Assembly (NCBI RefSeq): GCF_003402535.2
Contig: NZ_AP025171.1
Coordinates: 744,001 to 808,000, forward strand
DNA: 64,000 bases
DNA from: Cupriavidus sp. P-10
GTDB taxonomy: Bacteria; Pseudomonadota; Gammaproteobacteria; Burkholderiales; Burkholderiaceae
Direction: 5' to 3'
Shown here: positions 1 through 64,000 of the stretch, piece by piece
Layout of the letters: every line of letters begins with the position of its first letter
Numbering within the stretch: the stretch's first letter is position 1
Made by a program: the position numbers and the translations under genes
The notes under the pieces: model-generated
The model's database searches: none
The model's input: the letters and a program-made list of their open reading frames with translations, nothing else
What the model was told of the DNA's origin: nothing

Positions 1-21
1 CTGGACCGCCTGCAATGCGAG

Positions 22-987
22 TTATCGGAATGCAGCGCGAACCTCTTGCACGGCTTGCTGCGGGTCCTGCAGATGCGGGTAGTGCCCGATGCCAGGAAGC
101 TCGGTGAACGGTGCATGCGCCTTCTGCGCAAACTCGATCCCCATTTCCTTCCGGATATAGATGTCCTTTTCACCCCAGACCACCTTGACCGGTGTCTTGA
201 GCCGGTGCAGGTTCGCCTCCAGGTATGCCTGGTCGCGCGAAAAGTGCGAGTAGTAGTGGTAAAAGGCATCGGCAGACGTCATCGCGCCGTGGCTCCATCC
301 GCGGGCCATGTCGTCCCGGAGTTCGGGCGAGATGTCGAACTGCGCTTCCGTGGGCAGGCCGCGCCGGTAGGCGTTTTGCAAGACATCGTCGCGGTTCCGG
401 TTCAACTGGGCGCGGGCCAGTTCGGCCGACGGCTGCGCCTTCAGGCTCTGCAGGCTTTCGTACATGTACTGCGGCCGGTCAAGCGGGGCGAAGTCGCCCA
501 CGATGATCGTTCTCGCAATGTCCGGTTCGTCGAGCGCCAGGAGCAGGGCGGGCAGCGCGCCGATATCGGTGGCATAGATGGTCAGCCGGGACGTGTCGAT
601 GCCTGCCTTGCGGATGTATGCCTGCAGGACGCGCGCATAGTCCCTGGGCGCATAGGAAAACTTGTCGGCCGTGGGGCGCGACGAGAGACCGTAGCCGGGC
701 CAATCGATGGCATGCACTTCGAAGTCATCGCCCAGCGACACGGCGATGTCCTTCCATGCGTACAGGGTTTCCGGGAAACCGTGCAGGAAGAGGACGGTCC
801 CTTTCGCGCCGGGGTGGTGCACCACCATTCGCCTCAGCGAAATGTCCCTGTCTATCTCGATCCATCCGATATCGGGTTGTCGTGCCTGCTTTCGCACGGT
901 GGCGTCGGCATGGGCGATGGCCGACGCCGTGGCAGCGCCGAGGATGAGGGCGATGGCAAGCAGCCGCCGCAGCAGATTCCTGGACAT
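22..987 (-). CDS. exported alpha/beta hydrolase, epoxide hydrolase-like
   Basis: Alpha/beta-hydrolase fold protein of 321 aa with an N-terminal Sec-type signal (Arg-rich start, hydrophobic LLAIALILGAATASA, then AHADA), so probably periplasmic. The oxyanion motif HGFPE and the nucleophile elbow ATDIGA carry Asp instead of Ser, as in epoxide hydrolases and haloalkane dehalogenases. The acid Asp lies in VVWGEKD and the catalytic His in GIGHYPH. The substrate is unknown. I chose the ATG at 987 because it begins the signal peptide; an in-frame ATG at 1011 would add eight residues without a clear ribosome binding site. It follows the DUF2798 gene closely and is probably co-transcribed with it and with the TetR gene. 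Family is well supported; epoxide versus halide or ester substrate is open. Confidence 0.8.
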   Translation of the reverse strand: MSRNLLRRLLAIALILGAATASAIAHADATVRKQARQPDIGWIEIDRDISLRRMVVHHPGAKGTVLFLHGFPETLYAWKDIAVSLGDDFEVHAIDWPGYGLSSRPTADKFSYAPRDYARVLQAYIRKAGIDTSRLTIYATDIGALPALLLALDEPDIARTIIVGDFAPLDRPQYMYESLQSLKAQPSAELARAQLNRNRDDVLQNAYRRGLPTEAQFDISPELRDDMARGWSHGAMTSADAFYHYYSHFSRDQAYLEANLHRLKTPVKVVWGEKDIYIRKEMGIEFAQKAHAPFTELPGIGHYPHLQDPQQAVQEVRAAFR

Positions 988-1017
988 ATCAGCAGTTCCC
1001 GGACGTGGCATGCGGCG

Positions 1018-1239
1018 TCACTGGACCCAGCGCTCGACCTGCGCCTGCAGGCGCGGCCCGACCAGCAGGATGGCGGGAATGACGATCACGTAGCCGAGGC
1101 CCCAGGAGCGCAGCCACGTCAGCGCAAAGCCTTCCGAGAACCCCATATTCAGAGCGAGCAGGGCGAAGGAGATGATCCCCGTGGTCACGACACCCATCGA
1201 CAGTGCGAAGGCGATTTTCCGTTTCAGATGCAGGTCCAT
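1018..1239 (-). CDS. DUF2798 small membrane protein
   Basis: A 73-aa protein with two hydrophobic segments (about residues 10-32 and 44-60) separated by a short loop, matching the DUF2798 family of small two-helix inner-membrane proteins. No enzymatic motif is visible. It lies between a TetR regulator and an alpha/beta hydrolase on the same strand. A palindrome identical to the one in front of the TetR gene sits about 25 bp upstream of its start, so it is a likely target of that regulator. Role unknown. Confidence 0.75.
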   Translation of the reverse strand: MDLHLKRKIAFALSMGVVTTGIISFALLALNMGFSEGFALTWLRSWGLGYVIVIPAILLVGPRLQAQVERWVQ

Positions 1240-1263
1240 GGCTACTTCCTTTGTGATGAAAAA

Positions 1264-1277
1264 ATACCAATCGGTAT
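1264..1277. promoter_or_regulatory. candidate TetR operator, copy 1
   Basis: Inverted repeat ATACC-AATC-GGTAT (5-bp arms, 4-bp centre) 25 bp upstream of the DUF2798 start. The identical 14-mer occurs again in front of the adjacent TetR gene at 1892-1905. Sequence identity and position at two promoters support a shared operator; binding itself is inferred. Confidence 0.65.
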
Positions 1278-1294
1278 ATTTTGGGGCAAAAAAA

Positions 1295-1879
1295 TCAGGC
1301 GAGGTCGACCACGGTTTTTTCCACTGCCGACATGACGGCCTTGTTGTAGGCCGCGTTTCCAGTCAGCCGCGAGATCATGACGGCACCCTCGATCAGCGCG
1401 ATCAGGGTGACGGCGGCCTGCTCGGGATCGACGTCCCGGCGGAATTCCCGCGAAGCAATGCCTGCCTTGATGACCGATACCAGATTCGACTGCCAGCTCC
1501 GGAAAGCCTCCAGGGCCTTTTCCCGCAGGGCGGGGTGGGTGTCGTCGGCTTCAATGGCGGTGTTGAGCAGCGGGCATCCGCCCTCCGGAAAACCTTCAGG
1601 AAGGTTTTCGTACACGCCAGTCAGGGCAAGCAGCTTTTCCATGCTGGTGGTTTTCGCGGCCATTTCGTTGCGGACCGCGGATTGCACCTGCTTCCAGTTG
1701 TGGTCGAATGCAGCCAGAGCCACCTCTTCCTTGTTGGCAAAGTTGCCGTAGACACTGCCCTTGGTCAGGCCGGTGGCCTCGGTCATGTCGGCCAGCGATG
1801 TTCCGGCATAGCCCTTTGTGTTGAAAATGGGCGCTGTCTTCTCGACGATGAGCTGGCGGGTGCGTTCGGCTTTGTTCAT
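1295..1879 (-). CDS. TetR/AcrR family transcriptional regulator
   Basis: A 194-aa repressor with an N-terminal TetR helix-turn-helix (about residues 5-50: TRQLIVEKTAPIFNTKGY, then GTSLADMTEATGLTKGSVYG and NFANKEEV) and a helical ligand-binding C-terminal domain. The ATG at 1879 gives the normal family length; the longer open frame upstream has no TetR-like sequence. A palindrome lies 12 bp upstream of the start and is repeated before the downstream DUF2798 gene, so the protein probably represses itself and the DUF2798/hydrolase genes. Ligand unknown; electrophilic or epoxide-like compounds would fit the hydrolase but this is speculation. Confidence 0.88.
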   Translation of the reverse strand: MNKAERTRQLIVEKTAPIFNTKGYAGTSLADMTEATGLTKGSVYGNFANKEEVALAAFDHNWKQVQSAVRNEMAAKTTSMEKLLALTGVYENLPEGFPEGGCPLLNTAIEADDTHPALREKALEAFRSWQSNLVSVIKAGIASREFRRDVDPEQAAVTLIALIEGAVMISRLTGNAAYNKAVMSAVEKTVVDLA

Positions 1880-1891
1880 GCAGGCCAGAAT

Positions 1892-1905
1892 ATACCAATC
1901 GGTAT
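1892..1905. promoter_or_regulatory. candidate TetR operator, copy 2
   Basis: Second identical ATACC-AATC-GGTAT palindrome, ending 12 bp before the TetR start codon, so it would overlap the promoter or leader and give autoregulation. Confidence 0.65.
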
Positions 1906-1983
1906 TTTTGTCAAGGACAGTCCATCCATGTGATGGCTGGCCCATGTCGCACGAGGTGTCAGCCGAAGCAAACGCCATGATTC

Positions 1984-2433
1984 TCAGTCCTGGTGCTGCA
2001 CTTCCGGCGGGCGGCGAAAGCTGATTGCCAGGCGGTTGAATGCATTCATCAGGCTGATGGCCATCGTCAGGTCGGCGAGTTCCTTTTCGCTGAAGACCGC
2101 TTCGGCCCTGTGGAACGCGTCGTCCGGGACGTGCGTTTCCGCTACGCGTGTCACCGACTCCGCCCATTCGAGTGCGGCCTGCTCGCGCTCACTGAAAAGG
2201 TCGCCTGCCTCGCGCCAGGCTTGCACGAGTGCGAGCTTCGTGACCGACACGCCTTTCTTCAACAGGTCTCGCGTGTGCATGTCCAGGCAGTAGGCGCAGC
2301 CATTGATCTGGCTGACGCGAAGATAGGTCAGCTCCACCAGGACGCTGTCCAGCCCCGACTGCAGGATGTATCCGTAGACATTGCCGAATGCCTTGACACC
2401 GCCAGGAGACACTTTTGTGTAGTCCAGCCTCAT
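1984..2433 (-). CDS. carboxymuconolactone decarboxylase/AhpD-like protein
   Basis: A 149-aa all-helical protein of the carboxymuconolactone decarboxylase (CMD) superfamily. The AhpD-type redox motif GCAYCLDMH contains the CxxC pair followed by His, suggesting alkylhydroperoxidase-like thiol chemistry rather than true decarboxylase activity. Its start overlaps the stop of the upstream cupin gene by 4 bp (ATGA), so the two are translationally coupled. It is likely part of a stress or electrophile response with the divergent NDH-2-like gene, with which it shares a promoter region bearing repeated palindromes. Confidence 0.85.
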   Translation of the reverse strand: MRLDYTKVSPGGVKAFGNVYGYILQSGLDSVLVELTYLRVSQINGCAYCLDMHTRDLLKKGVSVTKLALVQAWREAGDLFSEREQAALEWAESVTRVAETHVPDDAFHRAEAVFSEKELADLTMAISLMNAFNRLAISFRRPPEVQHQD

Positions 2434-2855
2434 TTCGTGCTCCCTTCGTAAGTCGTCAGGTTTTTCTCGCCGCTATCCACCACGAACACAGCCAGGAGCT
2501 TCGCCGGTTTTGTCCGGCTCGCGTTGCGGCTGACCGGATGATGCGATCCGGGCTCTTCGTGGAAGCTTTCGCCGGCCTTGTAGACGCGCTCCGGACCGTT
2601 GTCCACCTTGCTCGCAATGCTGCCTGAGACGACATAGGCATAGATGAACGCTGACTTTGCGTGGTAGTGCGGCACGGAGGCGCCGCCAGGCGGATAAACG
2701 ACTTCCACGGCGACGATCGATTTCCCTGGAATGTTCGTGATCGATCGCGAGAAGTTTTCCTTCACCGTTTCTTCGGGGCCGTGCGCGGCCGCGGCGCCGC
2801 TGAATGCCATGGCGGTTGCCGCCATGAAGGGCAAGAGAATGCGTTGGGGTTTCAT
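2430..2855 (-). CDS. exported cupin-domain protein
   Basis: A 141-aa protein with a clear signal peptide (about residues 1-24, ending GAAAAH) and a single cupin barrel. Metal ligands are suggested by HYHAKS (His-x-His) and by EEPGSHHP further on. Secreted small cupins of this kind occur next to AhpD-like genes in Burkholderiales, but their reaction is not established. It is the first gene of a two-gene operon with the AhpD-like gene (4-bp overlap), transcribed divergently from the NDH-2-like gene. Confidence 0.8.
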   Translation of the reverse strand: MKPQRILLPFMAATAMAFSGAAAAHGPEETVKENFSRSITNIPGKSIVAVEVVYPPGGASVPHYHAKSAFIYAYVVSGSIASKVDNGPERVYKAGESFHEEPGSHHPVSRNASRTKPAKLLAVFVVDSGEKNLTTYEGSTK

Positions 2856-2891
2856 GTCGATCTCCTTGGTAAAGCCTGGTCCTGAGTTTTA

Positions 2892-2914
2892 ACTACGACT
2901 TATGCAGTCGTAGT
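2892..2914. promoter_or_regulatory. inverted repeat, operator candidate A
   Basis: Perfect 9-bp inverted repeat ACTACGACT / AGTCGTAGT with a 5-bp centre, 37 bp upstream of the cupin gene. Its core ACTACGA-N9-TCGTAGT recurs with identical spacing at 3002-3024. No regulator gene that obviously matches is adjacent. Confidence 0.6.
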
Positions 2915-2998
2915 AACGATAGTGGATCGTCAGCGAAAGCGCAAGTCCTGCGCGCAGGTTCACCGCGCGAGGCAGGCACTAAAAAAATCTTGCGTTTC

Positions 2999-3027
2999 TT
3001 AACTGCGACTCATATGATCGTAGTTAA
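2999..3027. promoter_or_regulatory. inverted repeat, operator candidate B
   Basis: Arms TTAACTGCGA and TCGTAGTTAA (9 of 10 positions complementary) with a 9-bp centre. Same core and spacing as candidate A; the two centres are about 110 bp apart. It lies on the side facing the NDH-2-like gene, so each divergent promoter has one copy. Confidence 0.6.
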
Positions 3028-3130
3028 GGGCCGGATGTGCTCGGATTTCGCCGACGCATCCATGCGCGCCACTCAACCGTCGGCGCCGGCCCTGTCACAC
3101 GAAACCGAGGTTTGATTCAGGAGCTTGAAG

Positions 3131-4342
3131 ATGTCCCAACGCATTCTTGTCATCGGCGCCGGCTTTGCCGGCATGTGGAGCGCACTGGCTTCGGCCCGTC
3201 TGCTTGACCAGGTCGGGCGCACCGACGTGGAAATCGCGCTGGTCGCGCCGGAACCCGAACTACATGTCCGCCCGCGTCTCTATGAGCAGAATCCGAACGG
3301 GATGAAGGCGCCGCTGCAAGAGATCTTCAAGGCCGTCGGCGTGCGGTTTATCCAGGGGAGGGTGGAGCACATCGACGTCGCGAACCGCAATGTGAGCATT
3401 GCGGGTGTCGGCACGGAGGGCTCGCGCCAGCGCATCGGCTATGACCGCCTGGTGCTCGCCGCGGGAAGCCGGCTGTTCCGTCCGCAGATTCCTGGCCTGG
3501 ACCAGCATGCATTCAATGTCGACCAGGTCGCCGACGCAGCGCAGCTCGAAGCGCATCTCCATAACCTGGCCAGCCGGCCGGATCGTGCCGGGCGCAATAC
3601 GGTGGTGGTCGCGGGTGCCGGCTTCACCGGCATCGAGACGGCCGCGGAAATGCCGGCCCGCCTGCGCGAAGTCCTGGGCGAGGACGCCGCAGTGAACGTG
3701 ATCATGGTGGAGCGCAATGCCGAGATCGGACCTGACCTGGGTGCGGGGCCGCGACCGGTGATCACGCAGGCGCTGACGGAGTTGGGCGTGACCTGGAAGC
3801 TCGGCTCTGGCGTCGCTGCTGTCGATGCGACCGGCGTGACGCTTGAGAGCGGCGAGCGCATCGAGGCGGATACGGTGATCTGGACGGCAGGTGCGCGTGC
3901 CAGCGAACTTACCGCGCAGATTCCGGCGGAGCGCGATGGCCTGGGCCGGCTGCACGTCGATCGCGATCTCAGGGTCAGGGGTGTCGATGAGGTGTTCGCC
4001 ACCGGCGATTGCGCCTATGCCGCGACCGATGACGAAGGCAACTTTGCGGCGATGTCCTGCCAGCACGCGATGAACCTCGGCCGTTCGGCGGGGCACAATG
4101 TGGCGGCGGACCTCGTGGGCGAGGCCATGATCCCGTATAGCCAGCCGAAGTATGTGACCTGCCTGGACCTGGGGCCGTGGGGCGCTGTCTACACGGAAGG
4201 CTGGAACCGGCAGGTCAAGCTGACCGGCGGCGTGGCCAAGGCGCTGAAGACGCGGATCAATACCGAGTGGATCTACCCGCCGAGCGCGGATCGTGCGGAA
4301 GCGCTGGCGCTGGCTGACCCGCGCCGCATCGTTGTTGCCTGA
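3131..4342 (+). CDS. NADH dehydrogenase type II-like FAD oxidoreductase
   Basis: A 403-aa pyridine nucleotide-disulphide oxidoreductase of the NDH-2 type. The N-terminal FAD dinucleotide fold is VIGAGFAGMWSA, the second NAD(P) fold is VVAGAGFTGIETAAE, and the C-terminal FAD motif is VFATGDCAYA. It lacks the CxxxxC redox pair of disulphide reductases and is expected to pass electrons from NAD(P)H to a quinone or other acceptor at the membrane face. The ATG at 3131 has AGGAG seven bases upstream; a TTG six bases earlier is less likely. It is divergent from the cupin/AhpD genes and shares their repeated palindrome. A perfect hairpin follows. Confidence 0.85.
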   Translation: MSQRILVIGAGFAGMWSALASARLLDQVGRTDVEIALVAPEPELHVRPRLYEQNPNGMKAPLQEIFKAVGVRFIQGRVEHIDVANRNVSIAGVGTEGSRQRIGYDRLVLAAGSRLFRPQIPGLDQHAFNVDQVADAAQLEAHLHNLASRPDRAGRNTVVVAGAGFTGIETAAEMPARLREVLGEDAAVNVIMVERNAEIGPDLGAGPRPVITQALTELGVTWKLGSGVAAVDATGVTLESGERIEADTVIWTAGARASELTAQIPAERDGLGRLHVDRDLRVRGVDEVFATGDCAYAATDDEGNFAAMSCQHAMNLGRSAGHNVAADLVGEAMIPYSQPKYVTCLDLGPWGAVYTEGWNRQVKLTGGVAKALKTRINTEWIYPPSADRAEALALADPRRIVVA

Positions 4343-4360
4343 CGGCACGCGCAAAAAGCA

Positions 4361-4389
4361 AACAGGGCGATCCAACGGATCGCCCTGTT
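4361..4389 (+). terminator. hairpin terminator after NDH-2-like gene
   Basis: Perfect 13-bp inverted repeat (AACAGGGCGATCC / GGATCGCCCTGTT) with an AAC loop, 18 bp after the stop codon. The A-run on its left (CAAAAAGC) would give a U-tail only on the opposite strand, so it may act bidirectionally or as a transcript-stabilising stem. Confidence 0.6.
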
Positions 4390-4637
4390 GCATTGCATCC
4401 GCGCAGTCCTGTGCGCGGAGCGAGGGAGCCTCGTTGCGCTCAGGCGCTCTCGCGTTTTCGTGCGCGCAGTTTCCGGCCTGTCGCCCCGCCGGTTGGCTGC
4501 CCGGTCCGACAACTACCGCACCGCCTGTCCGCCATAGCTGGCGGACGCCTTGTCGGTAGTGCGCTGGGCGAGGTCGCGGGCCGGGCCGCAAGGACGCCTA
4601 TAGTGAAGGCCGGCACCTCTCTCCTGCCTCCCACGCC
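4390..4637. other. intergenic gap with one stem-loop
   Basis: No gene is supported here. The only structure I see is a perfect 8-bp stem GTCCGCCA / TGGCGGAC at 4527-4546, flanked by weaker complementary segments (CTACCG at 4513 and CGGTAG at 4554). Function unknown. Confidence 0.4.
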
Positions 4638-5180
4638 ATGCCATCCCGAAAGACAGCCGTCCGCGCCCTCGTGGCCACCGGCGTGATTGCCGCGTTGCTC
4701 TTTGCGCCGCTCCCCTGGCAGCCGATGACAAGGATCCACAGCGAAGCCACGATCCAGCGGCCGCCCGCGGAGGTATTCGAATATGTCTCGACGCCTGCGA
4801 ACTGGCCGGCATGGCATCCATCGTCACTGGCGGTGCGCGGCGCCACCGATCATTCGCTGCAGGCGGGCGAGCAGGTGACGGAGGACTTCAGGGTAGCGGG
4901 GCGCGAAGGGACAGTCGTGTGGACGGTAGCGGAGCGCCGGGCACCGACATCCTGGCGCATCGACGGGGACATCGATGGCAGGAAGGCGGGGACGGTCACC
5001 TACACGCTGACGCCGGTCGGCGCCGGCACGCGGTTCGAGCGTGAGTTCACTTACCAGGCGCCGACCTTGCTGTTTTCGCTGCTCAACTGGGCAGCATTGC
5101 GCAAGCAGGTCGAGGCCGAGTCGACGGAAGCGGTGCGGCGCCTCAAGGCCAGGCTTGATGGCGGCGCACGCTTGGAGTAG
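4638..5180 (+). CDS. SRPBCC family protein with N-terminal membrane anchor
   Basis: A 180-aa protein. Residues about 6-26 form a hydrophobic segment (a signal or anchor), followed by a START-like SRPBCC domain recognised from IQRPPAEVFEYVSTPANWPAWHP and the amphipathic C-terminal helix. Such polyketide-cyclase/dehydrase-like domains bind hydrophobic ligands; no catalytic activity can be assigned. It stands alone, convergent with the hydroxy-acid operon. Confidence 0.8.
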   Translation: MPSRKTAVRALVATGVIAALLFAPLPWQPMTRIHSEATIQRPPAEVFEYVSTPANWPAWHPSSLAVRGATDHSLQAGEQVTEDFRVAGREGTVVWTVAERRAPTSWRIDGDIDGRKAGTVTYTLTPVGAGTRFEREFTYQAPTLLFSLLNWAALRKQVEAESTEAVRRLKARLDGGARLE

Positions 5181-5192
5181 TCCTGCGTCGCC

Positions 5193-6242
5193 CTACCGGG
5201 GTTTGAACGTCAGCGCCAGCCCGGCTTCGGCCTCCAGCATCTCCCGGTCCTGCCCGGACACCAGCAGCCCCTCGCTGCGCGAGCGCAGCGCCTGCGCCGC
5301 TTCGCGCTCGCCCGGCATCGCGATCGCATCGAAGCCGTCGGCGAGCGGCGAGGCCTTGGCGCGGCCGACCAGTTCGTCCGCGCGCGCGAAGTAGTCGCCG
5401 AGCGGCAGCCCCGCATCGGGCCTGAACGCGATAAACGCATGCCCGACGTCCTGCGGCTGCGTGAAGTCGCTGTTCTGGTTGCGTACCTCTCCGCCGAAAG
5501 CAGCACCAGACATCACGCCCGCCATCAGTTCCATCATCAGCCCGAGCCCGGAGCCCTTCGGGCCCGCCATCGGCAGCACCACGCCATCGATGGCGGCATT
5601 GGGATCGGTGGTGGCCTGGCCGTTGGCGTTCAGCGCCCAGTCCGGCGGGATCGCTTCGCCACGGCGCGCGGCGCGGCGGATCTTGCCGAAGGCCACCACG
5701 GAAGTCGCCATGTCCAGCATGATCGGCGTACCGCGCGCCGGTGCGGCAAAGGCAAAGGGGCTGGTGCCGAGAAATGGCGTGCGGCCGCCCCAGACCGGCA
5801 TCAGCGGCGGCGCATTGGTCAGCACCAGCGCGCCGAGGCCCGCATCCAGCGCCTGCTGCAGGTACGTCGCCGCCATCCCGAAATGATTGCTGCGCGAGGC
5901 CAGCACCAGGCTGATGCCGTGCTGCCGGGCGCGTGCGATCGCCTCGTCCATCGCCTTGCGGGCGACGATGTAGCCCATGCCGTTGTCCCCGTCGACATGG
6001 GCGGTGGCGCCGTCGCCAGGCGTCACCGCCAGCTTCGGGGTGCGATTGACCACGCCGAGACGCAGCCGCTTGGTATAGACCGGGATGCGTCCGATGCCGT
6101 GCGAGGCAACGCCGCGCGCGTCGGCATCGACCAGGCAGCCGGCAACGTAGGCGGCATCGCCGGCGGGCAGGTAGGCCGCGAAGATGTCGGTCACGGCTTG
6201 CAGGAGGCAGGGATAGGGCGTCGGGTTCGTGTCCACGGTCAT
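5193..6242 (-). CDS. Ldh/ComC-type 2-hydroxyacid dehydrogenase
   Basis: A 349-aa NAD(P)-dependent oxidoreductase of the malate/L-lactate dehydrogenase (Ldh_2) family, which includes MDH-2, YiaK, AllD and (R)-sulfolactate dehydrogenase ComC. Family landmarks are DARGVASHGIGRIPVY near the N-terminus, with the conserved His, and VLPMAGPKGSGLGLMMEL near the C-terminus. The start at 6242 (MTVDTNP) gives normal family length; an upstream ATG in the same frame would extend into the Bug coding region. It is the last gene of a four-gene operon (dehydrogenase, RraA-like, Bug, Ldh). It probably oxidises or reduces the hydroxy acid that the Bug protein binds. The substrate cannot be read from sequence. 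Confidence 0.85.
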   Translation of the reverse strand: MTVDTNPTPYPCLLQAVTDIFAAYLPAGDAAYVAGCLVDADARGVASHGIGRIPVYTKRLRLGVVNRTPKLAVTPGDGATAHVDGDNGMGYIVARKAMDEAIARARQHGISLVLASRSNHFGMAATYLQQALDAGLGALVLTNAPPLMPVWGGRTPFLGTSPFAFAAPARGTPIMLDMATSVVAFGKIRRAARRGEAIPPDWALNANGQATTDPNAAIDGVVLPMAGPKGSGLGLMMELMAGVMSGAAFGGEVRNQNSDFTQPQDVGHAFIAFRPDAGLPLGDYFARADELVGRAKASPLADGFDAIAMPGEREAAQALRSRSEGLLVSGQDREMLEAEAGLALTFKPR

Positions 6243-6280
6243 ACCTGAGAAGAAGGGAGGAAGTCGGGCAAGGGTGCGCG

Positions 6281-7255
6281 TCAGCTCAGCTTGATCTGCG
6301 CCTCGCGGATCAGCGCGCCCCACTTGGCGTGTTCGGCGCGGATATGCGCGGCAAAGGCCGTGGGCGAGGTCGGCGTCGCGACGCTGCCTTCCTGCTTCAG
6401 CCGTTGCTGGACGTCGGCCCGCGCCAGCACTTGCAGCGTGGTAGCGGACAGCTTGGCCGTGATGTCAGCCGGCAATCCAGCCGGCGCGACCAGGCCCAGC
6501 CACGTGGTGGCCTCGAAGCCCGCGAAGCCCTGTTCGGCGACCGTCGGTACCGACGGCAGCGCCGACAGCCGCTGCGCGGAGGTCACCGCCAACGCACGGA
6601 TACTGCCGGCGGCCAGCTGCGGCATCACCGAGACCGCATTGCCGAAATAGGCCGGCACCTGTCCGCCCAGCAGGTCGTTCATGGCCGGGCCCGCGCCCTT
6701 GTACGGCACCTGCATGACCCGCACGCCGGCACGCCGCGCCAGCATTTCGCCGGCCAGGTGTCCGACCGTGCCGTTGCCGGCCTGTGCGATTCCCATCTCG
6801 CCGCTGCGCGCCCTGGCTTGCTGCAGGAAGTCGGCCAGCGCACGGAACGGCGCATCCTTCCGCACTACCAGCACCACCGGTTGCGCCGCCACGCCCGCGA
6901 TCGCGGTGAAATCCTTGAGCGGATCGAACGGCATCTTCGGGTAGAGGCCCGGATTGATGGCGAGGTTGGCGGCCTGGCCCATGCCGATGGTGTAGCCATC
7001 CGGCGCGGCCTTCGCGACCATGTCCAGGCCGATATTGCCGCCGGCACCCGGCTTGTTGTCGACCACCAGGGTCCAGCGCGCCAGCGTGGTCAGTTTCTCG
7101 GCGATCAGGCGCGAGGTGGCATCGGTGCCACCGCCAGGCGGGAACGGCACCACCAGCCGGATGGGCTTCTGCGGCCAGGGGCCCTGGGCGCGTACCAGGC
7201 CGGAAGCGGCCAGCGCCGCGGCGGCGCCGCACTGGAGGAATTGGCGTCGTTGCAT
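6281..7255 (-). CDS. Bug/TctC family periplasmic solute-binding protein
   Basis: A 324-aa tripartite tricarboxylate transporter substrate-binding protein. A twin-Arg-like N-terminus (MQRRQFLQCGAAAALAASG) precedes the mature start QGPWPQKPIRLVVPFPPGGG. The family loop PGAGGNIG and the C-terminal PAGLPADI region are present. The ATG at 7255 has GGAGA six bases upstream. No TctA/TctB membrane genes accompany it, so it is an orphan Bug protein that must borrow another transporter or act as a sensor. It lies between the RraA-like and Ldh genes of a hydroxy-acid operon, so its ligand is probably a hydroxy- or dicarboxylate. Confidence 0.9.
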   Translation of the reverse strand: MQRRQFLQCGAAAALAASGLVRAQGPWPQKPIRLVVPFPPGGGTDATSRLIAEKLTTLARWTLVVDNKPGAGGNIGLDMVAKAAPDGYTIGMGQAANLAINPGLYPKMPFDPLKDFTAIAGVAAQPVVLVVRKDAPFRALADFLQQARARSGEMGIAQAGNGTVGHLAGEMLARRAGVRVMQVPYKGAGPAMNDLLGGQVPAYFGNAVSVMPQLAAGSIRALAVTSAQRLSALPSVPTVAEQGFAGFEATTWLGLVAPAGLPADITAKLSATTLQVLARADVQQRLKQEGSVATPTSPTAFAAHIRAEHAKWGALIREAQIKLS

Positions 7256-7299
7256 CGTTGTCTCCGTCATCGTTATGGGTAAGCCGGCGCGGATGCCGC

Positions 7300-8004
7300 T
7301 CAGACTGGCAGGCCCTTGGCCCGCAGCGTGGCGTCGAAGCGTTCCGGGTCCGAGGTGCCCGCCGCATTGCCGGCGCGGATCTTCGCTTCCTTCTGCAGGT
7401 GGGCGCGGGTGCGCTCCAGCACGTCGGCCGCCTGTGCCGCCGGGACCGCGATCACGCCGTCCGCATCGCCCACGATCAGGTCGCCCGGCAATACGGCCAT
7501 GCCGGCGCAGACCACTGGCACGTTGATCTCGCCGGGGCCGTCCTTGGTCGGGCCGCGATGGGTATTGCCGCGCGCAAAGATGGGCATGCCGTCTTCCGCC
7601 CATTCCAGGACGTCGCGGATCGCCCCGTCGATCACCAGCCCGCCGAGCCGCCTGGCCACGCAGGTGGTGCGCATCAGGCCGCCGACCAGCGCCTGGGTCA
7701 GGTCCGCACCGCCGTCGATGACCAGCACATCGCCGGCGCGGACCATCATCAGGGCCTTGTGGATCATCAGGTTGTCGCCGGGGCGCACGCGCACGGTCAC
7801 GGCGGGCCCGCACAGCACGGTCTCCGGCCGGCGGTGGTAGGGGCGCAGGCCGATGGTGCCGACCTGTCGGCTCATCGCATCGCCGATCGCCGCCACGGGC
7901 AGCTCGCGGAATGCCGCCAGCAGCGCGGGCGCGAAGCCGTCGGCGCAGGGGTTGATGCGGTATCCCGCCGGCCAGGACAGGGCGGTGGCTTGCTCGGTGC
8001 TCAT
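7300..8004 (-). CDS. RraA-like aldolase/decarboxylase
   Basis: A 234-aa member of the RraA / 4-hydroxy-4-methyl-2-oxoglutarate aldolase fold. Conserved features are GDAMSR, DGGADLTQALVGG, the active-site motif IDGAIRD, and PGDLIVGDADGV. Members either cleave 4-hydroxy-2-oxo acids to pyruvate, decarboxylate oxaloacetate, or (true RraA) inhibit RNase E. The catabolic setting and the intact DGxxRD motif favour an enzyme acting on a 2-oxo acid made by one of the flanking dehydrogenases. The start at 8004 is preceded by AAGGAG; the longer upstream frame is spurious. Confidence 0.85.
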   Translation of the reverse strand: MSTEQATALSWPAGYRINPCADGFAPALLAAFRELPVAAIGDAMSRQVGTIGLRPYHRRPETVLCGPAVTVRVRPGDNLMIHKALMMVRAGDVLVIDGGADLTQALVGGLMRTTCVARRLGGLVIDGAIRDVLEWAEDGMPIFARGNTHRGPTKDGPGEINVPVVCAGMAVLPGDLIVGDADGVIAVPAAQAADVLERTRAHLQKEAKIRAGNAAGTSDPERFDATLRAKGLPV

Positions 8005-8066
8005 CGGGGTCTCCTTGGGAAGCATCGTGGAATGGGTAAGGGGATAAGGGGGCAAGGGGAAAGGGG

Positions 8067-9059
8067 TCAGGCGCTGCGCCGTACTGCCGGCGCGAGAACG
8101 CCTGGATTCACGCACCACGCCGGCGCGGGCGGCGTCCCTTGCAGGTAGCCGAGCACATTGCGCACGGCACCGCTGGCCATGGCGGCCAGCGCCGCGGGCG
8201 TGGAGCCGCCCACATGCGGGGTCAGCACGACGTTGTCGAGCGCGAGCAGCGGGCTGTCCGCGGGCAGCGGTTCGACGGCCATGGTGTCCAGCCCCGCGGC
8301 ATGGAGATGGCCGCTGCGCAGCGCGGCGGCCAGCGCCGCTTCGTCGACGACTTCGCCGCGCGCGGTATTGACCAGGATCGCGCCCGGCTTCATCGCGGCC
8401 AGTTGCGCCTCGCCGATCAGGCCGCGCGTCTGCGCGGTCAGCGGAATGTGCAGGCTGACCACGTCGCTGACGGAAAGCAGGGCGTCCAGCGTGTCGCAGC
8501 AGTCGACGTCGGCGGGCCGTGCCGCAGCCCCGGCCAGTGCGGGATCGAACGCGGCGACGCGCATGCCCAGCGCCAGGCACACGCGCGCGACGCGCTGCGC
8601 CACCTGCCCAAAGCCGACCAGCCCGATGGTGCGGCCCTGCAGTTCCACGCCATCCTGCGCGCGCGACCACCGGCCAGCACGCAGTTCGCGATCCATCCAC
8701 GGCACGCGGCGCGCCGCCGCGAACATCAGCGCCAGCGTCAGCTCCGCCACGGACTGGGCATTGGCGCCCGGCGTCACGTAGACCGGAATGCCGCGGGCGG
8801 TGGCGGCGGCAACATCGATATTGCTGACGCCTACGCCATGCTTGGAGATCACTTTCAGCGTCGGGCAGGCTTCGATGGCCGCGCTGGTCAGCTCGACGGT
8901 GCGCGAGATCACCGCATCCACCGGCAGGGTGGCGAGCAACGCCTGCAGCGCTTGCGGGTCACTTTCCGGCAAGTAGTGGACGCGGGCGTTGGCGGCTTCC
9001 AGCAGGCGGACGCCGGCATCGGCAAGGCGCGGCGCGGTAACGAGGACGGTGTAGGGCAT
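8067..9059 (-). CDS. D-isomer-specific 2-hydroxyacid dehydrogenase
   Basis: A 330-aa NAD-dependent dehydrogenase of the phosphoglycerate/glyoxylate dehydrogenase superfamily. The nucleotide-binding turn is VGFGQVAQRVA, the catalytic Arg lies in NTARGEVVDE, the Glu follows in the MAVEPLP segment, and the catalytic His is in LTPHVGGST. The length suits single-domain members without an ACT domain. It is the first gene of the operon (then RraA-like, Bug, Ldh-type), divergent from a LysR regulator. Together with the Ldh-type enzyme it could interconvert the two enantiomers of one hydroxy acid through the oxo acid. Confidence 0.88.
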   Translation of the reverse strand: MPYTVLVTAPRLADAGVRLLEAANARVHYLPESDPQALQALLATLPVDAVISRTVELTSAAIEACPTLKVISKHGVGVSNIDVAAATARGIPVYVTPGANAQSVAELTLALMFAAARRVPWMDRELRAGRWSRAQDGVELQGRTIGLVGFGQVAQRVARVCLALGMRVAAFDPALAGAAARPADVDCCDTLDALLSVSDVVSLHIPLTAQTRGLIGEAQLAAMKPGAILVNTARGEVVDEAALAAALRSGHLHAAGLDTMAVEPLPADSPLLALDNVVLTPHVGGSTPAALAAMASGAVRNVLGYLQGTPPAPAWCVNPGVLAPAVRRSA

Positions 9060-9202
9060 GGCTCGGATCGGTTGGAGGATGGAGCGAATTCTTGTCCGCC
9101 GATTCGATGCCGTCCAGCTTATAATTTTTTGGTTTTGATAAACGAAAGTAATCAGTCGGGCCAATCATAGCGACGGCCGACTGCATGCCGCGGAGCGCTG
9201 CC
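9060..9202. promoter_or_regulatory. divergent promoter region, LysR/hydroxy-acid operon
   Basis: The 143-bp space between the LysR gene and the operon it probably controls. The only AT-rich stretch is at 9117-9144. It includes TTATAA (9119) and GATAA (9137), an imperfect dyad about 11 bp apart that could hold the LysR box and overlapping promoters. Weak evidence beyond position. Confidence 0.35.
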
Positions 9203-10108
9203 ATGGACCTGCGTGACCTCAAGTACTTCCTGGCCGTCGCCAACGCCGGCAACTTCCGCCGCGCCGCCGAACTGGTGCACCGCAGCCAGCCGACCCTGAC
9301 CAAGGCGGTCGACCGCCTTGAAGCCTCGCTCGGCGCCGCGCTGTTCGAGCGCGACGGCAGGGGCCAGAAACTGAGCGCGGCCGGGGTCGCGCTGCGCGCC
9401 CGCGCCGCCGGCCTGCTGCAGGAGGCCGACCTCGTGCGCGACGAGGTGGGCGCCATCGCGCGCGGCGTGGCGGGCACCGTCAGGCTGGGCAGCGGCCCCC
9501 TCGGCGCGGAATACCTGCTGCCGCCCATCTGCCAGATGCTGCTGCGCGAAGCCCCCAACGTAGTGCTGCAACTGAGCATCCGCCACAACTACGAACTGCG
9601 CGACGACCTGCGCGAAGGGCGCGTGGATGTGATCCTCGGCTTCGTGCCGGACCAGGAGGATGACGAGTTCCACTGCGAGACGCTGCTGAAGGACACCGTC
9701 GTGGTCGCGGCCGTCAAAGGGCATCCGATCTTCCGCGTGCGCAAGCCCGGGCTGGAGTCGCTGGCCGGCTATCGCTGGGCGCTGCCCAACCGCGCGGTGC
9801 CGAGCCGGAACTGGCTCGACCAGACCATGGAATCGCGCAACCTGCCGCGGCCCGTGGTGCAGATCGAGACCAACTCGATCCCGCTGATCCCGCGCGTGGT
9901 GGCCGACACCGAGCTGCTGACCTTTGTCTCGCGGCGCACCTTGCTCGCCAGTGGCGGCGACCTGCTGGAAGTGCCGCTGCCGGCGGCCACGCTGGTGCGC
10001 AATTTCGGCGTGACGTTCCGCAGGGGGGCGCCGCTGTCGCCGGTGGCGGACAGGCTGATCGGGCTGCTGCACGAGTTCGGCAAGACCTTGTTTGACCGGC
10101 TGGATTGA
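9203..10108 (+). CDS. LysR family transcriptional regulator
   Basis: A 301-aa LysR-type regulator with an N-terminal winged helix (MDLRDLKYFLAVANAGNFRR, then AAELVHRSQPTLTKAVDRLE) and a periplasmic-binding-like effector domain. The ATG at 9203 has GGAG seven bases upstream; an upstream ATG at 9185 would add six residues. It is divergent from the hydroxy-acid operon and probably activates it in response to a substrate-derived acid. Confidence 0.9.
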   Translation: MDLRDLKYFLAVANAGNFRRAAELVHRSQPTLTKAVDRLEASLGAALFERDGRGQKLSAAGVALRARAAGLLQEADLVRDEVGAIARGVAGTVRLGSGPLGAEYLLPPICQMLLREAPNVVLQLSIRHNYELRDDLREGRVDVILGFVPDQEDDEFHCETLLKDTVVVAAVKGHPIFRVRKPGLESLAGYRWALPNRAVPSRNWLDQTMESRNLPRPVVQIETNSIPLIPRVVADTELLTFVSRRTLLASGGDLLEVPLPAATLVRNFGVTFRRGAPLSPVADRLIGLLHEFGKTLFDRLD

Positions 10109-10321
10109 CCGGTAGCACGGATGCCAAGACCGCCGCGTGTGCCGCCGGGCGCATAACGCAGCGCGAGCCGGCGAGCGCCATCCGGCTTGTACTTCGGCGT
10201 GGATGATGTAATACGTATCCATGCCGTGACCTCGCGCAAAAGTCGGCCTTTGTTCGCCTGGCAGCGAGAGACCGCCCAACAACCCGGGCTATCGCCCCGT
10301 CATCTCCTCGGGAGGGGAATG

Positions 10322-11509
10322 ATGGAACAACTGCTGGTTGACGCGGTAATCTTCCTCGCCGCGGCACTGCTCGCCGTGCCGCTGTCGGTGCGCTTTGGCT
10401 TCGGCTCCGTGCTGGGCTACCTGATCGCCGGCGCGGTGATCGGGCCCTGGGGGCTGCGGCTGGTCACGGATGTTGATTCGATCCTGGACGTGTCCGAGCT
10501 GGGCATTGTGCTGATGATGTTCATCATCGGCATTGAAATGGACTTCGAGAAGCTGTGGGCGATGCGCCGCTCCATCTTCGGCTACGGCGGAATCCAGGTC
10601 GCGCTGTGCGCGGCGCTGCTGGCCGCGATCTTCATTGTCTTCGGCGTGCAATGGCGGGTTGGCGTGGCGGCCGGGTTTGCGCTGTCGCTGTCGTCCACGG
10701 CGATGGTGATCGCGATCCTGGAGCAGAACCGGCTGATGGACGCGCCCGTCGGCCAATCCAGCTTCGGCATCCTGCTGTTCCAGGACATCGCCGCGATCCC
10801 GATGATCGCCCTGTTGCCGCTGCTTGCGCCGGTGGCGGCGGACGCCGGCATGTCCAGCGGCTGGGCTTCCGCGGCGAAGGCGCTGGCCATGCTCGCGGCG
10901 GTCGTCGTGATCGGGCGCTTCGTGCTCAAGTACGTGCTGCGCATGATCCAGCGCAGCGGCACGCGCGAGATCTTTACCATCTTTGCGCTGCTCTGGGTCA
11001 TCGGCATCGCGCTGCTGATGCACGTGGTCCACCTGTCGATGTCGCTTGGCGCGTTCGTGGCCGGGCTGCTGCTGGCCGGGTCTGAATGCCGCCACGAGAT
11101 CGAATCGGACATGGCGCCGTTCAAGGGCATCCTGCTCGGCCTGTTCTTTATCGCGGTCGGCATGTCGATCGATTTCTCCGTGCTGGCCAGCAAGCCGCTG
11201 CTGGTGGCGGTGCTGGTGGTCGCCCTGGTGGTGGGCAAGTTCCTGGCACTGATGTACCTGGCGAACCAGATCGAATTGCCGCGCCAGCATCGCATCTACT
11301 TCGCCCTCTTGCTGTCACAGGGCGGTGAGTTCGCCTTTGTCGTGATGGGCGCCGCGCAGGCGGCGAACCTGATCGACGCCGAGCAGCTCTCCGTCGTCAC
11401 GGTCGTCGTTGCGCTGTCGATGGCAACGACTCCACTGCTGTTGCTTGCCCACCGCAAGCTGCCACGCACCCGCGCGGCACCGCGCCAGGCTGAGGCGGAT
11501 GGCCAGTAG
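10322..11509 (+). CDS. CPA2 cation:proton antiporter lacking an RCK domain
   Basis: A 395-aa membrane protein of the Na+/H+ exchanger (Kef-type, CPA2) family with about 11-12 hydrophobic segments. Landmarks are GYLIAGAVIGPWGL, the MFIIGIEMDFEKLW segment, and a LSSTAMVIAILE half-helix region. It ends after a short basic tail and has no TrkA-N/RCK domain, unlike KefB/KefC (about 600 aa), so glutathione or nucleotide gating is not expected. GGAGG at 10311-10315 favours the ATG at 10322; ATG 10319 is also possible. The gene after it is an uncharacterised soluble protein. Confidence 0.85.
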   Translation: MEQLLVDAVIFLAAALLAVPLSVRFGFGSVLGYLIAGAVIGPWGLRLVTDVDSILDVSELGIVLMMFIIGIEMDFEKLWAMRRSIFGYGGIQVALCAALLAAIFIVFGVQWRVGVAAGFALSLSSTAMVIAILEQNRLMDAPVGQSSFGILLFQDIAAIPMIALLPLLAPVAADAGMSSGWASAAKALAMLAAVVVIGRFVLKYVLRMIQRSGTREIFTIFALLWVIGIALLMHVVHLSMSLGAFVAGLLLAGSECRHEIESDMAPFKGILLGLFFIAVGMSIDFSVLASKPLLVAVLVVALVVGKFLALMYLANQIELPRQHRIYFALLLSQGGEFAFVVMGAAQAANLIDAEQLSVVTVVVALSMATTPLLLLAHRKLPRTRAAPRQAEADGQ

Positions 11510-11566
11510 CGGCCCGAGTTCGCCAGCGCCGCAAGCAACCCGATCGCGCCACGGAGGTGCCTAGCG

Positions 11567-12604
11567 ATGACTGTCCTCAACTGGCTGCGCCGTCGCGGCA
11601 AGCATCCGGACGGGGCGCGCGATGCAGAGCGCGCCGCGCTGGCGGAGCGCGTGACCAGGCTTTGCCCATACGTGCGGCTGGTGGGGGGCTACCGCAAGCA
11701 GCTTGCCCCGGCGCTGGCCATCGCCGACCGGTACGTGCGCGATGTCGTGGCGGGCTTGCCGCCGGCGTCGGTGGCAAGCGAGGCAAGCTGGGACAGCGAT
11801 CCCTATATCCATGCCTTCTTTGGCACGGCGCAGGACGTCATGCCGGTGTTCAGCCGGTCGCCGGACCTGCGCGACTATTTCAGCGGCGCAGCGTCCGCCG
11901 CCGAGGCCTATTGCGTGCTCGGGATGGACAAGCTGGAACGCCGCACGCTGGGTGTGGCGCTGGAAGGCGATGTCATGCGCACGGAGGTGCCCCAGACCAC
12001 GGTCAGCTTCGCCGATCACCAGGTCAGGATCTGCGCGCCGAACGAAGCGGCGCTGCGCGAGGAAATCGCTTCCCGCATACTGGACCAGCTCGCGCTGCAG
12101 GCACTGGGCGACGTCGCTGGCGGCACGTCCCGGCGCGACCGCATCGAGCGCGAGCAGACGCTGCTGACCACGCGGCTGCACCTGCTGGAAAAGCAGGGCG
12201 TCGGCATGCGCAGCGTGCTTGGACAAGGCGGCGAGGCGCAAGCCGGCGAGCCCGAGCGGCTGCGCGAGCAGGTGGCACAGAACGAGGCTGCGCTCGCCGC
12301 ACTGAGCGAAGAGGGCGCGCAGGGCGGCCGGGCCGGCATGCCGGAGCGCCAGCTGCACGCGCTGGTCGACGCGCTGACGCATGCCGAGGCCAGCTTCAAG
12401 GTCGAGCGGGAAGCGGTGCGGCTGAGCGCCATGAACATCGTGCTGCCGCCCGGCAGTGCCGGGCCCGGCGCGGACCTCCAGCTGATGACCGCGCGGGTTC
12501 CCGGGGATCCGCCGCTGGTTCGCACCTTTGCGCTGGTGTGCGTGGCCCGCGCCGGCATGTTGTCGCCCATGCAGTTGCTCGATGAGGCGGCGCGCATGCT
12601 GTGA
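11567..12604 (+). CDS. conserved hypothetical protein
   Basis: A 345-aa protein that I do not recognise. It has no signal peptide or transmembrane helix. A central stretch (about residues 185-285) is rich in Glu, Arg, Gln, Ala and Leu and looks like a coiled coil (RDRIEREQTLLTTRLHLLEK and EQVAQNEAALAALSEE). The start has GGAGG nine bases upstream, 57 bp after the antiporter stop, so the two are probably co-transcribed. A link to antiporter regulation would be a guess. Confidence 0.6.
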   Translation: MTVLNWLRRRGKHPDGARDAERAALAERVTRLCPYVRLVGGYRKQLAPALAIADRYVRDVVAGLPPASVASEASWDSDPYIHAFFGTAQDVMPVFSRSPDLRDYFSGAASAAEAYCVLGMDKLERRTLGVALEGDVMRTEVPQTTVSFADHQVRICAPNEAALREEIASRILDQLALQALGDVAGGTSRRDRIEREQTLLTTRLHLLEKQGVGMRSVLGQGGEAQAGEPERLREQVAQNEAALAALSEEGAQGGRAGMPERQLHALVDALTHAEASFKVEREAVRLSAMNIVLPPGSAGPGADLQLMTARVPGDPPLVRTFALVCVARAGMLSPMQLLDEAARML

Positions 12605-12631
12605 GCCCGCGTGGAGCGGGCCGCGCCGGCG

Positions 12632-13792
12632 TCAGGCCACTTCCAGCACCAGGTTGCGATAGATCTCGCACGCGCCGTCCAGCTGCTCCAGCGCGATCGA
12701 TTCATCGATGGTGTGCGCGTCCTCCTCGCACCCCGGCCCCAGCCCGATGGTCGGGATACGGCGGCGGCCGGCCGATTCGGAGCCGTTGGTGCAGAACGCC
12801 CAGCTTCCGACCTGCGGCGAACGCCCGGCTTGTGCGATGGCGCGCACCGCGGCCTGCACGAGCGGGGTGCTTTCCGGCTGCTGCCATGCCGGCAGCCAGC
12901 GGGTCGGCCGCGCCGATTCGCCGGTGAAGGTCCGCACCTCGTCGTCGGACACCGCCAGTGTGAAGTCATGCAGGCCATTGGCGCGCAGGCAGCTGCCGAT
13001 CTGGCCGAGGATGTCCTCGCGCGTCTCGCCGCCCAGGGTGCGGCGGTCAAAGCGGATGGTGGCCGAAGTCGGGATCATCGAGATCGACGGATACGGCGAC
13101 GAAACGATGTCCGTCGGCACCAGCAGTGCGGCGCCAAGGACCGGGTCGACCGGCAGTTGCAGGCCTTCCAGCGCCGTCAGCGCACGCGCGGCGGCGAGCA
13201 GAGGATTGACGCCAAGGTGCGGCGTCGCCGCATGCGCGGGTTTGCCGTGGAAGGTGAGCTGGATTTCCAGCCGGCCTTTCTGTCCCGTCTTGACCTGCAG
13301 CTTCGAAGGTTCGCAGATAACCACCGCATCCGGCTCGCAACGGCCCAGCACCGATGCCAGCGCATGTCCTTCGATCACTTCCTCCAGCACGCTGGCGGAA
13401 ACCGCGACGCGCTTGCGCAGCGGCCGCTCCCGCGCCGCCGCGGCAACGCCGCAGATAGCGGCGGCGATGCCGCCCTTCATGTCGGTGCTGCCGCGCCCGT
13501 ACAGCCGGCCGTCGTGGATGGTGCCGCCGAACGGCTCGAAGCGCCACGTGCCGGTGACAGGCACCACGTCCATATGGCCGTCGAACAGCAGCGCCACGTC
13601 CGCGTCCTCGGGGCCGATCAGCCCGAGCACGCTACCGTTTGCGTCCATCGTTACCGACGTGAAGCCGGCTTCGGTCATGCGTCGGGACAGCAGGGCAGCG
13701 AGGTCGCCCTCCTGGCCAGACAGGCTGGGAATGCGCACCATCTCGCGGGTCAGCGATGCGACGTCACTGAGATTGCTTGCGGGATCGATCAT
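12632..13792 (-). CDS. YgeY-like M20 family metallohydrolase (ArgE/DapE type)
   Basis: A 386-aa zinc hydrolase of the ArgE/DapE (M20) family. Metal and catalytic motifs are DGHMDVVP, GRGSTDMKGG, EEVIEGHA and CEPSKLQVKTGQKG. The latter, with DRRTLGGET, WAFCTNG and IGLGPGCEEDAHT, lines up closely with E. coli YgeY as I remember it, more than with ArgE or DapE. YgeY lies beside ygeX (diaminopropionate ammonia-lyase) in the E. coli purine/ureide cluster, and here the ygeX-like gene is in the same operon. It is the last gene, 19 bp after the MFS stop. It probably hydrolyses an amide or ureide bond of the operon's substrate; the exact substrate is unknown. Confidence 0.85.
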   Translation of the reverse strand: MIDPASNLSDVASLTREMVRIPSLSGQEGDLAALLSRRMTEAGFTSVTMDANGSVLGLIGPEDADVALLFDGHMDVVPVTGTWRFEPFGGTIHDGRLYGRGSTDMKGGIAAAICGVAAAARERPLRKRVAVSASVLEEVIEGHALASVLGRCEPDAVVICEPSKLQVKTGQKGRLEIQLTFHGKPAHAATPHLGVNPLLAAARALTALEGLQLPVDPVLGAALLVPTDIVSSPYPSISMIPTSATIRFDRRTLGGETREDILGQIGSCLRANGLHDFTLAVSDDEVRTFTGESARPTRWLPAWQQPESTPLVQAAVRAIAQAGRSPQVGSWAFCTNGSESAGRRRIPTIGLGPGCEEDAHTIDESIALEQLDGACEIYRNLVLEVA

Positions 13793-13811
13793 GTCGGTAA
13801 GTCTCTTGTTG

Positions 13812-15155
13812 TCAGCGGTTGACCAGCGCGGCCGGCACGCGCAGCACCAGCAGCGCGCCGATCACGGTGAAGGAGGCGAGGAAGTACATGCCCCAGTCGG
13901 TCGAGCCGGTCAGGTCCTTGATCCAGCCGATCGCATACGGGCTGGCAAAGGCGGCGAGGCCGGCGAAGGAATTGATCGCCGCAATGCCGGCCGCCGCGCT
14001 GCGCCCTTCGAGGAAGGCGGTCGGCAGGCTCCAGAACAGCGGCGAGCAGACCATGCACCCGGCCGCCGCCACCGACAGCATCGCCACCGCGAACGCGGGG
14101 TTATGGCTGAACATCGTGCTGAGCGCCAGGCCGGTGCCGCCGACGAGAAAGGGGATGACCATGTGCCAGCGGCGCTCGCGCGTCTTGTCGGAATGCCGGC
14201 ACACCAGGATCATCGACACCACCGCGAACGCATTCGGGATCGCCGTCAGCAGGCCGACGTCGAGCAGCGAGACCACGCCCGTCGAGCGGATCACCGACGG
14301 AATCCAGAATGCCAGGCCAGACAGGCTGGAGACCGTGCAGTAGCAGATCAGCGCCATATGGATCACGCGGCGGTCGCGGAACAGCCTGAGCAGCGATACG
14401 TGCTCGGTCTTGCTTCCCTTTTCCGCCGCGATGTTGTGGGCGAGGCGGTGCTTCTCGGCCGCGCCCAGCCAGCGTGCATCGGCGATGCTGTCGTCCAGGT
14501 ACCAGAGCACGGCAATCCCGAGCACGACCGATGGAATCGCTTCGAGCAGGAACATCCATTGCCAGCCGGCAAAGCCGTAGTGCTCGTGCATGCTCTCCAT
14601 GATCCAGCCCGACAGCGGTCCGCCGAGGATGCCCGCCACCGGCACCGCGGTCATGAAGACCGCGATCACCTGGCCGCGCCGGTGCGACGGGAACCAGTAG
14701 GTGAGGTACAGGATGATGCCGGGGTAGAAGCCCGCCTCGGCGGCGCCGAGCAGGAAGCGCAGGATGTAGAACTGCGTCGGCGTCTTTGTCAGCGCCATGC
14801 AGGCCGAGATGCAGGCCCACAGGATCATGATGCGCGCCAGCGTCTTCTTGGCGCCGATGCGGTGCATCAGCACGTTGCTCGGCACTTCGAACAGGAAGTA
14901 GCCGATGAAGAAGATGCCGGCGCCAAGGCCGTACACCGTGTCGCTGAACTTGAGCTGGTCCAGCATCTGCAGCTTGGCGAAGCCGACGTTGACGCGGTCC
15001 AGGAAGGCCGCCACGTAGCAGGCCATCAGGAAGGGCAGCAGTCGCCAGGCCACCTTGCGGTAGAGCGCGTTGTCGTGCGCTGCCATCGTGTCGGATGTGT
15101 TCGGGGTCGCGGCCGGGGCGCGAAGCGCCGGCGCGGATTGCAGGGAATCGCTCAC
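13812..15155 (-). CDS. MFS transporter, anion:cation symporter (ACS) family
   Basis: A 447-aa permease with 12 predicted helices. The ACS-family opening is RVNVGFAKLQML, with YGLGAGIFFIGYFLFEVPSN and the loop RHSDKTRERRWH. GTG at 15155 is taken as the start, because GGAGG lies six bases upstream and it follows directly on a leader; an ATG further up lacks a binding site. Within the operon it is the obvious importer for the carbamoyl or ureido compound processed by the neighbouring enzymes. It is clearly paralogous to the MFS protein at 50235-51563. Confidence 0.88.
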   Translation of the reverse strand: MSDSLQSAPALRAPAATPNTSDTMAAHDNALYRKVAWRLLPFLMACYVAAFLDRVNVGFAKLQMLDQLKFSDTVYGLGAGIFFIGYFLFEVPSNVLMHRIGAKKTLARIMILWACISACMALTKTPTQFYILRFLLGAAEAGFYPGIILYLTYWFPSHRRGQVIAVFMTAVPVAGILGGPLSGWIMESMHEHYGFAGWQWMFLLEAIPSVVLGIAVLWYLDDSIADARWLGAAEKHRLAHNIAAEKGSKTEHVSLLRLFRDRRVIHMALICYCTVSSLSGLAFWIPSVIRSTGVVSLLDVGLLTAIPNAFAVVSMILVCRHSDKTRERRWHMVIPFLVGGTGLALSTMFSHNPAFAVAMLSVAAAGCMVCSPLFWSLPTAFLEGRSAAAGIAAINSFAGLAAFASPYAIGWIKDLTGSTDWGMYFLASFTVIGALLVLRVPAALVNR

Positions 15156-15196
15156 TATGTTCCTCCTTTGGATTTGGTGAGACAACAACGCCCCCT

Positions 15197-15218
15197 GCGG
15201 GCGCCCGGAGGCGCCTGC
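15197..15218. promoter_or_regulatory. stem-loop between carbamoylase and MFS genes
   Basis: GCGGGCGCC / GGCGCCTGC (8 Watson-Crick pairs plus a G-U) around a CGGA loop, in the 110-bp gap inside the operon. The T-run that would make a terminator lies on the plus-strand side, so on the operon's own strand it is more likely a processing or stabilising hairpin, or an antisense terminator. Confidence 0.45.
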
Positions 15219-15265
15219 ATGTTCTTTTTATCTCGATTAGGGAAGGGGGCGGGAAAGTGCGCCGG

Positions 15266-16213
15266 TTAAGCGGCGGCCAGCGCCTGCGGTGGTGTGGCGC
15301 CGCGCTGGCTGGTGATGCGGCCGTAGGCCTCGGGGCGGCGGTGCCGCGCGAAGTTGAAGGTCGTGGTCTTGTACGACTGGCACAGGTCGAGGTCGCAGCG
15401 CGCGATGGCCAGCTCGTCGCCCTTGGTCGAGCAGGCCGCGACGATCTCGCCCGACGGCGCGATGATGCAGGTGCCGCCGATCATCTCGCAGCCTTCTTCC
15501 TTGCCGGCCTTGGCCACGCCGACCACCCAGGTGCCGTTCTGGTAGGCGCCGGCCTGCATCACCAGGTGGTTGTGGAACATCGACAGGTCGTCGTGCTCCG
15601 GCGCGGGCGGGTTGTGCACGGGGGTGTTGTAGCCCAGCAGGATCATTTCCGCGCCTTGCAGGCCCATCACGCGATAGGTCTCCGACCAGCGGCGGTCGTT
15701 GCAAAGCGCCATGCCCATGACGCCGCCGAACCCCTGCCAGACGCCGAAATCGTCGCCCGGCTCGAAATAGCGCTTTTCCAGGTGCTGGAAGGCGCGCCAG
15801 GGCTCATGCTGGTCGTGGCCGGGCAGGTGCACCTTGCGGTATTTGCCGATGATCTTGCCATCGCGGCCGACGAGGATGGCGGTGTTGTAGCGCCGTTCCG
15901 CGCCACCTTCGCGCGCCAGTTCCGCATAGCCGAGGTAGAAGCCGATGCCGAGCCGCGCGGCGGTGTCGAACAGGATGCGCGTCTCGGGGCCGGGCATCTC
16001 GCGCTCGTAGAAGGCGTCGAGGGCTTCGGGGTCTTCCATGTACCAGCGCGGGAAGAAAGTGGTCAGCGCCAGTTCCGGGAACACCACGAGGTGGCAGCCC
16101 ATTTCGTGGGCATGGTGCAGGTGGGCCAGCAGGCGGGCGACGACGTCGCGGCGCGAGTCGCTGCGCTGGATCGGACCGAGCTGGGCTGCGGCAACGTGGA
16201 CGATGCGGGACAT
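15266..16213 (-). CDS. N-carbamoyl-D-amino acid hydrolase
   Basis: A 315-aa nitrilase-superfamily enzyme that removes the carbamoyl group from N-carbamoyl-D-amino acids, releasing CO2, NH3 and the D-amino acid. The catalytic triad is visible: E47 (FPELALTTFFPRW), K127 (YRKVHLPGH) and C171 (CNDRRWSE). Further family-specific segments are AFQHLEKRYFEPGDD, GYNTPVHNPPAPEHD and QAGAYQNGTW, which match the D-carbamoylases of Agrobacterium closely. Cytoplasmic. It follows an L-carbamoylase gene in the same operon, giving the cell both stereospecificities. No hydantoinase is present in this window. Confidence 0.93.
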   Translation of the reverse strand: MSRIVHVAAAQLGPIQRSDSRRDVVARLLAHLHHAHEMGCHLVVFPELALTTFFPRWYMEDPEALDAFYEREMPGPETRILFDTAARLGIGFYLGYAELAREGGAERRYNTAILVGRDGKIIGKYRKVHLPGHDQHEPWRAFQHLEKRYFEPGDDFGVWQGFGGVMGMALCNDRRWSETYRVMGLQGAEMILLGYNTPVHNPPAPEHDDLSMFHNHLVMQAGAYQNGTWVVGVAKAGKEEGCEMIGGTCIIAPSGEIVAACSTKGDELAIARCDLDLCQSYKTTTFNFARHRRPEAYGRITSQRGATPPQALAAA

Positions 16214-16243
16214 GATTGGGAGTCTCCTGTTATGCGGGGAATG

Positions 16244-17491
16244 TCAGGCGGCAAGTTCGAGCATCAGGTCGAGCAGCACGTCGGCGCCGGCCTGGATGTC
16301 GCGGTCGTGGGTCAGTTCGGCGACGTTGTGCGAAAGGCCGGCCACGCTCGGCACGAAGATCATGCCGGCGGGGCACATGCGGGCGAGTATCTGGGCGTCG
16401 TGCCCGGCGCCGCTCGGCATGCGCCGCACGCTGTGTCCGTGCCGGCGCGCGATGGCTTCGACGCGGTCGACCATGCCGGCGTCGAACGCCACCGGTGCGA
16501 AGTCGGCCAGCGTGCGCTGGCTGAGGCGAACGCCCTCGGCCTTCGCCACGTCCTGCGCATAGGCCAGCGTGCGCTGCACCGCATCCGTCAGCACGGCGCC
16601 GTCGGTATTGCGCAGGTCGACCGTGAACACCGCGCGGTTCGGGATCACGTTGACGAGGTTCGGGAAGTACTGCACCTGGCCGACGGTTGCGAGCTGCGCG
16701 CCGCCCAGCTCGCGCGACAGGTCGCGCACGAAGCAGGCGACGCGCGCGGCGACCAGGCCCGCATCGTGGCGCAACCGCATCGGCGTGGTGCCGGCATGGT
16801 TGGATGTGCCCTCCACGGTGAATTCGGTCCAGTGGATGCCCTGCACGCCAGTGACCGCGCCGATGGCGATGTCCTCGTGCTCAAGCACCGGGCCCTGCTC
16901 GACATGCAGTTCGACGAAGGCATGCACGCGATTGCGGCCCACTGGCGCAGGGCCGGCATAACCGATCCGGGAAAGGTTCTCGCCAACCGTGGTGCCATCG
17001 ATGCCGCGCGTGCCAAGCGCCTGCTGCAGTGGCAGGTCGCCCTGGAACACGAGGCTGCCCATCATGTCCGGGGCAAAGCGCGCGCCTTCCTCATTGGTGA
17101 AGAACGCAACCGCCAGCGGGTGGCGCGTGACGATGCCGGCGTCGTCCAGCGCGGCCATGACTTCCAGGCCGGCGAGCACGCCGAGATTGCCGTCGTAGCG
17201 CCCGCCCGTGCGCACGGTGTCGATATGCGAGCCGGTCATTACCGGCGGCAGGTCTTCGCGGCCGGCGCGCACGCCGACCACGTTGCCGATACCGTCGATG
17301 CTGACCGCCAGTCCCAGCTCGCGCATCCACGACACCACCAGATCGCGCCCCGCGCGGTCTTCGTCGGTCAGCGCGAGCCGGCAGACCCCGCCGCCGTCGA
17401 TGGCGCCGACTTCGCCGAGCATGGCGATGCGGCGCAGCAGCCGAGGCAGGTCGATCCGCGCGGTTCGCGCAAGGTCGAGGGTCGCGTTCAC
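16244..17491 (-). CDS. N-carbamoyl-L-amino acid hydrolase/allantoate amidohydrolase family (HyuC type)
   Basis: A 415-aa M20 metallohydrolase of the hydantoinase/carbamoylase family. Bimetal ligands are seen in GSHIDTVRTGGRYDG, FFTNEEG, ELHVEQG, SGAGHDAQ and LSHNVAE. Family members act on N-carbamoyl-L-amino acids, beta-ureidopropionate or allantoate, which cannot be told apart by eye. Its start overlaps the stop of the diaminopropionate ammonia-lyase gene by 4 bp, so the two are translationally coupled. That is the strongest hint that its product feeds the lyase. Confidence 0.9.
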   Translation of the reverse strand: MNATLDLARTARIDLPRLLRRIAMLGEVGAIDGGGVCRLALTDEDRAGRDLVVSWMRELGLAVSIDGIGNVVGVRAGREDLPPVMTGSHIDTVRTGGRYDGNLGVLAGLEVMAALDDAGIVTRHPLAVAFFTNEEGARFAPDMMGSLVFQGDLPLQQALGTRGIDGTTVGENLSRIGYAGPAPVGRNRVHAFVELHVEQGPVLEHEDIAIGAVTGVQGIHWTEFTVEGTSNHAGTTPMRLRHDAGLVAARVACFVRDLSRELGGAQLATVGQVQYFPNLVNVIPNRAVFTVDLRNTDGAVLTDAVQRTLAYAQDVAKAEGVRLSQRTLADFAPVAFDAGMVDRVEAIARRHGHSVRRMPSGAGHDAQILARMCPAGMIFVPSVAGLSHNVAELTHDRDIQAGADVLLDLMLELAA

Positions 17492-18720
17492 GCTGCCTTC
17501 CTTACGTCTTCCGGCAGGCGGCCGACGATGCGCTGGTACAGCGCCACATCGGTCGCGCCTTCGCTGCCGAACACCAGCACCCGGCTGGCGGCGTCGAGGC
17601 CAAGCTGTTCGCGCGTGGTGGGATCTGCCATGGCGCCAAGGCAGCCGGCCAGCCCCGCGACCGCCGATTCGCCGGCGACGATGGGGGCATCGCCATAGCG
17701 GCCGTCGGCCAGCAGGCGCACGCTTTCCAGCGCGGAGGCATCGTCGATGGTCAGGAACGCATGCGCGCCGGGATGCAGCACTTCCCAGGCCAGCAGCGAG
17801 ACTTCGCCACAGGCGAGCCCGGCCATCACCGTGTCGAGGTCGCCATGGACTGCCACCGGCTTGCCGGCGCGAGCGCTTTCATACAGGCAGGCGGCCTGGT
17901 CCGGCTCGACCACGATAAAGCGGGGGCGCTTGTCGCCGAGCACTTCCCAGAAGTGCGCGCACACGGCGGCTGCGAGCCCGCCCACGCCTCCCTGCAGGAA
18001 CACGTGGGTCGGCAACTGGCCGTCCGGCAACTGGCGCAGCGCCTCGTCGGCCATCACCGCGTAGCCCTGCATCACGTCCTTGGGCACTTCCATATAGCCT
18101 TCATAGGAGGTGTCCGAGACCACGAAGCGCCCCAGCCGGGCCGCGTCCTCGGCCGCCTGGCGTACCGAATCGTCGTAGTTGCCCGCGGTGCGGACCACCT
18201 GCGCGCCGTATTGCTCGATGGCGGCCTTGCGGCCTTCGCTGACGGTGGCGTGGATATAGATCACGCACTGGCAGCCGAAGCGTTGCGCGCCCCAGGCCAC
18301 GGAGCGGCCGTGGTTGCCGTCAGTGGCGCAGGTGACCGTGATATCCCGCACCGCGTCGGCATAGCGGCCCGATAGCAGGTCGTCGACCGACACGTCGCCC
18401 ACACCCAGCCGGCTGCCGATCTCGCGCACCAGCAGGCGGCTGACCGCGTAGGCGCCGCCCAGCGCCTTGAAGCTGCCCAGCCCGAAGCGGTCGCCTTCGT
18501 CCTTGTAAAGGATCTGTGCGACACCGGCGGCTTGTGCAAGGCCATCGAGTGCGACCAGCGGCGTCGGCGCGTAGCCCGGCCAGCGGCGGATCTGCGTGGC
18601 GGCGCGGGTAAAGGCTTCGCCGCCGAGCACGGCTTGCTGGCGCGTGCCGTAGGGCGCGCCGGGCGTGGCCGCCGGGTTCAGCGCGCACTGCAGCTTCAGG
18701 TTGGGGAGCGGGTGGTTCAA
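17488..18720 (-). CDS. dpaL: diaminopropionate ammonia-lyase
   Basis: A 410-aa PLP enzyme (fold type II, YgeX/DpaL) converting 2,3-diaminopropionate (either enantiomer in the known enzymes) to pyruvate and two ammonia. PLP Lys85 lies in GLGSFKALGGAYAV. The phosphate/substrate loop region is CATDGNHGRSVAWGA, and a Gly-rich cofactor loop lies in FLQGGVGGLAAA. The length is normal for the family. It is the first enzyme gene of the operon, 21 bp after the RpiR regulator, and overlaps the L-carbamoylase gene. It yields pyruvate for central metabolism. Confidence 0.93.
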   Translation of the reverse strand: MNHPLPNLKLQCALNPAATPGAPYGTRQQAVLGGEAFTRAATQIRRWPGYAPTPLVALDGLAQAAGVAQILYKDEGDRFGLGSFKALGGAYAVSRLLVREIGSRLGVGDVSVDDLLSGRYADAVRDITVTCATDGNHGRSVAWGAQRFGCQCVIYIHATVSEGRKAAIEQYGAQVVRTAGNYDDSVRQAAEDAARLGRFVVSDTSYEGYMEVPKDVMQGYAVMADEALRQLPDGQLPTHVFLQGGVGGLAAAVCAHFWEVLGDKRPRFIVVEPDQAACLYESARAGKPVAVHGDLDTVMAGLACGEVSLLAWEVLHPGAHAFLTIDDASALESVRLLADGRYGDAPIVAGESAVAGLAGCLGAMADPTTREQLGLDAASRVLVFGSEGATDVALYQRIVGRLPEDVRKAA

Positions 18721-18741
18721 GACAGTCTCCTGGGTTGGGTT

Positions 18742-19590
18742 CTAGCGATGTAAATCGCCGTAGTGGTCATGCAGCGATTCGATTTCTTCGAGCCGCTCGC
18801 GCGCCGCGTCGCCGAGGATCAGCGCGAGGCCTGTGCAAAGGTGGTTGATCAGGCTGACGGCCGCGACATAGGAGTCGAACACCGCCGCACCGTGGTTGAC
18901 GCAGCGAAGCACCACGTCAGAGCGCGCCGGCAGGTCGGTCGCGCTGGGGTCGGTCAGGATCACGACCTTGGCGCCGACGCGGTTGGCGTGGGCCACCATG
19001 GGCCACAGCAGCGTCACGCGCCGGCGGAAGTCCATCACCAGCAGCACGTCGTCTGCGCCGAGGTCGGCCAGGTCTTCAGCAAGGTTCAGCCCGGCGCCCG
19101 GCGCCAGCGTCACGCCCGGCCGCAACTGGGTCAGCAGCGCCCACGCGTATTGCGCCAGCACGCGGCCGTTGCGGAAGCCGGCGATAAAGACCCGCCCGGC
19201 GCCGGCGAACAGCGCGACGGCGCGCTCGACATCGGCCGGATTCAGGCGGTCGAAGGTCTGGGCGAGGTTCTGCAGGTCATTGGACAGATGGCGTGCCAGC
19301 GGCGCCTGGTCGTCGGCAGGAGCCTGCACGCCGGCCAGCTCGTACAGCGGCGAGCCGCGGTCGGCCTCGTCGCGCAGCAGGGCGCGGACTTCATTGAAAT
19401 TCTCATAGCCGAGGCGGCGGAAGAACCGCCCGGCGGTCGCCTTGGACACGCCGGCCTTCTGCGCCAGTTCGGTAGCCGAGTAGGCGGCGAGGTTGCCAAT
19501 GCACTCCAGGGTCACGGCGGCCAGGCGGCGCTCGCTTTCGGTGAGCTGGTCGTTCAGTGCGAGGATCTTGTCTTGCAACGATGAGGTCAT
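18742..19590 (-). CDS. MurR/RpiR family transcriptional regulator
   Basis: A 282-aa regulator with an N-terminal RpiR helix-turn-helix ([20 protein letters not shown], then [12 protein letters not shown]) and a C-terminal SIS domain (about residues 120-260: [18 protein letters not shown], then [12 protein letters not shown]). Known SIS domains bind phosphosugars, but RpiR members also control amino acid and ureide genes. The ATG at 19590 gives the usual length. Three copies of a TGAAAC-N4-GTTTCA palindrome overlap its promoter, so it is autoregulated and, being first in the operon, controls the downstream catabolic genes. Confidence 0.9.
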
Positions 19591-19603
19591 GATCGGGTCC
19601 GAA

Positions 19604-19679
19604 TGAAACTTCGGTTTCAGAAATATAGGCCGATGAAACTTTGGTGTCAAACAAAATTATTCATGAAACTTTGGTTTCA
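19604..19679. promoter_or_regulatory. three phased RpiR operators
   Basis: Three 16-bp palindromes TGAAAC-N4-GTTTCA at 19604-19619, 19634-19649 (one mismatch, GTGTCA) and 19664-19679. Their starts are exactly 30 bp apart. The first lies just downstream of the -10 element, the second fills the spacer between -10 and -35, and the third is upstream of -35. This is the arrangement expected for cooperative repression of the operon promoter. Confidence 0.8.
19622..19650 (-). promoter_or_regulatory. near-consensus sigma-70 promoter of the RpiR operon
   Basis: Read on the minus strand: TTGACA (19650-19645), a 17-bp spacer, and TATATT (19627-19622). Transcription would begin near 19615, about 25 bp before the RpiR start codon. 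Strong match to consensus, and overlapped by the operators. Confidence 0.75.
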
Positions 19680-19776
19680 TGATGGGGATTGTCGCGCACA
19701 TGCGAGCGTCGGGTCGAGGGCGGCCCTCGCTTCGCTAAAATCACCCGATAGCGGTTTCATTCCAAAAGGCTCAAGC

Positions 19777-22143
19777 GTGGCACTCCAGCAGGGTTTCATC
19801 CTGACCCGGCATTGGCGCGATACGCCGGCCGGCACCGAGGTCGAGGTCTGGCTGGCCACCGACGACGGGCCGCGCCGGCTGCGCCTGCCGTATCAGCCGT
19901 CGATTGCATTTGTCCCCGAGGCACAACGCGAGCGTGCCGAGGCGCTGCTGCGCCGCGAGCGCGAGGTCGAGTTGCGCCCGCTGAAGTTGCAAGACTTCCG
20001 GGGCAGGCCGGTCATGGGCCTGTACTGCCAGCAGCATCGGCAGCTGATCCAGCTCGGCCGTTCGCTGCGCGAGGCCGGCATCGACCTCTACGAAGCCGAT
20101 ATCCGCCCGCCCGAGCGCTACCTGATGGAGCGCTTCATCACGGCGCCGGTCTGGTTCGAGGGCGAGCCGGACGGCGACGGCGTGCTGTGCAACGCCCAGC
20201 TGAAACCCGCGGCGGACTACCGGCCCACGCTACGGCTGGTGTCGCTCGATATCGAAACCAACGCCTTCGGCGAGCTTTACTCGATTGCGCTCGAAGGCTG
20301 CGACCAGCGCCAGGTCTACATGCTGGGCGACGCGCCAGCGGCACCGGTCGATGTCGATTTCTCGCTCGAATATTGCGCGGCACGACCCGAGTTGCTGGAG
20401 AAGCTGAACCAGTGGCTGGCCCATCACGACCCCGACGCGATCATCGGCTGGAACCTGGTCCAGTTCGACCTGCGCGTGCTGGTCGAGCATGCCCGCCGCT
20501 TGCAGGTGCCGTTGCGCCTCGGCCGCGGCGGTGCGGAACTGGAATGGCGCGAGCACAACGCACAGCAGCACTATTTCGCCAGCGCGCCGGGACGGCTGAT
20601 CATCGATGGCATCGAGGCGCTGCGTTCGGCCACGTGGAGCTTCCCGTCGTTCAGCCTGGAATCGGTGGCGCAGACGCTGCTCGGTGAAGGCAAGGCGATC
20701 GACAATCCGTACGACCGCATGGATGCCATCGACCGCATGTTCGAGCAGGACAAGCCGGCACTGGCGCGCTACAACCTGCGCGATTGCGAACTGGTGACGC
20801 GGATCTTCGAGAAGACGGAACTGCTGTCATTCCTGCTGGAGCGCGCCACGGTCACGGGACTGCCGGCCGACCGCAGCGGCGGTTCGGTTGCCGCCTTCAC
20901 GCATCTCTACATGCCGCTGATGCACCGGCAGGGCTATGTCGCACCCAACCTCGGCGAGCTGGCGCCGGAGGCCAGCCCGGGCGGCTTCGTCATGGATTCA
21001 CGGCCGGGGCTCTACGAATCGGTGCTGGTGCTGGACTACAAGAGTCTCTATCCGTCGATCATCCGCACCTTCCTGATCGACCCCATCGGCCTGGTCGAGG
21101 GCCTGGCGCATCCTGGCGATGCCGACTCGGTGCCCGGTTTCCGCGGCGCGCGCTTCTCCCGGACGAAGCACTGCCTGCCGGCGATCGTCGCCCGGGTCTG
21201 GCAGGGCCGCGAGGCCGCCAAGCGCGACCGTAACAAGCCGCTCGCGCAGGCGCTCAAGATCATCATGAATGCGTTCTATGGCGTGCTGGGGTCGAGCGGG
21301 TGCCGGTTCTTCGATCCACGGCTGGCGTCATCGATCACCATGCGCGGCCACGAGATCATGCGGCAGACCCGCGCGCTGGTCGAGGCGCGCGGCTACGAGG
21401 TGATCTATGGCGACACCGATTCCACCTTCGTCTGGCTGCGCCGCGCGCGCACGGAAGCCGATGCGCAGCAGATCGGCCGCAGCCTGGTCGCCTGCGTCAA
21501 CGACTGGTGGCGCGACCACCTGTGGCAGACCTATGGCCTGGAAAGCGCGCTTGAACTCCAGTTCGAGACCCACTTCCGCCGCTTCCTGATGCCGACCATC
21601 CGCGGCACCGACCTTGGCAGCAAGAAGCGCTACGCCGGCCAGGTGGAGCGGGCCGACGGCACGGTCGAGATGGTGTTCAAGGGGCTGGAGACGGTGCGCA
21701 CGGACTGGTCGCCGCTTGCGCAGCAGTTCCAGCAGACGCTTTACGAGAAGGTCTTCAACCGCGCGCCATACCAGGACTATGTGCGCGACATCGTGCGCCG
21801 TACGCTTGCCGGCGAGCTCGACGAGCAGCTGGTTTATCGCAAGCGCCTGCGGCGCAAGCTGGAGGACTATCAGCGCAACGTGCCGCCGCACGTGCGGGCT
21901 GCCCGCATCGCCGACGACTACAACGAGCGCCACGGCCGCCCACGCCAGTACCAGCATGGCGGCTGGATCAGCTATGTGATGACCACGGCAGGGCCGGAGC
22001 CGCTCGAATGCCGATCCGCGCCGATCGACTATGGCCACTACGTCGGCAAGCAGCTGCAGCCGATTGCCGATGCGATCCTGCCGTTCCTGGACGACGACTT
22101 CGAGCGGCTGTTGTCGGGGCAGATGACGCTGTTTCCGCAATAG
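19777..22143 (+). CDS. polB: DNA polymerase II
   Basis: A 788-aa family B DNA polymerase, close in length to E. coli Pol II (783 aa). The proofreading exonuclease motif SLDIET includes D158 and E160. Polymerase motif A is DYKSLYPSI at D420, motif B is [17 protein letters not shown], and motif C is YGDTDST at 544-550, with both Asp present. In E. coli Pol II is SOS-induced and used in restart and bypass; no LexA box is evident here. GTG at 19777 with AAGG eight bases upstream fits best. The open frame continues upstream only because the operator repeats read as codons. It is convergent with the nuclease-like gene. Confidence 0.93.
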
Positions 22144-22167
22144 GCCAGCGTGACAGCACCCCTGGCG

Positions 22168-23556
22168 TCAGGCGCCTGCCTGATGGATGGCCGCCAGCAG
22201 GTCGTCAGGATGGACCATCAGCTCGCGGACTTGCCACAGCGCCGGATATTGGTTGAGTACGCTGCGCCACCGGGGCGATTCCAATAGCCCGTGCCAGACA
22301 GGGGCAAGAATCGCCGCTTCCGCGGGTTGGCCTTCCCACAGGTCGCTGGCGAATTCGAGGCTGGCCTGCGCCGACAGCAGCTGCATCCGGCTGGCCGCAC
22401 TGAGCAGGCGCGGCCTGGCTTCGGCGGGCGCATCGCAGCAATACAGCACCAGGCCTGCCAGGCCGGCCTGACTGGCCTCATCGGTGCGCAGCGCGCTGAG
22501 CGAGGCACCGTGCAGGCGCACGGTCCCTTGCTGCGTTTCGAACGCATAGACGACGTCCTTGTCGGCATGTGCCAGCAAGTGCAAGCCGCGCAGCAGCTTC
22601 GGCAGGTCAGTCGTGGCGGCATCGACGGAGGCCTTGGCCTCTGCGAGCAGGCAGATTTCCCAGGCTGGTGCTGCATCGGATGCCGGCAGTTGCCTGAGCA
22701 GGACGGCGTCCCATTCGGTCTTGGCACGTTCATGCGTGGCGGGGATCGAGGCCGGTACGCGCATCGAGGTCACGACGCGGTATGACGCCTGCGCTCGCTC
22801 GGCCTCGTTGAGTCGCTGCGCCAGTGCCTCCAGTGCCTGTGCGGCCTGCGCTTCGGTGGCGGCGCCACGCTGGCGGGCGGCGGCGCCTTGCGCACTGGCC
22901 GTGGCGCTTCCCGAGCGCGGGCCATGCCGGTCCCATAGCTCCCGGTATTGGCGCACCAGGTCATCCGCCTCCAGTGCTTCGAGACGCTGCAAGCGCTTCA
23001 GCGCGGGACTGTCGAGCAGCCGCGCCAGGCCCGGCGCTTCGCTCGCTATCTCCGGCATATCGAGCAGGCCACGTACGGTATCGTGCAGCGCGGACCACGA
23101 TGACGCCGAGGTGGACGCATGAAGCCGGGCCAAGGCCTCACGCTGCGGACCCGGCGCGAGACGCTGCTGCCGGCCCGGATGGGCGATCGCGTTGACGGCC
23201 ATGTAGACCTGGCGGCGATCGGGGTCGGCGCCCGCGGACAACGACGCGTACTCGCGCACGTGCGTCGCCCGGTGCCGCATGACCATGGCCTGGAAGACCG
23301 GGTCGCCGGCGTCCGTGCGCAACGCTTCGCGGATCAGGTGCGCGAGCGCATCGATAAAGCGGTCTTTCAGGGCCGCGGCTGGCGTTTCACCGCTTGCCAT
23401 CGCTGCGCGGGAGTGTTCGATTGCGAGCGCGAGCGTCGTTGCCGGGCTGGCTGCCTGCTGCCCGGATAGCTCGGCGGCGCTGGCCGGCAGGCGATAGCGG
23501 CGCGCGACGGCGCGCAGTGTTGCATTGAGCAAAGGAGGCGAGGGCAACGGTGGCAT
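22168..23556 (-). CDS. uncharacterised protein with PD-(D/E)XK nuclease-like motif
   Basis: A 462-aa protein not recognised by overall sequence. The N-terminal two-thirds is helical (residues 10-260). The C-terminal part has the layout of a PD-(D/E)XK fold: a helix with E235, YRVVTSMRVP, then TEWDAVLLR (D283), then ICLLAEAKAS (E306, K308). That D-Xn-ExK pattern suggests a metal-dependent nuclease. It is convergent with polB, 24 bp apart. The start is uncertain: ATG 23556 has no clear ribosome binding site and lies 12 bp from an 11-bp tandem repeat. The open frame runs into the repeat (a GTG at 23604 is possible), giving a Pro-rich N-terminus. Confidence 0.6.
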   Translation of the reverse strand: MPPLPSPPLLNATLRAVARRYRLPASAAELSGQQAASPATTLALAIEHSRAAMASGETPAAALKDRFIDALAHLIREALRTDAGDPVFQAMVMRHRATHVREYASLSAGADPDRRQVYMAVNAIAHPGRQQRLAPGPQREALARLHASTSASSWSALHDTVRGLLDMPEIASEAPGLARLLDSPALKRLQRLEALEADDLVRQYRELWDRHGPRSGSATASAQGAAARQRGAATEAQAAQALEALAQRLNEAERAQASYRVVTSMRVPASIPATHERAKTEWDAVLLRQLPASDAAPAWEICLLAEAKASVDAATTDLPKLLRGLHLLAHADKDVVYAFETQQGTVRLHGASLSALRTDEASQAGLAGLVLYCCDAPAEARPRLLSAASRMQLLSAQASLEFASDLWEGQPAEAAILAPVWHGLLESPRWRSVLNQYPALWQVRELMVHPDDLLAAIHQAGA

Positions 23557-23568
23557 GGCAAGGGGCGG

Positions 23569-23630
23569 CACAGGGGGGGCACAGGGGGGGCACAGGGGGG
23601 GCACAGGGGGGGCACAGGGGGGGCACAGGG
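23569..23630. repeat. 11-bp G-rich tandem repeat, 5.6 copies
   Basis: Five identical copies of CACAGGGGGGG plus CACAGGG. It sits immediately upstream of (or at the very start of) the nuclease-like gene. The minus strand has no stop in any frame through the array, and three units (33 bp) encode 11 residues. Loss or gain of units is likely by slippage, which would change leader length or reading frame. Confidence 0.9.
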
Positions 23631-23957
23631 TCGATGCACGCGGATCTGGTCAAGTCTCGACAATCCGTACGGGTTTGTCCACCGTGCGGGGGCTCGCTGT
23701 ACGTTATTGACGGGTTTCATGACATGCGGCGCGTTGCCGGAAATCCGGCCGCGACCGCCCCCGGCCGCATGGCGTCGCGGCGTTTCCACAGCCCGGTCCG
23801 TGCGCTTCCTTATTCGCCTTGCGCCGTAATAGAATCGGGACTTTACAAATAGCGTGCCGGGTACCGACAGGGTTGACGCGTCCTGTCGTCAAGGTCCTGG
23901 CATGACAACAATCTCCGGCGACCGCGTGGCCGGGCAGGGCGGGTCGATTCACACCGT
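23631..23957. other. intergenic region upstream of GGDEF-EAL gene
   Basis: 327 bp between the repeat array and the diguanylate cyclase/phosphodiesterase gene. I see no convincing gene, RNA or operator. It must hold the promoter of the signalling genes and possibly that of the divergent nuclease-like gene. Confidence 0.4.
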
Positions 23958-25739
23958 ATGCACGCATTCACGTATGACGCCGTCCTGGCGAACGACGGAG
24001 CGGAATGGGCCCGCGACGACGAGGCGGATGGCGCGATGCCAGCCCCCGCCGGGCGGCACGGCTGGGCCTTGCTGGAAACGTCGGAAGGGCTGGCCCTGCA
24101 TGTCAGTGTCACCGGCCAGATCCTGAACGCGACCCGGGCGTCGGGCGCGCTGCTGGGCCTTCCGTACGCGTATCTGTGCCGCGCGGCCATGCGCGACATT
24201 CTTCCCATTGGCGAATACGAACGCGCCGCGGCGCTGTGGCAGGCCTGCCTGCTGGATGGCCAGGCCCGGCGGGCCACCGTCCGGTTCAACGATGCCTCGG
24301 CCGGAACCCGCTACCTGGAGCTGCATGTCTGCCGCGACATCGACGAAGCCGGGCTGGCGTCGCTGCTGCTGTTCGGGACCGATGTCACGGCGTGGATGCA
24401 GAAGCTGCAGCAACTGACCGAGCAGTCGCTGATCGATCCGTTGACCGGGATCGGCAACCGCGACCTCATTCGCCGCCGCATTGAACTATACCTGGCCGGG
24501 GAGCATTCGGCGGGACGCCGGCTCGCTGTCGCGCTGATGGACCTGGACGGATTCAAGAAAATCAACGATTCCCTCGGGCATGGCGCCGGCGATGCCTTGC
24601 TGAAGGAAATGGCGGCCCGTTTGCGCGGCGTGCTGCGCGGGACGGACACCGTGGCGCGGCTGGGTGGCGATGAATTTGTCTTGCTGCTCGAAAACATCGT
24701 AGCCGACGAAGCCGCAGCCGACATCCTGGAACAGGTCATGCGGATTTGCCGGCAGCCATTCCAGCTGTCGGCGCGCCAGATCCGCGTCACCACCAGTATC
24801 GGGCTGGCCTTCGCCACCGGTGTCGAGGATTCCGACGCCGAGCTGCTGCGGCGCGCCGACCGGGCCATGTACGAAGCGAAGGCGCTGGGCGGCAATCGGT
24901 ATTTCCGCTATTCGCCGGAGTTCGACGAGAAGCTGAACGAGCAGTTCCGGATCGAGCAAGACCTGTTCGAGGCCGTGCATAACGGCGAATTGTCCCTGCA
25001 GTACCAGCCCATCGTCAGCCTCGACGGCAGCAACCTGTGCGCGGTCGAGGCGCTGATGCGGTGGGAGCGGGCCGGCCGCCCCGTGTCTCCCGAGATCTTC
25101 GTGCCGGTCGCTGAAAACAACGGCCTGATCCATCATCTCGGCGCCTGGGTGCTGCGCTGCGCTTGCGCCCAGCTTGCCATGTGGGATGCAAAGGGTGCGC
25201 AGGTCGGCTACGTGTCGGTCAATGTGTCGCCGGTGCAGTTCAGCCATCCCGGCTTCGCCGACCAGGTGCGCAGCGCGATCCGCGATACCGGTGTCAGCGC
25301 CGGCCGGCTGGTGCTGGAAATCACCGAAGGGGCGCTGATGATCGATCCCGAAGCGGCGGGCAATGTCCTGACCGAGTTGCGGGCGCTGGGCATCCGCTTT
25401 GCCGTGGACGATTTCGGCACCGGCTACTCCAGCCTGTCGTACCTGCGCCGGTTTCCGCTGTCGGCGCTGAAGATCGACCGCAGTTTTGTTGCCGACATGG
25501 TCGATTCGCCGCACGCGCAGACCATCGTCTTTGCGGTCCTCTCGCTGGCGCGCGAGCTTGGGCTGGTGGCGATCGCCGAAGGCGTCGAGACGGCATGCCA
25601 GCGCGAGCTGCTGGCCGCGCAGCGCTGCGAGATGGCACAGGGCTGGCACTATGGGCGCGCCATGAGTCCCGCCGACCTCGAAGCGGCTTTTGCCGCGGGC
25701 AGGTGGCGCCTGGACGCCCCGACCCTGTTGCCGCAATGA
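23958..25739 (+). CDS. PAS-GGDEF-EAL cyclic-di-GMP enzyme
   Basis: A 593-aa cytoplasmic protein with an N-terminal PAS-like sensor (about 35-150), a GGDEF domain (about 152-320) and an EAL domain (about 330-585). The cyclase signature GGDEF is intact at 236-240, and an RxxD inhibitory site (R227-D230) lies exactly five residues before it. The EAL domain keeps EAL at 364-366, the DDFGTGYSS loop and LKIDRSFV, so phosphodiesterase activity is also likely. No transmembrane segment. The next gene, an HDOD protein, starts 3 bp after the stop, so they form an operon. Net activity cannot be predicted. Confidence 0.92.
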
Positions 25740-25742
25740 GGC

Positions 25743-27215
25743 ATGGCCATGGATAAACAGGCATTCCTCGACCAACTCTGGGCCCGGCTGGCCGAGCAGG
25801 GCGATTTTCCGACGCTGCAGTATTGCATCGATCATGTGTTCAGTTCGCTGGATGCGGAGCGCAACGTCGGCGAAATGGCCAGCAGCATCTTGTCGGACTT
25901 CAGCCTGTCGCAGAAGATCATCCGGCTGTCCAACTCCGCCATGTACCGCTCGTTCGGGGGCGAGGTCACCACCGTTTCGCGCGCGATCATGGTGCTGGGG
26001 GTGGATACGGTCATCCATCTGACGCTGGGCGTGCGCGTGCTCGACTTCTTCCAGACCATGCCGGAGAACCGGCCACGGGCCGCGCAAGCGCTCAAGCAGG
26101 CCATGGTCGCGGCGGAATTCACCCGGACTCTGGCGGAAGCAAGGGGCATCGCCGACGGGGAAGAGGCCGTGGTCTGCACGCTGATGCACCATGTGAGCCG
26201 GCTGCTGCTGATCCTGTATGTGCCGGAGGCGTGGGACCGCATTACCGCAATGTGCGAGGCCGGCGCGCAGGCCGGCGCGCAGATCAGCGAGGACGAGGCC
26301 TGCCGCGAAGTCCTGGGCGTGTCGCTCGGCGAGATCGCCCGGGCGGCTGCGGTCAAATGGCGTTTGCCGCCGCTGATCGCCGGCGCCATGAGCGCGCCCC
26401 CGTTGCCGGAAGGCGCCATGCCGGAGACGCACGCCGACTGGCTGGGCGCCGTCGCCCGGTTGTCGTCGCAGGCGGCCGCGTCGATCCTCTCGGGCCAGGG
26501 CGACCCAGCGGCCGACAGTCCGTTGGCGGCCGATACGGCGCTGCGGGCGCAGGCGGAACGGCTGGGCCTGGAGCCGGGGCACCTCGGGCGGGCGCTGGAG
26601 CAGGCCAGGGTGCTCACGACCTCGATGGCGGCCACGGACGCCGCCAGCCAGGCCGGGGACGACGCCGGCGAGCAAGGCGGCAACCCCGCCGACGCGCTCG
26701 CCAGGCTGCAGCGGGCGGTCGCCGAAGTCCGGCAGGAGGGCAGGGCGATGTCCATTGCCGAGCTTGCGCCCTTTGCGCTGGAGTCCGCCATGCGCGCGCT
26801 GAATTTCTCGCGCTGCTTCCTGATGCTGCTGAATCCATCGGCGCGGCGCTTCGGTGCGCGGCTCGGCTTTGGCGAAGGCATGCGCGACAAGCTCGACCAG
26901 TTGTCCTTCGAGGAAGGCTTCGTTCCGGACGTGTTCCACTTCGCCACGCTCGCTGACCGGCCATTGCTGATCGAGGACACCTTTGACAACGAGGCCGCGC
27001 ATCGCGTGCCGCGCTGGTATCGCGAGGCCATGCCCGATGCCCGCGCGCTGCTTCTGATCCCGGTGCGGGTGCGCAATCGCTGCGTTGCCCTGATTTGCGG
27101 CGACTGGGGCAACGCGCGCTTCACCGGGGCACTGTCCGGGGAGGAGGCCGACGCGATCGCCCAGCTGGCGGGAGAGATTGCGGCCGGCTTCCTGCGGTCG
27201 GCGCCGGCGCGCTAG
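25743..27215 (+). CDS. HDOD-GAF domain signalling protein
   Basis: A 490-aa protein with an N-terminal HDOD domain (about residues 15-215; LSQKIIRLSNSAMYRSFGG, then TVSRAIMVLGVDTVIHLTLG) and a C-terminal GAF-like domain (about 340-485). HDOD domains resemble degenerate HD phosphohydrolases and usually act as signalling adaptors rather than enzymes. Its gene follows the GGDEF-EAL gene almost without a gap. The likely role is downstream output or scaffolding in cyclic-di-GMP signalling, possibly motility or chemotaxis control; this is inference. Confidence 0.85.
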   Translation: MAMDKQAFLDQLWARLAEQGDFPTLQYCIDHVFSSLDAERNVGEMASSILSDFSLSQKIIRLSNSAMYRSFGGEVTTVSRAIMVLGVDTVIHLTLGVRVLDFFQTMPENRPRAAQALKQAMVAAEFTRTLAEARGIADGEEAVVCTLMHHVSRLLLILYVPEAWDRITAMCEAGAQAGAQISEDEACREVLGVSLGEIARAAAVKWRLPPLIAGAMSAPPLPEGAMPETHADWLGAVARLSSQAAASILSGQGDPAADSPLAADTALRAQAERLGLEPGHLGRALEQARVLTTSMAATDAASQAGDDAGEQGGNPADALARLQRAVAEVRQEGRAMSIAELAPFALESAMRALNFSRCFLMLLNPSARRFGARLGFGEGMRDKLDQLSFEEGFVPDVFHFATLADRPLLIEDTFDNEAAHRVPRWYREAMPDARALLLIPVRVRNRCVALICGDWGNARFTGALSGEEADAIAQLAGEIAAGFLRSAPAR

Positions 27216-27324
27216 GCCGGCGGGGCTGGCGCTGCTGCCTCCGGGACCTTCTTCAGGCAGCCCCGGGGAACGGTGCTGCGCTGCACACATGGATTTGTAG
27301 CGCGCCAAGGCACACAATGCCTGC

Positions 27325-28653
27325 ATGAAAGCCGCCCTGCATCCTGCCCGCGCCGTCGCCATGGGGTTCCTGCTGGCCATCGTGGCGGGCAGCGTGCTGC
27401 TGATGCTGCCCTGGGCGCGCGAAGGCGGCGGCAGCGTGCCGTGGCTGACCGCTTTTTTTACGGCGGTGTCCGCGGTGTGCGTGGCCGGGCTGATCGTGGT
27501 CGATACCGGCACGTACTGGTCCGGCTTTGGCCAGGCAGTCATCATGGTCCTGTTCCAGCTTGGCGGATTCGGCATGATGACGGCGTCGACGCTGCTGGGG
27601 CTGATGGTCAACCGCTCGCTGAGGCTGCGCACCAAGCTGCTGACCCAGGCCGAGACCCACGCGATCGGGCTGGGCGATGTCGTCGGCGTGGCCAGGCTGG
27701 TGCTGGTGGTGACCATCGGGGTCGAACTGGTGCTGGCGGCCTGGCTGGCGTTGCGGCTGCATTTCCTCTATGGCGCGCCGTGGGACGACGCCGCCTGGAA
27801 CGGGCTGTTCCATGCCATTTCCGCCTATAACAATGCCGGCTTCTCGACACATGCCGACAGCCTGATCCGCTATGCGGCCGACCAGTGGGTGCTGATGCCG
27901 GTGATGGTGGCGGCCCTGGTCGGCGGCATCGGTTTCCCGGTGCTGCACGACCTGCGCAACAAGACTTTCCGCCCGCACCGCTGGTCGCTGCACAGCAAGC
28001 TCACGCTGGCCACCACCGGGGTGCTGTTCCTGGTAGGCCTGGTCGGGGTGCTGATGTTCGAGTGGACCAACGCACGCACGCTCGGCCCGATGGCGCCGGG
28101 AGACAAGCTGTTGTCGGCGGCGTTTGCCTCGGTCTCCGCGCGCACCGTCGGCTTCAACACCATCGACATCGGCGGCCTGACCCATGAAAGCATGGCGCTG
28201 CACTACTTCCTGATGTTCGTCGGCGGCGGCAGCGCCAGTACCGCGGGCGGCGTCAAGGTCGGCACCATCGCGATCCTGGCGCTGCTGGTGATCGCCGAGA
28301 TCCGCGGCCGCGGCGACAGCGAAGCCTTCGGGCGCCGCGTCAGCAGCTCCGCCCAGCGGCAAGCGATCACGGTGCTGGTGCTGGGCAGCGCGCTGACGAC
28401 GATCGGAACGCTGGCCATCCTGTTCGTCACGGAATTCCCGACCGACCAGGTCATCTTCGAGGTCATCGCGGCCTTTGGCTCCGCGGGCCTGTCCACCGGC
28501 ATCACCGCCGACCTCCCGCCGTCGGCGCACCTGATCCTGGCCGCGCTGATGTATGCCGGCCGGGTCGGCACCATCACGCTCGCGGTATCCCTTGCCATGG
28601 GCGAGCGTCGTACGCCGTACCGTTACCCCGAGGAGCATCCAATTGTTGGCTAG
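27325..28653 (+). CDS. ktrB: KtrB-type potassium uptake channel subunit
   Basis: A 442-aa TrkH/KtrB superfamily membrane protein with repeated M1-P-M2 units. Selectivity-filter segments are recognisable around VSAVCVAGLIVVDTGTYW, ISAYNNAGFSTHAD, SARTVGFNTIDI and FGSAGLSTGITADLP. The length fits KtrB rather than TrkH (about 480). Sodium- or proton-linked K+ uptake at the inner membrane is expected with the regulatory subunit KtrA, whose gene overlaps its 3' end. Confidence 0.9.
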   Translation: MKAALHPARAVAMGFLLAIVAGSVLLMLPWAREGGGSVPWLTAFFTAVSAVCVAGLIVVDTGTYWSGFGQAVIMVLFQLGGFGMMTASTLLGLMVNRSLRLRTKLLTQAETHAIGLGDVVGVARLVLVVTIGVELVLAAWLALRLHFLYGAPWDDAAWNGLFHAISAYNNAGFSTHADSLIRYAADQWVLMPVMVAALVGGIGFPVLHDLRNKTFRPHRWSLHSKLTLATTGVLFLVGLVGVLMFEWTNARTLGPMAPGDKLLSAAFASVSARTVGFNTIDIGGLTHESMALHYFLMFVGGGSASTAGGVKVGTIAILALLVIAEIRGRGDSEAFGRRVSSSAQRQAITVLVLGSALTTIGTLAILFVTEFPTDQVIFEVIAAFGSAGLSTGITADLPPSAHLILAALMYAGRVGTITLAVSLAMGERRTPYRYPEEHPIVG

Positions 28654-29341
28654 ATTGTTTTCCGAACAGTTCGCCTTCTCGGCAGGCGACAGCGTGGCCG
28701 TGATCGGGCTCGGGCGCTTTGGCGGTTCCGTGGCGCAGTCGCTGATGCGCCTGGGGCATGACGTGATGGGCATCGACCGGGATCCCGACCTGGTGCAGCG
28801 CTGGTCCAACGTGCTGACCTGCGCGATCCAGGCCGACTCGACCGACGTCAATGTCATGCGCCAGCTCGGCGTGGCCGATTTTTCACACGCCATCGTGGGC
28901 ATCGGCACGGATATGTCGTCCAGCCTGATGACCCTGATGGCGCTGACCGAGCTGCAGATCCAGGACATCTGGGTCAAGGCGTTTACGGCCGAACACGGGC
29001 AGATCGCGGAGCGCATCGGTGCGCACCATGTGGTCTATCCGGAAGCGGACATGGGCGCGCGGGTCGCCCACCTGATTACCGGCAAGATGATCGATTTCAT
29101 CGAGTTCGATGACGGCTTCGCCATTGCGCGGATCCATGCGCCGGCCTGCACCCATAACAAGACCTTGCTGATGTCCCATGTCCGGGAGCAATTCGGGGTG
29201 ACGGTGGTGGGTATCAAGCGGGGCAACGCGGAGTTCGAGCACGCCACGGCGACCACCATGGTCCTGCCCGGCGACCTGCTGGTGGTGTCGGGCCTGACCA
29301 GCAAGATCGAACGCTTCGCCGGCAGTTCGGAAAAGGTTTAG
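28643..29341 (+). CDS. ktrA: KtrA-type RCK regulatory subunit
   Basis: A 232-aa cytosolic protein with an N-terminal RCK/TrkA-N Rossmann domain (VAVIGLGRFGGSVAQSL, GIDRDPDLVQRW, ADSTDVNVMRQLG) and a C-terminal TrkA-C domain (about 145-230). It binds nucleotides and gates KtrB. The TTG at 28643 is chosen because AGGAG lies seven bases upstream; this overlaps the ktrB stop by 11 bp, so the pair is translationally coupled. No ATG is available at a reasonable position. Confidence 0.88.
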   Translation: MLARLFSEQFAFSAGDSVAVIGLGRFGGSVAQSLMRLGHDVMGIDRDPDLVQRWSNVLTCAIQADSTDVNVMRQLGVADFSHAIVGIGTDMSSSLMTLMALTELQIQDIWVKAFTAEHGQIAERIGAHHVVYPEADMGARVAHLITGKMIDFIEFDDGFAIARIHAPACTHNKTLLMSHVREQFGVTVVGIKRGNAEFEHATATTMVLPGDLLVVSGLTSKIERFAGSSEKV

Positions 29342-29418
29342 GGGCGCGGGGAAGAGCCGCAGGCCGCCGTGTAATATCCCGTAGTTATTGCAGCGCAGCG
29401 AGCACCCAGGAGAAGGGC

Positions 29419-30627
29419 ATGACCCTTGCCGATACCGTCCCGCCCCCCGACCTTTACATCACCGCCGAACTGGAGCGCCGGCCTCCGAAAGCCATTGACT
29501 ACCAGGGCGAGAAGCTTGCGCTGAAGGACATCGCCGCGCAGATGCTCAACCATCCCGGGCAGGTGCTTCCCCGGCTGGTCGAACGCGCGATGCAGCTGAC
29601 CGGCGCGGCGTCGGCCGGGATCAGCGCGTTCGAGCCCGAGCATGGCACGCCGGGCCTCTTCCGCTGGCGCGACCTGCGTGGCAAGCTTGCGTCCTTCGAA
29701 GGCGCCACCACGCCGCGCGACTACAGCCCTTGTGGCGTATGCCTGGACCGCTTCGAGCCGACCCTGACGCGGCATCCGGAACGTTACTATGGCTGGATCG
29801 CCGAGGCGGGCGTGGTCTGTCCCGAGGTGCTGCTGGTTCCGCTATACATGGCGCACGGGCAGCCGCTGGGCACCCTGTGGATCGTCGCCGAGGAAGCCGG
29901 GCACTTCGATGCCGGGCATGCCGGCGTGATGCAGGAGCTGGCCTCCTTCGTCGGCATTGCGCTTGCCATGCTGCAGAATCAACGCCGCCTGCAGGAGGCG
30001 CTGGAGCGGCAGGAAATGCTGACGCGCGAGATGGACCACCGCGTGAACAATGTATTCGCCGTCGTGGATGGGATGATCCATGCCAGCAGGCTGTCGGCCG
30101 GTTCGGTGGACGGCTATGCCAGGAGCCTGTCCGGCCGGTTGCACGCGCTCGCCGCCGCGCATGCTCTGGTGCGCGAGGCGTCCGGCACGGAGGCGGATGG
30201 CCCGCCAGCCTCCGCCGGCACCTTGCATGAACTGACCCGGGCCATCTTCAAGCCCTATGAAGCGTCGGGCCAAGCCTCGGACCGGCCCCGCCTTGTCGTC
30301 AACGGTGCCGATGTGCCCCTTGGCAACCGGGCGATCACCAGCCTGGCGCTCGTCTTCCACGAGCTTGCCACCAATGCGGCAAAGTACGGCGCGCTGTCCG
30401 AGGAAGCCGGGTGTGTCTCGGTGAGCTGGGAGCGCTGCGGGGAGCATCTCGCCGTCCGCTGGCACGAAGAAGGCGGCCCGCCAATCCAGGGGCCCAGCCA
30501 GCGGCAAGGGTTCGGCAGCATCCTGTTGCGCAATACGCTTACCCGTCAGCTCGGCGGTACGTTCGAACTGGATTGGCGCGAGCCCGGGCTGGCCGTCATG
30601 TTTTCCCTGCCGCTGTCCAGGCTGTAG
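29419..30627 (+). CDS. GAF-domain HWE-family sensor histidine kinase
   Basis: A 402-aa soluble kinase with an N-terminal GAF-like sensor (about 40-190) and an HWE kinase core. The phospho-acceptor H207 is in REMDHRVNNVFAVV, the ATP-binding N-box is HELATNAAKYGAL, and the W-x-E signature of the subfamily is at W348/E350 (RWHEEGGPP), followed by QGFGSILL. No receiver domain is fused and no response regulator gene is adjacent, so its partner lies elsewhere. HWE kinases are often light or stress sensors, but no bilin Cys is obvious in the sensor. Confidence 0.9.
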   Translation: MTLADTVPPPDLYITAELERRPPKAIDYQGEKLALKDIAAQMLNHPGQVLPRLVERAMQLTGAASAGISAFEPEHGTPGLFRWRDLRGKLASFEGATTPRDYSPCGVCLDRFEPTLTRHPERYYGWIAEAGVVCPEVLLVPLYMAHGQPLGTLWIVAEEAGHFDAGHAGVMQELASFVGIALAMLQNQRRLQEALERQEMLTREMDHRVNNVFAVVDGMIHASRLSAGSVDGYARSLSGRLHALAAAHALVREASGTEADGPPASAGTLHELTRAIFKPYEASGQASDRPRLVVNGADVPLGNRAITSLALVFHELATNAAKYGALSEEAGCVSVSWERCGEHLAVRWHEEGGPPIQGPSQRQGFGSILLRNTLTRQLGGTFELDWREPGLAVMFSLPLSRL

Positions 30628-30654
30628 CGCGCTGCCGGTGACGCGACCTCGGCG

Positions 30655-31866
30655 TCAGGCAGCCGCGGCCCCTGCGACAGACAGCGCCGATTCGAGTCGA
30701 TTGCCGCCCAGCGATTTCGCGCGGTAAAGCGCCCGGTCCGCGGCGGCAAGCCCGTCGGCCAACGCCGGCACTTCAGTGTCGAACTGCGCCAGCCCGATGC
30801 TGACCGTTGCCGCTATCCGGATGCCGTCGATGCGCTCGGGAATGGCCCCGGCGAAGCGCCTGGCAACAGACTCCCCCAGCGCGCGGGCGCGGCGGGCGTC
30901 GTCCCCGCTTAGCAGCGCCGCGAATTCTTCGCCACCGATGCGCGCCAGCAGCGCGTGGGGGCCAAGGACCTCACGCGCGGTTTCCGCAAAGAACTTCAGT
31001 ACCTTGTCGCCCGCCTGGTGCCCGTACCGGTCGTTGATCGCCTTGAACTGGTCGAGGTCGAACGCGAGCACGGCGACCGGGCCGGCACCGGACGCACCGC
31101 CCGTGCCTCCCGTGCCTCCCGTGCCCCCCGTGCCCCCCGTCAGCCGCGCGCCTTCTTCAAAGAACCACCTGCGGTTGCCAAGCCGGGTCAGGTAATCGGT
31201 CTGGGAGTCGCGCAGCAACTGGCCGTGCGCCTCCTCGCGCACGAGCTTGAGCAGGGCCATCGGCAACAGGACCGAGTACAGCACGCCTTCGTAGATCGTG
31301 ATCTTGCTGGCAAACGACTGGACAGACGGTCCGTACGCCATCACCAGCCATGGCAGCACGCATGCCCGGGTGGCATAGAAGAGGGCATGGATGCCTGTCA
31401 CCGCGACGACGACGCGGCGCGCATGCAGCGCTTTCATCGGCTCGCAGCGCAGCATCTCCAGCGTTGTCAGCACGCTAACCAGCGCGATCGGGAACGAGCT
31501 GACGTAGTTCCACATGGCATCCTGCCAGCGCATGCCCGCCGCCGCCCACATTAGCGCCATGCCAATCAGCACGGCGGCCGCCAGGGCGCGGTACTGGCGT
31601 CCCCGTAACGAGGCGACCGCGGAAAGGATCAGCAGGTAGCCGCTGAGAATGACGAGGTTGCTCAGGGCCGGGCCGATCGCACCAGGCAAGTCACGGCGGA
31701 ACAGCACCGCCGCGCAGCCGGCGGCGAGCGTCGCGAAGCCCGCTGCCAGGGTCCGCAACGCCTCGCCGCGGCTGGGATGGGTCCGATGCTCCCAGAACGT
31801 CATCCCGGCACTGGCGAGAAGGGTTCCGATGGCAAGGAGGTAAAGAGTAAGAAGATCGACGTACAT
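30655..31866 (-). CDS. membrane-bound diguanylate cyclase
   Basis: A 403-aa protein with six or seven N-terminal transmembrane helices (residues 5-205) and a C-terminal GGDEF domain. The active site reads GGEEF at 311-315, a functional variant. The RxxD inhibitory site five residues upstream is absent (GPHA instead), so product inhibition by that route is not expected. Between the domain's entry motif DYLTRLGNRRWF and the FDLDQFKAIND strand there is a low-complexity Thr-Gly-Gly repeat (about 243-258), encoded by a 9-bp tandem repeat. Convergent with the HWE kinase gene. Confidence 0.9.
   Translation of the reverse strand: MYVDLLTLYLLAIGTLLASAGMTFWEHRTHPSRGEALRTLAAGFATLAAGCAAVLFRRDLPGAIGPALSNLVILSGYLLILSAVASLRGRQYRALAAAVLIGMALMWAAAGMRWQDAMWNYVSSFPIALVSVLTTLEMLRCEPMKALHARRVVVAVTGIHALFYATRACVLPWLVMAYGPSVQSFASKITIYEGVLYSVLLPMALLKLVREEAHGQLLRDSQTDYLTRLGNRRWFFEEGARLTGGTGGTGGTGGTGGASGAGPVAVLAFDLDQFKAINDRYGHQAGDKVLKFFAETAREVLGPHALLARIGGEEFAALLSGDDARRARALGESVARRFAGAIPERIDGIRIAATVSIGLAQFDTEVPALADGLAAADRALYRAKSLGGNRLESALSVAGAAAA
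31101..31140. repeat. 9-bp in-frame tandem repeat in GGDEF gene
   Basis: Four units of CCGTGCCYC (Y is T in the first two units and C in the next two) plus a partial fifth. Because the unit is a multiple of three, copy-number changes only lengthen or shorten the Thr-Gly-Gly linker within the GGDEF domain of the membrane cyclase. Confidence 0.85.
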
Positions 31867-32159
31867 CCCAAATGTAAAGACATGGCGCCTGCAGATTGCG
31901 CCGTGAGGCGAATTCTACGTGGGAAATACGACAGCAGCCTTGCCACGGCAGCGGGTAGAAAGTGCCTTGGCAGGGATCCACTGGCAGGCAAAACCTTCAC
32001 GACCGCGTTGCCGGACCGGACTGCGGGCGCTGGCATGGACGATGCAGTGTTTCACGATCGTTCCTGACGCCGAAGGAGTCGGCAAATGGCCAAACGGTTC
32101 GTGAATCGCCGGCGCGCTGCGGGCATTCGCGGACACAGGCGCGCTGACGGCAACATCGC
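31867..32159. other. divergent intergenic region
   Basis: 293 bp between the membrane cyclase and the acyl-CoA dehydrogenase-like gene. It must contain both promoters. I see no repeat, hairpin or small gene that I could defend. Confidence 0.4.
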
Positions 32160-33215
32160 ATGGACTGCACACCCCCGGAAAACCGCATTGCCTCCCTGTT
32201 CGCGGCACTGAGCCCGCGTGAAGGCATCCCGCTGCCCGGGCGGGGGCAGACGCTGGCGCGCTGGCAATTGTTGTCTGCCGTGGCGGCAACGCATGGCGCC
32301 GTGGTCATCAAGCTGTTCGAAGCCCATGCCGACGCGCTCGCGATCCTGGCGGAGGTAGCACATGCCACGGCGGCCGCGGACACCACCTGGGCGATATGGG
32401 CCGCCGAGCCGCCGGACGCGCGCGTCGGCATGACGGCCATGCCGGGCGAGCCCGACGAAGCCCAGTGCAGGCTGGCCCTGCAGGCGGGTAAGGCGGATAT
32501 GGCGGGTATGGCGGGACCGTTGACGCCGGTGCGGCTGCATGGCCGCAAGGCGTGGTGTTCCGGCGCGGCGGCGGTGTCACATGCGCTCCTGACCTGCCGG
32601 GACGAAGCCGGCTCGGCCCGGCTGGCGCTGATCGATGCGCGCGCCCCGGGCGTGACCGTGACCGGCGATGGCTGGCATGCGGTCGGCATGCGCGATACCG
32701 GCAGCGGCGACGTGCTGCTGGACGACTGCGCGGCGCTCTGCATTGGCGGTCCCGGCGCCTATATCGACCGCCCCGGATTCTGGCACGGCGGAGCAGGCAT
32801 CGCGGCGTGCTGGTATGGGGCCGTGACGCCGCTGGCGCGGGCCGTGCGCGACACCGTGCAGCGCCACCAGAATCCCCACGCGGCGGCGCACCTGGGTGCC
32901 ATCGACGGCGAACTGCGCGCCGCGGCGGCGCTGCTGCGCGAGACCGCGGCCTGGATCGATGCCCATCCCGCCGCGGATGCCTTCGTGCCGGCCATGCGCG
33001 TGCGCGCCGTGGTGGAAGCCGCGGCCCGGCGCGTGATGCATCGTGCCGGCAATGTGCTCGGCGCAGGACCGCTCTGCCGCGACCAGCGGCTGGCCCAGCT
33101 GTATGCCGACCTGCCGGTGTTCCTGCGTCAGAGCCATGCGGAACGCGACCAGGCGGCGCTGGGCGCGCGGCTTGCGGATGACGCGGGTGGGCCTGCCTTC
33201 GAACACGCGCTGTGA
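32160..33215 (+). CDS. acyl-CoA dehydrogenase-like protein
   Basis: A 351-aa protein related to acyl-CoA dehydrogenases, with the middle beta-domain pattern (GRKAWCSGAAAVSHALLTC) and the C-terminal four-helix bundle (RAVRDTVQRHQ through AGNVLGAGPLCRDQRLAQLY). It is shorter than the usual 380 aa and its FAD and catalytic Glu positions are not obvious, so it is called '-like'. The next gene is a glycosyltransferase 22 bp downstream. As I recall, such pairs sit with a PIG-L deacetylase and a SAM methyltransferase in other proteobacteria; those two are missing here. Confidence 0.75.
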   Translation: MDCTPPENRIASLFAALSPREGIPLPGRGQTLARWQLLSAVAATHGAVVIKLFEAHADALAILAEVAHATAAADTTWAIWAAEPPDARVGMTAMPGEPDEAQCRLALQAGKADMAGMAGPLTPVRLHGRKAWCSGAAAVSHALLTCRDEAGSARLALIDARAPGVTVTGDGWHAVGMRDTGSGDVLLDDCAALCIGGPGAYIDRPGFWHGGAGIAACWYGAVTPLARAVRDTVQRHQNPHAAAHLGAIDGELRAAAALLRETAAWIDAHPAADAFVPAMRVRAVVEAAARRVMHRAGNVLGAGPLCRDQRLAQLYADLPVFLRQSHAERDQAALGARLADDAGGPAFEHAL

Positions 33216-33237
33216 CAACGCAAGCGGAGGGCACACG

Positions 33238-33975
33238 ATGATCGGCGTGGTGGTGCCGGTGCATAACGAAGAACAGTATCTCGAGGCTTGCCTGATCGCG
33301 CTGACGGTCGCCTGTACCCATCCGCTGCTGGACGGCGAGCCCGTCGTGATCGTGCTGGTGCTGGACGACTGCAGCGATCGCTCTGCCGCCATTGCCAGGC
33401 GGCACGCCCGCCGCCATCTGCCGGCCGGCCATCTCACCTGCCTGACGATCGCCGCGCGCAACGTCGGCAAGGCCCGCCATGCGGGCGCCGTGCACCTGCT
33501 GGCGCGGCAGGCGCGCTGGCTGGCGTTTACCGACGCGGACACGCGCGTGGCGCCTGACTGGCTGGTGGCCCAGCTGGCGTTGCGCGCCGATGCCGTATGC
33601 GGGCTGGTCATGGTCGACGACTGGAGCCTGCACCCCCCGCATGTGCCGGCCCTTTTCTACGCGCATTACCGCTGGCAGGACGAACATCGGCACATCCACG
33701 GCGCCAACCTGGGCGTCTGTTCGCACGCCTACCGGCGTACCGGCGGGTTTCCGCCGCAGGCCACGCACGAAGACGTCGCGCTGGTGCTGCGGCTGATGGC
33801 CATCGACGCCAGGATCGCGTGGAGCTGCCAGCCCCGGGTCGTCACCAGCGGCCGTCCGCGCGGCCGGCTGCCCGGGGGATTCGCCGATCATCTCGCGGCG
33901 TTGGCGGCTGCGCCGGACTTGCCGTCGCCGCCGCATGACGGCGCCGGCGAGGCAACGGCGCCCGAGGGCGTCTAG
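33238..33975 (+). CDS. glycosyltransferase family 2
   Basis: A 245-aa GT-A fold glycosyltransferase. The nucleotide-sugar-binding start is IGVVVPVHNEEQYLEACL, the metal-binding DxD is WLAFTDADTRV, and the acceptor-side acidic motif is THEDVALVLR. No membrane helix. CGGAGG seven bases before the ATG at 33238. Probably co-transcribed with the preceding acyl-CoA dehydrogenase-like gene. The sugar and acceptor are unknown. Confidence 0.85.
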   Translation: MIGVVVPVHNEEQYLEACLIALTVACTHPLLDGEPVVIVLVLDDCSDRSAAIARRHARRHLPAGHLTCLTIAARNVGKARHAGAVHLLARQARWLAFTDADTRVAPDWLVAQLALRADAVCGLVMVDDWSLHPPHVPALFYAHYRWQDEHRHIHGANLGVCSHAYRRTGGFPPQATHEDVALVLRLMAIDARIAWSCQPRVVTSGRPRGRLPGGFADHLAALAAAPDLPSPPHDGAGEATAPEGV

Positions 33976-34152
33976 CGCCGCGGGCGCCATGCGTCGTCGA
34001 CGGCACGCGCGCGTATTGCCATGCGGCTTATCGCGCCCACAAAAAGATTCACTTCACTTCGCGGCTCTCGTCATAGAAGATTTCCGAGCGTCTCCATCGC
34101 TGGCCTGAAAGCGCAATTGGCCGGGCGATTGTCCAGTCAACCGGAGTTCACT

Positions 34153-34977
34153 ATGGCACGCATACCGGCCCTGACCCTGCTCGTCATCGCGCTGGCGGCC
34201 TGCAGCAGCACGCCGCCAGCGCCGCCGCCCGCCGCACCCGCGACATCGGCCGCGCCCGCAGCGGCGCCGGCCAGCAAGGCACAGCCGCAGCCGCAGGCGC
34301 AGCAGAATGCGGTCGATCCCGCGGCCATCCAGGCGCTGAACGACATGGGCAAGTACCTGCAGTCGCTGCGCCAGTTCGAGGTCTTCATCGACTTGTCGGG
34401 CGAACGGGTGCTGCAGGACGGCCAGAAGCTGCAGCACACCGCCACGGCTGACCTGGATGTGCAACGGCCGGACCGGCTGCGCGCGCTGATGCGCAGCGCG
34501 CGCTCGCAGCGCGACCTGATCTATGACGGCAAGCAGGTCACGCTCTACTCGCCTGCGCAGAAGTCCTATTCGCAGGTGGACTTCAGCGACAACCTGGGCG
34601 TGCTGGCGCAACGGCTGCGCGAACGCTTCGGTGTCGAGATTCCGTCGGCCGACCTGTTCCTGTGGGGCACGCCCGCGGCGCCGCTGGACAACATGGAATC
34701 GGCCATGAATGCCGGCCAGGACATCGTCGGCGGTGAACTGTGCGACCACTATGCTTTCCGCCAGGGACAGCTCGACTGGCAGATCTGGATCGCCACGGGC
34801 AGCCGTCCGCTGCCGCGCAAGCTCCTCATCACCAATCGGGCCGACGAGGCCAGGCCGCAGTCGGTCACGCTCTACAAGTGGAACCTGACCCCGAGGTTCG
34901 GCACTTCAGCGTTCGCCTTCACGCCGCCCAAGGACGCCAGGAAGGCGGAATTCGTTCCCCTGAAGGCCACCCGGTAA
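34153..34977 (+). CDS. DUF2092 family lipoprotein
   Basis: A 274-aa protein with a lipoprotein signal (lipobox LAAC, about residue 17) followed by a Pro/Ala-rich spacer (to about residue 50) and a DUF2092 domain, which resembles LolA/LolB-like half-barrel lipid-binding folds. The ATG at 34153 begins the signal peptide. The next gene starts 28 bp downstream and encodes an exported Asn-rich protein, so the two probably work together at the outer membrane. Function unknown. Confidence 0.8.
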   Translation: MARIPALTLLVIALAACSSTPPAPPPAAPATSAAPAAAPASKAQPQPQAQQNAVDPAAIQALNDMGKYLQSLRQFEVFIDLSGERVLQDGQKLQHTATADLDVQRPDRLRALMRSARSQRDLIYDGKQVTLYSPAQKSYSQVDFSDNLGVLAQRLRERFGVEIPSADLFLWGTPAAPLDNMESAMNAGQDIVGGELCDHYAFRQGQLDWQIWIATGSRPLPRKLLITNRADEARPQSVTLYKWNLTPRFGTSAFAFTPPKDARKAEFVPLKATR

Positions 34978-35005
34978 CGGGGCAATGGACAAAAGGAGCA
35001 TTGCC

Positions 35006-35539
35006 ATGACCTACACATTCGCAAAGCCGCTCGCAGTGTGCACGGCCGCGCTCGTGCTGGTGGCGTCCGGCTGGACCCCGGTGGCCGAGGCCGCCCGCGG
35101 TGGCGGTGGTGGCGGACATGCCGCAGCCGGTGGACACGCTGGCGGCGGGCAGCGCGCCGCTGCCGGCGGCGGTAACCGCGAAGCGCGGCAGGTGAACAAC
35201 CAGCGAGCCGACGCGCGCACCAACAACGTTCGCAACACCAGCGTCAACAACGTCAACGCCAACCGCAACGTCAACGTCAATTCGAACCGCAACGTCAACG
35301 TGAACGTCGACAGTCACGGCGGCTGCTGCGGCTGGGACAACGATTACCACCCGGTGGCGACTGCCGCCGCGGTGACCGCCACGGTGGCAGTGACGTCGGC
35401 GGTGGTGGGTTCCATGGTGCGCTCGGTCCCGCCGAGCTGCGTGCCGGTCAACTACGGCGGCATGGTCTACCAGCAGTGCGGCAGTACCTGGTACATGCCG
35501 CAGGGGCCGCAGTACGTCGTGGTCAACCCGCCGTACTGA
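35006..35539 (+). CDS. exported Asn/Val-repeat protein
   Basis: A 177-aa protein with a signal peptide (about 1-28, ending AEA), a Gly/His/Ala-rich stretch (29-60), a region of Asn-Val alternation (about 75-102: NVNANRNVNVNSNRNVNVNV), a CCGW motif, one hydrophobic segment (about 115-135) and a Tyr/Gln/Pro-rich tail with two further Cys. AAGGAG seven bases before the ATG. It is paired with the DUF2092 lipoprotein. Comparable pairs occur in Pseudomonas and Burkholderia; no activity is known to me. Confidence 0.75.
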   Translation: MTYTFAKPLAVCTAALVLVASGWTPVAEAARGGGGGGHAAAGGHAGGGQRAAAGGGNREARQVNNQRADARTNNVRNTSVNNVNANRNVNVNSNRNVNVNVDSHGGCCGWDNDYHPVATAAAVTATVAVTSAVVGSMVRSVPPSCVPVNYGGMVYQQCGSTWYMPQGPQYVVVNPPY

Positions 35540-35555
35540 AGACAGGCCTGAGCGC

Positions 35556-35583
35556 GCCGGGCTGGCTGCCTCGCCGGCCCGGC
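35556..35583. terminator. hairpin between convergent genes
   Basis: GCCGGGC / GCCCGGC with a 14-nt loop, between the stop codons of two convergent genes. No T-run, so modest confidence as a bidirectional terminator. Confidence 0.4.
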
Positions 35584-35587
35584 GGGC

Positions 35588-37552
35588 TTACCCATGGCGC
35601 AGCTGCAAGTCATGGAATGACACCAGTTCACCGGCCATCGCACTGGCCGCCACGGTGGGCGGGCTCGCCAGCCACACCTGCCCGGGCCCCGAGCGCCCGG
35701 GGAAATTCCGGTTGATCGAGCTGACCGTTACCTGCCCGGCCCGTTCCGACGAGCCCGGCCCGCAGTTGGCGCACGCCCCGCACGACGGCTGCAGGATGCG
35801 CGCGCCGGCCGCGTTGAATGTCTCCATGTAGCCCTGGCGGATGCAATAGTCCCTGACGTCGGTGGTGCCGAACTGCAGGTAGAGCGTGACATGCGGCGGC
35901 AGCCGCAGGCCGCGCTGCACCGCCCAGTGCAGCACCTCGTGGTACAGGTCGAAGTCCTCGCGCTTGCCGGCGGTGCAGGAGCCGCCGTAGGCGATATCCA
36001 CGCGCACGCGCCGGTCCAGCGCTGCCAGCGGCAGGCCGTTGCCCGGATCGCCGGGGCGTGCCACCATCGGGCCGAGCGTGCTGCAGTCGAGTTCGATGGT
36101 GGCCGCGAAGGCGGCATCGTCGTCGCTGCGCATCCACGGCTCGATCACGAAATCGATGCCGCGACGCTCCTTGAGAAAGCGCACCGTCTGCGCATCCGGC
36201 GCGACGATGCCGGTGAAGCCGCCCAGCTCGGCGCACATATTGGTCAGCGTCGCGCGTTCGTCGATGGACATCGCGCGCACGACGGGGCCGGTGAACTCGA
36301 ACACCTTGCCGACCCCGGCGCCGGCCTTGATGGCGGCCTGCGCCAGCAGGTGCAGCACCACATCCTTGGCCGTGACGCCCGGCGCAAGCGCCCCGTGAAG
36401 TGCGACGCGGATGCTCTCGGGCATGGTCATGCGGACCGCGCCCGTCACGAACGCGTTGGCCATGTCGGTGGTGCCGACGCCGAAGGCCACGCAGCCCAGC
36501 GCGCCACTATGCGGCGTGTGCGAGTCGGTGCCCACCACGACCTGTCCCGGCAGCGCATAGCGCTCGGCCATCATCGCGTGCGAGATGCCCGCGGCATGGC
36601 CGCCGTCGTCGGCACGGGAAGCCTCCTCGGTCAGCGTGCGGTGGCAGCGCAGCTGGTATGCGTCGACGAACTCGCGCTGTGCCGCGCACATCCTCGCAAC
36701 GTTGTCGACCAGCCCGCCACGCACGTGCGCCGGGCTTTCATTGACGTAGGAGGTATGGTCCTCGAACACCACGATGCGCTCGGCATCCCTGAGCCGCAGC
36801 GGCTTGCCGAAGGTGGCGTGCAGCATGTGGGCGCACATGCCGGTGTAGTACTCGTGGATGAAGCGCCAGTCGGCGCGCACGAAAACGCCGTCGCCCGGTT
36901 GCGGGCTTGCCGGGGTGACCGGCGTCGCCAGCAGGTGGCGGTGGACGATTTTCTCGAACAGGGTCTGCGGTGCCGCGGGCGGCGTCGCGGCCGCCGGTTC
37001 GACGTTGCCCAGGTATTGCTGGCCGAACTTCAGCAGCCCCCCGCTCAGCAGGATCGACGCGGCCAGCGTGTCGCGTCCGGCCACCAGCGTTTCGGCGGGG
37101 ATCGGCTCGCCTGCCTGCAGGCGCGCAAGCAGGCCGAAGTCGGTCGAGGTGAACAGGCCGATGTTGTCCGCGTTCTGGCGATAGATGCGTTCGAAGCTGC
37201 GCGCGATCACCAGCCTGATGCCGGCCAGCTTTTCCGCCGCGGGACTATGCTCGCGCGACGATCCCTTGCCGTAGCGGTTGCCGGCGACCGTCACCGAGAA
37301 GCCGCCCTCGCGGATCGCCCCGGGCGCGACCGGGCAGGTGCCTTCGACCTTGTAGCCCATATAGGGATAGCGGCCAAGCTTGTCGTCGTAGTGCGTCAGG
37401 ATCGGCACCGGCGTGATCTCGTCGGTGGACACGTCGTCGCGCAGAGCCCCGGCTTGCTCGGGCGTGATGGCCTCGCCGCGCAACTGGCGCGCCACGGCAT
37501 CCGCCGAGTCGGCAAGGAACAGGATGCGGCCTGGGAAATCGGGGGCGCTCAT
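35588..37552 (-). CDS. aconitase-family hydratase with N-terminal swivel domain
   Basis: A 654-aa fused LeuD-LeuC-like protein. The swivel (small-subunit) domain comes first (about 1-190; DDVSTDEITP, NRYGKGSSREHSP, VIARSFERIYRQNADNIG), then the iron-sulphur large domain (about 200-654; VVGTDSHTPHSGALG, GGSCTAG with C526, PSCGACANCGPG with C591 and C594). That order is the reverse of aconitase A and like aconitase B without its HEAT domain. It should dehydrate or hydrate a tricarboxylate or isopropylmalate-like acid. GGAG lies six bases before the ATG at 37552. It is divergent from a LysR gene that is followed by an orphan Bug gene; these probably form one uptake-catabolic unit. Confidence 0.85.
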   Translation of the reverse strand: MSAPDFPGRILFLADSADAVARQLRGEAITPEQAGALRDDVSTDEITPVPILTHYDDKLGRYPYMGYKVEGTCPVAPGAIREGGFSVTVAGNRYGKGSSREHSPAAEKLAGIRLVIARSFERIYRQNADNIGLFTSTDFGLLARLQAGEPIPAETLVAGRDTLAASILLSGGLLKFGQQYLGNVEPAAATPPAAPQTLFEKIVHRHLLATPVTPASPQPGDGVFVRADWRFIHEYYTGMCAHMLHATFGKPLRLRDAERIVVFEDHTSYVNESPAHVRGGLVDNVARMCAAQREFVDAYQLRCHRTLTEEASRADDGGHAAGISHAMMAERYALPGQVVVGTDSHTPHSGALGCVAFGVGTTDMANAFVTGAVRMTMPESIRVALHGALAPGVTAKDVVLHLLAQAAIKAGAGVGKVFEFTGPVVRAMSIDERATLTNMCAELGGFTGIVAPDAQTVRFLKERRGIDFVIEPWMRSDDDAAFAATIELDCSTLGPMVARPGDPGNGLPLAALDRRVRVDIAYGGSCTAGKREDFDLYHEVLHWAVQRGLRLPPHVTLYLQFGTTDVRDYCIRQGYMETFNAAGARILQPSCGACANCGPGSSERAGQVTVSSINRNFPGRSGPGQVWLASPPTVAASAMAGELVSFHDLQLRHG

Positions 37553-37768
37553 GGAGGTCTCCGGTGGCACGGTGGCACGGTTGGCAGATGGGCGGCACTT
37601 TACTGGCTGCGGGGCGTGGACACGAAGCGCTGATCCGGCATCTCTGCTATCTGCCGGTGGCATATCAGGGTTAACCCGTTGTGCTGTGTGTGGCGCGGAC
37701 GGCAGGCACAGGCAGGCGGTAGTATCGGGACGAAACGAGGCTCGCGGGCTCGCGGCCCGGCATCCTGA
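37553..37768. promoter_or_regulatory. divergent promoter region, hydratase/LysR
   Basis: The 216-bp gap contains a perfect palindrome GGGTTAACCC (37668-37677) and a nearby dyad CCGGCA / TGCCGG (37635 and 37652). Either could be the LysR site; neither fits T-N11-A clearly. Confidence 0.35.
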
Positions 37769-38683
37769 ATGACCATGCATCGCATCGACCCCGTCAATAT
37801 CCAGCTGTTCCTCGCCGCGGCACGCGAAGGATCGATCAAGCGCGCGGCGGAAACCGAACACATAGCGCAGTCGGCGCTGAGCCGGCGCATCGCCGAGCTG
37901 GAGCGCAGCCTGGGCGTGGTGCTGTTCGTGCGTTCGCCCGCGGGCGTGGTGCTGACCGATGCCGGCGCCCGCGCGCTCGAACTGGGCCGCAAGCTGAATG
38001 AGGACATCGCCAGCTTCGCGCGCGAAGTGCAGGATCTGGGCGACCAGGTTGCCGGCGTGGTGCGCGTGTCGGCCAGTCCGTCGGCCATCATCGGCTTCCT
38101 GCCCGAGCGCCTGCATGCGTTCAAGGCGGCGCATCCGCTGGTCGAGATCGCGCTGTATGAACGCTCCACCGCCGAATCGATCCGCGCCTGCCTTGACGAT
38201 CGCGTCGACATCGGCATTGGCGTCGCGGCCAAGACGCCTGGCGGCCTGGAGTCGTGGCCGTTCGCCAGCGATCCGCTCAATGTCGTGATTCCGTCTTCGC
38301 ACCGGCTGGCGCGGCGCAAGCGCATTCGCTATGCCGAAGTGCTGGAGCATCCGCTGGTGGTGGTGCAGTCCGGCGGCGCGCTCGACCAGGAACTGCGCGA
38401 GCAGGCGGCGAACCTGCGCCTGCCGTTCAACCAGAGCGTGACGGTGTCCAGCTTCGAAGCCGCATGCCGCATGGTGGAAGCGGGCCTGGGCATCGCCGTG
38501 CTGCCGGCCAGCGCCGGCGCTGCCTACGCCGGCACGCGCGGCTTTGTGCGCGTGCCGCTCGACGAGCCCTGGCGCGAGCGCCAGCTGCTGATCTACGCGC
38601 CCTACAAGCAACCGCGGCTGCGGGCGATCGCGGCCATGATCCGCGCGCTGCAGCCGGGCACCGCCGAGGCTATGCCAGCCTGA
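37769..38683 (+). CDS. LysR family transcriptional regulator
   Basis: A 304-aa LysR-type regulator (helix-turn-helix about residues 8-66: FLAAAREGSIKRAAETEHIA, then QSALSRRIAELE) with an effector-binding domain. The start may be ATG 37769 or 37775. It is divergent from the hydratase gene and followed after 104 bp by a Bug gene, both probable targets. Confidence 0.88.
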   Translation: MTMHRIDPVNIQLFLAAAREGSIKRAAETEHIAQSALSRRIAELERSLGVVLFVRSPAGVVLTDAGARALELGRKLNEDIASFAREVQDLGDQVAGVVRVSASPSAIIGFLPERLHAFKAAHPLVEIALYERSTAESIRACLDDRVDIGIGVAAKTPGGLESWPFASDPLNVVIPSSHRLARRKRIRYAEVLEHPLVVVQSGGALDQELREQAANLRLPFNQSVTVSSFEAACRMVEAGLGIAVLPASAGAAYAGTRGFVRVPLDEPWRERQLLIYAPYKQPRLRAIAAMIRALQPGTAEAMPA

Positions 38684-38787
38684 GATACCCCGTCCAGCGG
38701 ATTAGCACTCTGCCGCGCGGCGGCGCAGCCCTACACTCCGACCCAAAGCCACCGCTCACGGTGCGATTCAATAAACGGAGACAAGGA

Positions 38788-39774
38788 ATGCGGACAACGC
38801 TGTTTCGGCGGGCGTGCCATGCGCTCGCCAGCTTCACGACCCTCGCCGCGCTGGGCAGCCTGCCAGTCGCAGTCAATGCGCAGGAAACCAAGCCGGTCAG
38901 GCTGATCGTGCCGACCCAGCCGGGATCGCAGGCCGATGCGGTGGCGCGTGCGCTGAGCCAGCCGCTGGGCAAGCACCTGGGCCAGTCGGTAGTGGTCGAG
39001 AATATCGCCGGTGCCGGCGGCGTGCCGGGCACGCAGCAGATCGTCAGGGCGCCGAAGGACGGCTCGACCCTGGGCCTGATCTCGTCGAACCACGTGATCA
39101 ACCCGTTCATCTACAAGAACCTGCCCTATGACTCGCTCAAGGACATCACGCCGATCACGGTGATCGGCACGCTGCCGCTGGTGCTGGTCGTCAATCCATC
39201 CGTCGGCGCGCAAACCACCCGTGACCTGATCGCGCTGCTCAAGTCAAAGCCGGGTGAGTTGAACTATGGTTCGTCGGGCAACGGCACGGTGCTGCACCTG
39301 GCTGGCCAGTTGTTTGCCAGCGAAGCGAAGGTGGATATCCGGCATGTGCCTTACAAGGGGGCTGGCAACTACACCACAGACCTGATCGGCGGCCAGGTGC
39401 AGGTCGGCTTCCTGACGGTGCAGGCGGTGCTGCCACTGATCAAGGCCGGCAAGCTCAAGGCCATCGCCGTGTCGACCACGCAGCGCGTGCCGGCCTTGCC
39501 GGATGTGCCGACGCTGGCGGAGTCGGGCCTGCCACGCTACAGCTTCGATGCCTGGCTGGCGATCGTCGGTCCTGCGGGTTTGCCGAAGGCGAACGTCGCG
39601 GCGCTCCAGTCCAGGATCCAGGCCACGCTGCAGGAGCGCGACGTGCTGGAGCATCTGGCGGCGCAAGGCGTGGTCGTGGCCGCCACGGGGGCCGACGCGG
39701 CCGTGCCGTTCTTGCGCAACGAGCTGGACAAGCACGCGAGGATCGTCAAGCAGGCGGGGCCGACGCTGAATTGA
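38788..39774 (+). CDS. Bug/TctC family periplasmic solute-binding protein
   Basis: A 328-aa exported binding protein (signal about 1-31, ending VNAQ; mature start ETKPVRLIVPTQPGSQ). The family segments IAGAGGVPGTQQI, YGSSGNGT and HVPYKGAG are present. CGGAG lies seven bases upstream of ATG 38788. Orphan, with no TctAB genes nearby. Linkage to the aconitase-family hydratase suggests a tricarboxylate-like ligand. A strong terminator follows. Confidence 0.9.
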   Translation: MRTTLFRRACHALASFTTLAALGSLPVAVNAQETKPVRLIVPTQPGSQADAVARALSQPLGKHLGQSVVVENIAGAGGVPGTQQIVRAPKDGSTLGLISSNHVINPFIYKNLPYDSLKDITPITVIGTLPLVLVVNPSVGAQTTRDLIALLKSKPGELNYGSSGNGTVLHLAGQLFASEAKVDIRHVPYKGAGNYTTDLIGGQVQVGFLTVQAVLPLIKAGKLKAIAVSTTQRVPALPDVPTLAESGLPRYSFDAWLAIVGPAGLPKANVAALQSRIQATLQERDVLEHLAAQGVVVAATGADAAVPFLRNELDKHARIVKQAGPTLN

Positions 39775-39807
39775 GGCAACGTGCTTGAGGCAACGTGCCT
39801 GAACCCG

Positions 39808-39839
39808 GGCCCGCCGCTTGCGGCGGGCCTTGTTTTTTT
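39808..39839 (+). terminator. rho-independent terminator
   Basis: Ten-bp perfect GC stem (GGCCCGCCGC / GCGGCGGGCC) with a TT centre, directly followed by TTGTTTTTTT. It lies 33 bp after the Bug stop codon and ends the transcript before the convergent LuxR-type gene. Confidence 0.92.
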
Positions 39840-39847
39840 CAGCCTGC

Positions 39848-40657
39848 CTACAGCGCCGGGCAATCCTCGGAATCCGCGACTGCCGCATGTTGCGCCGGTT
39901 GCGGTGGGCTTGCCACGGGCTGCGCTGCCGGATGTCCCGGACCGGGGCCTGCCTGTCCCAGGCGCGCACCGCGTTGCAGTGCCACGTGGACGGCTTCGCC
40001 CTTGCTGCGTACCCCGAGCGTCTTGTAGACGGCGTGGCAATGGCATTTGACCGTCGCCACGGAAACGTTCAGCTGCCGGCTGATGGTCTTGGCGGGATAG
40101 CCGCGCGCGAGCAGTACCAGGATTTCATATTGGCGCGGCGTGAGGCCGAGCAGGTGGGCTTCGCCGGGAGCGTTCACGTCGCCGGGCGAACGCAACGCCA
40201 CGGTCTGCGGCTTCCCCGCGCTGCCCTTGCGCGTGCCATCGTGCGATGCCACCGCGACACCCGGCCGCTGGCGGAACGGCCCGAGGCTGACCTGGTAGCC
40301 GCTGGCGACCAGCCGGATCGATGCCTTCAAGACATCGGGCCCCACCGATTTCGGCAGGCAGCCCACCACGCCCGCCGTGACCTTGTCATCGACCCAGTTC
40401 GCGGGCGCGTAGTCGGACAGTACCAGTATCCGCGCTGCAGGCCAGGTCCTGCCGACCTGGCACAGCAACTGCCACGCTGCCTCCGGATCCTCCGGCAGGC
40501 CGAGCACGACGAATGCGATGGCTTCACCGGCGGCGCGAGGCGCGGCGATGCTCGCCGGATCGACCGTGACGACCTCACCGACGTCCTCGGCGTCTTCCAG
40601 CGTCCTGCACAACGCAACCCGCAGCAAAGCGTGGGATTCAATCAACAGCACCTTCAT
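39848..40657 (-). CDS. LuxR/NarL-type regulator with degenerate receiver
   Basis: A 269-aa protein with an N-terminal receiver-like domain (about 1-120) and a LuxR helix-turn-helix (about 165-225; GLTPRQYEILVLLARGYPAK, then TISRQLNVSVATVKCHCHAV). The acidic pocket that normally holds Mg is ES at 7-8 instead of Asp pairs, and the phospho-acceptor Asp is G53 (VVLGLPE). S81 and K103 are kept. It is therefore probably not phosphorylated and acts as a pseudo-receiver regulator. A Pro/Ala/Gln-rich tail follows the HTH. It lies 79 bp downstream of a phasin gene on the same strand. Confidence 0.88.
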   Translation of the reverse strand: MKVLLIESHALLRVALCRTLEDAEDVGEVVTVDPASIAAPRAAGEAIAFVVLGLPEDPEAAWQLLCQVGRTWPAARILVLSDYAPANWVDDKVTAGVVGCLPKSVGPDVLKASIRLVASGYQVSLGPFRQRPGVAVASHDGTRKGSAGKPQTVALRSPGDVNAPGEAHLLGLTPRQYEILVLLARGYPAKTISRQLNVSVATVKCHCHAVYKTLGVRSKGEAVHVALQRGARLGQAGPGPGHPAAQPVASPPQPAQHAAVADSEDCPAL

Positions 40658-40736
40658 TGCACGCTTCTCTCTTGCGCGCGGACGCGGCGCCGTGGCCGCG
40701 GCAGGGGCGGCAGGCGGCGCGTCCGGCGACCGTGGG

Positions 40737-41132
40737 TTATGCGGCGGCCCGCCCGGCGACAGCCGCCGCCGTGGCGTGGCTCAGCCTGGATTGCGCGAGT
40801 TCAGCCGCTTGCTGGAAGCGGGCCTGGGCCAGCTGGGCGAGCCCGGCCTGCGTTTCCGCGGCGATCTCGCACACCTGCCGCGTGTAGGCGCAGGCCTTGT
40901 CGGCGGCAAGCGGCGTCAGGGCACTTTGCAGTTCAAGAACCTTGCGCAGGTCCTTGCTGGCGAACAGCGCCTGCATGCGTTGCTGGTTTTCCTCGAAGGC
41001 CAACTGGGCGGTCTGCAGGTTCAGCTCGGCGATCCGCTGGAAGCCGGCAAACAGGATGCTGGAGAAGGCGAAGCAGTCAGCAAAGCCGCTGCCGTTGGGG
41101 ACAGCGAACTGATCGGGCGCGAAAACGGGCAT
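40737..41132 (-). CDS. phasin family protein
   Basis: A 131-aa phasin with the amphipathic helical pattern that coats polyhydroxyalkanoate granules (IAELNLQTAQLAFEENQQRM, then ETQAGLAQLAQARFQQAAEL). The ATG at 41132 begins the typical MPVFAPDQF start; the upstream extension of the frame is not phasin-like. It is shorter than PhaP1 (about 190 aa). Consistent with a PHA-producing Burkholderiales host. Co-directional with the LuxR-type gene. Confidence 0.85.
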   Translation of the reverse strand: MPVFAPDQFAVPNGSGFADCFAFSSILFAGFQRIAELNLQTAQLAFEENQQRMQALFASKDLRKVLELQSALTPLAADKACAYTRQVCEIAAETQAGLAQLAQARFQQAAELAQSRLSHATAAAVAGRAAA

Positions 41133-41354
41133 GCAATGGTTTCCTTTGGTCCGCCTGGGCTCAATGCCGGACGACAGGTTGCTGGTAAACACACAACCGG
41201 ATTGCGTCGAAAGAGGCACCCGGCGTGCTGCGTTGCATCATTTCGCGACCCATTTTAGAGTAAGCACTCTAGACAATGTGGTGTGCCGTCCTAGGGGGAT
41301 TCCCCGATGGTTTCAGCGTTTTTGCACGATTTTGTATTTTCGCTTTCGTTTTCG

Positions 41355-41855
41355 ATGAGCCTCGCGCTGAGGCGCCCTGGAATCCACCAGGAGGTAGGGT
41401 GGATCACCCAAAAACGGTATCCTTCCGTCACGCACGCCACCATAAAGCCACTCTTGCGCCACCCTTATCGCCGGCATCCCATCTTCGCCGGCCTCCTGCT
41501 TGTTGTATTCCTGACAGTTCAGCTGGCAGCAGTCGCGTACGCCTGTACCGGTAGCCGCTACCAGATGGAAAACAGCGGCACCGCGGCGGCGATGACCGAA
41601 TCGTGCGCGGACATGGCGGCCGGCAGTGATGACCAGGGCATTGACCAGAGCGGGCTATGCCTGGCGCACTGCCAGGCCGATTCCAAGAGCTCGGACCATG
41701 TATCCCCGCAGATTCCGGCATTCCTGCCGGTGCTGAGGAGCATCGTGGAACCCACGCGCGTGGTCCTTGCCGAGGTTCGCGTCGCGCTGCGCGCAGACGT
41801 GGCGGCACGCGGGCCGCCGCCGCTTAACATCCTTCACTGCAGTTTTCAAACGTAG
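41355..41855 (+). CDS. small exported Cys/His/Met-containing protein upstream of cus genes
   Basis: A protein of up to 166 aa. The convincing part begins at RHPIFAGLLLVVFLTVQLAA, a signal peptide, followed by a short periplasmic domain with CTGSRYQM, MTESCADMAAGSDDQ and GLCLAHCQADSKSSDH. The several Cys, His and Met suggest metal contact, like the small proteins that precede Cus/Czc efflux operons. The start is uncertain: ATG 41355 and ATG 41307 are both possible and neither has a good ribosome binding site. It lies 70 bp upstream of cusC. Confidence 0.55.
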   Translation: MSLALRRPGIHQEVGWITQKRYPSVTHATIKPLLRHPYRRHPIFAGLLLVVFLTVQLAAVAYACTGSRYQMENSGTAAAMTESCADMAAGSDDQGIDQSGLCLAHCQADSKSSDHVSPQIPAFLPVLRSIVEPTRVVLAEVRVALRADVAARGPPPLNILHCSFQT

Positions 41856-41925
41856 CCTCCAGATCGACGTCCATTCGGTGCTGCCCCGCCAGATCCGGGC
41901 AGCTGTCGTCGCTCATGGAGGCTTT

Positions 41926-43227
41926 ATGCTTTCTCTTCGTCGCCTGACCCTGGCGCTGCTCTGCGCGCCTGCCCTGGGCCTGGCGTGGTCGCATGCCGCG
42001 GCTGCGCAAGCCGCCCCAAACCTTTCCCTCGCGGAATCCGTCGCGCTCGCGACGACGCACGCGGGTAATGCCGAATCCTCCGTCGGGGCCGTCGAGTCGG
42101 CCATGCAAATGGCGGTTGCCGCAGGCCAGTTGCCGGACCCTGTGCTCAAGCTCGGGCTCAACAATGTCCCCCTGAACGGGCCGGACCAGTTCTCGCTTAC
42201 CCGGGACTTCATGACCATGCGGTCCGTCAGCGTGATGCAGGAATTCACGCGTCCGGACAAGCGGCGCGCACGGGTGGCGCGACTGGAAGCGGAGGCGACC
42301 GCCGCCGAGGCGCAGCGTGCTGTCGGACTGGCCAGCGTGCAGCGCAATGCGGCCGGTGCCTGGCTCGATCGATGGTATGCCGAACAGACCGGCGTCCTTC
42401 TCGGGCACCACGGCCATCCTCTGGACCTGGCGCTTCAGGCGGCGGCGGCCGCCTATCGCAGCGGGCGTGGCTCGCGCGCGGATGTCCTGGCGATGGAGCT
42501 GGAAATCCAGAAGCTGCATGACCGCCTGGATGAAAACCAGGCCGCCGTTGCCACGGCCAGGCTCAATTTTGAGCGCTGGGTCGGGCCTGCGGCAAGTCGC
42601 CCATTGTCGGAGCGTCCGCCGCTGGAAGTTCCGCAAGGCGTCCAGCAGCTGGCGCAAGGCGCATTCGACTCGGTGCCAGAGATCACGGCGGCGCAGCGCG
42701 AAGTGGCGCTGGCGGAGTCGGAGATCCAGGTGGCGACTGAAGCCCGGAAGCCGGATGTGACGGTCGAACTGATGTACAGCCAGCGCGGCCCGGCTTACTC
42801 GAACATGGGGTCGCTCAACGTCAGCTTCCCGGTGCCCTGGGACCGGGGCAATCGCCAGGACCGCGACATCGCAGCCAGGCTGGCACAGGCCAATGAGGCG
42901 CGTGCCAGGTTCGAAATCATCCGCCGCAATACGCAGGCCATGGTGGGCGCCAAGGTCGCCGAGTTGCAGCGCAACCTCGGGCGGCTCAAGCGCTACGACG
43001 AGAAGACCTTGCCGCTCGCCAGCGCGCAGGCGGATGCCGCGCTCACGGCCTACCGGGCCAATACCGGGTCGTTGCTCGCTGTCGCCGAGGCCAACCATCG
43101 GGCCATCGACCTGGCGGTGGAGCGGCTGGCACTGGAGGCGAAGACGGCAAGGCTCTGGGCGGACCTGGCCTTCCTGGTCCCGCTTCCCACCGCGCAATCC
43201 GGGCCGGCCACCAAGGAGCTGAAATGA
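41926..43227 (+). CDS. cusC: outer-membrane efflux protein (CusC/CzcC family)
   Basis: A 433-aa TolC-type outer-membrane factor with a signal peptide (about 1-28, ending AAAAQA) and two outer-membrane efflux repeats of long helices (LNFERWVG region; RNTQAMVGAKVAELQRNLGR). The ATG at 41926 has GGAGG four bases upstream. Its stop overlaps the cusB start by 4 bp. It forms the exit duct of the tripartite metal pump. Unlike E. coli CusC no lipobox Cys is seen, which is closer to CzcC. Confidence 0.88.
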   Translation: MLSLRRLTLALLCAPALGLAWSHAAAAQAAPNLSLAESVALATTHAGNAESSVGAVESAMQMAVAAGQLPDPVLKLGLNNVPLNGPDQFSLTRDFMTMRSVSVMQEFTRPDKRRARVARLEAEATAAEAQRAVGLASVQRNAAGAWLDRWYAEQTGVLLGHHGHPLDLALQAAAAAYRSGRGSRADVLAMELEIQKLHDRLDENQAAVATARLNFERWVGPAASRPLSERPPLEVPQGVQQLAQGAFDSVPEITAAQREVALAESEIQVATEARKPDVTVELMYSQRGPAYSNMGSLNVSFPVPWDRGNRQDRDIAARLAQANEARARFEIIRRNTQAMVGAKVAELQRNLGRLKRYDEKTLPLASAQADAALTAYRANTGSLLAVAEANHRAIDLAVERLALEAKTARLWADLAFLVPLPTAQSGPATKELK

Positions 43228-44768
43228 AGACCCCGGTTATTGCAGTGGCGGCCGCTTTCGTTCTCGTCAGCGCCGCCATCTATGGCGCCTATCAACTGGG
43301 CGTCGCGCGCGGGACGCAATCGGCGGGATCAGCGCGATCGGCGCAATCGTCCGGAGCAACCGGCGGGGAGTCCGCTCTCAAGGCTGGTGACACGGATCCG
43401 AAGACCGGCAAGAAGATCCTGTACTGGCATGACCCGATGGTGCCCGGTCAGCGCTTCGACAAGCCGGGCAAGTCACCGTTCATGGACATGCAGCTGGTGC
43501 CGGTCTACGCGGACCGGGATGGCGCGGGCAGCGGCGTCACGGTCGACAGCCGTGTCGCACAGAACCTGGGCATTCGCACGGCCGAGGTCAAGGCCGGCCG
43601 GATCGGCGCCGTGCTCGAGGCGCCCGGCAATGTTGCCATCGACGAGCGCAGCGTCCAGGTGATTCAGGCGCGAACGAACGGCTTCGTCCAGCATGTCGCG
43701 GTCAAGGCGACGCTTGACCCGGTTCGGCGCGGGCAAGCGCTGGTGACGGTGTACTCGCCCGACTGGATTGCCGCGCAGGAAGAATACCTCGCCGTGTCCC
43801 GCATGGCCGCCGATGGCCGGTCTGACCTGCGCGGTGCGGCCAGGGCCCGCATGCTGCAGGCAGGCATGACGCCAGGCCAGGTCAGCGTGGTCGAGTCAAC
43901 CGGCAAGCTCCAGCCGCATCTTGGCATCGCGAGTCCGGTCGATGGCATCGTGACCGAGGTCGCCGTCCGCGAGGGCATGACGGTCTCTCCGGGCATGACG
44001 CTGTTCCGCCTGGCCGATCTGAGCCGGATCTGGGTGATTGCCGAGGTCCCGGAGGGGCAGGCCCGCGCCATCGCTTCCGGCCAGGCGGTCAAGGTGTTGC
44101 CCACCGGCGCAACCGAGCCACTGGCCGGAAATATCGAAACCATCCTGCCGGACGTCAATCCAGCCACGCGTACCATCAAGGTGCGTATTGTCCTGGCGAA
44201 CAAGGGCAGGCAGCTGTTGCCCGGCATGTTCGTGACGGCCCGGTTCGACAGCGGTGACCAGAAAGAGGTGCTGATGATTCCGCTGGAGTCCGTCATCCGC
44301 ACCGGCCGGCGCACCATCGTCATGGTGGATGCCGGCAACGCAGGCTTCGTGGCAACCGAAATCAAGACAGGGCGCGAGGCCGCGGGCATGGTGGAGGTGG
44401 TGGACGGCCTTCAGGCCGGCCAGAAGGTGGTCACTTCCGGGCAATTCCTCATCGATTCGGAGGCCAGCCTGCGCGGCACCGCGGAACGCATGGGTGCCAC
44501 GCCGGCGGCGGCAGCGGCGCCCGAGCACGAGGGCCTCGGACGCATCGAGGCAGTCAACGGCACCGACAGCCTGACGATTTCGCACGGACCGATACCCTCG
44601 GCGCAGTGGGGCGCGATGACCATGGATTTCGCCGCGCCGCCTGCGGGCTTGCCCAAAACGCTCAAGCCCGGTGACCGCATCCGCTTCCGCTTCCATCTGG
44701 ACAAGGACGGCGTGGCGATCCTGTCATCGATCGAGCCGGCCGGCGTCACCCCGGGGAGCAAGCCATGA
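43224..44768 (+). CDS. cusB: RND periplasmic adaptor CusB with fused CusF-like domain
   Basis: A 514-aa membrane-fusion protein. It has an N-terminal anchor (about 4-24), a heavy-metal-binding segment ([20 protein letters not shown], then MDMQLVPVY, about 71-98), barrel-sandwich and beta-barrel domains (about 110-420) and an extra C-terminal CusF-like domain (about 435-510). That domain keeps the Cu(I) ligands in CusF spacing: H454, W462, M465 and M467 ([17 protein letters not shown]). It links CusA to CusC and probably hands metal to the pump. It overlaps both neighbouring genes by 4 bp, so the set is translationally coupled. Confidence 0.92.
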
Positions 44769-47700
44769 TCGCCCGGCTCATTCTCGCCTCCATCCGCAAC
44801 CGCTTCCTGGTCCTGCTGGCCACGGTCATGCTGACCGCATGGGGCCTGTGGGCGGTGCGCAGTATTCCGCTCGACGCGTTGCCGGACCTGTCCGATGTGC
44901 AGGTCATCATCCGCACGCCATTTCCCGGCCAGGCACCGCAGATTGTCGAGAACCAGGTCACGTATCCGCTGACCACCACCATGCTGTCGGTGCCAGGCGC
45001 CAAGACCGTGCGCGGCTATTCATTCTTCGGCGACTCCTTTGTCTACGTGTTGTTCGATGATGAAACCGACCTCTACTGGGCTCGTTCGCGGGTGCTGGAA
45101 TACCTGAACCAGGTGCAATCCCGCTTGCCCGCCGCGGCCCGGCCGGCATTGGGGCCGGACGCCACCGGCGTTGGCTGGATCTACGAGTACGCGCTGGTGG
45201 ACAAGGCAGGACAGCATGACCTGAGCCAACTGCGTGCGCTGCAGGACTGGTTCCTGCGCTTCGAGCTGAAATCACTGCCCAACGTCGCCGAGGTCGCCTC
45301 GCTGGGTGGCATGGTGAAGCAGTACCAGATCGTGCTGATGCCGGATCGGCTGCGCGCCTACAACCTGTCACAGGCCAGGGTGCTGGCGGCGCTCAAGGGC
45401 GCCAACCAGGAGACCGGCGGCTCGGTGCTGGAGCTGGGTGAAGCGGAGTACATGGTCCGCGCCAGTGGGTATCTGACAACACTCGACGATTTTCGGCAGA
45501 TACCGCTGATGACCAGCGAGGCTGGCATACCCGTGCGGCTGGGAGATGTCGCCGTCATCCAGCTCGGCCCCGAGATGCGGCGCGGCATTGCGGAGCTCGA
45601 CGGCCAGGGAGAGGTGGCCGGCGGCGTCATCGTGATGCGCTCGGGCAAGAACGCGCTGGAAACCATCGAGGCGGTCAAGGCCAGGCTCGCCACGTTGCAG
45701 AAGAGCCTGCCGGCTGGCGTGCAGGTTGTCACCACCTACGACCGGTCCGCCCTGATCAACCGGGCGGTGGAAAACCTGACGCACAAGCTGGTCGAAGAGT
45801 TCATCGTCGTCGCGCTGGTCTGCCTGGTCTTCCTGTTTCACCTGCGCTCCGCGCTGGTGGCCATCGTTTCCTTGCCGCTGGGGGTGCTGGCAGCGTTCCT
45901 GGTCATGCGATACCAGGGGGTCAATGCCGACATCATGTCGCTGGGCGGGATCGCCATTGCGATCGGCGCCATGGTTGACGCCGCGGTTGTCATGATCGAG
46001 AACGCTCACAAACATCTGGAGCACTGGCATGCCGACAATCCCGGAGCCGAGCTGAGCGCGCACGAGCGCTGGGACGTGATCGGCAAGGCGGCGGCAGAGG
46101 TCGGGCCCGCGCTGTTCTTCTCGTTGCTGATCATCACGCTATCGTTCATCCCGGTGTTCACGCTCGAGGCGCAGGAGGGGCGGCTGTTCTCGCCGCTGGC
46201 CTTTACCAAGACCTATGCCATGGCCGCGGCGGCGGGCCTGTCCGTGACGCTGGTGCCAGTCCTGATGGGCTACATGATCCGCGGCAGGATCCCTGCAGAG
46301 CAGTCGAATCCGCTCAGCCGATGGCTGATCCGCGCCTATCAACCCGTACTGGCCAGGGTGCTCGCCTGTCCCAGGGCCACCGTGGCAGTTGCCGCGCTCC
46401 TGCTGCTTGCGACCGCCTGGCCGGTCATGCGGACCGGCGGCGAGTTCATGCCGCCCCTCGACGAGGGAGACCTGCTGTACATGCCGTCGGCGCTGCCGGG
46501 GCTGTCCGTCGGCAAGGCAGCGCAGTTGCTGCAGCAGACCGACCGCCTGATCAAGACCGTGCCAGAGGTGGCCACCGTGTTCGGCAAGGCGGGCCGCGCG
46601 GATACCGCGACCGATCCGGCGCCGATCGAGATGTTCGAGACCACCATCCGCTTCAAGCCGCGTGAACAGTGGCGTGCCGGCATGACGACCGACAAGCTGG
46701 TGGAGGAGCTTGACCGGGTGGTGAAGGTCCCCGGCCTGTCCAATATCTGGGTGCCGCCGATCCGCAACCGGATCGACATGCTTGCCACCGGCATCAAGAG
46801 CCCGGTTGGCATCAAGGTGGCTGGCACGGACCTGAAGGAGATCGACCGCATGGTGACGCACATCGAAGCAGCCGTCAGGACGGTACCCGGCGTCAGCTCG
46901 GCGCTGGCCGAGCGGCTGACCGGCGGGCGCTATATCGACGTCGACATCGACCGCATGGCGGCCGGGCGGTATGGACTCAACATCGAGGATGTCCAGCGCA
47001 TCGTGTCGTCGGCAATCGGCGGCGACAACGTTGGGGAAGTCGTCGACGGGCTGGCGCGTTTTCCCATCAACGTGCGTTATCCACGCGACTACCGCGAATC
47101 GGTCGAGCAACTGCGCAGCCTCCCCATCGTGACCGACAGGGGCCAGCAGATCGTCCTGTCCGACGTTGCGCGGATCCGGGTGGTGCAGGGACCACCGATG
47201 CTGCGCAGCGAAAACGCCCGCCTGTCCGGCTGGGTGTACGTGGACATCCGCGGACGCGACCTGCGCTCGGCCGTTCACGACATGCAGGCCGCCGTGGCCA
47301 AGGCGGTGCCGATGCCGGCGGGCTACTCGCTGAGCTGGTCGGGGCAGTTCGAGTACCTGGAGCGGGCGAGTGCGAAGCTGAAGATGGTCGTGCCGTTCAC
47401 GCTGCTGATCATCTTCGTGCTGCTTTACCTGGTGTTCGGTCGACTCGACGAAGCGCTGCTGATCATGGGCACGTTGCCGCTGGCGCTGATCGGCGGGTTC
47501 TGGCTGCTTTACCTGCTGGGCTACAACCTGTCAGTGGCCGGCGTGGTCGGCTTCATTGCGCTGGCCGGCGTGGCGGCGGAGTTCGGCGTCATCATGCTGC
47601 TTTACCTGAAGCAAGCCTGGAGCGAGCGCGAGGACCGTGGCGAGACCAGCCAGGCCGCCCTGATGGAAGCCATCCAGGAAGGCGCGGTACTGCGTGTGCG

Positions 47701-47935
47701 CCCGAAGGCCATGACGGTCGCCGTCATTCTTGCTGGCCTGCTTCCGATCATGTGGTCGCATGGTACCGGCTCGGAAGTCATGCAGCGCATTGCCGCCCCG
47801 ATGGTCGGCGGCATGGTGACCGCGCCGTTGCTTTCCCTGTTTGTCGTGCCGGCGGTGTACCTGCTGATCCGCAGACGCAAGGCAAGACCCACTCCACCTT
47901 CTACCCAACCTTCGTTTCAAGAGGAATCAAGATGA
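44765..47935 (+). CDS. cusA: Cu(I)/Ag(I) RND efflux pump CusA
   Basis: A 1056-aa heavy-metal RND pump with 12 membrane helices and two large periplasmic loops. The proton-relay helix reads [20 protein letters not shown]. The three Met residues that carry Cu/Ag in E. coli CusA are all present in matching contexts: [15 protein letters not shown] and RIDMLATG. These favour monovalent Cu/Ag over the divalent metals of CzcA. It lies between cusB and cusF with ATGA overlaps at both ends. Confidence 0.94.
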
Positions 47936-48270
47936 AACGCGTCAACACTCTCGCAATCGTGCTGGCCCTGGCGGGCATGCCGGCGGCATTTGCCGCAGGA
48001 TCGATGGACGGCGTGGACATGAAGCCGTCAACCGGATCGAAGCAGGCTGCCCGCCCCGTTGCGGCGGAAATCAAGAAGATCGATGTGACGGCCGGAAAAG
48101 TCACCCTCAAGCATGACCCGATCGAAAACCTTGGCATGTCAGCCATGACCATGGCGTTCCCGGTCAAGGATCGCGCTTCGTTGAAGCATTTCAAGGAAGG
48201 CGAGTCGGTGTCGGTCATATTCGACAACATCAACGGCAAGCCGACCGTCGTGGAGATGCAGCGCAAGTAA
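47932..48270 (+). CDS. cusF: periplasmic metallochaperone CusF (Trp-less variant)
   Basis: A 112-aa exported protein (signal about 1-22) with a CusF OB-fold. The ligands H61, M72 and M74 are in the right spacing ([16 protein letters not shown]), but the position of the copper-capping Trp44 of E. coli CusF is M69. GAGGAA precedes the ATG, which overlaps the cusA stop. It delivers Cu(I)/Ag(I) to the pump; a Met in place of Trp should change affinity and oxidation protection. Confidence 0.9.
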
Positions 48271-48274
48271 GCGC

Positions 48275-48310
48275 GGCAGGCACGTGTCGCCGCAGCGGCG
48301 CGTGCTTGCC
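48275..48310 (+). terminator. long hairpin after cusF
   Basis: GGCAGGCACG / CGTGCTTGCC (9 of 10 paired), a 3-nt bulge, and an inner CGCCGC / GCGGCG stem around one A, starting 4 bp after the cusF stop. No T-run, but the stem is very stable and marks the operon end. Confidence 0.65.
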
Positions 48311-48353
48311 ATACACAGTAGAATCGCTGCGACTCCATGCCGAACCACATGCC

Positions 48354-49244
48354 ATGCGGATTCCCCCGGTAAAGGCCATCATCGCCTTCGAAAGCGTCGC
48401 CAGGACCAAGAGCGTCAGCCGCGCCGCGGAGGAACTGGGTTTGACGGCGTCCGCCGTCAGCCACCAGATCAGCAATCTCGAGGAGATCCTGGGCCAGGCG
48501 CTGTTCTTCCGGCAGGGCCGCGGCCTGGCGCTGTCGCCGGTGGGCGAGCAGTACCTGCGCGATGTCACGGGCGTGCTTGCCGACCTCAACCGCGCCACCG
48601 AGCGCGCTTCGAGCCCGGCCAATGTCGAGATCCTGCGCGTCCATTCAAGCCCGAGCTTCGGCCTGATGTGGCTGCTGCCACGGCTGGAATCGTTCCAGGC
48701 CGACAACGGCGATATCCAGCTCAACCTGTCGTGCTCGTATGAAGACGTGCCGTTCACCAGCGGCTACTACGATGTCGATATCCGCCACGGCTACGCCCAC
48801 TGGCGCGACCTGCAGGTGAAGACGCTGCGGCGCGAGACGATTGCGCCGCTGGCCTCACCCGCCTATCTCGAAAAGCATCCGATCCGTACACCGGACGACC
48901 TGCTGGCGCAGCGGCTGATCTATTCCGAGACGCCACTGGTGCAGTGGCAGCAGTGGTTCGCGCGGTTCGGGGTGCCGGCTTCGCACAAGAAGACCTTCGA
49001 TTTCACTTTCGACCGCTCCTACATGTCGCTGGAGACTGCCGCACTGGGGCTGGGGGTGGCGCTGGAAAGCACGCTGCTGGCATCGGTGCAGATCCGCAAG
49101 GGCGCGCTGGTGCCGGTGTTCGACGACAGCCATGCGGTGGAGGTGGGCAGCCACCACGTGGTCTATCCGGCGCAGAACGCCGAACTGCCGCGCGTGGCGC
49201 GCTTCCTCGCCTGGCTCGACCGCCAACTGCCGGCGCCGCGCTGA
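48354..49244 (+). CDS. LysR family regulator, GcvA-like
   Basis: A 296-aa LysR regulator of the GcvA/AmpR-like branch (RIPPVKAIIAFESVARTKSV, then SRAAEELGLTASAVSHQISN; effector domain with SGYYDVDIRHGYAHW). ATG 48354 fits the conserved N-terminus. It precedes, in the same direction, the SDR-MFS-transketolase genes (157-bp gap) and is their likely regulator. Confidence 0.88.
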   Translation: MRIPPVKAIIAFESVARTKSVSRAAEELGLTASAVSHQISNLEEILGQALFFRQGRGLALSPVGEQYLRDVTGVLADLNRATERASSPANVEILRVHSSPSFGLMWLLPRLESFQADNGDIQLNLSCSYEDVPFTSGYYDVDIRHGYAHWRDLQVKTLRRETIAPLASPAYLEKHPIRTPDDLLAQRLIYSETPLVQWQQWFARFGVPASHKKTFDFTFDRSYMSLETAALGLGVALESTLLASVQIRKGALVPVFDDSHAVEVGSHHVVYPAQNAELPRVARFLAWLDRQLPAPR

Positions 49245-49401
49245 GCCGGCGCCCGGCAAGTGCCTGCCGCGGCGCGGGAATCGGTGCCCCGCCGCCGTCG
49301 TTTGAAAATTTCTCAGCAATAGCTGAGGCAGACAGCGTTGATCGGCAAGCCGCCAGCGACAAAACTCGACACATCCCAAGTCCAATTTCAAGGAGACAAA
49401 G

Positions 49402-50151
49402 ATGCTGGTCGAGAACAACGTAGTCATCATCACCGGCGCGGCCTCGCCGCGCGGCATCGGCAAGGCCACCGCCATGGCCTTCGCCGCGCAGGGGGCCACC
49501 GTGGTCATCCTGGACCTGCGCCTGGAAGACGCCCAGGCTGCCGCCGGCGAACTGGGCGACCAGCACCTGGGCCTGGCCTGCGATGTGACGGACAAGGCCG
49601 CCTGCGAGCGCGCGGTGCAGGCCGTGCTGCAGCGTTACGGGCGCGTCGATGCGCTCGTCAACAACGCCGGCATTACCCAGCCGGTGCGCACGCTCGATAT
49701 CCAGGCCGCCAACTATGACGCCGTGCTCGACGTGAACCTGCGCGGCACGCTGTACATGTCGCAGGCGGTGCTGCCGCAGATGCGCGTGCAGCAGCGCGGC
49801 AGCATCGTGTGCATGTCGTCGGTTTCGGCGCAGCGCGGCGGCGGCATCTTCGGCGGCCCGCACTACAGCGCGGCCAAGGCCGGCGTGCTGGGGCTGGCGC
49901 GCGCCATGGCGCGCGAGTTCGGCGCGGACGGCATCCGCGTCAATTCGATCACGCCGGGCCTGATCCAGACCGACATCACCGGCGACAAGCTCACGCCCGA
50001 GATGCGCGCCGACATCATCAAGGGCATCCCGCTGGGCCGCCTGGGCAATGCCGCCGACGTGGCCAACGCCTGCGTGTTCCTGGCGAGCGACATGTCCGCC
50101 TACCTGACGGGCATCACGCTCGACGTCAATGGCGGCATGCTGATCCACTAA
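49402..50151 (+). CDS. short-chain dehydrogenase/reductase
   Basis: A 249-aa classical SDR (FabG-like). The cofactor loop is TGAASPRGIGKA, the Asp after the second strand (VVILDLRLED) favours NAD(H), and NNAG, the active-site Ser (SSVSAQ) and YSAAK complete the set. It probably oxidises a polyol or hydroxy-ketone substrate taken up by the next gene's permease, making the donor for the split transketolase; this is inferred from context. Confidence 0.9.
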   Translation: MLVENNVVIITGAASPRGIGKATAMAFAAQGATVVILDLRLEDAQAAAGELGDQHLGLACDVTDKAACERAVQAVLQRYGRVDALVNNAGITQPVRTLDIQAANYDAVLDVNLRGTLYMSQAVLPQMRVQQRGSIVCMSSVSAQRGGGIFGGPHYSAAKAGVLGLARAMAREFGADGIRVNSITPGLIQTDITGDKLTPEMRADIIKGIPLGRLGNAADVANACVFLASDMSAYLTGITLDVNGGMLIH

Positions 50152-50234
50152 ATTCAAGTGAAGCCGCCCGACAGAGGCGGAACCTTCAACAGCCGGGGCA
50201 CCGCAGGGCGGCGCCGCCAGGCAGGAGACAACCG

Positions 50235-51563
50235 ATGAAGACCAAATACGCGGCTTCGCCCATTGGCGGCGAAGCGACGCTGCACGCCGATTCCGCCACC
50301 TTCGAGACCCGCACCTACGCCAAGGTGGTGAAGCGGCTGATTCCGTTCCTGATGCTGTGCTACCTCGGTGCCTACCTGGACCGGGTCAATGTCGGCTTCG
50401 CCAAGCTGCAGATGCTGAGCGACCTGCAGTTCAGCGAAACCATCTACGGCCTGGGCGCCGGCATCTTCTTCCTCGGCTACTTCCTGTTTGAAGTGCCGAG
50501 CAACGTGATCCTGCACAAGGTCGGCGCCAAGCGCTGGCTGGCGCGCATCATGCTGACCTGGGCGGTGATCTCGGCGTGCTTCGCCTTTGTCACCACGCCG
50601 ACCCAGTTCTACGTGCTGCGCTTCCTGCTGGGCGTGGCCGAGGCCGGCTTCGCGCCGGGCGTGATCCTGTACATGACCTACTGGTTCCCGTCGGAGCGGC
50701 GTGCCAAGGCCCTGTCGATGTTCTTCATGGCGATCCCGCTGGCGGGGATGGTGGGCGGGCCGCTGTCGGGCTGGATCATGCATGCCTTCCACGGCGTGGG
50801 CGACCTGGCCGGCTGGAAGTGGCTGTTCCTGATCGAGGCGCTGCCTTCACTGTGCCTGGGCGTGGCCATCCTGTACTACCTCGACAATGGCATCGACCAG
50901 GCGCACTGGCTGACCGACGTGGAGAAGGCGCTGCTCAAGCGCAATATCGAAGGCGACAACGCGCAGAAGATGGAGCACATGTCGATCCGCTCGTTCATGG
51001 CGGACCGTCGCCTGTGGCTGATGGCAGCGATCTACTTCTGCGTGGTGCTGGGCCAGTACGGGCTGACCTTCTGGCTGCCCACCATCATCCGCAAGGCCGG
51101 CGTCGCCGATCCGCTGTGGGTGGGGATCTACACCGCGCTGCCGTACCTGTGCGCCATCGTGGCGCTGCCGCTGGTGGGCATGAGCGCAGACCGCCGCCGC
51201 GAACGCCGCTTCCACCTGATCGTGCCGATGGTGGTCGCCGCCGCCGGGTTTGCCACCTTGCCGCTGCTGGGCAGTGTCAGCGCATCGCTGATTTGCCTGT
51301 GCATCGCCGCCGCCGGCATCCTGGCTTCGTCGTCGCAATTCTGGGCGCTGCCCACCGCGCTGCTGGGCGGCATGTCGGCCGCCGCCGGGATCGCCGCGGT
51401 CAACTGCGTCGCCAACCTCGCGGGCTTCTTCTCGCCCGCCATCGTCGGCTGGCTCAACGACCTGACCGGCAAGTCCACCGCCGGGCTGGTGTTTATCTCG
51501 GCCACCGTGGTCTTTGGCGCGATGCTGGTGTTCCTGGTCCCCGCCAGGACCGTGAACCGCTGA
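50235..51563 (+). CDS. MFS transporter, ACS family
   Basis: A 442-aa 12-helix permease with the ACS pattern RVNVGFAKLQML, YGLGAGIFFLGYFLFEVPSN and GMSADRRRERRFH. ATG 50235 follows AGGAG. Very similar to the permease at 13812-15155. It lies between the SDR and transketolase genes, so it is the likely importer of that pathway's substrate. Confidence 0.9.
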   Translation: MKTKYAASPIGGEATLHADSATFETRTYAKVVKRLIPFLMLCYLGAYLDRVNVGFAKLQMLSDLQFSETIYGLGAGIFFLGYFLFEVPSNVILHKVGAKRWLARIMLTWAVISACFAFVTTPTQFYVLRFLLGVAEAGFAPGVILYMTYWFPSERRAKALSMFFMAIPLAGMVGGPLSGWIMHAFHGVGDLAGWKWLFLIEALPSLCLGVAILYYLDNGIDQAHWLTDVEKALLKRNIEGDNAQKMEHMSIRSFMADRRLWLMAAIYFCVVLGQYGLTFWLPTIIRKAGVADPLWVGIYTALPYLCAIVALPLVGMSADRRRERRFHLIVPMVVAAAGFATLPLLGSVSASLICLCIAAAGILASSSQFWALPTALLGGMSAAAGIAAVNCVANLAGFFSPAIVGWLNDLTGKSTAGLVFISATVVFGAMLVFLVPARTVNR

Positions 51564-51611
51564 CGCCCCCCTTTTCCCCAAATGTTGATCGAACCGATTG
51601 CTGGAGACACC

Positions 51612-52457
51612 ATGCAACAAGCATCCACCGACCAGGCCGTGTCCTTGCGGGAACACGCCTACCGCATCCGCCGCAACGCCTTGCTGATGGGCGAAGTCCA
51701 GGGCCAGGGCTATATCGGCCAGGCGCTCGATATTGCCGACGTGCTCGCCGTGGCCTACTTCGGCGCCATGCGCTACCGCCCCGAAGACCCCGAATGGGAA
51801 GGACGCGACCGCTTCCTGCTGTCCAACGGCCACTACGCCATCGCGCTGTACGCGGCGCTGCTGGAAGCCGGCATCCTGCCCGCGGAAGAACTGGAGACCT
51901 ATGGCAGCGACGACAGCCGCCTGCCGATGTCGGGCATGGCCAGCTACACGCCCGGCATGGAGATGTCAGGCGGCTCGCTGGGGCAGGGCCTGACCATCGC
52001 GGTGGGTCGTTGCCTGGGCCTCAAGCGCAAGGGCTCCGGCAACTTCGTCTACACGCTGTTCTCCGACGGCGAGCTGGACGAGGGCGCGATCTGGGAGGGC
52101 ATCCTGTCCGCCGCGCACTGGAAGCTGGACAACCTGATCGCGATTGTCGACGTCAACAACCAGCAGGCAGACGGGCCCTCCACGCAGATCATGGCGTTCG
52201 AGCCGCTGGTGCCCAAGCTGGAAGCGTTCGGCTGGTTCACGCAGCGCGTCGATGGCAACGACATCGACGCCGTGGCTGCCGCCTTCCGTGCGGCGCGCGA
52301 GCACAGCGGCGCGCAGCCGCGCATGATCATCTGCGATACGCGCATGGGGTGCGGCGTGCCGTTCCTCGAACAACGCGAGAAGAACCACTTTATCCGCGTG
52401 GATGCCCATGAATGGCAACTCGCACTGCAGGCCCTGGAAGCCGGGAGACAAGCATGA
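51612..52457 (+). CDS. transketolase, N-terminal (ThDP-binding) subunit
   Basis: A 281-aa protein equivalent to the N-terminal third of transketolase: SNGHYAIALYAALLEAG, GGSLGQGLTIAVG and the ThDP/Mg motif SDGELDEGAIWEG through VDVNNQQADG. GGAG five bases before the ATG. The stop overlaps the start of the C-terminal subunit gene (ATGA). Split transketolases act in specialised sugar pathways (for example apulose or sulfosugar transketolases) or in unknown ones; no sugar kinase is nearby. Confidence 0.9.
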   Translation: MQQASTDQAVSLREHAYRIRRNALLMGEVQGQGYIGQALDIADVLAVAYFGAMRYRPEDPEWEGRDRFLLSNGHYAIALYAALLEAGILPAEELETYGSDDSRLPMSGMASYTPGMEMSGGSLGQGLTIAVGRCLGLKRKGSGNFVYTLFSDGELDEGAIWEGILSAAHWKLDNLIAIVDVNNQQADGPSTQIMAFEPLVPKLEAFGWFTQRVDGNDIDAVAAAFRAAREHSGAQPRMIICDTRMGCGVPFLEQREKNHFIRVDAHEWQLALQALEAGRQA

Positions 52458-53476
52458 GCAATACCATCGCTACCACCAACGCCACCACCAACGCCAAGCC
52501 GAAGCTGAAGACCTCGGCGATGATCGCCTCCATTGCCGGCGAAGGGCAGGCCACCCGGTCCGCCCCCTTCGGCCACGCGCTGGTGGAACTGGGCCGCCAG
52601 AAGCAGAACGTGATCGGCATGACCGCCGACCTGGGCAAGTACACCGACCTGCATATCTTTGCGCAGGCGTTCCCCGAGCGCTATTACCAGATGGGCATGG
52701 CCGAGCAGTTGCTGATGGGCGCTGCCGCCGGCCTTGCGCACGAGGGCGCGCAGCCCTTCGTCACCACCTACGCGGTGTTCGCCACCCGGCGCGCCTATGA
52801 CTTCATGCACCAGACCATTGCCGAGGACAACCTCGACGTAAAGATCGTCTGCGCGCTGCCCGGGCTGACCACCGGCTACGGCCCCAGCCACCAGGCGGCG
52901 GAAGACCTGGCGCTGATGCGGGCCATGCCCAACATGACCGTGATCGACCCGTGCGACGCGATCGATATCGAGCAGATGGTGCCGGCCATTGCCGCGCACA
53001 ACGGCCCGGTGTACGCGCGCCTGCTGCGCGGCAACGTGCCGGTGGTGCTGGACGAGTACGACTACAAGTTCGAGCTGGGCAAGGCCAGGCTGCTGCGCGA
53101 CGGCGCCGAGGTGCTGGTGATCTCGTCCGGCATCATGACCATGCGCGCGCTGGAGGTGGCCAAGGCGCTGGAGAAGGACCGTATCGGCGTGGCGGTGCTG
53201 CACATACCGACCATCAAGCCGCTCGATACCGAGACCATCCTGCGCGAAGCCAGGCGGCAAGGGCGCCTGGTGGTGGTGGCCGAGAACCACACCGTGATCG
53301 GCGGCCTGGGCGAGGCCGTGGCGGCCACGCTGATGCAGGCGGGCACCATGGTGCCGTTCCGGCAGGTCGGGCTGCCCGACGCCTTCCTCGATGCCGGCGC
53401 GTTGCCCACGCTGCACGACCGCTATGGCATCTCGGCGGGCGTGATGGCGCAATCGATCCGCGACTGGATCGCCTGA
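52454..53476 (+). CDS. transketolase, C-terminal (pyrimidine-binding) subunit
   Basis: A 340-aa protein with the transketolase pyrimidine and C-terminal domains: GMTADLGKYTDLHIFAQAFP, QMGMAEQLLMGAAAGLA (the ThDP-activating Glu), GPSHQAAEDLALMRAMPNM, and VVVAENHTVIGGLGEAV. It overlaps the N-terminal subunit gene, and the two should form an alpha2beta2 enzyme transferring a two-carbon unit. The first ~25 residues are Thr/Asn-rich and extra to the fold. Confidence 0.9.
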   Translation: MSNTIATTNATTNAKPKLKTSAMIASIAGEGQATRSAPFGHALVELGRQKQNVIGMTADLGKYTDLHIFAQAFPERYYQMGMAEQLLMGAAAGLAHEGAQPFVTTYAVFATRRAYDFMHQTIAEDNLDVKIVCALPGLTTGYGPSHQAAEDLALMRAMPNMTVIDPCDAIDIEQMVPAIAAHNGPVYARLLRGNVPVVLDEYDYKFELGKARLLRDGAEVLVISSGIMTMRALEVAKALEKDRIGVAVLHIPTIKPLDTETILREARRQGRLVVVAENHTVIGGLGEAVAATLMQAGTMVPFRQVGLPDAFLDAGALPTLHDRYGISAGVMAQSIRDWIA

Positions 53477-53500
53477 CGGCCGTCTTGCACATCGCCATGG

Positions 53501-53524
53501 TCATTCCCGCGTTCGCGGGAATGA
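53501..53524. repeat. REP-like palindrome
   Basis: Perfect 11-bp inverted repeat TCATTCCCGCG / CGCGGGAATGA with a TT centre, between convergent genes. The sequence resembles a dispersed intergenic palindrome that I recall from Ralstonia/Cupriavidus. It probably also terminates both transcripts. Confidence 0.65.
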
Positions 53525-53533
53525 CAGCGTGGC

Positions 53534-54196
53534 TCAGATCCCGGACAGCGCGTGGCGCAGTAGCAGTGCCGACAGCACGAACATCGTCACGCCGATCAGC
53601 CCGTCCAGCACCCGCCAGGCCCACGGCCGCGCAAACCACGGCGCCAGCCAGCCCGCCCCGAATCCCAGCAGCCCGAAACAGAACAGGCTGGCCGAACTCG
53701 CGCCCGCCACGAACCAGCCCCGCAGCGCCGCCGGCTGCTGCGCGCCGATGCTGCCGACCAGCAGCACCGTGTCGAGGTAGACATGGGGATTGAGCAGCGT
53801 GAACGCCGCCGCCTGCGCCAGCGCCGCACCGCGGCCCAGGCGGTCCTGTCCGGCCGCCGCCCGCAGCTGGTGCGACTGGCGCGCGCGCTTCAGTGCCCGC
53901 CATCCGTATAGCGCCAGGAACGCGGCGCCGGCCAGCGCCAGTGCGCGCGCCAGGCCGGGGCTCTCTCCCAGTGCTTGCGCCATGCCCATGACCCCGGCGG
54001 CGATCAGCAATGCGTCCGCGATGGCGCAGAACAGCACCACGCTGCCGACATGCTCGCGGCGCAGGCCCTGGCGCAGCACGAACGCGTTCTGCGCGCCGAT
54101 GGCGACGATCAGGCCGAGGCCCAGGGCCATGCCCTGTAGTGAGACCTGTACAGAAACCGACAGCGGGAGGGAAGGGGTGGCGAATAGCGTCATCAT
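53534..54196 (-). CDS. argO: LysE/ArgO family amino acid exporter
   Basis: A 220-aa exporter with six hydrophobic segments. Family landmarks are IVAIGAQNAFVLRQGLRREH near the N-terminus and AAFTLLNPHVYLDT with the conserved Asn-Pro. It exports basic amino acids (Arg, Lys or canavanine). Divergent from argP, 73 bp apart, exactly as in the LysE/LysG and ArgO/ArgP systems. Confidence 0.9.
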   Translation of the reverse strand: MMTLFATPSLPLSVSVQVSLQGMALGLGLIVAIGAQNAFVLRQGLRREHVGSVVLFCAIADALLIAAGVMGMAQALGESPGLARALALAGAAFLALYGWRALKRARQSHQLRAAAGQDRLGRGAALAQAAAFTLLNPHVYLDTVLLVGSIGAQQPAALRGWFVAGASSASLFCFGLLGFGAGWLAPWFARPWAWRVLDGLIGVTMFVLSALLLRHALSGI

Positions 54197-54269
54197 GGGC
54201 GCAGCTTGCCTGCACGCGCCGATGAAGACAAACTAGCTTTCCTTTATTCGGTTTAGAAAAACTTAAGCC

Positions 54270-55166
54270 ATGCTGGACTACTCGGCACTCTCCGCGCTGG
54301 CCGCCGTGGTGCGCGAAGGCAGCTTCGAGCGCGCTGCCCGCGCACTTCATGTCACGCCATCCGCCATTTCCCAGCGCATCCGGCTGCTGGAAGAGCGGCT
54401 TGGCTGTGCGCTGGTGGTGCGCGACCAGCCTTGCCGCGCCACGGAGGCGGGCCGCAAGTTGTGCCAGCACGTCGACCGGGTGCGGTTGCTCGAGCAGGAT
54501 TTGCAGGGCGCATTGCCGGCACTGGCGCCGGAAGGCATTGCGCGCGTCGTGCTGCCGGTCGCGGTGAATGCCGACAGCCTCGCGACCTGGGCCGCGCCTG
54601 CCATTGCGGCCTTCGCGGCGGCCAGCCCCGTGCTGATGGAAGTGGCCGTGGACGACCAGGACCACACCACCGAGTGGCTGCGCAGCGGCGCCGTGCTGGC
54701 GGCCGTGACCGCGACGGCGCGCCCGGCGGCAGGCTGCAACAGCCAGCCGCTGGGGGCCATGCGCTACCTGGCGGCCGCCAGCCCGGCCTTCGTGCGGCAG
54801 CACTTTGCCGGCGGCGTGGGTGCCGGCACGCTGGCCAAGGCCCCCAGCCTGGTGTTCAACACCAAGGACGAACTGCAGGTGCGCTGGGCGCGGCGGCAGT
54901 GCCATCGGCACGTGGAACTGCCCCGGCACACGCTGCCTTCGTCGCAGGCGTTCGTGACCGCGGCGCTGGCCGGCATGGGCTGGGGCCTGCATCCGCAGTC
55001 GCTGATTGCGCAGCATCTCGACGACGGCTCGCTGGTCGAGCTGGTGCCGGGTACGCCGCTGAACGTGCCGCTGCACTGGCAATACGCGCGCGCCGCGTCC
55101 GGATTGCTCGACGGCCTGAGCAGGGAGGTGCTGGCCGCCGGGCGCGCCGCGTTGCTGGCTCCCTGA
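54270..55166 (+). CDS. argP: LysR family regulator ArgP
   Basis: A 298-aa LysR regulator of the ArgP/IciA/LysG type (LDYSALSALAAVVREGSFER, then AARALHVTPSAISQRIRLLE). Known members activate the adjacent exporter gene when Arg is bound. Divergent from argO; the AT-rich 73-bp gap between them should hold the shared control region. Confidence 0.9.
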   Translation: MLDYSALSALAAVVREGSFERAARALHVTPSAISQRIRLLEERLGCALVVRDQPCRATEAGRKLCQHVDRVRLLEQDLQGALPALAPEGIARVVLPVAVNADSLATWAAPAIAAFAAASPVLMEVAVDDQDHTTEWLRSGAVLAAVTATARPAAGCNSQPLGAMRYLAAASPAFVRQHFAGGVGAGTLAKAPSLVFNTKDELQVRWARRQCHRHVELPRHTLPSSQAFVTAALAGMGWGLHPQSLIAQHLDDGSLVELVPGTPLNVPLHWQYARAASGLLDGLSREVLAAGRAALLAP

Positions 55167-55198
55167 CTTGCCAGCGCTAACTCACCGGCGTGCCGGTG

Positions 55199-56110
55199 TC
55201 AGTCGTGCAGGTGCTCGTCGACGAAACGCCGGAACAACGCCATGCTCGGCGCCTCGGTCCGGCCCGCCAGCGTAAAGAACGCATACCTGGGACCATCGTC
55301 GACCGCCGGCGTGGTCACCAGCTCGCACAGCTTGCCCTCGGCGATTTCCGTCCGCACCGCCGCGACGATGCTGAACAGGATCGCGTCCGAGACCAGCACG
55401 GCCTCGACCAGGCTGCGCACGTTCTCGCAGCGCAGGCTCAGGCAATGCTCCGGGTCGGCGCGCGGGCCGAAGCGCTTGACCAGCCCGCGCGCGACTTCCG
55501 GACTCAGCGGTGCCGACGCCAGCGGATAGCGCATGACAGCGTCGAAGGTCACGGCGTCGCCGGCGGCGGCCTGCTGCAGCAGGGGATGCCCGGCGCGGCA
55601 GATGAAGCGGCCCTGCAGCTGCGCCAGCAATTCATGGCGCAGGTCGGTGGCGGGCGCCACGCTGGTGACCTCGACGATGACCGCGTCCAGCGTGCGCTGG
55701 CGCAGCTGGATCATCAGCGCATCGGAAGTGCCGAGCGACACCGCCACCTGGATGCCGGGGTGGTGCATGGCCATGTGCCGGAGGAAGGGCGTCATCAGCA
55801 CCGCGCCCGGGCCCGCGCCCAGCCCGACGCGGATGGCGCCGAGGTGATGGCGGTGGAACAGTTCGACGCTGCGATGCAGCTCGGCCTCCTCGAACAGCAT
55901 GCGCCGGGCCCGTTCCGCGATCAGCTCGCCCAGCGGGGTCAGCACATTGCGCCGGCCATGGCGGTCGATCAGCTTGCCGCCAAGCTCGTCCTCCAGCGCC
56001 TGGATGCTGCGGCTCAGCGCCGACTGGGTCAGGTGCAGGCGCTGTGCCGCGCGGCTGAACGATTCCACGTCCGCAACCATGAGCAGGTGCCGCAGGTGTT
56101 TGAGGTGCAT
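55199..56110 (-). CDS. LysR family transcriptional regulator
   Basis: A 303-aa LysR regulator (MHLKHLRHLLMVADVESFSR, then AAQRLHLTQSALSRSIQALE). Divergent from the Bug-M20 amidohydrolase operon (129 bp apart) and probably its activator. Confidence 0.9.
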   Translation of the reverse strand: MHLKHLRHLLMVADVESFSRAAQRLHLTQSALSRSIQALEDELGGKLIDRHGRRNVLTPLGELIAERARRMLFEEAELHRSVELFHRHHLGAIRVGLGAGPGAVLMTPFLRHMAMHHPGIQVAVSLGTSDALMIQLRQRTLDAVIVEVTSVAPATDLRHELLAQLQGRFICRAGHPLLQQAAAGDAVTFDAVMRYPLASAPLSPEVARGLVKRFGPRADPEHCLSLRCENVRSLVEAVLVSDAILFSIVAAVRTEIAEGKLCELVTTPAVDDGPRYAFFTLAGRTEAPSMALFRRFVDEHLHD

Positions 56111-56239
56111 CGATGCCTTGTGAATGAGTTTTATGAATAAATTCTAGACGAGTAATGCATTGGACACATAGCAGGCTGGCCGATACGATCCGTCGCACAA
56201 CACCCACACAAAGCGACGCAAGGCGCCCAGGAGACTGCC

Positions 56240-57244
56240 ATGACCCCAATCCGATTCCAGAACATTGCCCGCCGGCTGCTGCGCGGCGCGGTGGCCGGCC
56301 TGCTGTGCGTAGGCCTGGCGCCGGCCTACGCCTACCCCGACCGGCCGGTCACGCTGCTGGTGCCGTTTCCGGCGGGCGGGCTGTCGGATGTGGTGGCCCG
56401 CAACCTCAATGCGCCGCTGGGCCGGCAGTTCGGCCAGCCGGTCATCGTCGAGAACCTCGGCGGCGCCGGCGGCGCGATCGCCGCGCAGAAGGTACTGCAT
56501 GCGCCGGCCGACGGGCACCTGCTGTTCCAGGCCGGCCCGGGCGAGCTGATCACGACGCCGCTGGCCAACGCCGCCATCAAGTACAAGAGCGAGGACTTCC
56601 GGCTGGTCCACATGGTCGGCGTGGTCGACCTGGCCATCCTGGTGCGCAAGGACCTGCCGGTGAAGGATGTCGATGAACTCGCCGCCTATGCCGCGCAGGC
56701 GGCCCGGGCGGGCAAGCCGCTGACGTACGCCAGCGTCGGCGTCGGTTCGCTCTATCACCTGCTGGGGGCACACCTGTCGCAGACCATCGGCGCACCGATG
56801 ACGCACGTGCCCTACAAGGGCGGCGCGCCCGTGATCCAGGACCTGGTGGGCGGCATCGTCGATATCTTTATCTCGCCGTTCGGCAAGCCCGATATCGAGC
56901 GCATGCGCACCGGCCAGGTCAGGATGCTGGCGGTGCTGTCGCCGAACCGGCTCGACGCGGTCAAGTCCGTGCCGAGCGTCAATGAAAGCAGGGCGCTGCG
57001 CGGCTTCAACTACTCGACGTGGGCCGGCGTGTTCGTGAAGAAGGACACCGCCGAGCCAGTCGTGCAGGCGCTGCACAAGGCGCTGGCGCAGACGCTGGCC
57101 GAGCCGGCGGTGCGCGCCAGCCTGGACGCCGCGAACCTGCCCGCATCCCGTCCGGCATCGCTGGCGGAAAGCCAGAAGGCGTACCAGCAGAGCATCGACC
57201 AGTACCGCGGCATTGCCCGTGCCATCGGCCTGCAGCCGCAATGA
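56240..57244 (+). CDS. Bug/TctC family periplasmic solute-binding protein
   Basis: A 334-aa exported binding protein (signal about 1-31, mature YPDRPVTLLVPFPAGG; LGGAGGAIAAQKV; HVPYKGGAPVIQDL). Orphan of TctAB. Its stop overlaps the start of an M20 amidohydrolase by 4 bp, so its ligand is probably the amide hydrolysed by that enzyme. Confidence 0.9.
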   Translation: MTPIRFQNIARRLLRGAVAGLLCVGLAPAYAYPDRPVTLLVPFPAGGLSDVVARNLNAPLGRQFGQPVIVENLGGAGGAIAAQKVLHAPADGHLLFQAGPGELITTPLANAAIKYKSEDFRLVHMVGVVDLAILVRKDLPVKDVDELAAYAAQAARAGKPLTYASVGVGSLYHLLGAHLSQTIGAPMTHVPYKGGAPVIQDLVGGIVDIFISPFGKPDIERMRTGQVRMLAVLSPNRLDAVKSVPSVNESRALRGFNYSTWAGVFVKKDTAEPVVQALHKALAQTLAEPAVRASLDAANLPASRPASLAESQKAYQQSIDQYRGIARAIGLQPQ

Positions 57245-58473
57245 AGGAAGCCATGCATCCCATCCTGGCAGCGCTGCGGGACAGCGCCGAAGCCTTCGTT
57301 GCCATCCGCCGCGATCTCCATCGCCATCCGGAACTTGGCTTCGAGGAACATCGCACCAGCGACATCGTGGCCCGCCTGCTCGCCGAATGGGGCTACGAGG
57401 TGGAGCGCGGGCTCGGGGCCACCGGCGTCGTTGGCCGGCTGCGGCGCGGCAACGGCGGGCGCAGTCTCGGCATCCGCGCCGACATGGACGCGCTGCCGAT
57501 GGCGGAAGCCACCGGGCTGCCCTATGCCAGTTGCCATCCCGGCGTGATGCACGCCTGCGGGCATGACGGGCATACCGCCATGCTGCTTTGCGCAGCCAGG
57601 CATCTCGCGCGGCATGGCAACTTCAGCGGGACCCTGAACCTGATCTTCCAGCCGGCGGAGGAGGGGTTGGGCGGCGCAAAGCGGATGATGGAAGCGGGGT
57701 TGTTCGACAAGTACCCGTGCGATGCCATCTTCGCCATGCACAACGTCCCGGGCACGGCGCCGGGCCGGTTGCTGCTGCGCCAGGGCGCGGCGCAGGCTTC
57801 GGCGGATAACGTGACCATCACGCTCGCCGGCATCGGCGGCCACGCGGCGTTCCCGCACAACGCGGCCGATCCGGTCGTGGCCGGTGCTTCGATCGTGATG
57901 GCGTTGCAGACCATCGTGGCGCGCAATGTCGATCCGCTGCAAGCGGCGGTGATCACGGTGGGCGCGTTCCAGGCGGGTACCGTCTCCAACATCATTCCCG
58001 CGCAGGCGGTGCTCCGGCTGAGCGTGCGCGCGCTGGACCGCCGCGTCCGCGAACAGCTCGAACAGCGCATCCGCGAACTGGTGGCCGCGCAGGCGCAAAG
58101 CTACGGCGTGACGGCGCAGGTCGACTACGAGCGCGGCTATCCGGTGCTGGTAAACACGCCGGCGGAAACGGCGCTTGCCGGCCAGGTTGCGCTGGAGCTG
58201 CTGGGGCCCGGCCACGTCGACTGCCAGGCGCCGCCGATCGCGGCGAGCGAGGACTTCGCCTTCATGCTGGACGCGGTGCCCGGCTGCTACCTGTGGATCG
58301 GCAATGGCGAAGGGGCCGAGGGTGGCTGCATGGTGCATAACCCCGGCTACGACTTCAACGACGGCAACATCCCGGTGGGCGCGGCGTACTGGGCGCTGCT
58401 CTGCGAGCGCTTCCTGGTGGACCAGCCATGGCCGGCGCATGTGACGAACGCGGCCGCCCGGACACCTGCCTAG
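57241..58473 (+). CDS. M20 family amidohydrolase (hippurate hydrolase type)
   Basis: A 410-aa M20D metallohydrolase of the hippuricase/IAA-amino acid hydrolase group. Visible motifs are RRDLHRHPELGFEE, RADMDALPM, HACGHDGHTAMLL, PAEEGLGGA and GGHAAFPH; the conserved Cys and His bind the metals. It cleaves N-acyl amino acids; the acyl group is unknown. It is coupled to the Bug gene. A second ATG at 57253 is possible. Its stop shares the 4 bp CTAG with the convergent LysR stop. Confidence 0.9.
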   Translation: MKEAMHPILAALRDSAEAFVAIRRDLHRHPELGFEEHRTSDIVARLLAEWGYEVERGLGATGVVGRLRRGNGGRSLGIRADMDALPMAEATGLPYASCHPGVMHACGHDGHTAMLLCAARHLARHGNFSGTLNLIFQPAEEGLGGAKRMMEAGLFDKYPCDAIFAMHNVPGTAPGRLLLRQGAAQASADNVTITLAGIGGHAAFPHNAADPVVAGASIVMALQTIVARNVDPLQAAVITVGAFQAGTVSNIIPAQAVLRLSVRALDRRVREQLEQRIRELVAAQAQSYGVTAQVDYERGYPVLVNTPAETALAGQVALELLGPGHVDCQAPPIAASEDFAFMLDAVPGCYLWIGNGEGAEGGCMVHNPGYDFNDGNIPVGAAYWALLCERFLVDQPWPAHVTNAAARTPA

Positions 58474-59372
58474 GCCGGCCTGCCGCTCTGCTGCACCAGC
58501 CATTGCCGGAAGGTGCGCGCGACCGACGTCTCCACCCGGTCCCGATGCCACAGCGCGTAATAGCCGCCACCGAGTGTGGCGCTGGCCTCGCAGGCGCGTA
58601 CCAGCCGGCCGTCCTTCAGGCAGCCGTCGATCATGTGGCGCCAGCCCAGCACGATGCCGTGGCCTTCGATCGCGAGCTGCACCAGGATCGGGTAGGCGTT
58701 CGACACCACGGTGTTCTGCACGCGTGCCTTGCCCAGCCCGTTCTGCGCCAGCCACGCCGGCCACGACATCCACTGGCGCTGCGCGTCTTCCAGCACCAGC
58801 AGCGTCTCGCCCGGCAGGTCGGCCACCGCCAGCCGCCGGCCGCGCAGGTAGCCGGGCGCGCAGACCGGCACCACTTCCTCGTCGTAGAGCCGCTGCGCGG
58901 CCAGTCCTTGCGGCGGGCCTTCGCGCAGGTAGTACAGCGCGACGTCGAAGCTGGTGTCGACCAGTGACGCGAGCCCGTCGCTGACGAACAGCCGCACCTG
59001 TACGTCGGGATGCTCGGCGCGGAATTGCGCCAGCCGCGGCGCGATCCACAGCGTGGACACGCCCGACGACGCCGCCACCGTCAGCTCGGTGCTGCCCTTG
59101 CGCCGCATCACGCTTTCGGTCGCTTCGGCGCAGTCGACCAGCAGGCGCTGGATCTGCTCGGCGTATTGCTGGCCGCTGACCGTCAGGCTCAGCGCGCGCG
59201 GCCCGCGCTCGAACAGTTTCTTGCCGAGGAAGCGTTCCAGCTGCGCCACCTGCCGGCTGATCGCGCTCTGCGTCAGGTGCAGTTCCGCGGCCGCGCGGGT
59301 GAAGTTGCCGTGCCGCATGGCCGCCTCGAAGGCGACCAGGCAGGGAAGGGGAGGAAGGGGGGAGATGCGCAT
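58470..59372 (-). CDS. LysR family regulator, GcvA-like
   Basis: A 300-aa LysR regulator (PPLPCLVAFEAAMRHGNFTR, then AAAELHLTQSAISRQVAQLE). It begins 58 bp after the amidohydrolase gene on the same strand, so it may be transcribed with the transporter-amidohydrolase operon and regulate it. The convergent M20 gene ends within its stop codon. Confidence 0.88.
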   Translation of the reverse strand: MRISPLPPLPCLVAFEAAMRHGNFTRAAAELHLTQSAISRQVAQLERFLGKKLFERGPRALSLTVSGQQYAEQIQRLLVDCAEATESVMRRKGSTELTVAASSGVSTLWIAPRLAQFRAEHPDVQVRLFVSDGLASLVDTSFDVALYYLREGPPQGLAAQRLYDEEVVPVCAPGYLRGRRLAVADLPGETLLVLEDAQRQWMSWPAWLAQNGLGKARVQNTVVSNAYPILVQLAIEGHGIVLGWRHMIDGCLKDGRLVRACEASATLGGGYYALWHRDRVETSVARTFRQWLVQQSGRPA

Positions 59373-59430
59373 GGGACGGCCGGACGTCGGGGAACCAGCC
59401 GCCCATCTTAAGGGAAAGCCAGCCGAAGGC

Positions 59431-60669
59431 TTACCCCTGCCGCGCGTGGATGCGCCCGGCCTGCATGACCAGAGAGATATGCTCGCCCTGGCCGCACAGC
59501 AGGCTGATGTCTTGCAGCGGGTCGCCGTCGACCACCAGCAGGTCGGCCAGCGCGCCGGCCTTGACCGTGCCAAGCTCGTCCTCGCGCTGCAGCACCGCGG
59601 CGGCAATCGAGGTGGCCGAGCGGATGGTCTCCAGCGCGCCGAGCAGTTCGGCGCGGATGCGGAACTCGTCGGACTGGTAGTGGTGCATCTCGCCCAGCAG
59701 GTCGGAGCCGAAGGCCATCGGCACGCCGGCCTCGGCGTAGATCGCCAGCGAGTTGCGGCCGGCCTCGCGCACGGTCTCGATCTTGGCGACCGATTCCGGC
59801 GGCAGGCCCAGGCGCGCGCCGTCGCGGGCCAGCGCATCGTAGGTGACCAGCGTCGGCACCACGAAGGCGCCGTGCTCGCGCATCACGCGCGCCGCCGCGG
59901 CATCGACCAGGTTGCCGTGCTCGATGGTGCGCACGCCGCAGCGGATCGCCCGCGTGATGGCGCGGCCGGTGTAGGCGTGTGCCATCACGTAGGTCTGCGC
60001 GGCTTCGGCCTCGGCCACGATCGCGCGGATCTCGTCCTCGCTGTACTGGGTGTTGCCGATCGGGTCGGTCGGCGAGGCCACGCCGCCGGAGGCCATGATC
60101 TTGATCTGCGTGGCGCCCTTCTGGATTTCTTCGCGCACGGCTAGGCGCACCGCGTCGACGCCGTCGGCAACGCGCGCGATGGCGCCGGCACGGAAGGCGC
60201 ACGAGCAGGGCTCGAGCACGTCGGCGCGCGGGCGGAAGTCGCCATGCCCGCCGGTCTGCGACAACGCCTTGCCGGACGGGAAGATGCGCGGCCCGGGGAT
60301 CAGCCCGGTGGCCACTGCCTGCGACAGGCCCCAGTCGGCGCCGCCGGCATCGCGCACGGTGGTGAAGCCGCGCTCCAGCATCGACTTCATGATCGGCATG
60401 GCGCGGAAGGCCACCAGCACGTTGGGCTGCACCGCGTTCACGCCGAGGTTGGCCAGCGCGGCCAGCACGTGCACGTGGCAGTCGATCAGGCCAGGCATCA
60501 CGGTCTTGCCGGTGACATCGATCTGCCGCGCGTGCGGCGCCACGATGCCTTGCGCGGAGACTTCGACGATGCGCTCGCCCTCGATCAGCACATCGGCGCG
60601 CGGCAGCGCGGTGCCGCGGGCGGGGTCCAGGACGTTGCCGCCCTTCAGCAGGATCTGGTTCATGGTCAT
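59431..60669 (-). CDS. amidohydrolase family protein, imidazolonepropionase-like
   Basis: A 412-aa metal-dependent amidohydrolase with the TIM-barrel metal motifs: GLIDCHVHV (His-x-His), IKIMASGG (near the carboxylated Lys position), MAHAYTG, IEHGN and the final Asp in FGSDLLG. Closest by pattern to imidazolonepropionase-like enzymes, several of which are dipeptide or N-acyl amino acid hydrolases. The start overlaps the MHS transporter stop by 4 bp (ATG 60669). The transporter presumably supplies its substrate. Confidence 0.88.
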   Translation of the reverse strand: MTMNQILLKGGNVLDPARGTALPRADVLIEGERIVEVSAQGIVAPHARQIDVTGKTVMPGLIDCHVHVLAALANLGVNAVQPNVLVAFRAMPIMKSMLERGFTTVRDAGGADWGLSQAVATGLIPGPRIFPSGKALSQTGGHGDFRPRADVLEPCSCAFRAGAIARVADGVDAVRLAVREEIQKGATQIKIMASGGVASPTDPIGNTQYSEDEIRAIVAEAEAAQTYVMAHAYTGRAITRAIRCGVRTIEHGNLVDAAAARVMREHGAFVVPTLVTYDALARDGARLGLPPESVAKIETVREAGRNSLAIYAEAGVPMAFGSDLLGEMHHYQSDEFRIRAELLGALETIRSATSIAAAVLQREDELGTVKAGALADLLVVDGDPLQDISLLCGQGEHISLVMQAGRIHARQG

Positions 60670-61967
60670 TGCTTGCGGAGGTAGGCCGGTTCGCGCACCA
60701 GCAGCGTGCCGGCAAAGCTGATGGCGGCGGCGATCATCACGTAGAACGCGGGCGCCATGGTGCTGCCGGTGGTGGCGATCAGCCAGGTGATGATGAAGGA
60801 GGCGAAGCCGCCGAAGATGGTGACCGCCAGGTTGTAGGCGACCGACAGGCCGGTCGACAGCACCTTGGCCGGGAACAGTTCGGAGAAGGCCGCCAGGATC
60901 GGGCCGGTGTAGCCGGCGATCAGCACGCCGAACACCAGCTGGAACACCAGCAGCGAGAACAGGCCCGGGACCTGGTTGATGTACACGTACATCGGCCAGG
61001 CCAGCACGAAGATCAGCGCGGCCGAGCCCGACAGCAGGATGCGGCGGCCGTAGCGGTCGGCCAGGCGGCCCACCAGCGGCGCGAACACCAGGATCGCCAT
61101 GCCGCCGACCATGCCGGCCACGAAGCCCGACGACTGCGGCACCTTCAGCACCTTGACGGCATAGGTCGGCATGTAGAACAGCAGCACGTAGGTGCATACC
61201 GTCCACAGGATCACCATCGAGAAACTGGCGGCGGTCTGGCGCGGGTAGTCGCGCAGCACTTCCTTCAGCGGCGAATCGGTCTTGTCCTTGGCTTCGCGGA
61301 AGGTCGGCGTTTCATCGAGGTGATGGCGGATGTAGTAGCCCACCGGGCCGATCAGCATGCCGATCAGGAAGGGCAGGCGCCAGCCCCAGCTGTTGAGCGC
61401 CTCGGGCGGCAGCGACGAGGTGACGAAGGTGCCGACTGCCGCGCCCAGCAGCACGGCCACGCCGATGCTGGCCTGGATCCAGCTGGAGTAATAGGCGCGC
61501 TCGCGCTCGGGCGCGTACTCGGTCAGGAAGGCGGTGGCGCCGCCCATCTCGCCGCCGGCGGAGAAGCCCTGCAGCAGGCGCGCGAGCACGATCAGCATCG
61601 GCGCGAACAGGCCCACCTGCTCATAGGTGGGCGCGATGCCGATCAGCGTGGTGCCCACCGCCATCAGCAGGATGGTCAGCGACAGCGCCGCCTTGCGGCC
61701 GACGCGGTCGGCATAGATGCCGATGATGATGCCGCCCACCGGCCGCATGAAGAAGCCGACGCCGAAGGTGGCGACGGCCAGCAGCAGCGACGACAGTTCG
61801 TCGCCGGTGGGGAAGAACAGCCGCGCGATGATGACCGCGAAGAAGCTGTAGACGGTGAAATCGAACCACTCGAGACCGTTGCCGATCACGGTGGCAACGA
61901 TGGCGCGGCGCCGCTGGCTGGCGGCGATCGGCGCGCTCACGCGGTCAAGGGTTGGGTTGGCTTGCAT
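60666..61967 (-). CDS. MFS transporter, metabolite:H+ symporter (MHS) family
   Basis: A 433-aa 12-helix permease of the MHS family (ProP/KgtP/citrate type): GNGLEWFDFTVYSFFAVIIA, GFFMRPVGGIIIG, ADRVGRKAAL, LARLLQGFSAGGEMGG. First gene of the operon with the amidohydrolase. The substrate is probably an organic acid or N-acyl compound. Confidence 0.9.
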   Translation of the reverse strand: MQANPTLDRVSAPIAASQRRRAIVATVIGNGLEWFDFTVYSFFAVIIARLFFPTGDELSSLLLAVATFGVGFFMRPVGGIIIGIYADRVGRKAALSLTILLMAVGTTLIGIAPTYEQVGLFAPMLIVLARLLQGFSAGGEMGGATAFLTEYAPERERAYYSSWIQASIGVAVLLGAAVGTFVTSSLPPEALNSWGWRLPFLIGMLIGPVGYYIRHHLDETPTFREAKDKTDSPLKEVLRDYPRQTAASFSMVILWTVCTYVLLFYMPTYAVKVLKVPQSSGFVAGMVGGMAILVFAPLVGRLADRYGRRILLSGSAALIFVLAWPMYVYINQVPGLFSLLVFQLVFGVLIAGYTGPILAAFSELFPAKVLSTGLSVAYNLAVTIFGGFASFIITWLIATTGSTMAPAFYVMIAAAISFAGTLLVREPAYLRKQ

Positions 61968-62313
61968 GTCACTCCACTCCAGGCGACAGATCAGGGCTAT
62001 GGGCTACGGAAGATGCCGGGCGCGTATGCCAAAGACATCGGCAGGCATCGGTAGGCAAGCCGATGATAGGTGTCGGCCCGATGATGAAAAAAACGATATC
62101 TGCGCATGGAGGCATGCGCGTAGCGCATGGCGGGGCGGGCGAGGCGGGCGGTGGACCACGGCCAAGCCGCGCCGGGGCAGGGCTGGCGGGCAGCAGGCCG
62201 GAAAGCCTTATGCCACGCCGCTGGCAAGGGCGAAACAGGGGATATCAGGGTTTGCCCTGATGCCGGCGCAGGGCATGCGCGCCGCGCATGCCTCGGGCTC
62301 GGCCCGCCGGCGC
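61968..62313. promoter_or_regulatory. 346-bp gap with two related palindromes
   Basis: No gene is supported. Two copies of the same inverted repeat occur: GGCATGCGC-gta-GCGCATGGC (62111-62131, one mismatch) and GGCATGCGC-gcc-GCGCATGCC (62272-62292, perfect). The first is preceded by a third half-site GCGCATG (62102-62108). The left copy is about 140 bp upstream of the MHS gene; the right copy is just after the TetR stop. They could be operators or transcript-end hairpins. Confidence 0.55.
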
Positions 62314-62961
62314 TCAGCCGGGCTCGCGCCGCAACCCCCGCCGCAACGTCTCCACCAGCGCATGGCGCACCGCGCGGGCGCTGGCATCGCTCATGCCGAA
62401 CAGGTACTGCGCCGACACCCCGCGCATGGCGCCGATGATTGCCACCGATTCGGCCAGCGGGTCGACATCGGCGCGGATATTGCCCGCTTCGATGCCGCGC
62501 CGGATATGCCCTTCCAGGATCGCCACCGATTCGCGGTTGAGCCGGTCCAGCGCGTCGGCCACCGCCCCGCGGGTGACCACGCTTTCCGACAGCAGCACGT
62601 GCAAGGCGCGCAATGTGGTGTCGAGCGACGGGTGCCGGCCGACGTAGAAGCCGACGATCCCCAGCACGCTTTCCAGCCCGGGGGCCCAGTTGGCCACCTC
62701 CTGGCGCTCATCGCGCACGTCCTTGCCGATCTGCTCGACCAGCGCCACCAGCAGTCCTTCCTTGTGGCCGTAGTGGTGCGCGGCAAGGCCGCGGCTGTAG
62801 CCGGCGCGTTCGCCCACCTCGCCCAGCGTCAGGCCGGCGATGCCTTTTTCGCACACCAGCGCCATGGCGCTGTCCATGATCCGGCGCGCGGCCTCGTCGC
62901 GCCGCTCCTTCTGCGTGCGGCGCCTGGCGGGGGCCGGCGCGGCCCCGACTTCGGTCGTCAT
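62314..62961 (-). CDS. TetR family transcriptional regulator
   Basis: A 215-aa TetR regulator with the helix-turn-helix near residues 25-70 (MDSAMALVCEKGIAGLTLGE, then VGERAGYSRGLAAHHYGHKE) and a C-terminal ligand domain. Divergent from the Bug gene at 63152. A strong palindrome lies between them, so it probably represses that gene and itself. Confidence 0.88.
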   Translation of the reverse strand: MTTEVGAAPAPARRRTQKERRDEAARRIMDSAMALVCEKGIAGLTLGEVGERAGYSRGLAAHHYGHKEGLLVALVEQIGKDVRDERQEVANWAPGLESVLGIVGFYVGRHPSLDTTLRALHVLLSESVVTRGAVADALDRLNRESVAILEGHIRRGIEAGNIRADVDPLAESVAIIGAMRGVSAQYLFGMSDASARAVRHALVETLRRGLRREPG

Positions 62962-63047
62962 CTGTGTTCTCCGTGGGAATCCGCCTGGACACGCCGATGG
63001 TAACGCAGTGATGCGGGCATAACCCCGCCGCGGCGCCTCGGGATTTC

Positions 63048-63073
63048 ACTTACTTGTTTATCAACAAGCAAGT
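63048..63073. promoter_or_regulatory. candidate TetR operator
   Basis: Inverted repeat ACTTACTTGTT / AACAAGCAAGT (10 of 11 paired) with a TATC centre, in the AT-rich middle of the divergent TetR/Bug promoter region. A TATAAG sequence that could be a -10 for the Bug gene starts at 63074. Confidence 0.6.
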
Positions 63074-63151
63074 TATAAGCTTCTCCGGCGGGCATGCCCG
63101 ACCCACGGACAGACCGGCCCGTCACGACAAGAAGACCACCAGGAGACAGCT

Positions 63152-64000
63152 GTGACCGTAAGCGTTTCAAGCAGGAAAGCCTGTGCCGTGGCGATGACGG
63201 CATGCGCGCTCGGGTGGCTCGCCCCGCCGGCGCTGGCCACCCCGGCCGAGGCGGGCGACTACCCGAAGAAGCCGATCCACATGGTGGTGCCGTCGACCGC
63301 CGGGGCCGGCGCCGACATCCTGGCCCGGCTGGTCGCCGACAGGCTTGGCAAGACGCTGGGCCAGCCTGTCGTGGTGGAAAACAAGCCAGGCGCCAGCAGC
63401 GTGATCGGCACCACGGCGGTGGCGCGCGCCCAGCCGGACGGCTACACCATCCTGTTCACCTGGACCGCGCTGATCCAGTCGTCGGTGCAGAAGGCGAAGC
63501 CGCCGTATGACGTCTTTACCGACCTCGCGCCGGTCGCGGAAGTGGCCCGCTCCAGCTTCGTGCTGATCGGCGCCGCGTCGGCCCAGACCGGCAGCGCCAA
63601 GGATTTCATCGCGACGGCGAAGCAGCGGCCGGGCCAGTACAGCTATGGCTCGTACGGCAACGGCACTTCCTCGCACATCCTCGGCGAGCTGTTCAAGCAG
63701 AGCGCCGGCATCAGCATGGTCCACGTGCCGTACCGCGGCGGCGCGCCCTTGCTGTCGGACCTGCAGGCGGGCCATATCCCGGTGGCGTTCCTCGATTTCG
63801 CCAGCGCGCGCGCCAATGCCGGCAACGAGCGCATGAAGATGCTGGCGATCACCAGCAGCGAACGGTCGCCACATTTCAAATCCACGCCGACCTTCGGCGA
63901 ACTCGGCATCCGCGGGCTCGACCTCGAAGGCTGGTTCGGCGTGCTCGCGCCGGGCAAGACCGACCCGGCCATCGTGCAGAAGCTGTCGGCGGCCGTGGCC
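63152..64000 (+). CDS. Bug/TctC family solute-binding protein, cut by window end
   Basis: The first 283 codons are present and the frame is open to the last base. GTG at 63152 has AGGAG six bases upstream. Signal peptide about 1-30 (CALGWLAPPALATPAEA), mature GDYPKKPIHMVVPSTAGAG, then NKPGASSVIG, YGSYGNGTSSH and HVPYRGGAP, all Bug-family segments. About 40-50 residues are missing. Divergent from the TetR gene. Confidence 0.9.
   Translation, partial: MTVSVSSRKACAVAMTACALGWLAPPALATPAEAGDYPKKPIHMVVPSTAGAGADILARLVADRLGKTLGQPVVVENKPGASSVIGTTAVARAQPDGYTILFTWTALIQSSVQKAKPPYDVFTDLAPVAEVARSSFVLIGAASAQTGSAKDFIATAKQRPGQYSYGSYGNGTSSHILGELFKQSAGISMVHVPYRGGAPLLSDLQAGHIPVAFLDFASARANAGNERMKMLAITSSERSPHFKSTPTFGELGIRGLDLEGWFGVLAPGKTDPAIVQKLSAAVA

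Follow-up and report, generated by a model that had tools for sequence, protein, structure and literature searches.

A putative RpiR-controlled operon joining a diaminopropionate ammonia-lyase with HyuC-type and D-carbamoylases in Cupriavidus sp. P-10

The window, a stretch of 64,000 nucleotides from Cupriavidus sp. P-10, contains six minus-strand genes, located where the first-pass annotation had placed them (Table 1). All six gene calls of that annotation are borne out by the open reading frames, family models and residues. The HyuC-type and lyase genes overlap by 4 bp. The 9.08-Mb genome encodes one D-carbamoylase and six HyuC-family genes at E<=1e-20; since the copies are few and these genes are neighbours in several genera, the gene set is not due to chance. 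XdhD, YgfK, SsnA, HyuA and YgeW are absent from the operon, and UacY is likewise not found among its six genes.

Table 1. Genes and predicted regulatory sites of the operon (positions in the window)
Feature	Position	Strand	Comment
RpiR/MurR-family regulator (HTH_6 + SIS)	ORF 18742..19650, likely 18742..19590	-	HTH_6 40.6, cut-off 28.3
Diaminopropionate ammonia-lyase family PLP enzyme	17488..18720	-	NF006058, PDB 4d9g, conserved Lys77/Asp120/Asp189 equivalents
HyuC-type M20 carbamoylase (L-carbamoylase / beta-ureidopropionase / allantoate amidohydrolase superfamily)	16244..17491	-	TIGR01879
N-carbamoyl-D-amino-acid hydrolase (D-carbamoylase, nitrilase superfamily)	15266..16213	-	PDB 8i99, Glu47/Lys127/Cys171
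MFS permease	13812..15188	-	Sub-cut-off matches TIGR00893, HpaX
YgeY-like M20 hydrolase	12632..13792	-	NF009555, intact metal-ligand positions
Promoter-like site TTGACA-17-TATATT	19622..19650	-	11/12 matches; box 2 overlaps
Predicted RpiR operator box 1	19604..19619		TGAAACTTCGGTTTCA (top strand); directly downstream of the -10 hexamer
Predicted RpiR operator box 2	19634..19649		TGAAACTTTGGTGTCA (top strand), one mismatch; overlaps the -35 hexamer TTGACA
Predicted RpiR operator box 3	19664..19679		TGAAACTTTGGTTTCA (top strand); upstream of the -35 hexamer

The lyase scores 536 bits against NF006058 and 334 bits against TIGR01747 (cut-offs 276 and 274), and 359.6 bits against the stricter TIGR03528, below the cut-off of 532.25; YgeX of E. 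coli clears all three. The top PDB match, 4d9g (271 bits), is named diaminopropionate ammonia-lyase. The equivalents of Lys77, Asp120 and Asp189 in E. coli YgeX numbering, which we take to be the PLP lysine and the two catalytic aspartates, are present and are kept in all 45 loci that combine the lyase with a HyuC-type carbamoylase and a D-carbamoylase (the trio); across 130 lyase loci, Lys77 is found in 130, Asp120 in 120 and Asp189 in 129. The protein is 42% identical to YgeX, and in a quick tree it falls outside the YgeX clade.

The HyuC-type enzyme matches TIGR01879 with 407.6 bits (cut-off 204). Among its relatives in the PDB are hydrolases of N-carbamoyl-L-amino acids and of N-carbamoyl-beta-alanine; the two closest paralogues in the Cupriavidus genome share 47-48% identity with it. 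According to the available part of PMC10952681, a characterised enzyme of this type acts on N-carbamoyl-L-amino acids and N-carbamoyl-beta-alanine and is inactive on N-carbamoyl-D-amino acids. For the D-carbamoylase, the top PDB match is the N-carbamoyl-D-amino-acid hydrolase 8i99 (441 bits). Its Glu47, Lys127 and Cys171, presumably the catalytic triad, are intact, as had been claimed, and are kept in 49 of 49 homologues from the loci examined.

The YgeY-like hydrolase scores 391.8 bits against NF009555 (cut-off 321) and 217 bits against TIGR03526, below the cut-off of 321.5. Its intact residues His73, Asp104, Glu138, Glu161 and His360, shared with E. coli YgeY and kept in 21 of 21 sequences, are by analogy with the M20 family assumed to be metal ligands. 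Identity to YgeY is 31%. The lyase and the YgeY-like protein, labelled 'YgeX-type' and 'YgeY-like', are not close counterparts of the E. coli enzymes. The permease scores 335.6 against TIGR00893 and 305.4 against HpaX, both below the cut-offs (395 and 615.4), and hence the safe label is MFS, with no substrate assigned.

The RpiR reading frame opens at TTG 19650. Since the predicted operators occupy 19604 to 19679, the likely start is ATG 19590. The putative operator, TGAAA-N6-TTTCA, occurs as three boxes with a 30-bp spacing that overlap the operon promoter; the region has two promoter-like sites, versus a mean of 0.5 in shuffled sequences. Exact boxes near the RpiR gene are seen in 33 of 43 RpiR-linked loci, 40 of which are trio loci, and in none of 2150 control windows, and pairs of boxes spaced by 28-32 bp occur in 31 of the 43, versus two of the 2150. 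Ten of the 43 have no exact box, and seven of these ten have no box even at one mismatch. The whole genome has just two sites of the exact form TGAAAC-N4-GTTTCA, both at the operon, and revealed no further operator site. Hence the regulon in Cupriavidus sp. P-10 is a single operon. RpiR probably controls it as a repressor.

The first-pass annotation had named conservation of the gene set as one of the points on which its proposal could fail. The conserved core is the lyase, the HyuC-type carbamoylase and the D-carbamoylase. Of 55 named lyase loci, 30 contain this trio; they represent 14 named genera, and one further locus has it by fusion. In all 30 the three genes are co-directional; in 27 they sit no more than 2.7 kb from the lyase, and in 28 RpiR is in reach. 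In an order-wide sample, the trio is found in four of 19 loci, four more having HyuC without the D-carbamoylase; in a phylum-wide sample, the numbers are three of 39 and ten more. Lyase relatives with neither partner make up 17 of 55 named, 11 of 19 order-wide and 26 of 39 phylum-wide loci, with seven of the non-trio named loci having less than 3 kb of sequence on one side. Some non-trio lyases adjoin M20 enzymes of a CpsA/DoeB2-like kind. With the fusions and the shared operators, the core set thus withstood the comparison, but the full six-gene set is the version of one lineage. Two components are lineage-specific, the operon-type YgeY-like hydrolase, which half of the named trio loci have (15 of 30), and the MFS permease: transporters vary from MFS to TRAP, amino-acid-type ABC and dipeptide-type ABC by Pfam, and a spermidine/putrescine-type ABC transporter is seen by annotation.

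The core enzymes are also fused, and the domain order of the fusion proteins was checked. A lyase-HyuC fusion is seen in all 120 matches listed, out of 220 in all, with representatives in Variovorax, Paracidovorax, Roseateles and Rubrivivax. In another search, ten of the 120 matches listed are D-carbamoylase-lyase fusions. Lyase-carbamoylase fusions in both arrangements imply one shared intermediate.

Two Rhizobium plasmids, of Rhizobium sp. ACO-34A and R. daejeonense, link the trio to hydantoins. They carry lyase-HyuC-D-carbamoylase with a divergent RpiR gene, an ABC transporter and a dihydropyrimidinase, and RpiR-type boxes precede both arms, including the transporter-hydantoinase operon. 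The retrieved flanks of the trio loci searched showed no hydantoinase, nor did the surroundings of the operator in the window, and the sole TIGR02033 match above the cut-off in the genome is located on a different contig (C1:2970780), next to an amidase and a transporter. The operon had been called self-contained; this stands if an open-chain compound is imported, but not otherwise, as the operon has no hydantoinase and the genome no other operator site.

A link to urate comes from one soil MAG (locus L086), with the order RpiR-lyase-HyuC-D-carbamoylase-YgfK-like-Xdh-SsnA-like. Its Xdh scores 886.7 against TIGR03311 (cut-off 830.45) and does not belong to the XdhD type of E. coli (TIGR03313 231.8, cut-off 1101.9). 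The D-carbamoylase frame stops early, covering model positions 1-223 of 311; the YgfK-like match is confined to the N-terminal part of the model, and the SsnA-like gene scores below the cut-off. No hydantoinase is seen within the 13.3 kb of this locus. A second genome with the arrangement was not found: one of 398 is partial, and a search run without a positive control gave none of 385. The SsnA marker TIGR03314 is above the cut-off in none of 40 genomes of the genus, Cupriavidus sp. P-10 included, and none of the trio loci searched has a YgeW-like frame at E<=1e-15.

Albizziin is 2-amino-3-ureidopropionate, the mono-ureido product of 2,3-diureidopropionate (DUPA). Carbamoylase families release the ureido group by hydrolysis as CO2 and NH3. 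A route from DUPA via albizziin and 2,3-diaminopropionate (DAP) to pyruvate has already been described in anaerobic urate degraders, where HyuA makes DUPA, and YgeY with YgeX turn albizziin into pyruvate (available text of PMC12507026). Hence the earlier statement that no described pathway has exactly this gene set holds for the combination, as neither it nor the fusions and the regulon were found in the literature searched, but not for the chemistry. With the lower part of this pathway (HyuA-YgeW/YqeA-YgeY-YgeX in E. coli, the UacY variant in C. difficile), the operon shares a DAP ammonia-lyase family enzyme and a YgeY-like M20 enzyme, and the expected course from DUPA/albizziin via DAP to pyruvate; it differs in having the D-carbamoylase and HyuC in place of YgeW or UacY, and its own permease and RpiR. 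In the accessible part of PMC12990295, the intermediates of the anaerobes are proposed to have the R configuration, which fits a D-carbamoylase.

Conservation, the two kinds of fusion, the operators, the regulon, the hydantoin and urate links and the published chemistry make one reading the best, and we consider it fairly probable: a dedicated RpiR-controlled catabolic operon for ureido derivatives of DAP, chiefly DUPA and/or albizziin. We infer every substrate, every activity and the sign of regulation. The MFS permease would import the ureido compound. The D-carbamoylase, given the D-specificity of its family, would act on the D/R form and hydrolyse its 2-ureido group. The 3-ureido group would fall to HyuC and, in this lineage, to the YgeY-like enzyme as well, in the way that YgeY of E. 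coli acts on albizziin; alternatively, HyuC may act on the L form at its 2-ureido group. Hydrolysis would release the ureido groups as CO2 and NH3, making the route the hydrolytic counterpart of the phosphorolytic YgeW/YqeA branch. The lyase would then convert DAP of either configuration into pyruvate and ammonia, as published for E. coli YgeX. The regulator may occupy the three boxes at the promoter until an intermediate of the pathway releases it. Several observations count against this reading: the sub-cut-off scores of the lyase and the YgeY-like protein on the strict E. coli-type models, the incomplete genes and single occurrence of the soil MAG locus, the absence of a hydantoinase from the trio flanks searched, the many lyase relatives with neither partner, the D-carbamoylases found apart from a lyase, and the ten RpiR-linked loci that have no exact box. 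At this level the central idea of the first-pass annotation is upheld, namely that the carbamoyl groups of ureido-DAP would come off before the lyase yields pyruvate.

A different division of labour with the same product is rather unlikely, though it has the most in its favour among the alternatives. Here N2-carbamoyl-DAP or DUPA, derived from 5-aminomethyl- or 5-ureidomethyl-hydantoin, would be imported or formed as a racemate; the 2-ureido group would be removed by HyuC from the L and by the D-carbamoylase from the D isomer, the 3-ureido group by the YgeY-like enzyme, and the lyase would accept both DAP isomers. HyuC-type enzymes and D-carbamoylases are L- and D-specific partners in hydantoin clusters, which agrees with the inactivity of the characterised HyuC-type enzyme on D-substrates and with the dihydropyrimidinase of the Rhizobium loci. 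However, the 15 named trio loci lacking the operon-type YgeY-like gene would have no obvious 3-ureido hydrolase unless it is HyuC, and for many lyase-HyuC pairs no D-carbamoylase lies within reach (23 loci carry the label 'HyuC', in error for L072). In hyu clusters such as that of Aminobacter (PMC3546935, available part), a D-carbamoylase and an L-carbamoylase/beta-ureidopropionase-type enzyme are likewise combined, and the Rhizobium relatives extend the likeness; in contrast, the operon in the window has no hydantoinase, and its type of carbamoylases is coupled to a DAP lyase, at times by fusion, which specifies the product amino acid. With reductive pyrimidine degradation (PydC / beta-ureidopropionase), the operon shares a HyuC-superfamily enzyme that could in principle hydrolyse a 3-ureidopropionate; family models detect neither dihydropyrimidine dehydrogenase nor dihydropyrimidinase among the six operon genes.

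General scavenging of N-carbamoyl-amino acids, with mixed L- and D-amino acids freed and the lyase acting as a broad beta-eliminating enzyme, e.g. on D/L-serine, seems improbable. Of 45 D-carbamoylase plasmid records, five among the 12 listed have a lyase nearby, and the five opened among the other seven have none, so that D-carbamoylases also occur in lyase-free clusters; moreover, the lyase is below the cut-off of the strict E. coli-type model. Among these five plasmids, that of R. oryzihabitans combines a D-carbamoylase and a hydantoinase with a Zn-dependent (HyuC-type) hydrolase and an RpiR gene, and has neither a lyase nor a box. Against general scavenging stand the single intermediate implied by the fusions, the Asp120 and Asp189 equivalents kept throughout the trio loci, and the linkage to urate-pathway-type genes in the soil MAG. 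Import and degradation of another N-acyl DAP, e.g. plant oxalyl- or acetyl-DAP, with the M20 enzymes as deacylases, is plausible in the family given the CpsA/DoeB2-like neighbours, but very improbable here, as it leaves unexplained the intact-triad D-carbamoylase of every examined trio locus and its fusion to the lyase.

Returning to the ureido-DAP operon, we tentatively suggest, at somewhat less than even confidence, that DUPA is the natural substrate of the D-carbamoylase lineage of these operons and the trio, fused in places, a hydrolytic DUPA pathway. Aerobic proteobacteria would consume DUPA or ureidomethyl-hydantoin from anaerobic urate degraders or plants, and in some alphaproteobacteria the trio would replace YgeW/YgeY inside a full reductive urate pathway. 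If so, the newly described reductive urate chemistry reaches from the anaerobic gut to aerobic soil and marine bacteria by salvage or cross-feeding, and hydrolytic enzymes for albizziin and DUPA are supplied.

D-carbamoylases and hydantoinases are industrial enzymes. The fusions point to a natural role for enzymes known mainly as such tools and, together with the shared operators, tie the D-carbamoylase and the HyuC-type enzyme to DAP cleavage, which gives a short list of testable natural substrates. The fusion proteins of about 800 residues, where named, carry the name of one half ('allantoate amidohydrolase', 'diaminopropionate ammonia-lyase' or 'N-carbamoyl-L-amino-acid hydrolase') and could be given new names.

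The genome carrying the window comprises 9.08 Mb in five contigs (window at C2:744001–808000). The operon starts with an RpiR gene, followed by the genes for a lyase of the diaminopropionate ammonia-lyase family, a HyuC-type carbamoylase, a D-carbamoylase, an MFS permease and a YgeY-like M20 hydrolase. Judging by gene linkage, it rather probably encodes an RpiR-controlled catabolic route for ureido derivatives of 2,3-diaminopropionate (DAP), all substrates of its enzymes being putative. A recheck of the sequence confirmed the gene calls of the first-pass annotation, including a 4-bp overlap and the Glu/Lys/Cys triad. The lyase and M20 labels come with a caveat: the general curated models are passed, but the stricter E. 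coli-type models TIGR03528 and TIGR03526 are not, whereas the E. coli proteins themselves pass both. The label 'allantoate amidohydrolase', given by the family model, was not accepted as the function of the operon HyuC. Since a characterised HyuC relative acts on alpha and beta substrates alike, as the accessible part of PMC10952681 describes, residues do not settle HyuC specificity.

The named relatives with 90–96% lyase identity belong to Cupriavidus, and the lyase of the soil strain C. necator N-1 (NC_015727) is 96.8% identical to that of the window. The copies in C. necator N-1 and C. oxalaticus are on plasmid records, so secondary replicons can carry the module. The DNA polymerase II gene next to the operon probably starts further inside, because its mechanical start falls at the RpiR operators.

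Coordinates and model scores of the features discussed
Feature	Record or locus	Position	Details
Operon, six genes	window	19590 (or 19650) down to 12632	minus strand
Predicted RpiR operator, three inverted-repeat boxes	window	19604, 19634, 19664	30 bp apart
Promoter-like site TTGACA-17-TATATT	window	19650–19622	11/12 matches
DNA polymerase II gene	window	19603–22143	divergent from RpiR; mechanical ORF start 19603
Lyase and D-carbamoylase genes	C. necator N-1, NC_015727	852805–856227	plasmid record, 1.5 Mb
Lyase and D-carbamoylase genes	C. oxalaticus, NZ_CP038636	209103–212530	plasmid record, 1.2 Mb
MlrC-family metallopeptidase gene (M81)	L073 (Alcaligenes faecalis AU14)	19799–21193	directly after YgeY-like gene
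NCS2-permease-like and TRZ/ATZ-type amidohydrolase genes	L061 (C. numazuensis)	4712–7615	divergent, beside RpiR
Allophanate hydrolase gene	L112	6449–8290	directly after D-carbamoylase; TIGR02713 767.8, cut-off 511
Fusion protein, 814 residues	L135 (one Burkholderiales genome)	lyase 2–400, HyuC 404–812	
Fusion protein, 717 residues	L072 (one Azoarcus MAG)	D-carbamoylase 2–304, lyase 312–716	HyuC gene next
YgfK-like protein	L086 (soil MAG)		TIGR03315 395.6, cut-off 835.3
Xdh protein	L086 (soil MAG)		TIGR03311 886.7, cut-off 830.45
SsnA-like protein	L086 (soil MAG)		NF005540 264, cut-off 444

A scan of named contigs, which leans to close relatives, yielded 55 lyase loci. Neighbours were called by a profile search of all ORFs (above 300 bits, at most 9.5 kb from the lyase), and the ORF lists, profiles and thresholds behind the counts were built from these same loci. 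The named and unnamed sets partly overlap, e.g., L048 (genome G021) and L092 (C. basilensis KF708) are one stretch; L041, L044 and L048, which duplicate L059, L061 and L092, were left out of the counts, as was the hydantoinase region L184. The lyase, HyuC and D-carbamoylase genes occur together (hereafter, the trio) in 30 named loci, while four have HyuC only, four D-carbamoylase only and 17 neither, seven of the non-trio loci being covered for less than 3 kb on one side. L072, counted under 'HyuC only', does have a D-carbamoylase, but as part of a fusion with the lyase. The trio genes are co-directional in all 30 loci, with both partners within 2.7 kb of the lyase in 27; in three Alcaligenes loci the D-carbamoylase is 7.6 kb away, beyond an ABC transporter. 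Of the 30, 28 have an RpiR gene within range. By record title, the genera are Cupriavidus, Bordetella, Achromobacter, Acinetobacter, Azoarcus, Alcaligenes, Comamonas, Donghicola, Thermohalobaculum, Thioclava, Fluviibacterium, Gluconacetobacter, Limibaculum and Mesobacterium. The first-pass annotation proposed a search for co-occurrence of the gene set; it is seen for the trio, and the operon-type YgeY-like gene is absent from half of the named trio loci.

Because of the bias of the named scan, genome samples of the order and the phylum were added. The lyase is present in 19 of 399 order genomes (E≤1e-60) and in 42 of 398 phylum genomes (E≤1e-50). Besides the window, the 19 order loci include four with the trio, four with HyuC only (one being the fusion L135) and 11 with neither; for the 39 further phylum loci the numbers are three, 10 and 26, with HyuC 8.3 kb away in L163. 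Hence only some members of the lyase family come with the trio. HyuC without D-carbamoylase accompanies the lyase in L156–L159, L161, L164, L168 and L170 (families f91 and f95), as well as in congeners of the window (L051, L052, L054–L056); several such loci also have an AsnC regulator or a CpsA/DoeB2-like M20 enzyme, and in L159 one HyuC gene lies between two lyase paralogues. L068 (Achromobacter agilis LMG 3411) retains RpiR, the lyase and the operator; HyuC, D-carbamoylase, MFS and YgeY-like genes were not found there in the 6.6 kb of downstream sequence, which looks like a natural loss.

The three enzymes also occur as fusions, lyase–HyuC in L135 and D-carbamoylase–lyase in L072. A database search with the 814-residue protein of L135, restricted to proteins of 0.55 to 1.75 times its length, gave the lyase–HyuC order in all 120 matches listed of 220; this size range selects fusions by design, so the search is no guide to the frequency of separate genes. 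The 120 matches listed of 5884 in the second fusion search contain 10 D-carbamoylase–lyase and two lyase–HyuC fusions, 107 lyases alone and one D-carbamoylase alone. Both fusions are therefore families, not single errors. Since fusion occurs in two arrangements, this is strong evidence that the lyase and both carbamoylases would work on successive forms of one compound. Named lyase–HyuC fusions (among the listed proteins P0001–P0120) are called after only one of their halves; the Variovorax boronicumulans protein, for instance, bears the name 'allantoate amidohydrolase'.

The quick trees of the lyase and HyuC were built without bootstrap and carry long-branch warnings. In the lyase tree, E. 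coli YgeX belongs to a starred 10-row set that has no trio partners, and the partner labels are strongly clustered (33 changes vs. a shuffled mean of 70.8), near-copies contributing to this figure. The YgeY-like gene above 300 bits is restricted to one 22-row set (support 91, not starred), where it is present in 21 of the 22; relatives below 300 bits lie beside E. coli-type lyases in L140 (201 bits) and L172 (190 bits). In the HyuC tree, two changes separate the genome's own HyuC paralogues and E. coli AllC from the lyase-linked HyuC, and L070 has a long branch.

Three matches to the predicted operator with at most one mismatch lie at the head of the operon, a number reached in none of 100 shuffles. 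Box 2 covers the −35 element of the promoter-like site and box 1 is just past the −10 element, a placement that would suit RpiR acting as a repressor. We considered 43 RpiR-linked loci, 40 of them trio loci and some of them close relatives of one another. An exact match to the relaxed box TGAAA-N6-TTTCA lies close to the start of RpiR in 33 of these loci vs. none of 2150 other stretches of the same loci; with one mismatch allowed the numbers are 36 of 43 and 16 of 2150, and for box pairs 28–32 bp apart, 31 of 43 and 2 of 2150. No box, even with one mismatch allowed, is present in five D-carbamoylase plasmid loci whose stretch contains no lyase (L207–L211); four further lyase loci on plasmids (L203–L206) lack an exact box. 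The exact long box has two sites in the window's own genome, both at the operon. A wider regulon there was dropped, as eight one-mismatch sites (three being the operon boxes) compare with 10 for the reversed control pattern.

A link to urate degradation comes from the soil MAG locus L086, a single metagenome contig. There, RpiR is divergent and has an exact box; next come the lyase, HyuC and D-carbamoylase genes, followed in the same direction by YgfK-like, Xdh, SsnA-like and transaldolase-family genes. According to the available portion of PMC12507026, enzymes of the YgfK, Xdh and SsnA kind turn urate into ureidomethyl-hydantoin. The L086 YgfK-like protein has relatives at 86–89% identity, several in Pleomorphomonas, while those in other genera are more distant; Ancalomicrobiaceae and Rhodoplanes also carry such a gene. 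No second genome with the trio and YgfK/SsnA was found among the 398 phylum genomes or among 385 genomes of the class of G447, the latter searched without a positive control. One of the phylum genomes, G596, matches in part; YgeW-, YgeY- and HyuA-like genes are also present in its lyase region, L172. Xdh-like matches are also present at L160 and L179. Two Xdh/YgfK-like matches were not taken as evidence: for the one in L100 the best model is PRK13984, 'putative oxidoreductase', with a score under the cut-off, and that in L070 is XdhA/4-hydroxybenzoyl-CoA-reductase-like, below all cut-offs. Weaker hints at the same theme are the NCS2–amidohydrolase pair of L061, with a corresponding pair of matches in L060 (C. 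pinatubonensis), and the allophanate hydrolase of L112.

Hydantoinase genes were found next to the trio only on two Rhizobium plasmids. In the genome sets, searches at E≤1e-15 with two queries, HyuA of E. coli and the D-hydantoinase of the window's genome, found none beside trio loci, the matches being in L172, L137 and L081, none with the trio. On the plasmids of Rhizobium sp. ACO-34A and R. daejeonense, one arm encodes the D-carbamoylase, HyuC and lyase, and the divergent arm RpiR, an ABC transporter and a dihydropyrimidinase. This RpiR, annotated as 'hypothetical' in ACO-34A, is 46–47% identical to that of the window. A one-mismatch box lies between the lyase and RpiR, and an exact and a one-mismatch box, 30 bp apart, between RpiR and the transporter–hydantoinase genes. 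With hydantoinases 98% identical, the two plasmids are closely related and hence count as one observation.

In the lower pathway, as far as the available text of PMC12507026 goes, hydantoin opening yields 2,3-diureidopropionate (DUPA), the 2-ureido group is removed by YgeW or UacY, YgeY removes the 3-ureido group of albizziin (2-amino-3-ureidopropionate), and the lyase step is performed by YgeX, which shows equal activity on the L- and D-isomers. A commentary, PMC12990295, in its accessible part, leaves the order of ureido cleavages open and mentions a proposed R configuration. In our scheme, the D-carbamoylase would act on the 2-ureido group of R/D-DUPA and HyuC on the 3-ureido group; we infer this as the simplest division of labour, because the operon-type YgeY-like gene is missing from half of the named trio loci. 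A less likely rival is an enantiomer-complementary arrangement, with HyuC acting on the L and the D-carbamoylase on the D 2-ureido group. Under the 2-ureido/3-ureido division, lyase–HyuC pairs and fusions would serve albizziin alone, and the YgeY-like enzyme of the window may take part in the 3-ureido step or take it over.

A literature search, with most subscription papers outside its reach, found no description of a lyase–carbamoylase operon, fusion or regulon among the titles and abstract openings listed. A 2008 paper, PMC2276186, in its accessible part, has YgeX and YgeY in a table together with selenium-linked genes. Not used as evidence were PMC4016543, whose available part concerns allantoate carbamoyltransferase, and PMC8407117 and PMC10149814, where the lyase is a table entry only in the parts available. 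The enzyme families are known and the chemistry is largely known; the putative hydrolytic, importer-fed and separately regulated arrangement would be new.

A second conserved lyase context, lacking carbamoylases, features an Asp/Glu racemase (EutA-like) and an M24 creatinase-type (DoeA-like) gene (L148, L151–L153, L155, L180, L181, L204 and L206). With no carbamoylase or RpiR genes found in L148, L151–L153, L155, L204 and L206, it was set aside as a candidate for the same system; possibly, it is another route releasing diaminopropionate. Several of these loci also have an Lrp/AsnC regulator, an M20 aminoacylase or a TRAP transporter, and two are on plasmids, L204 in Photobacterium and L206 in Aliiroseovarius.
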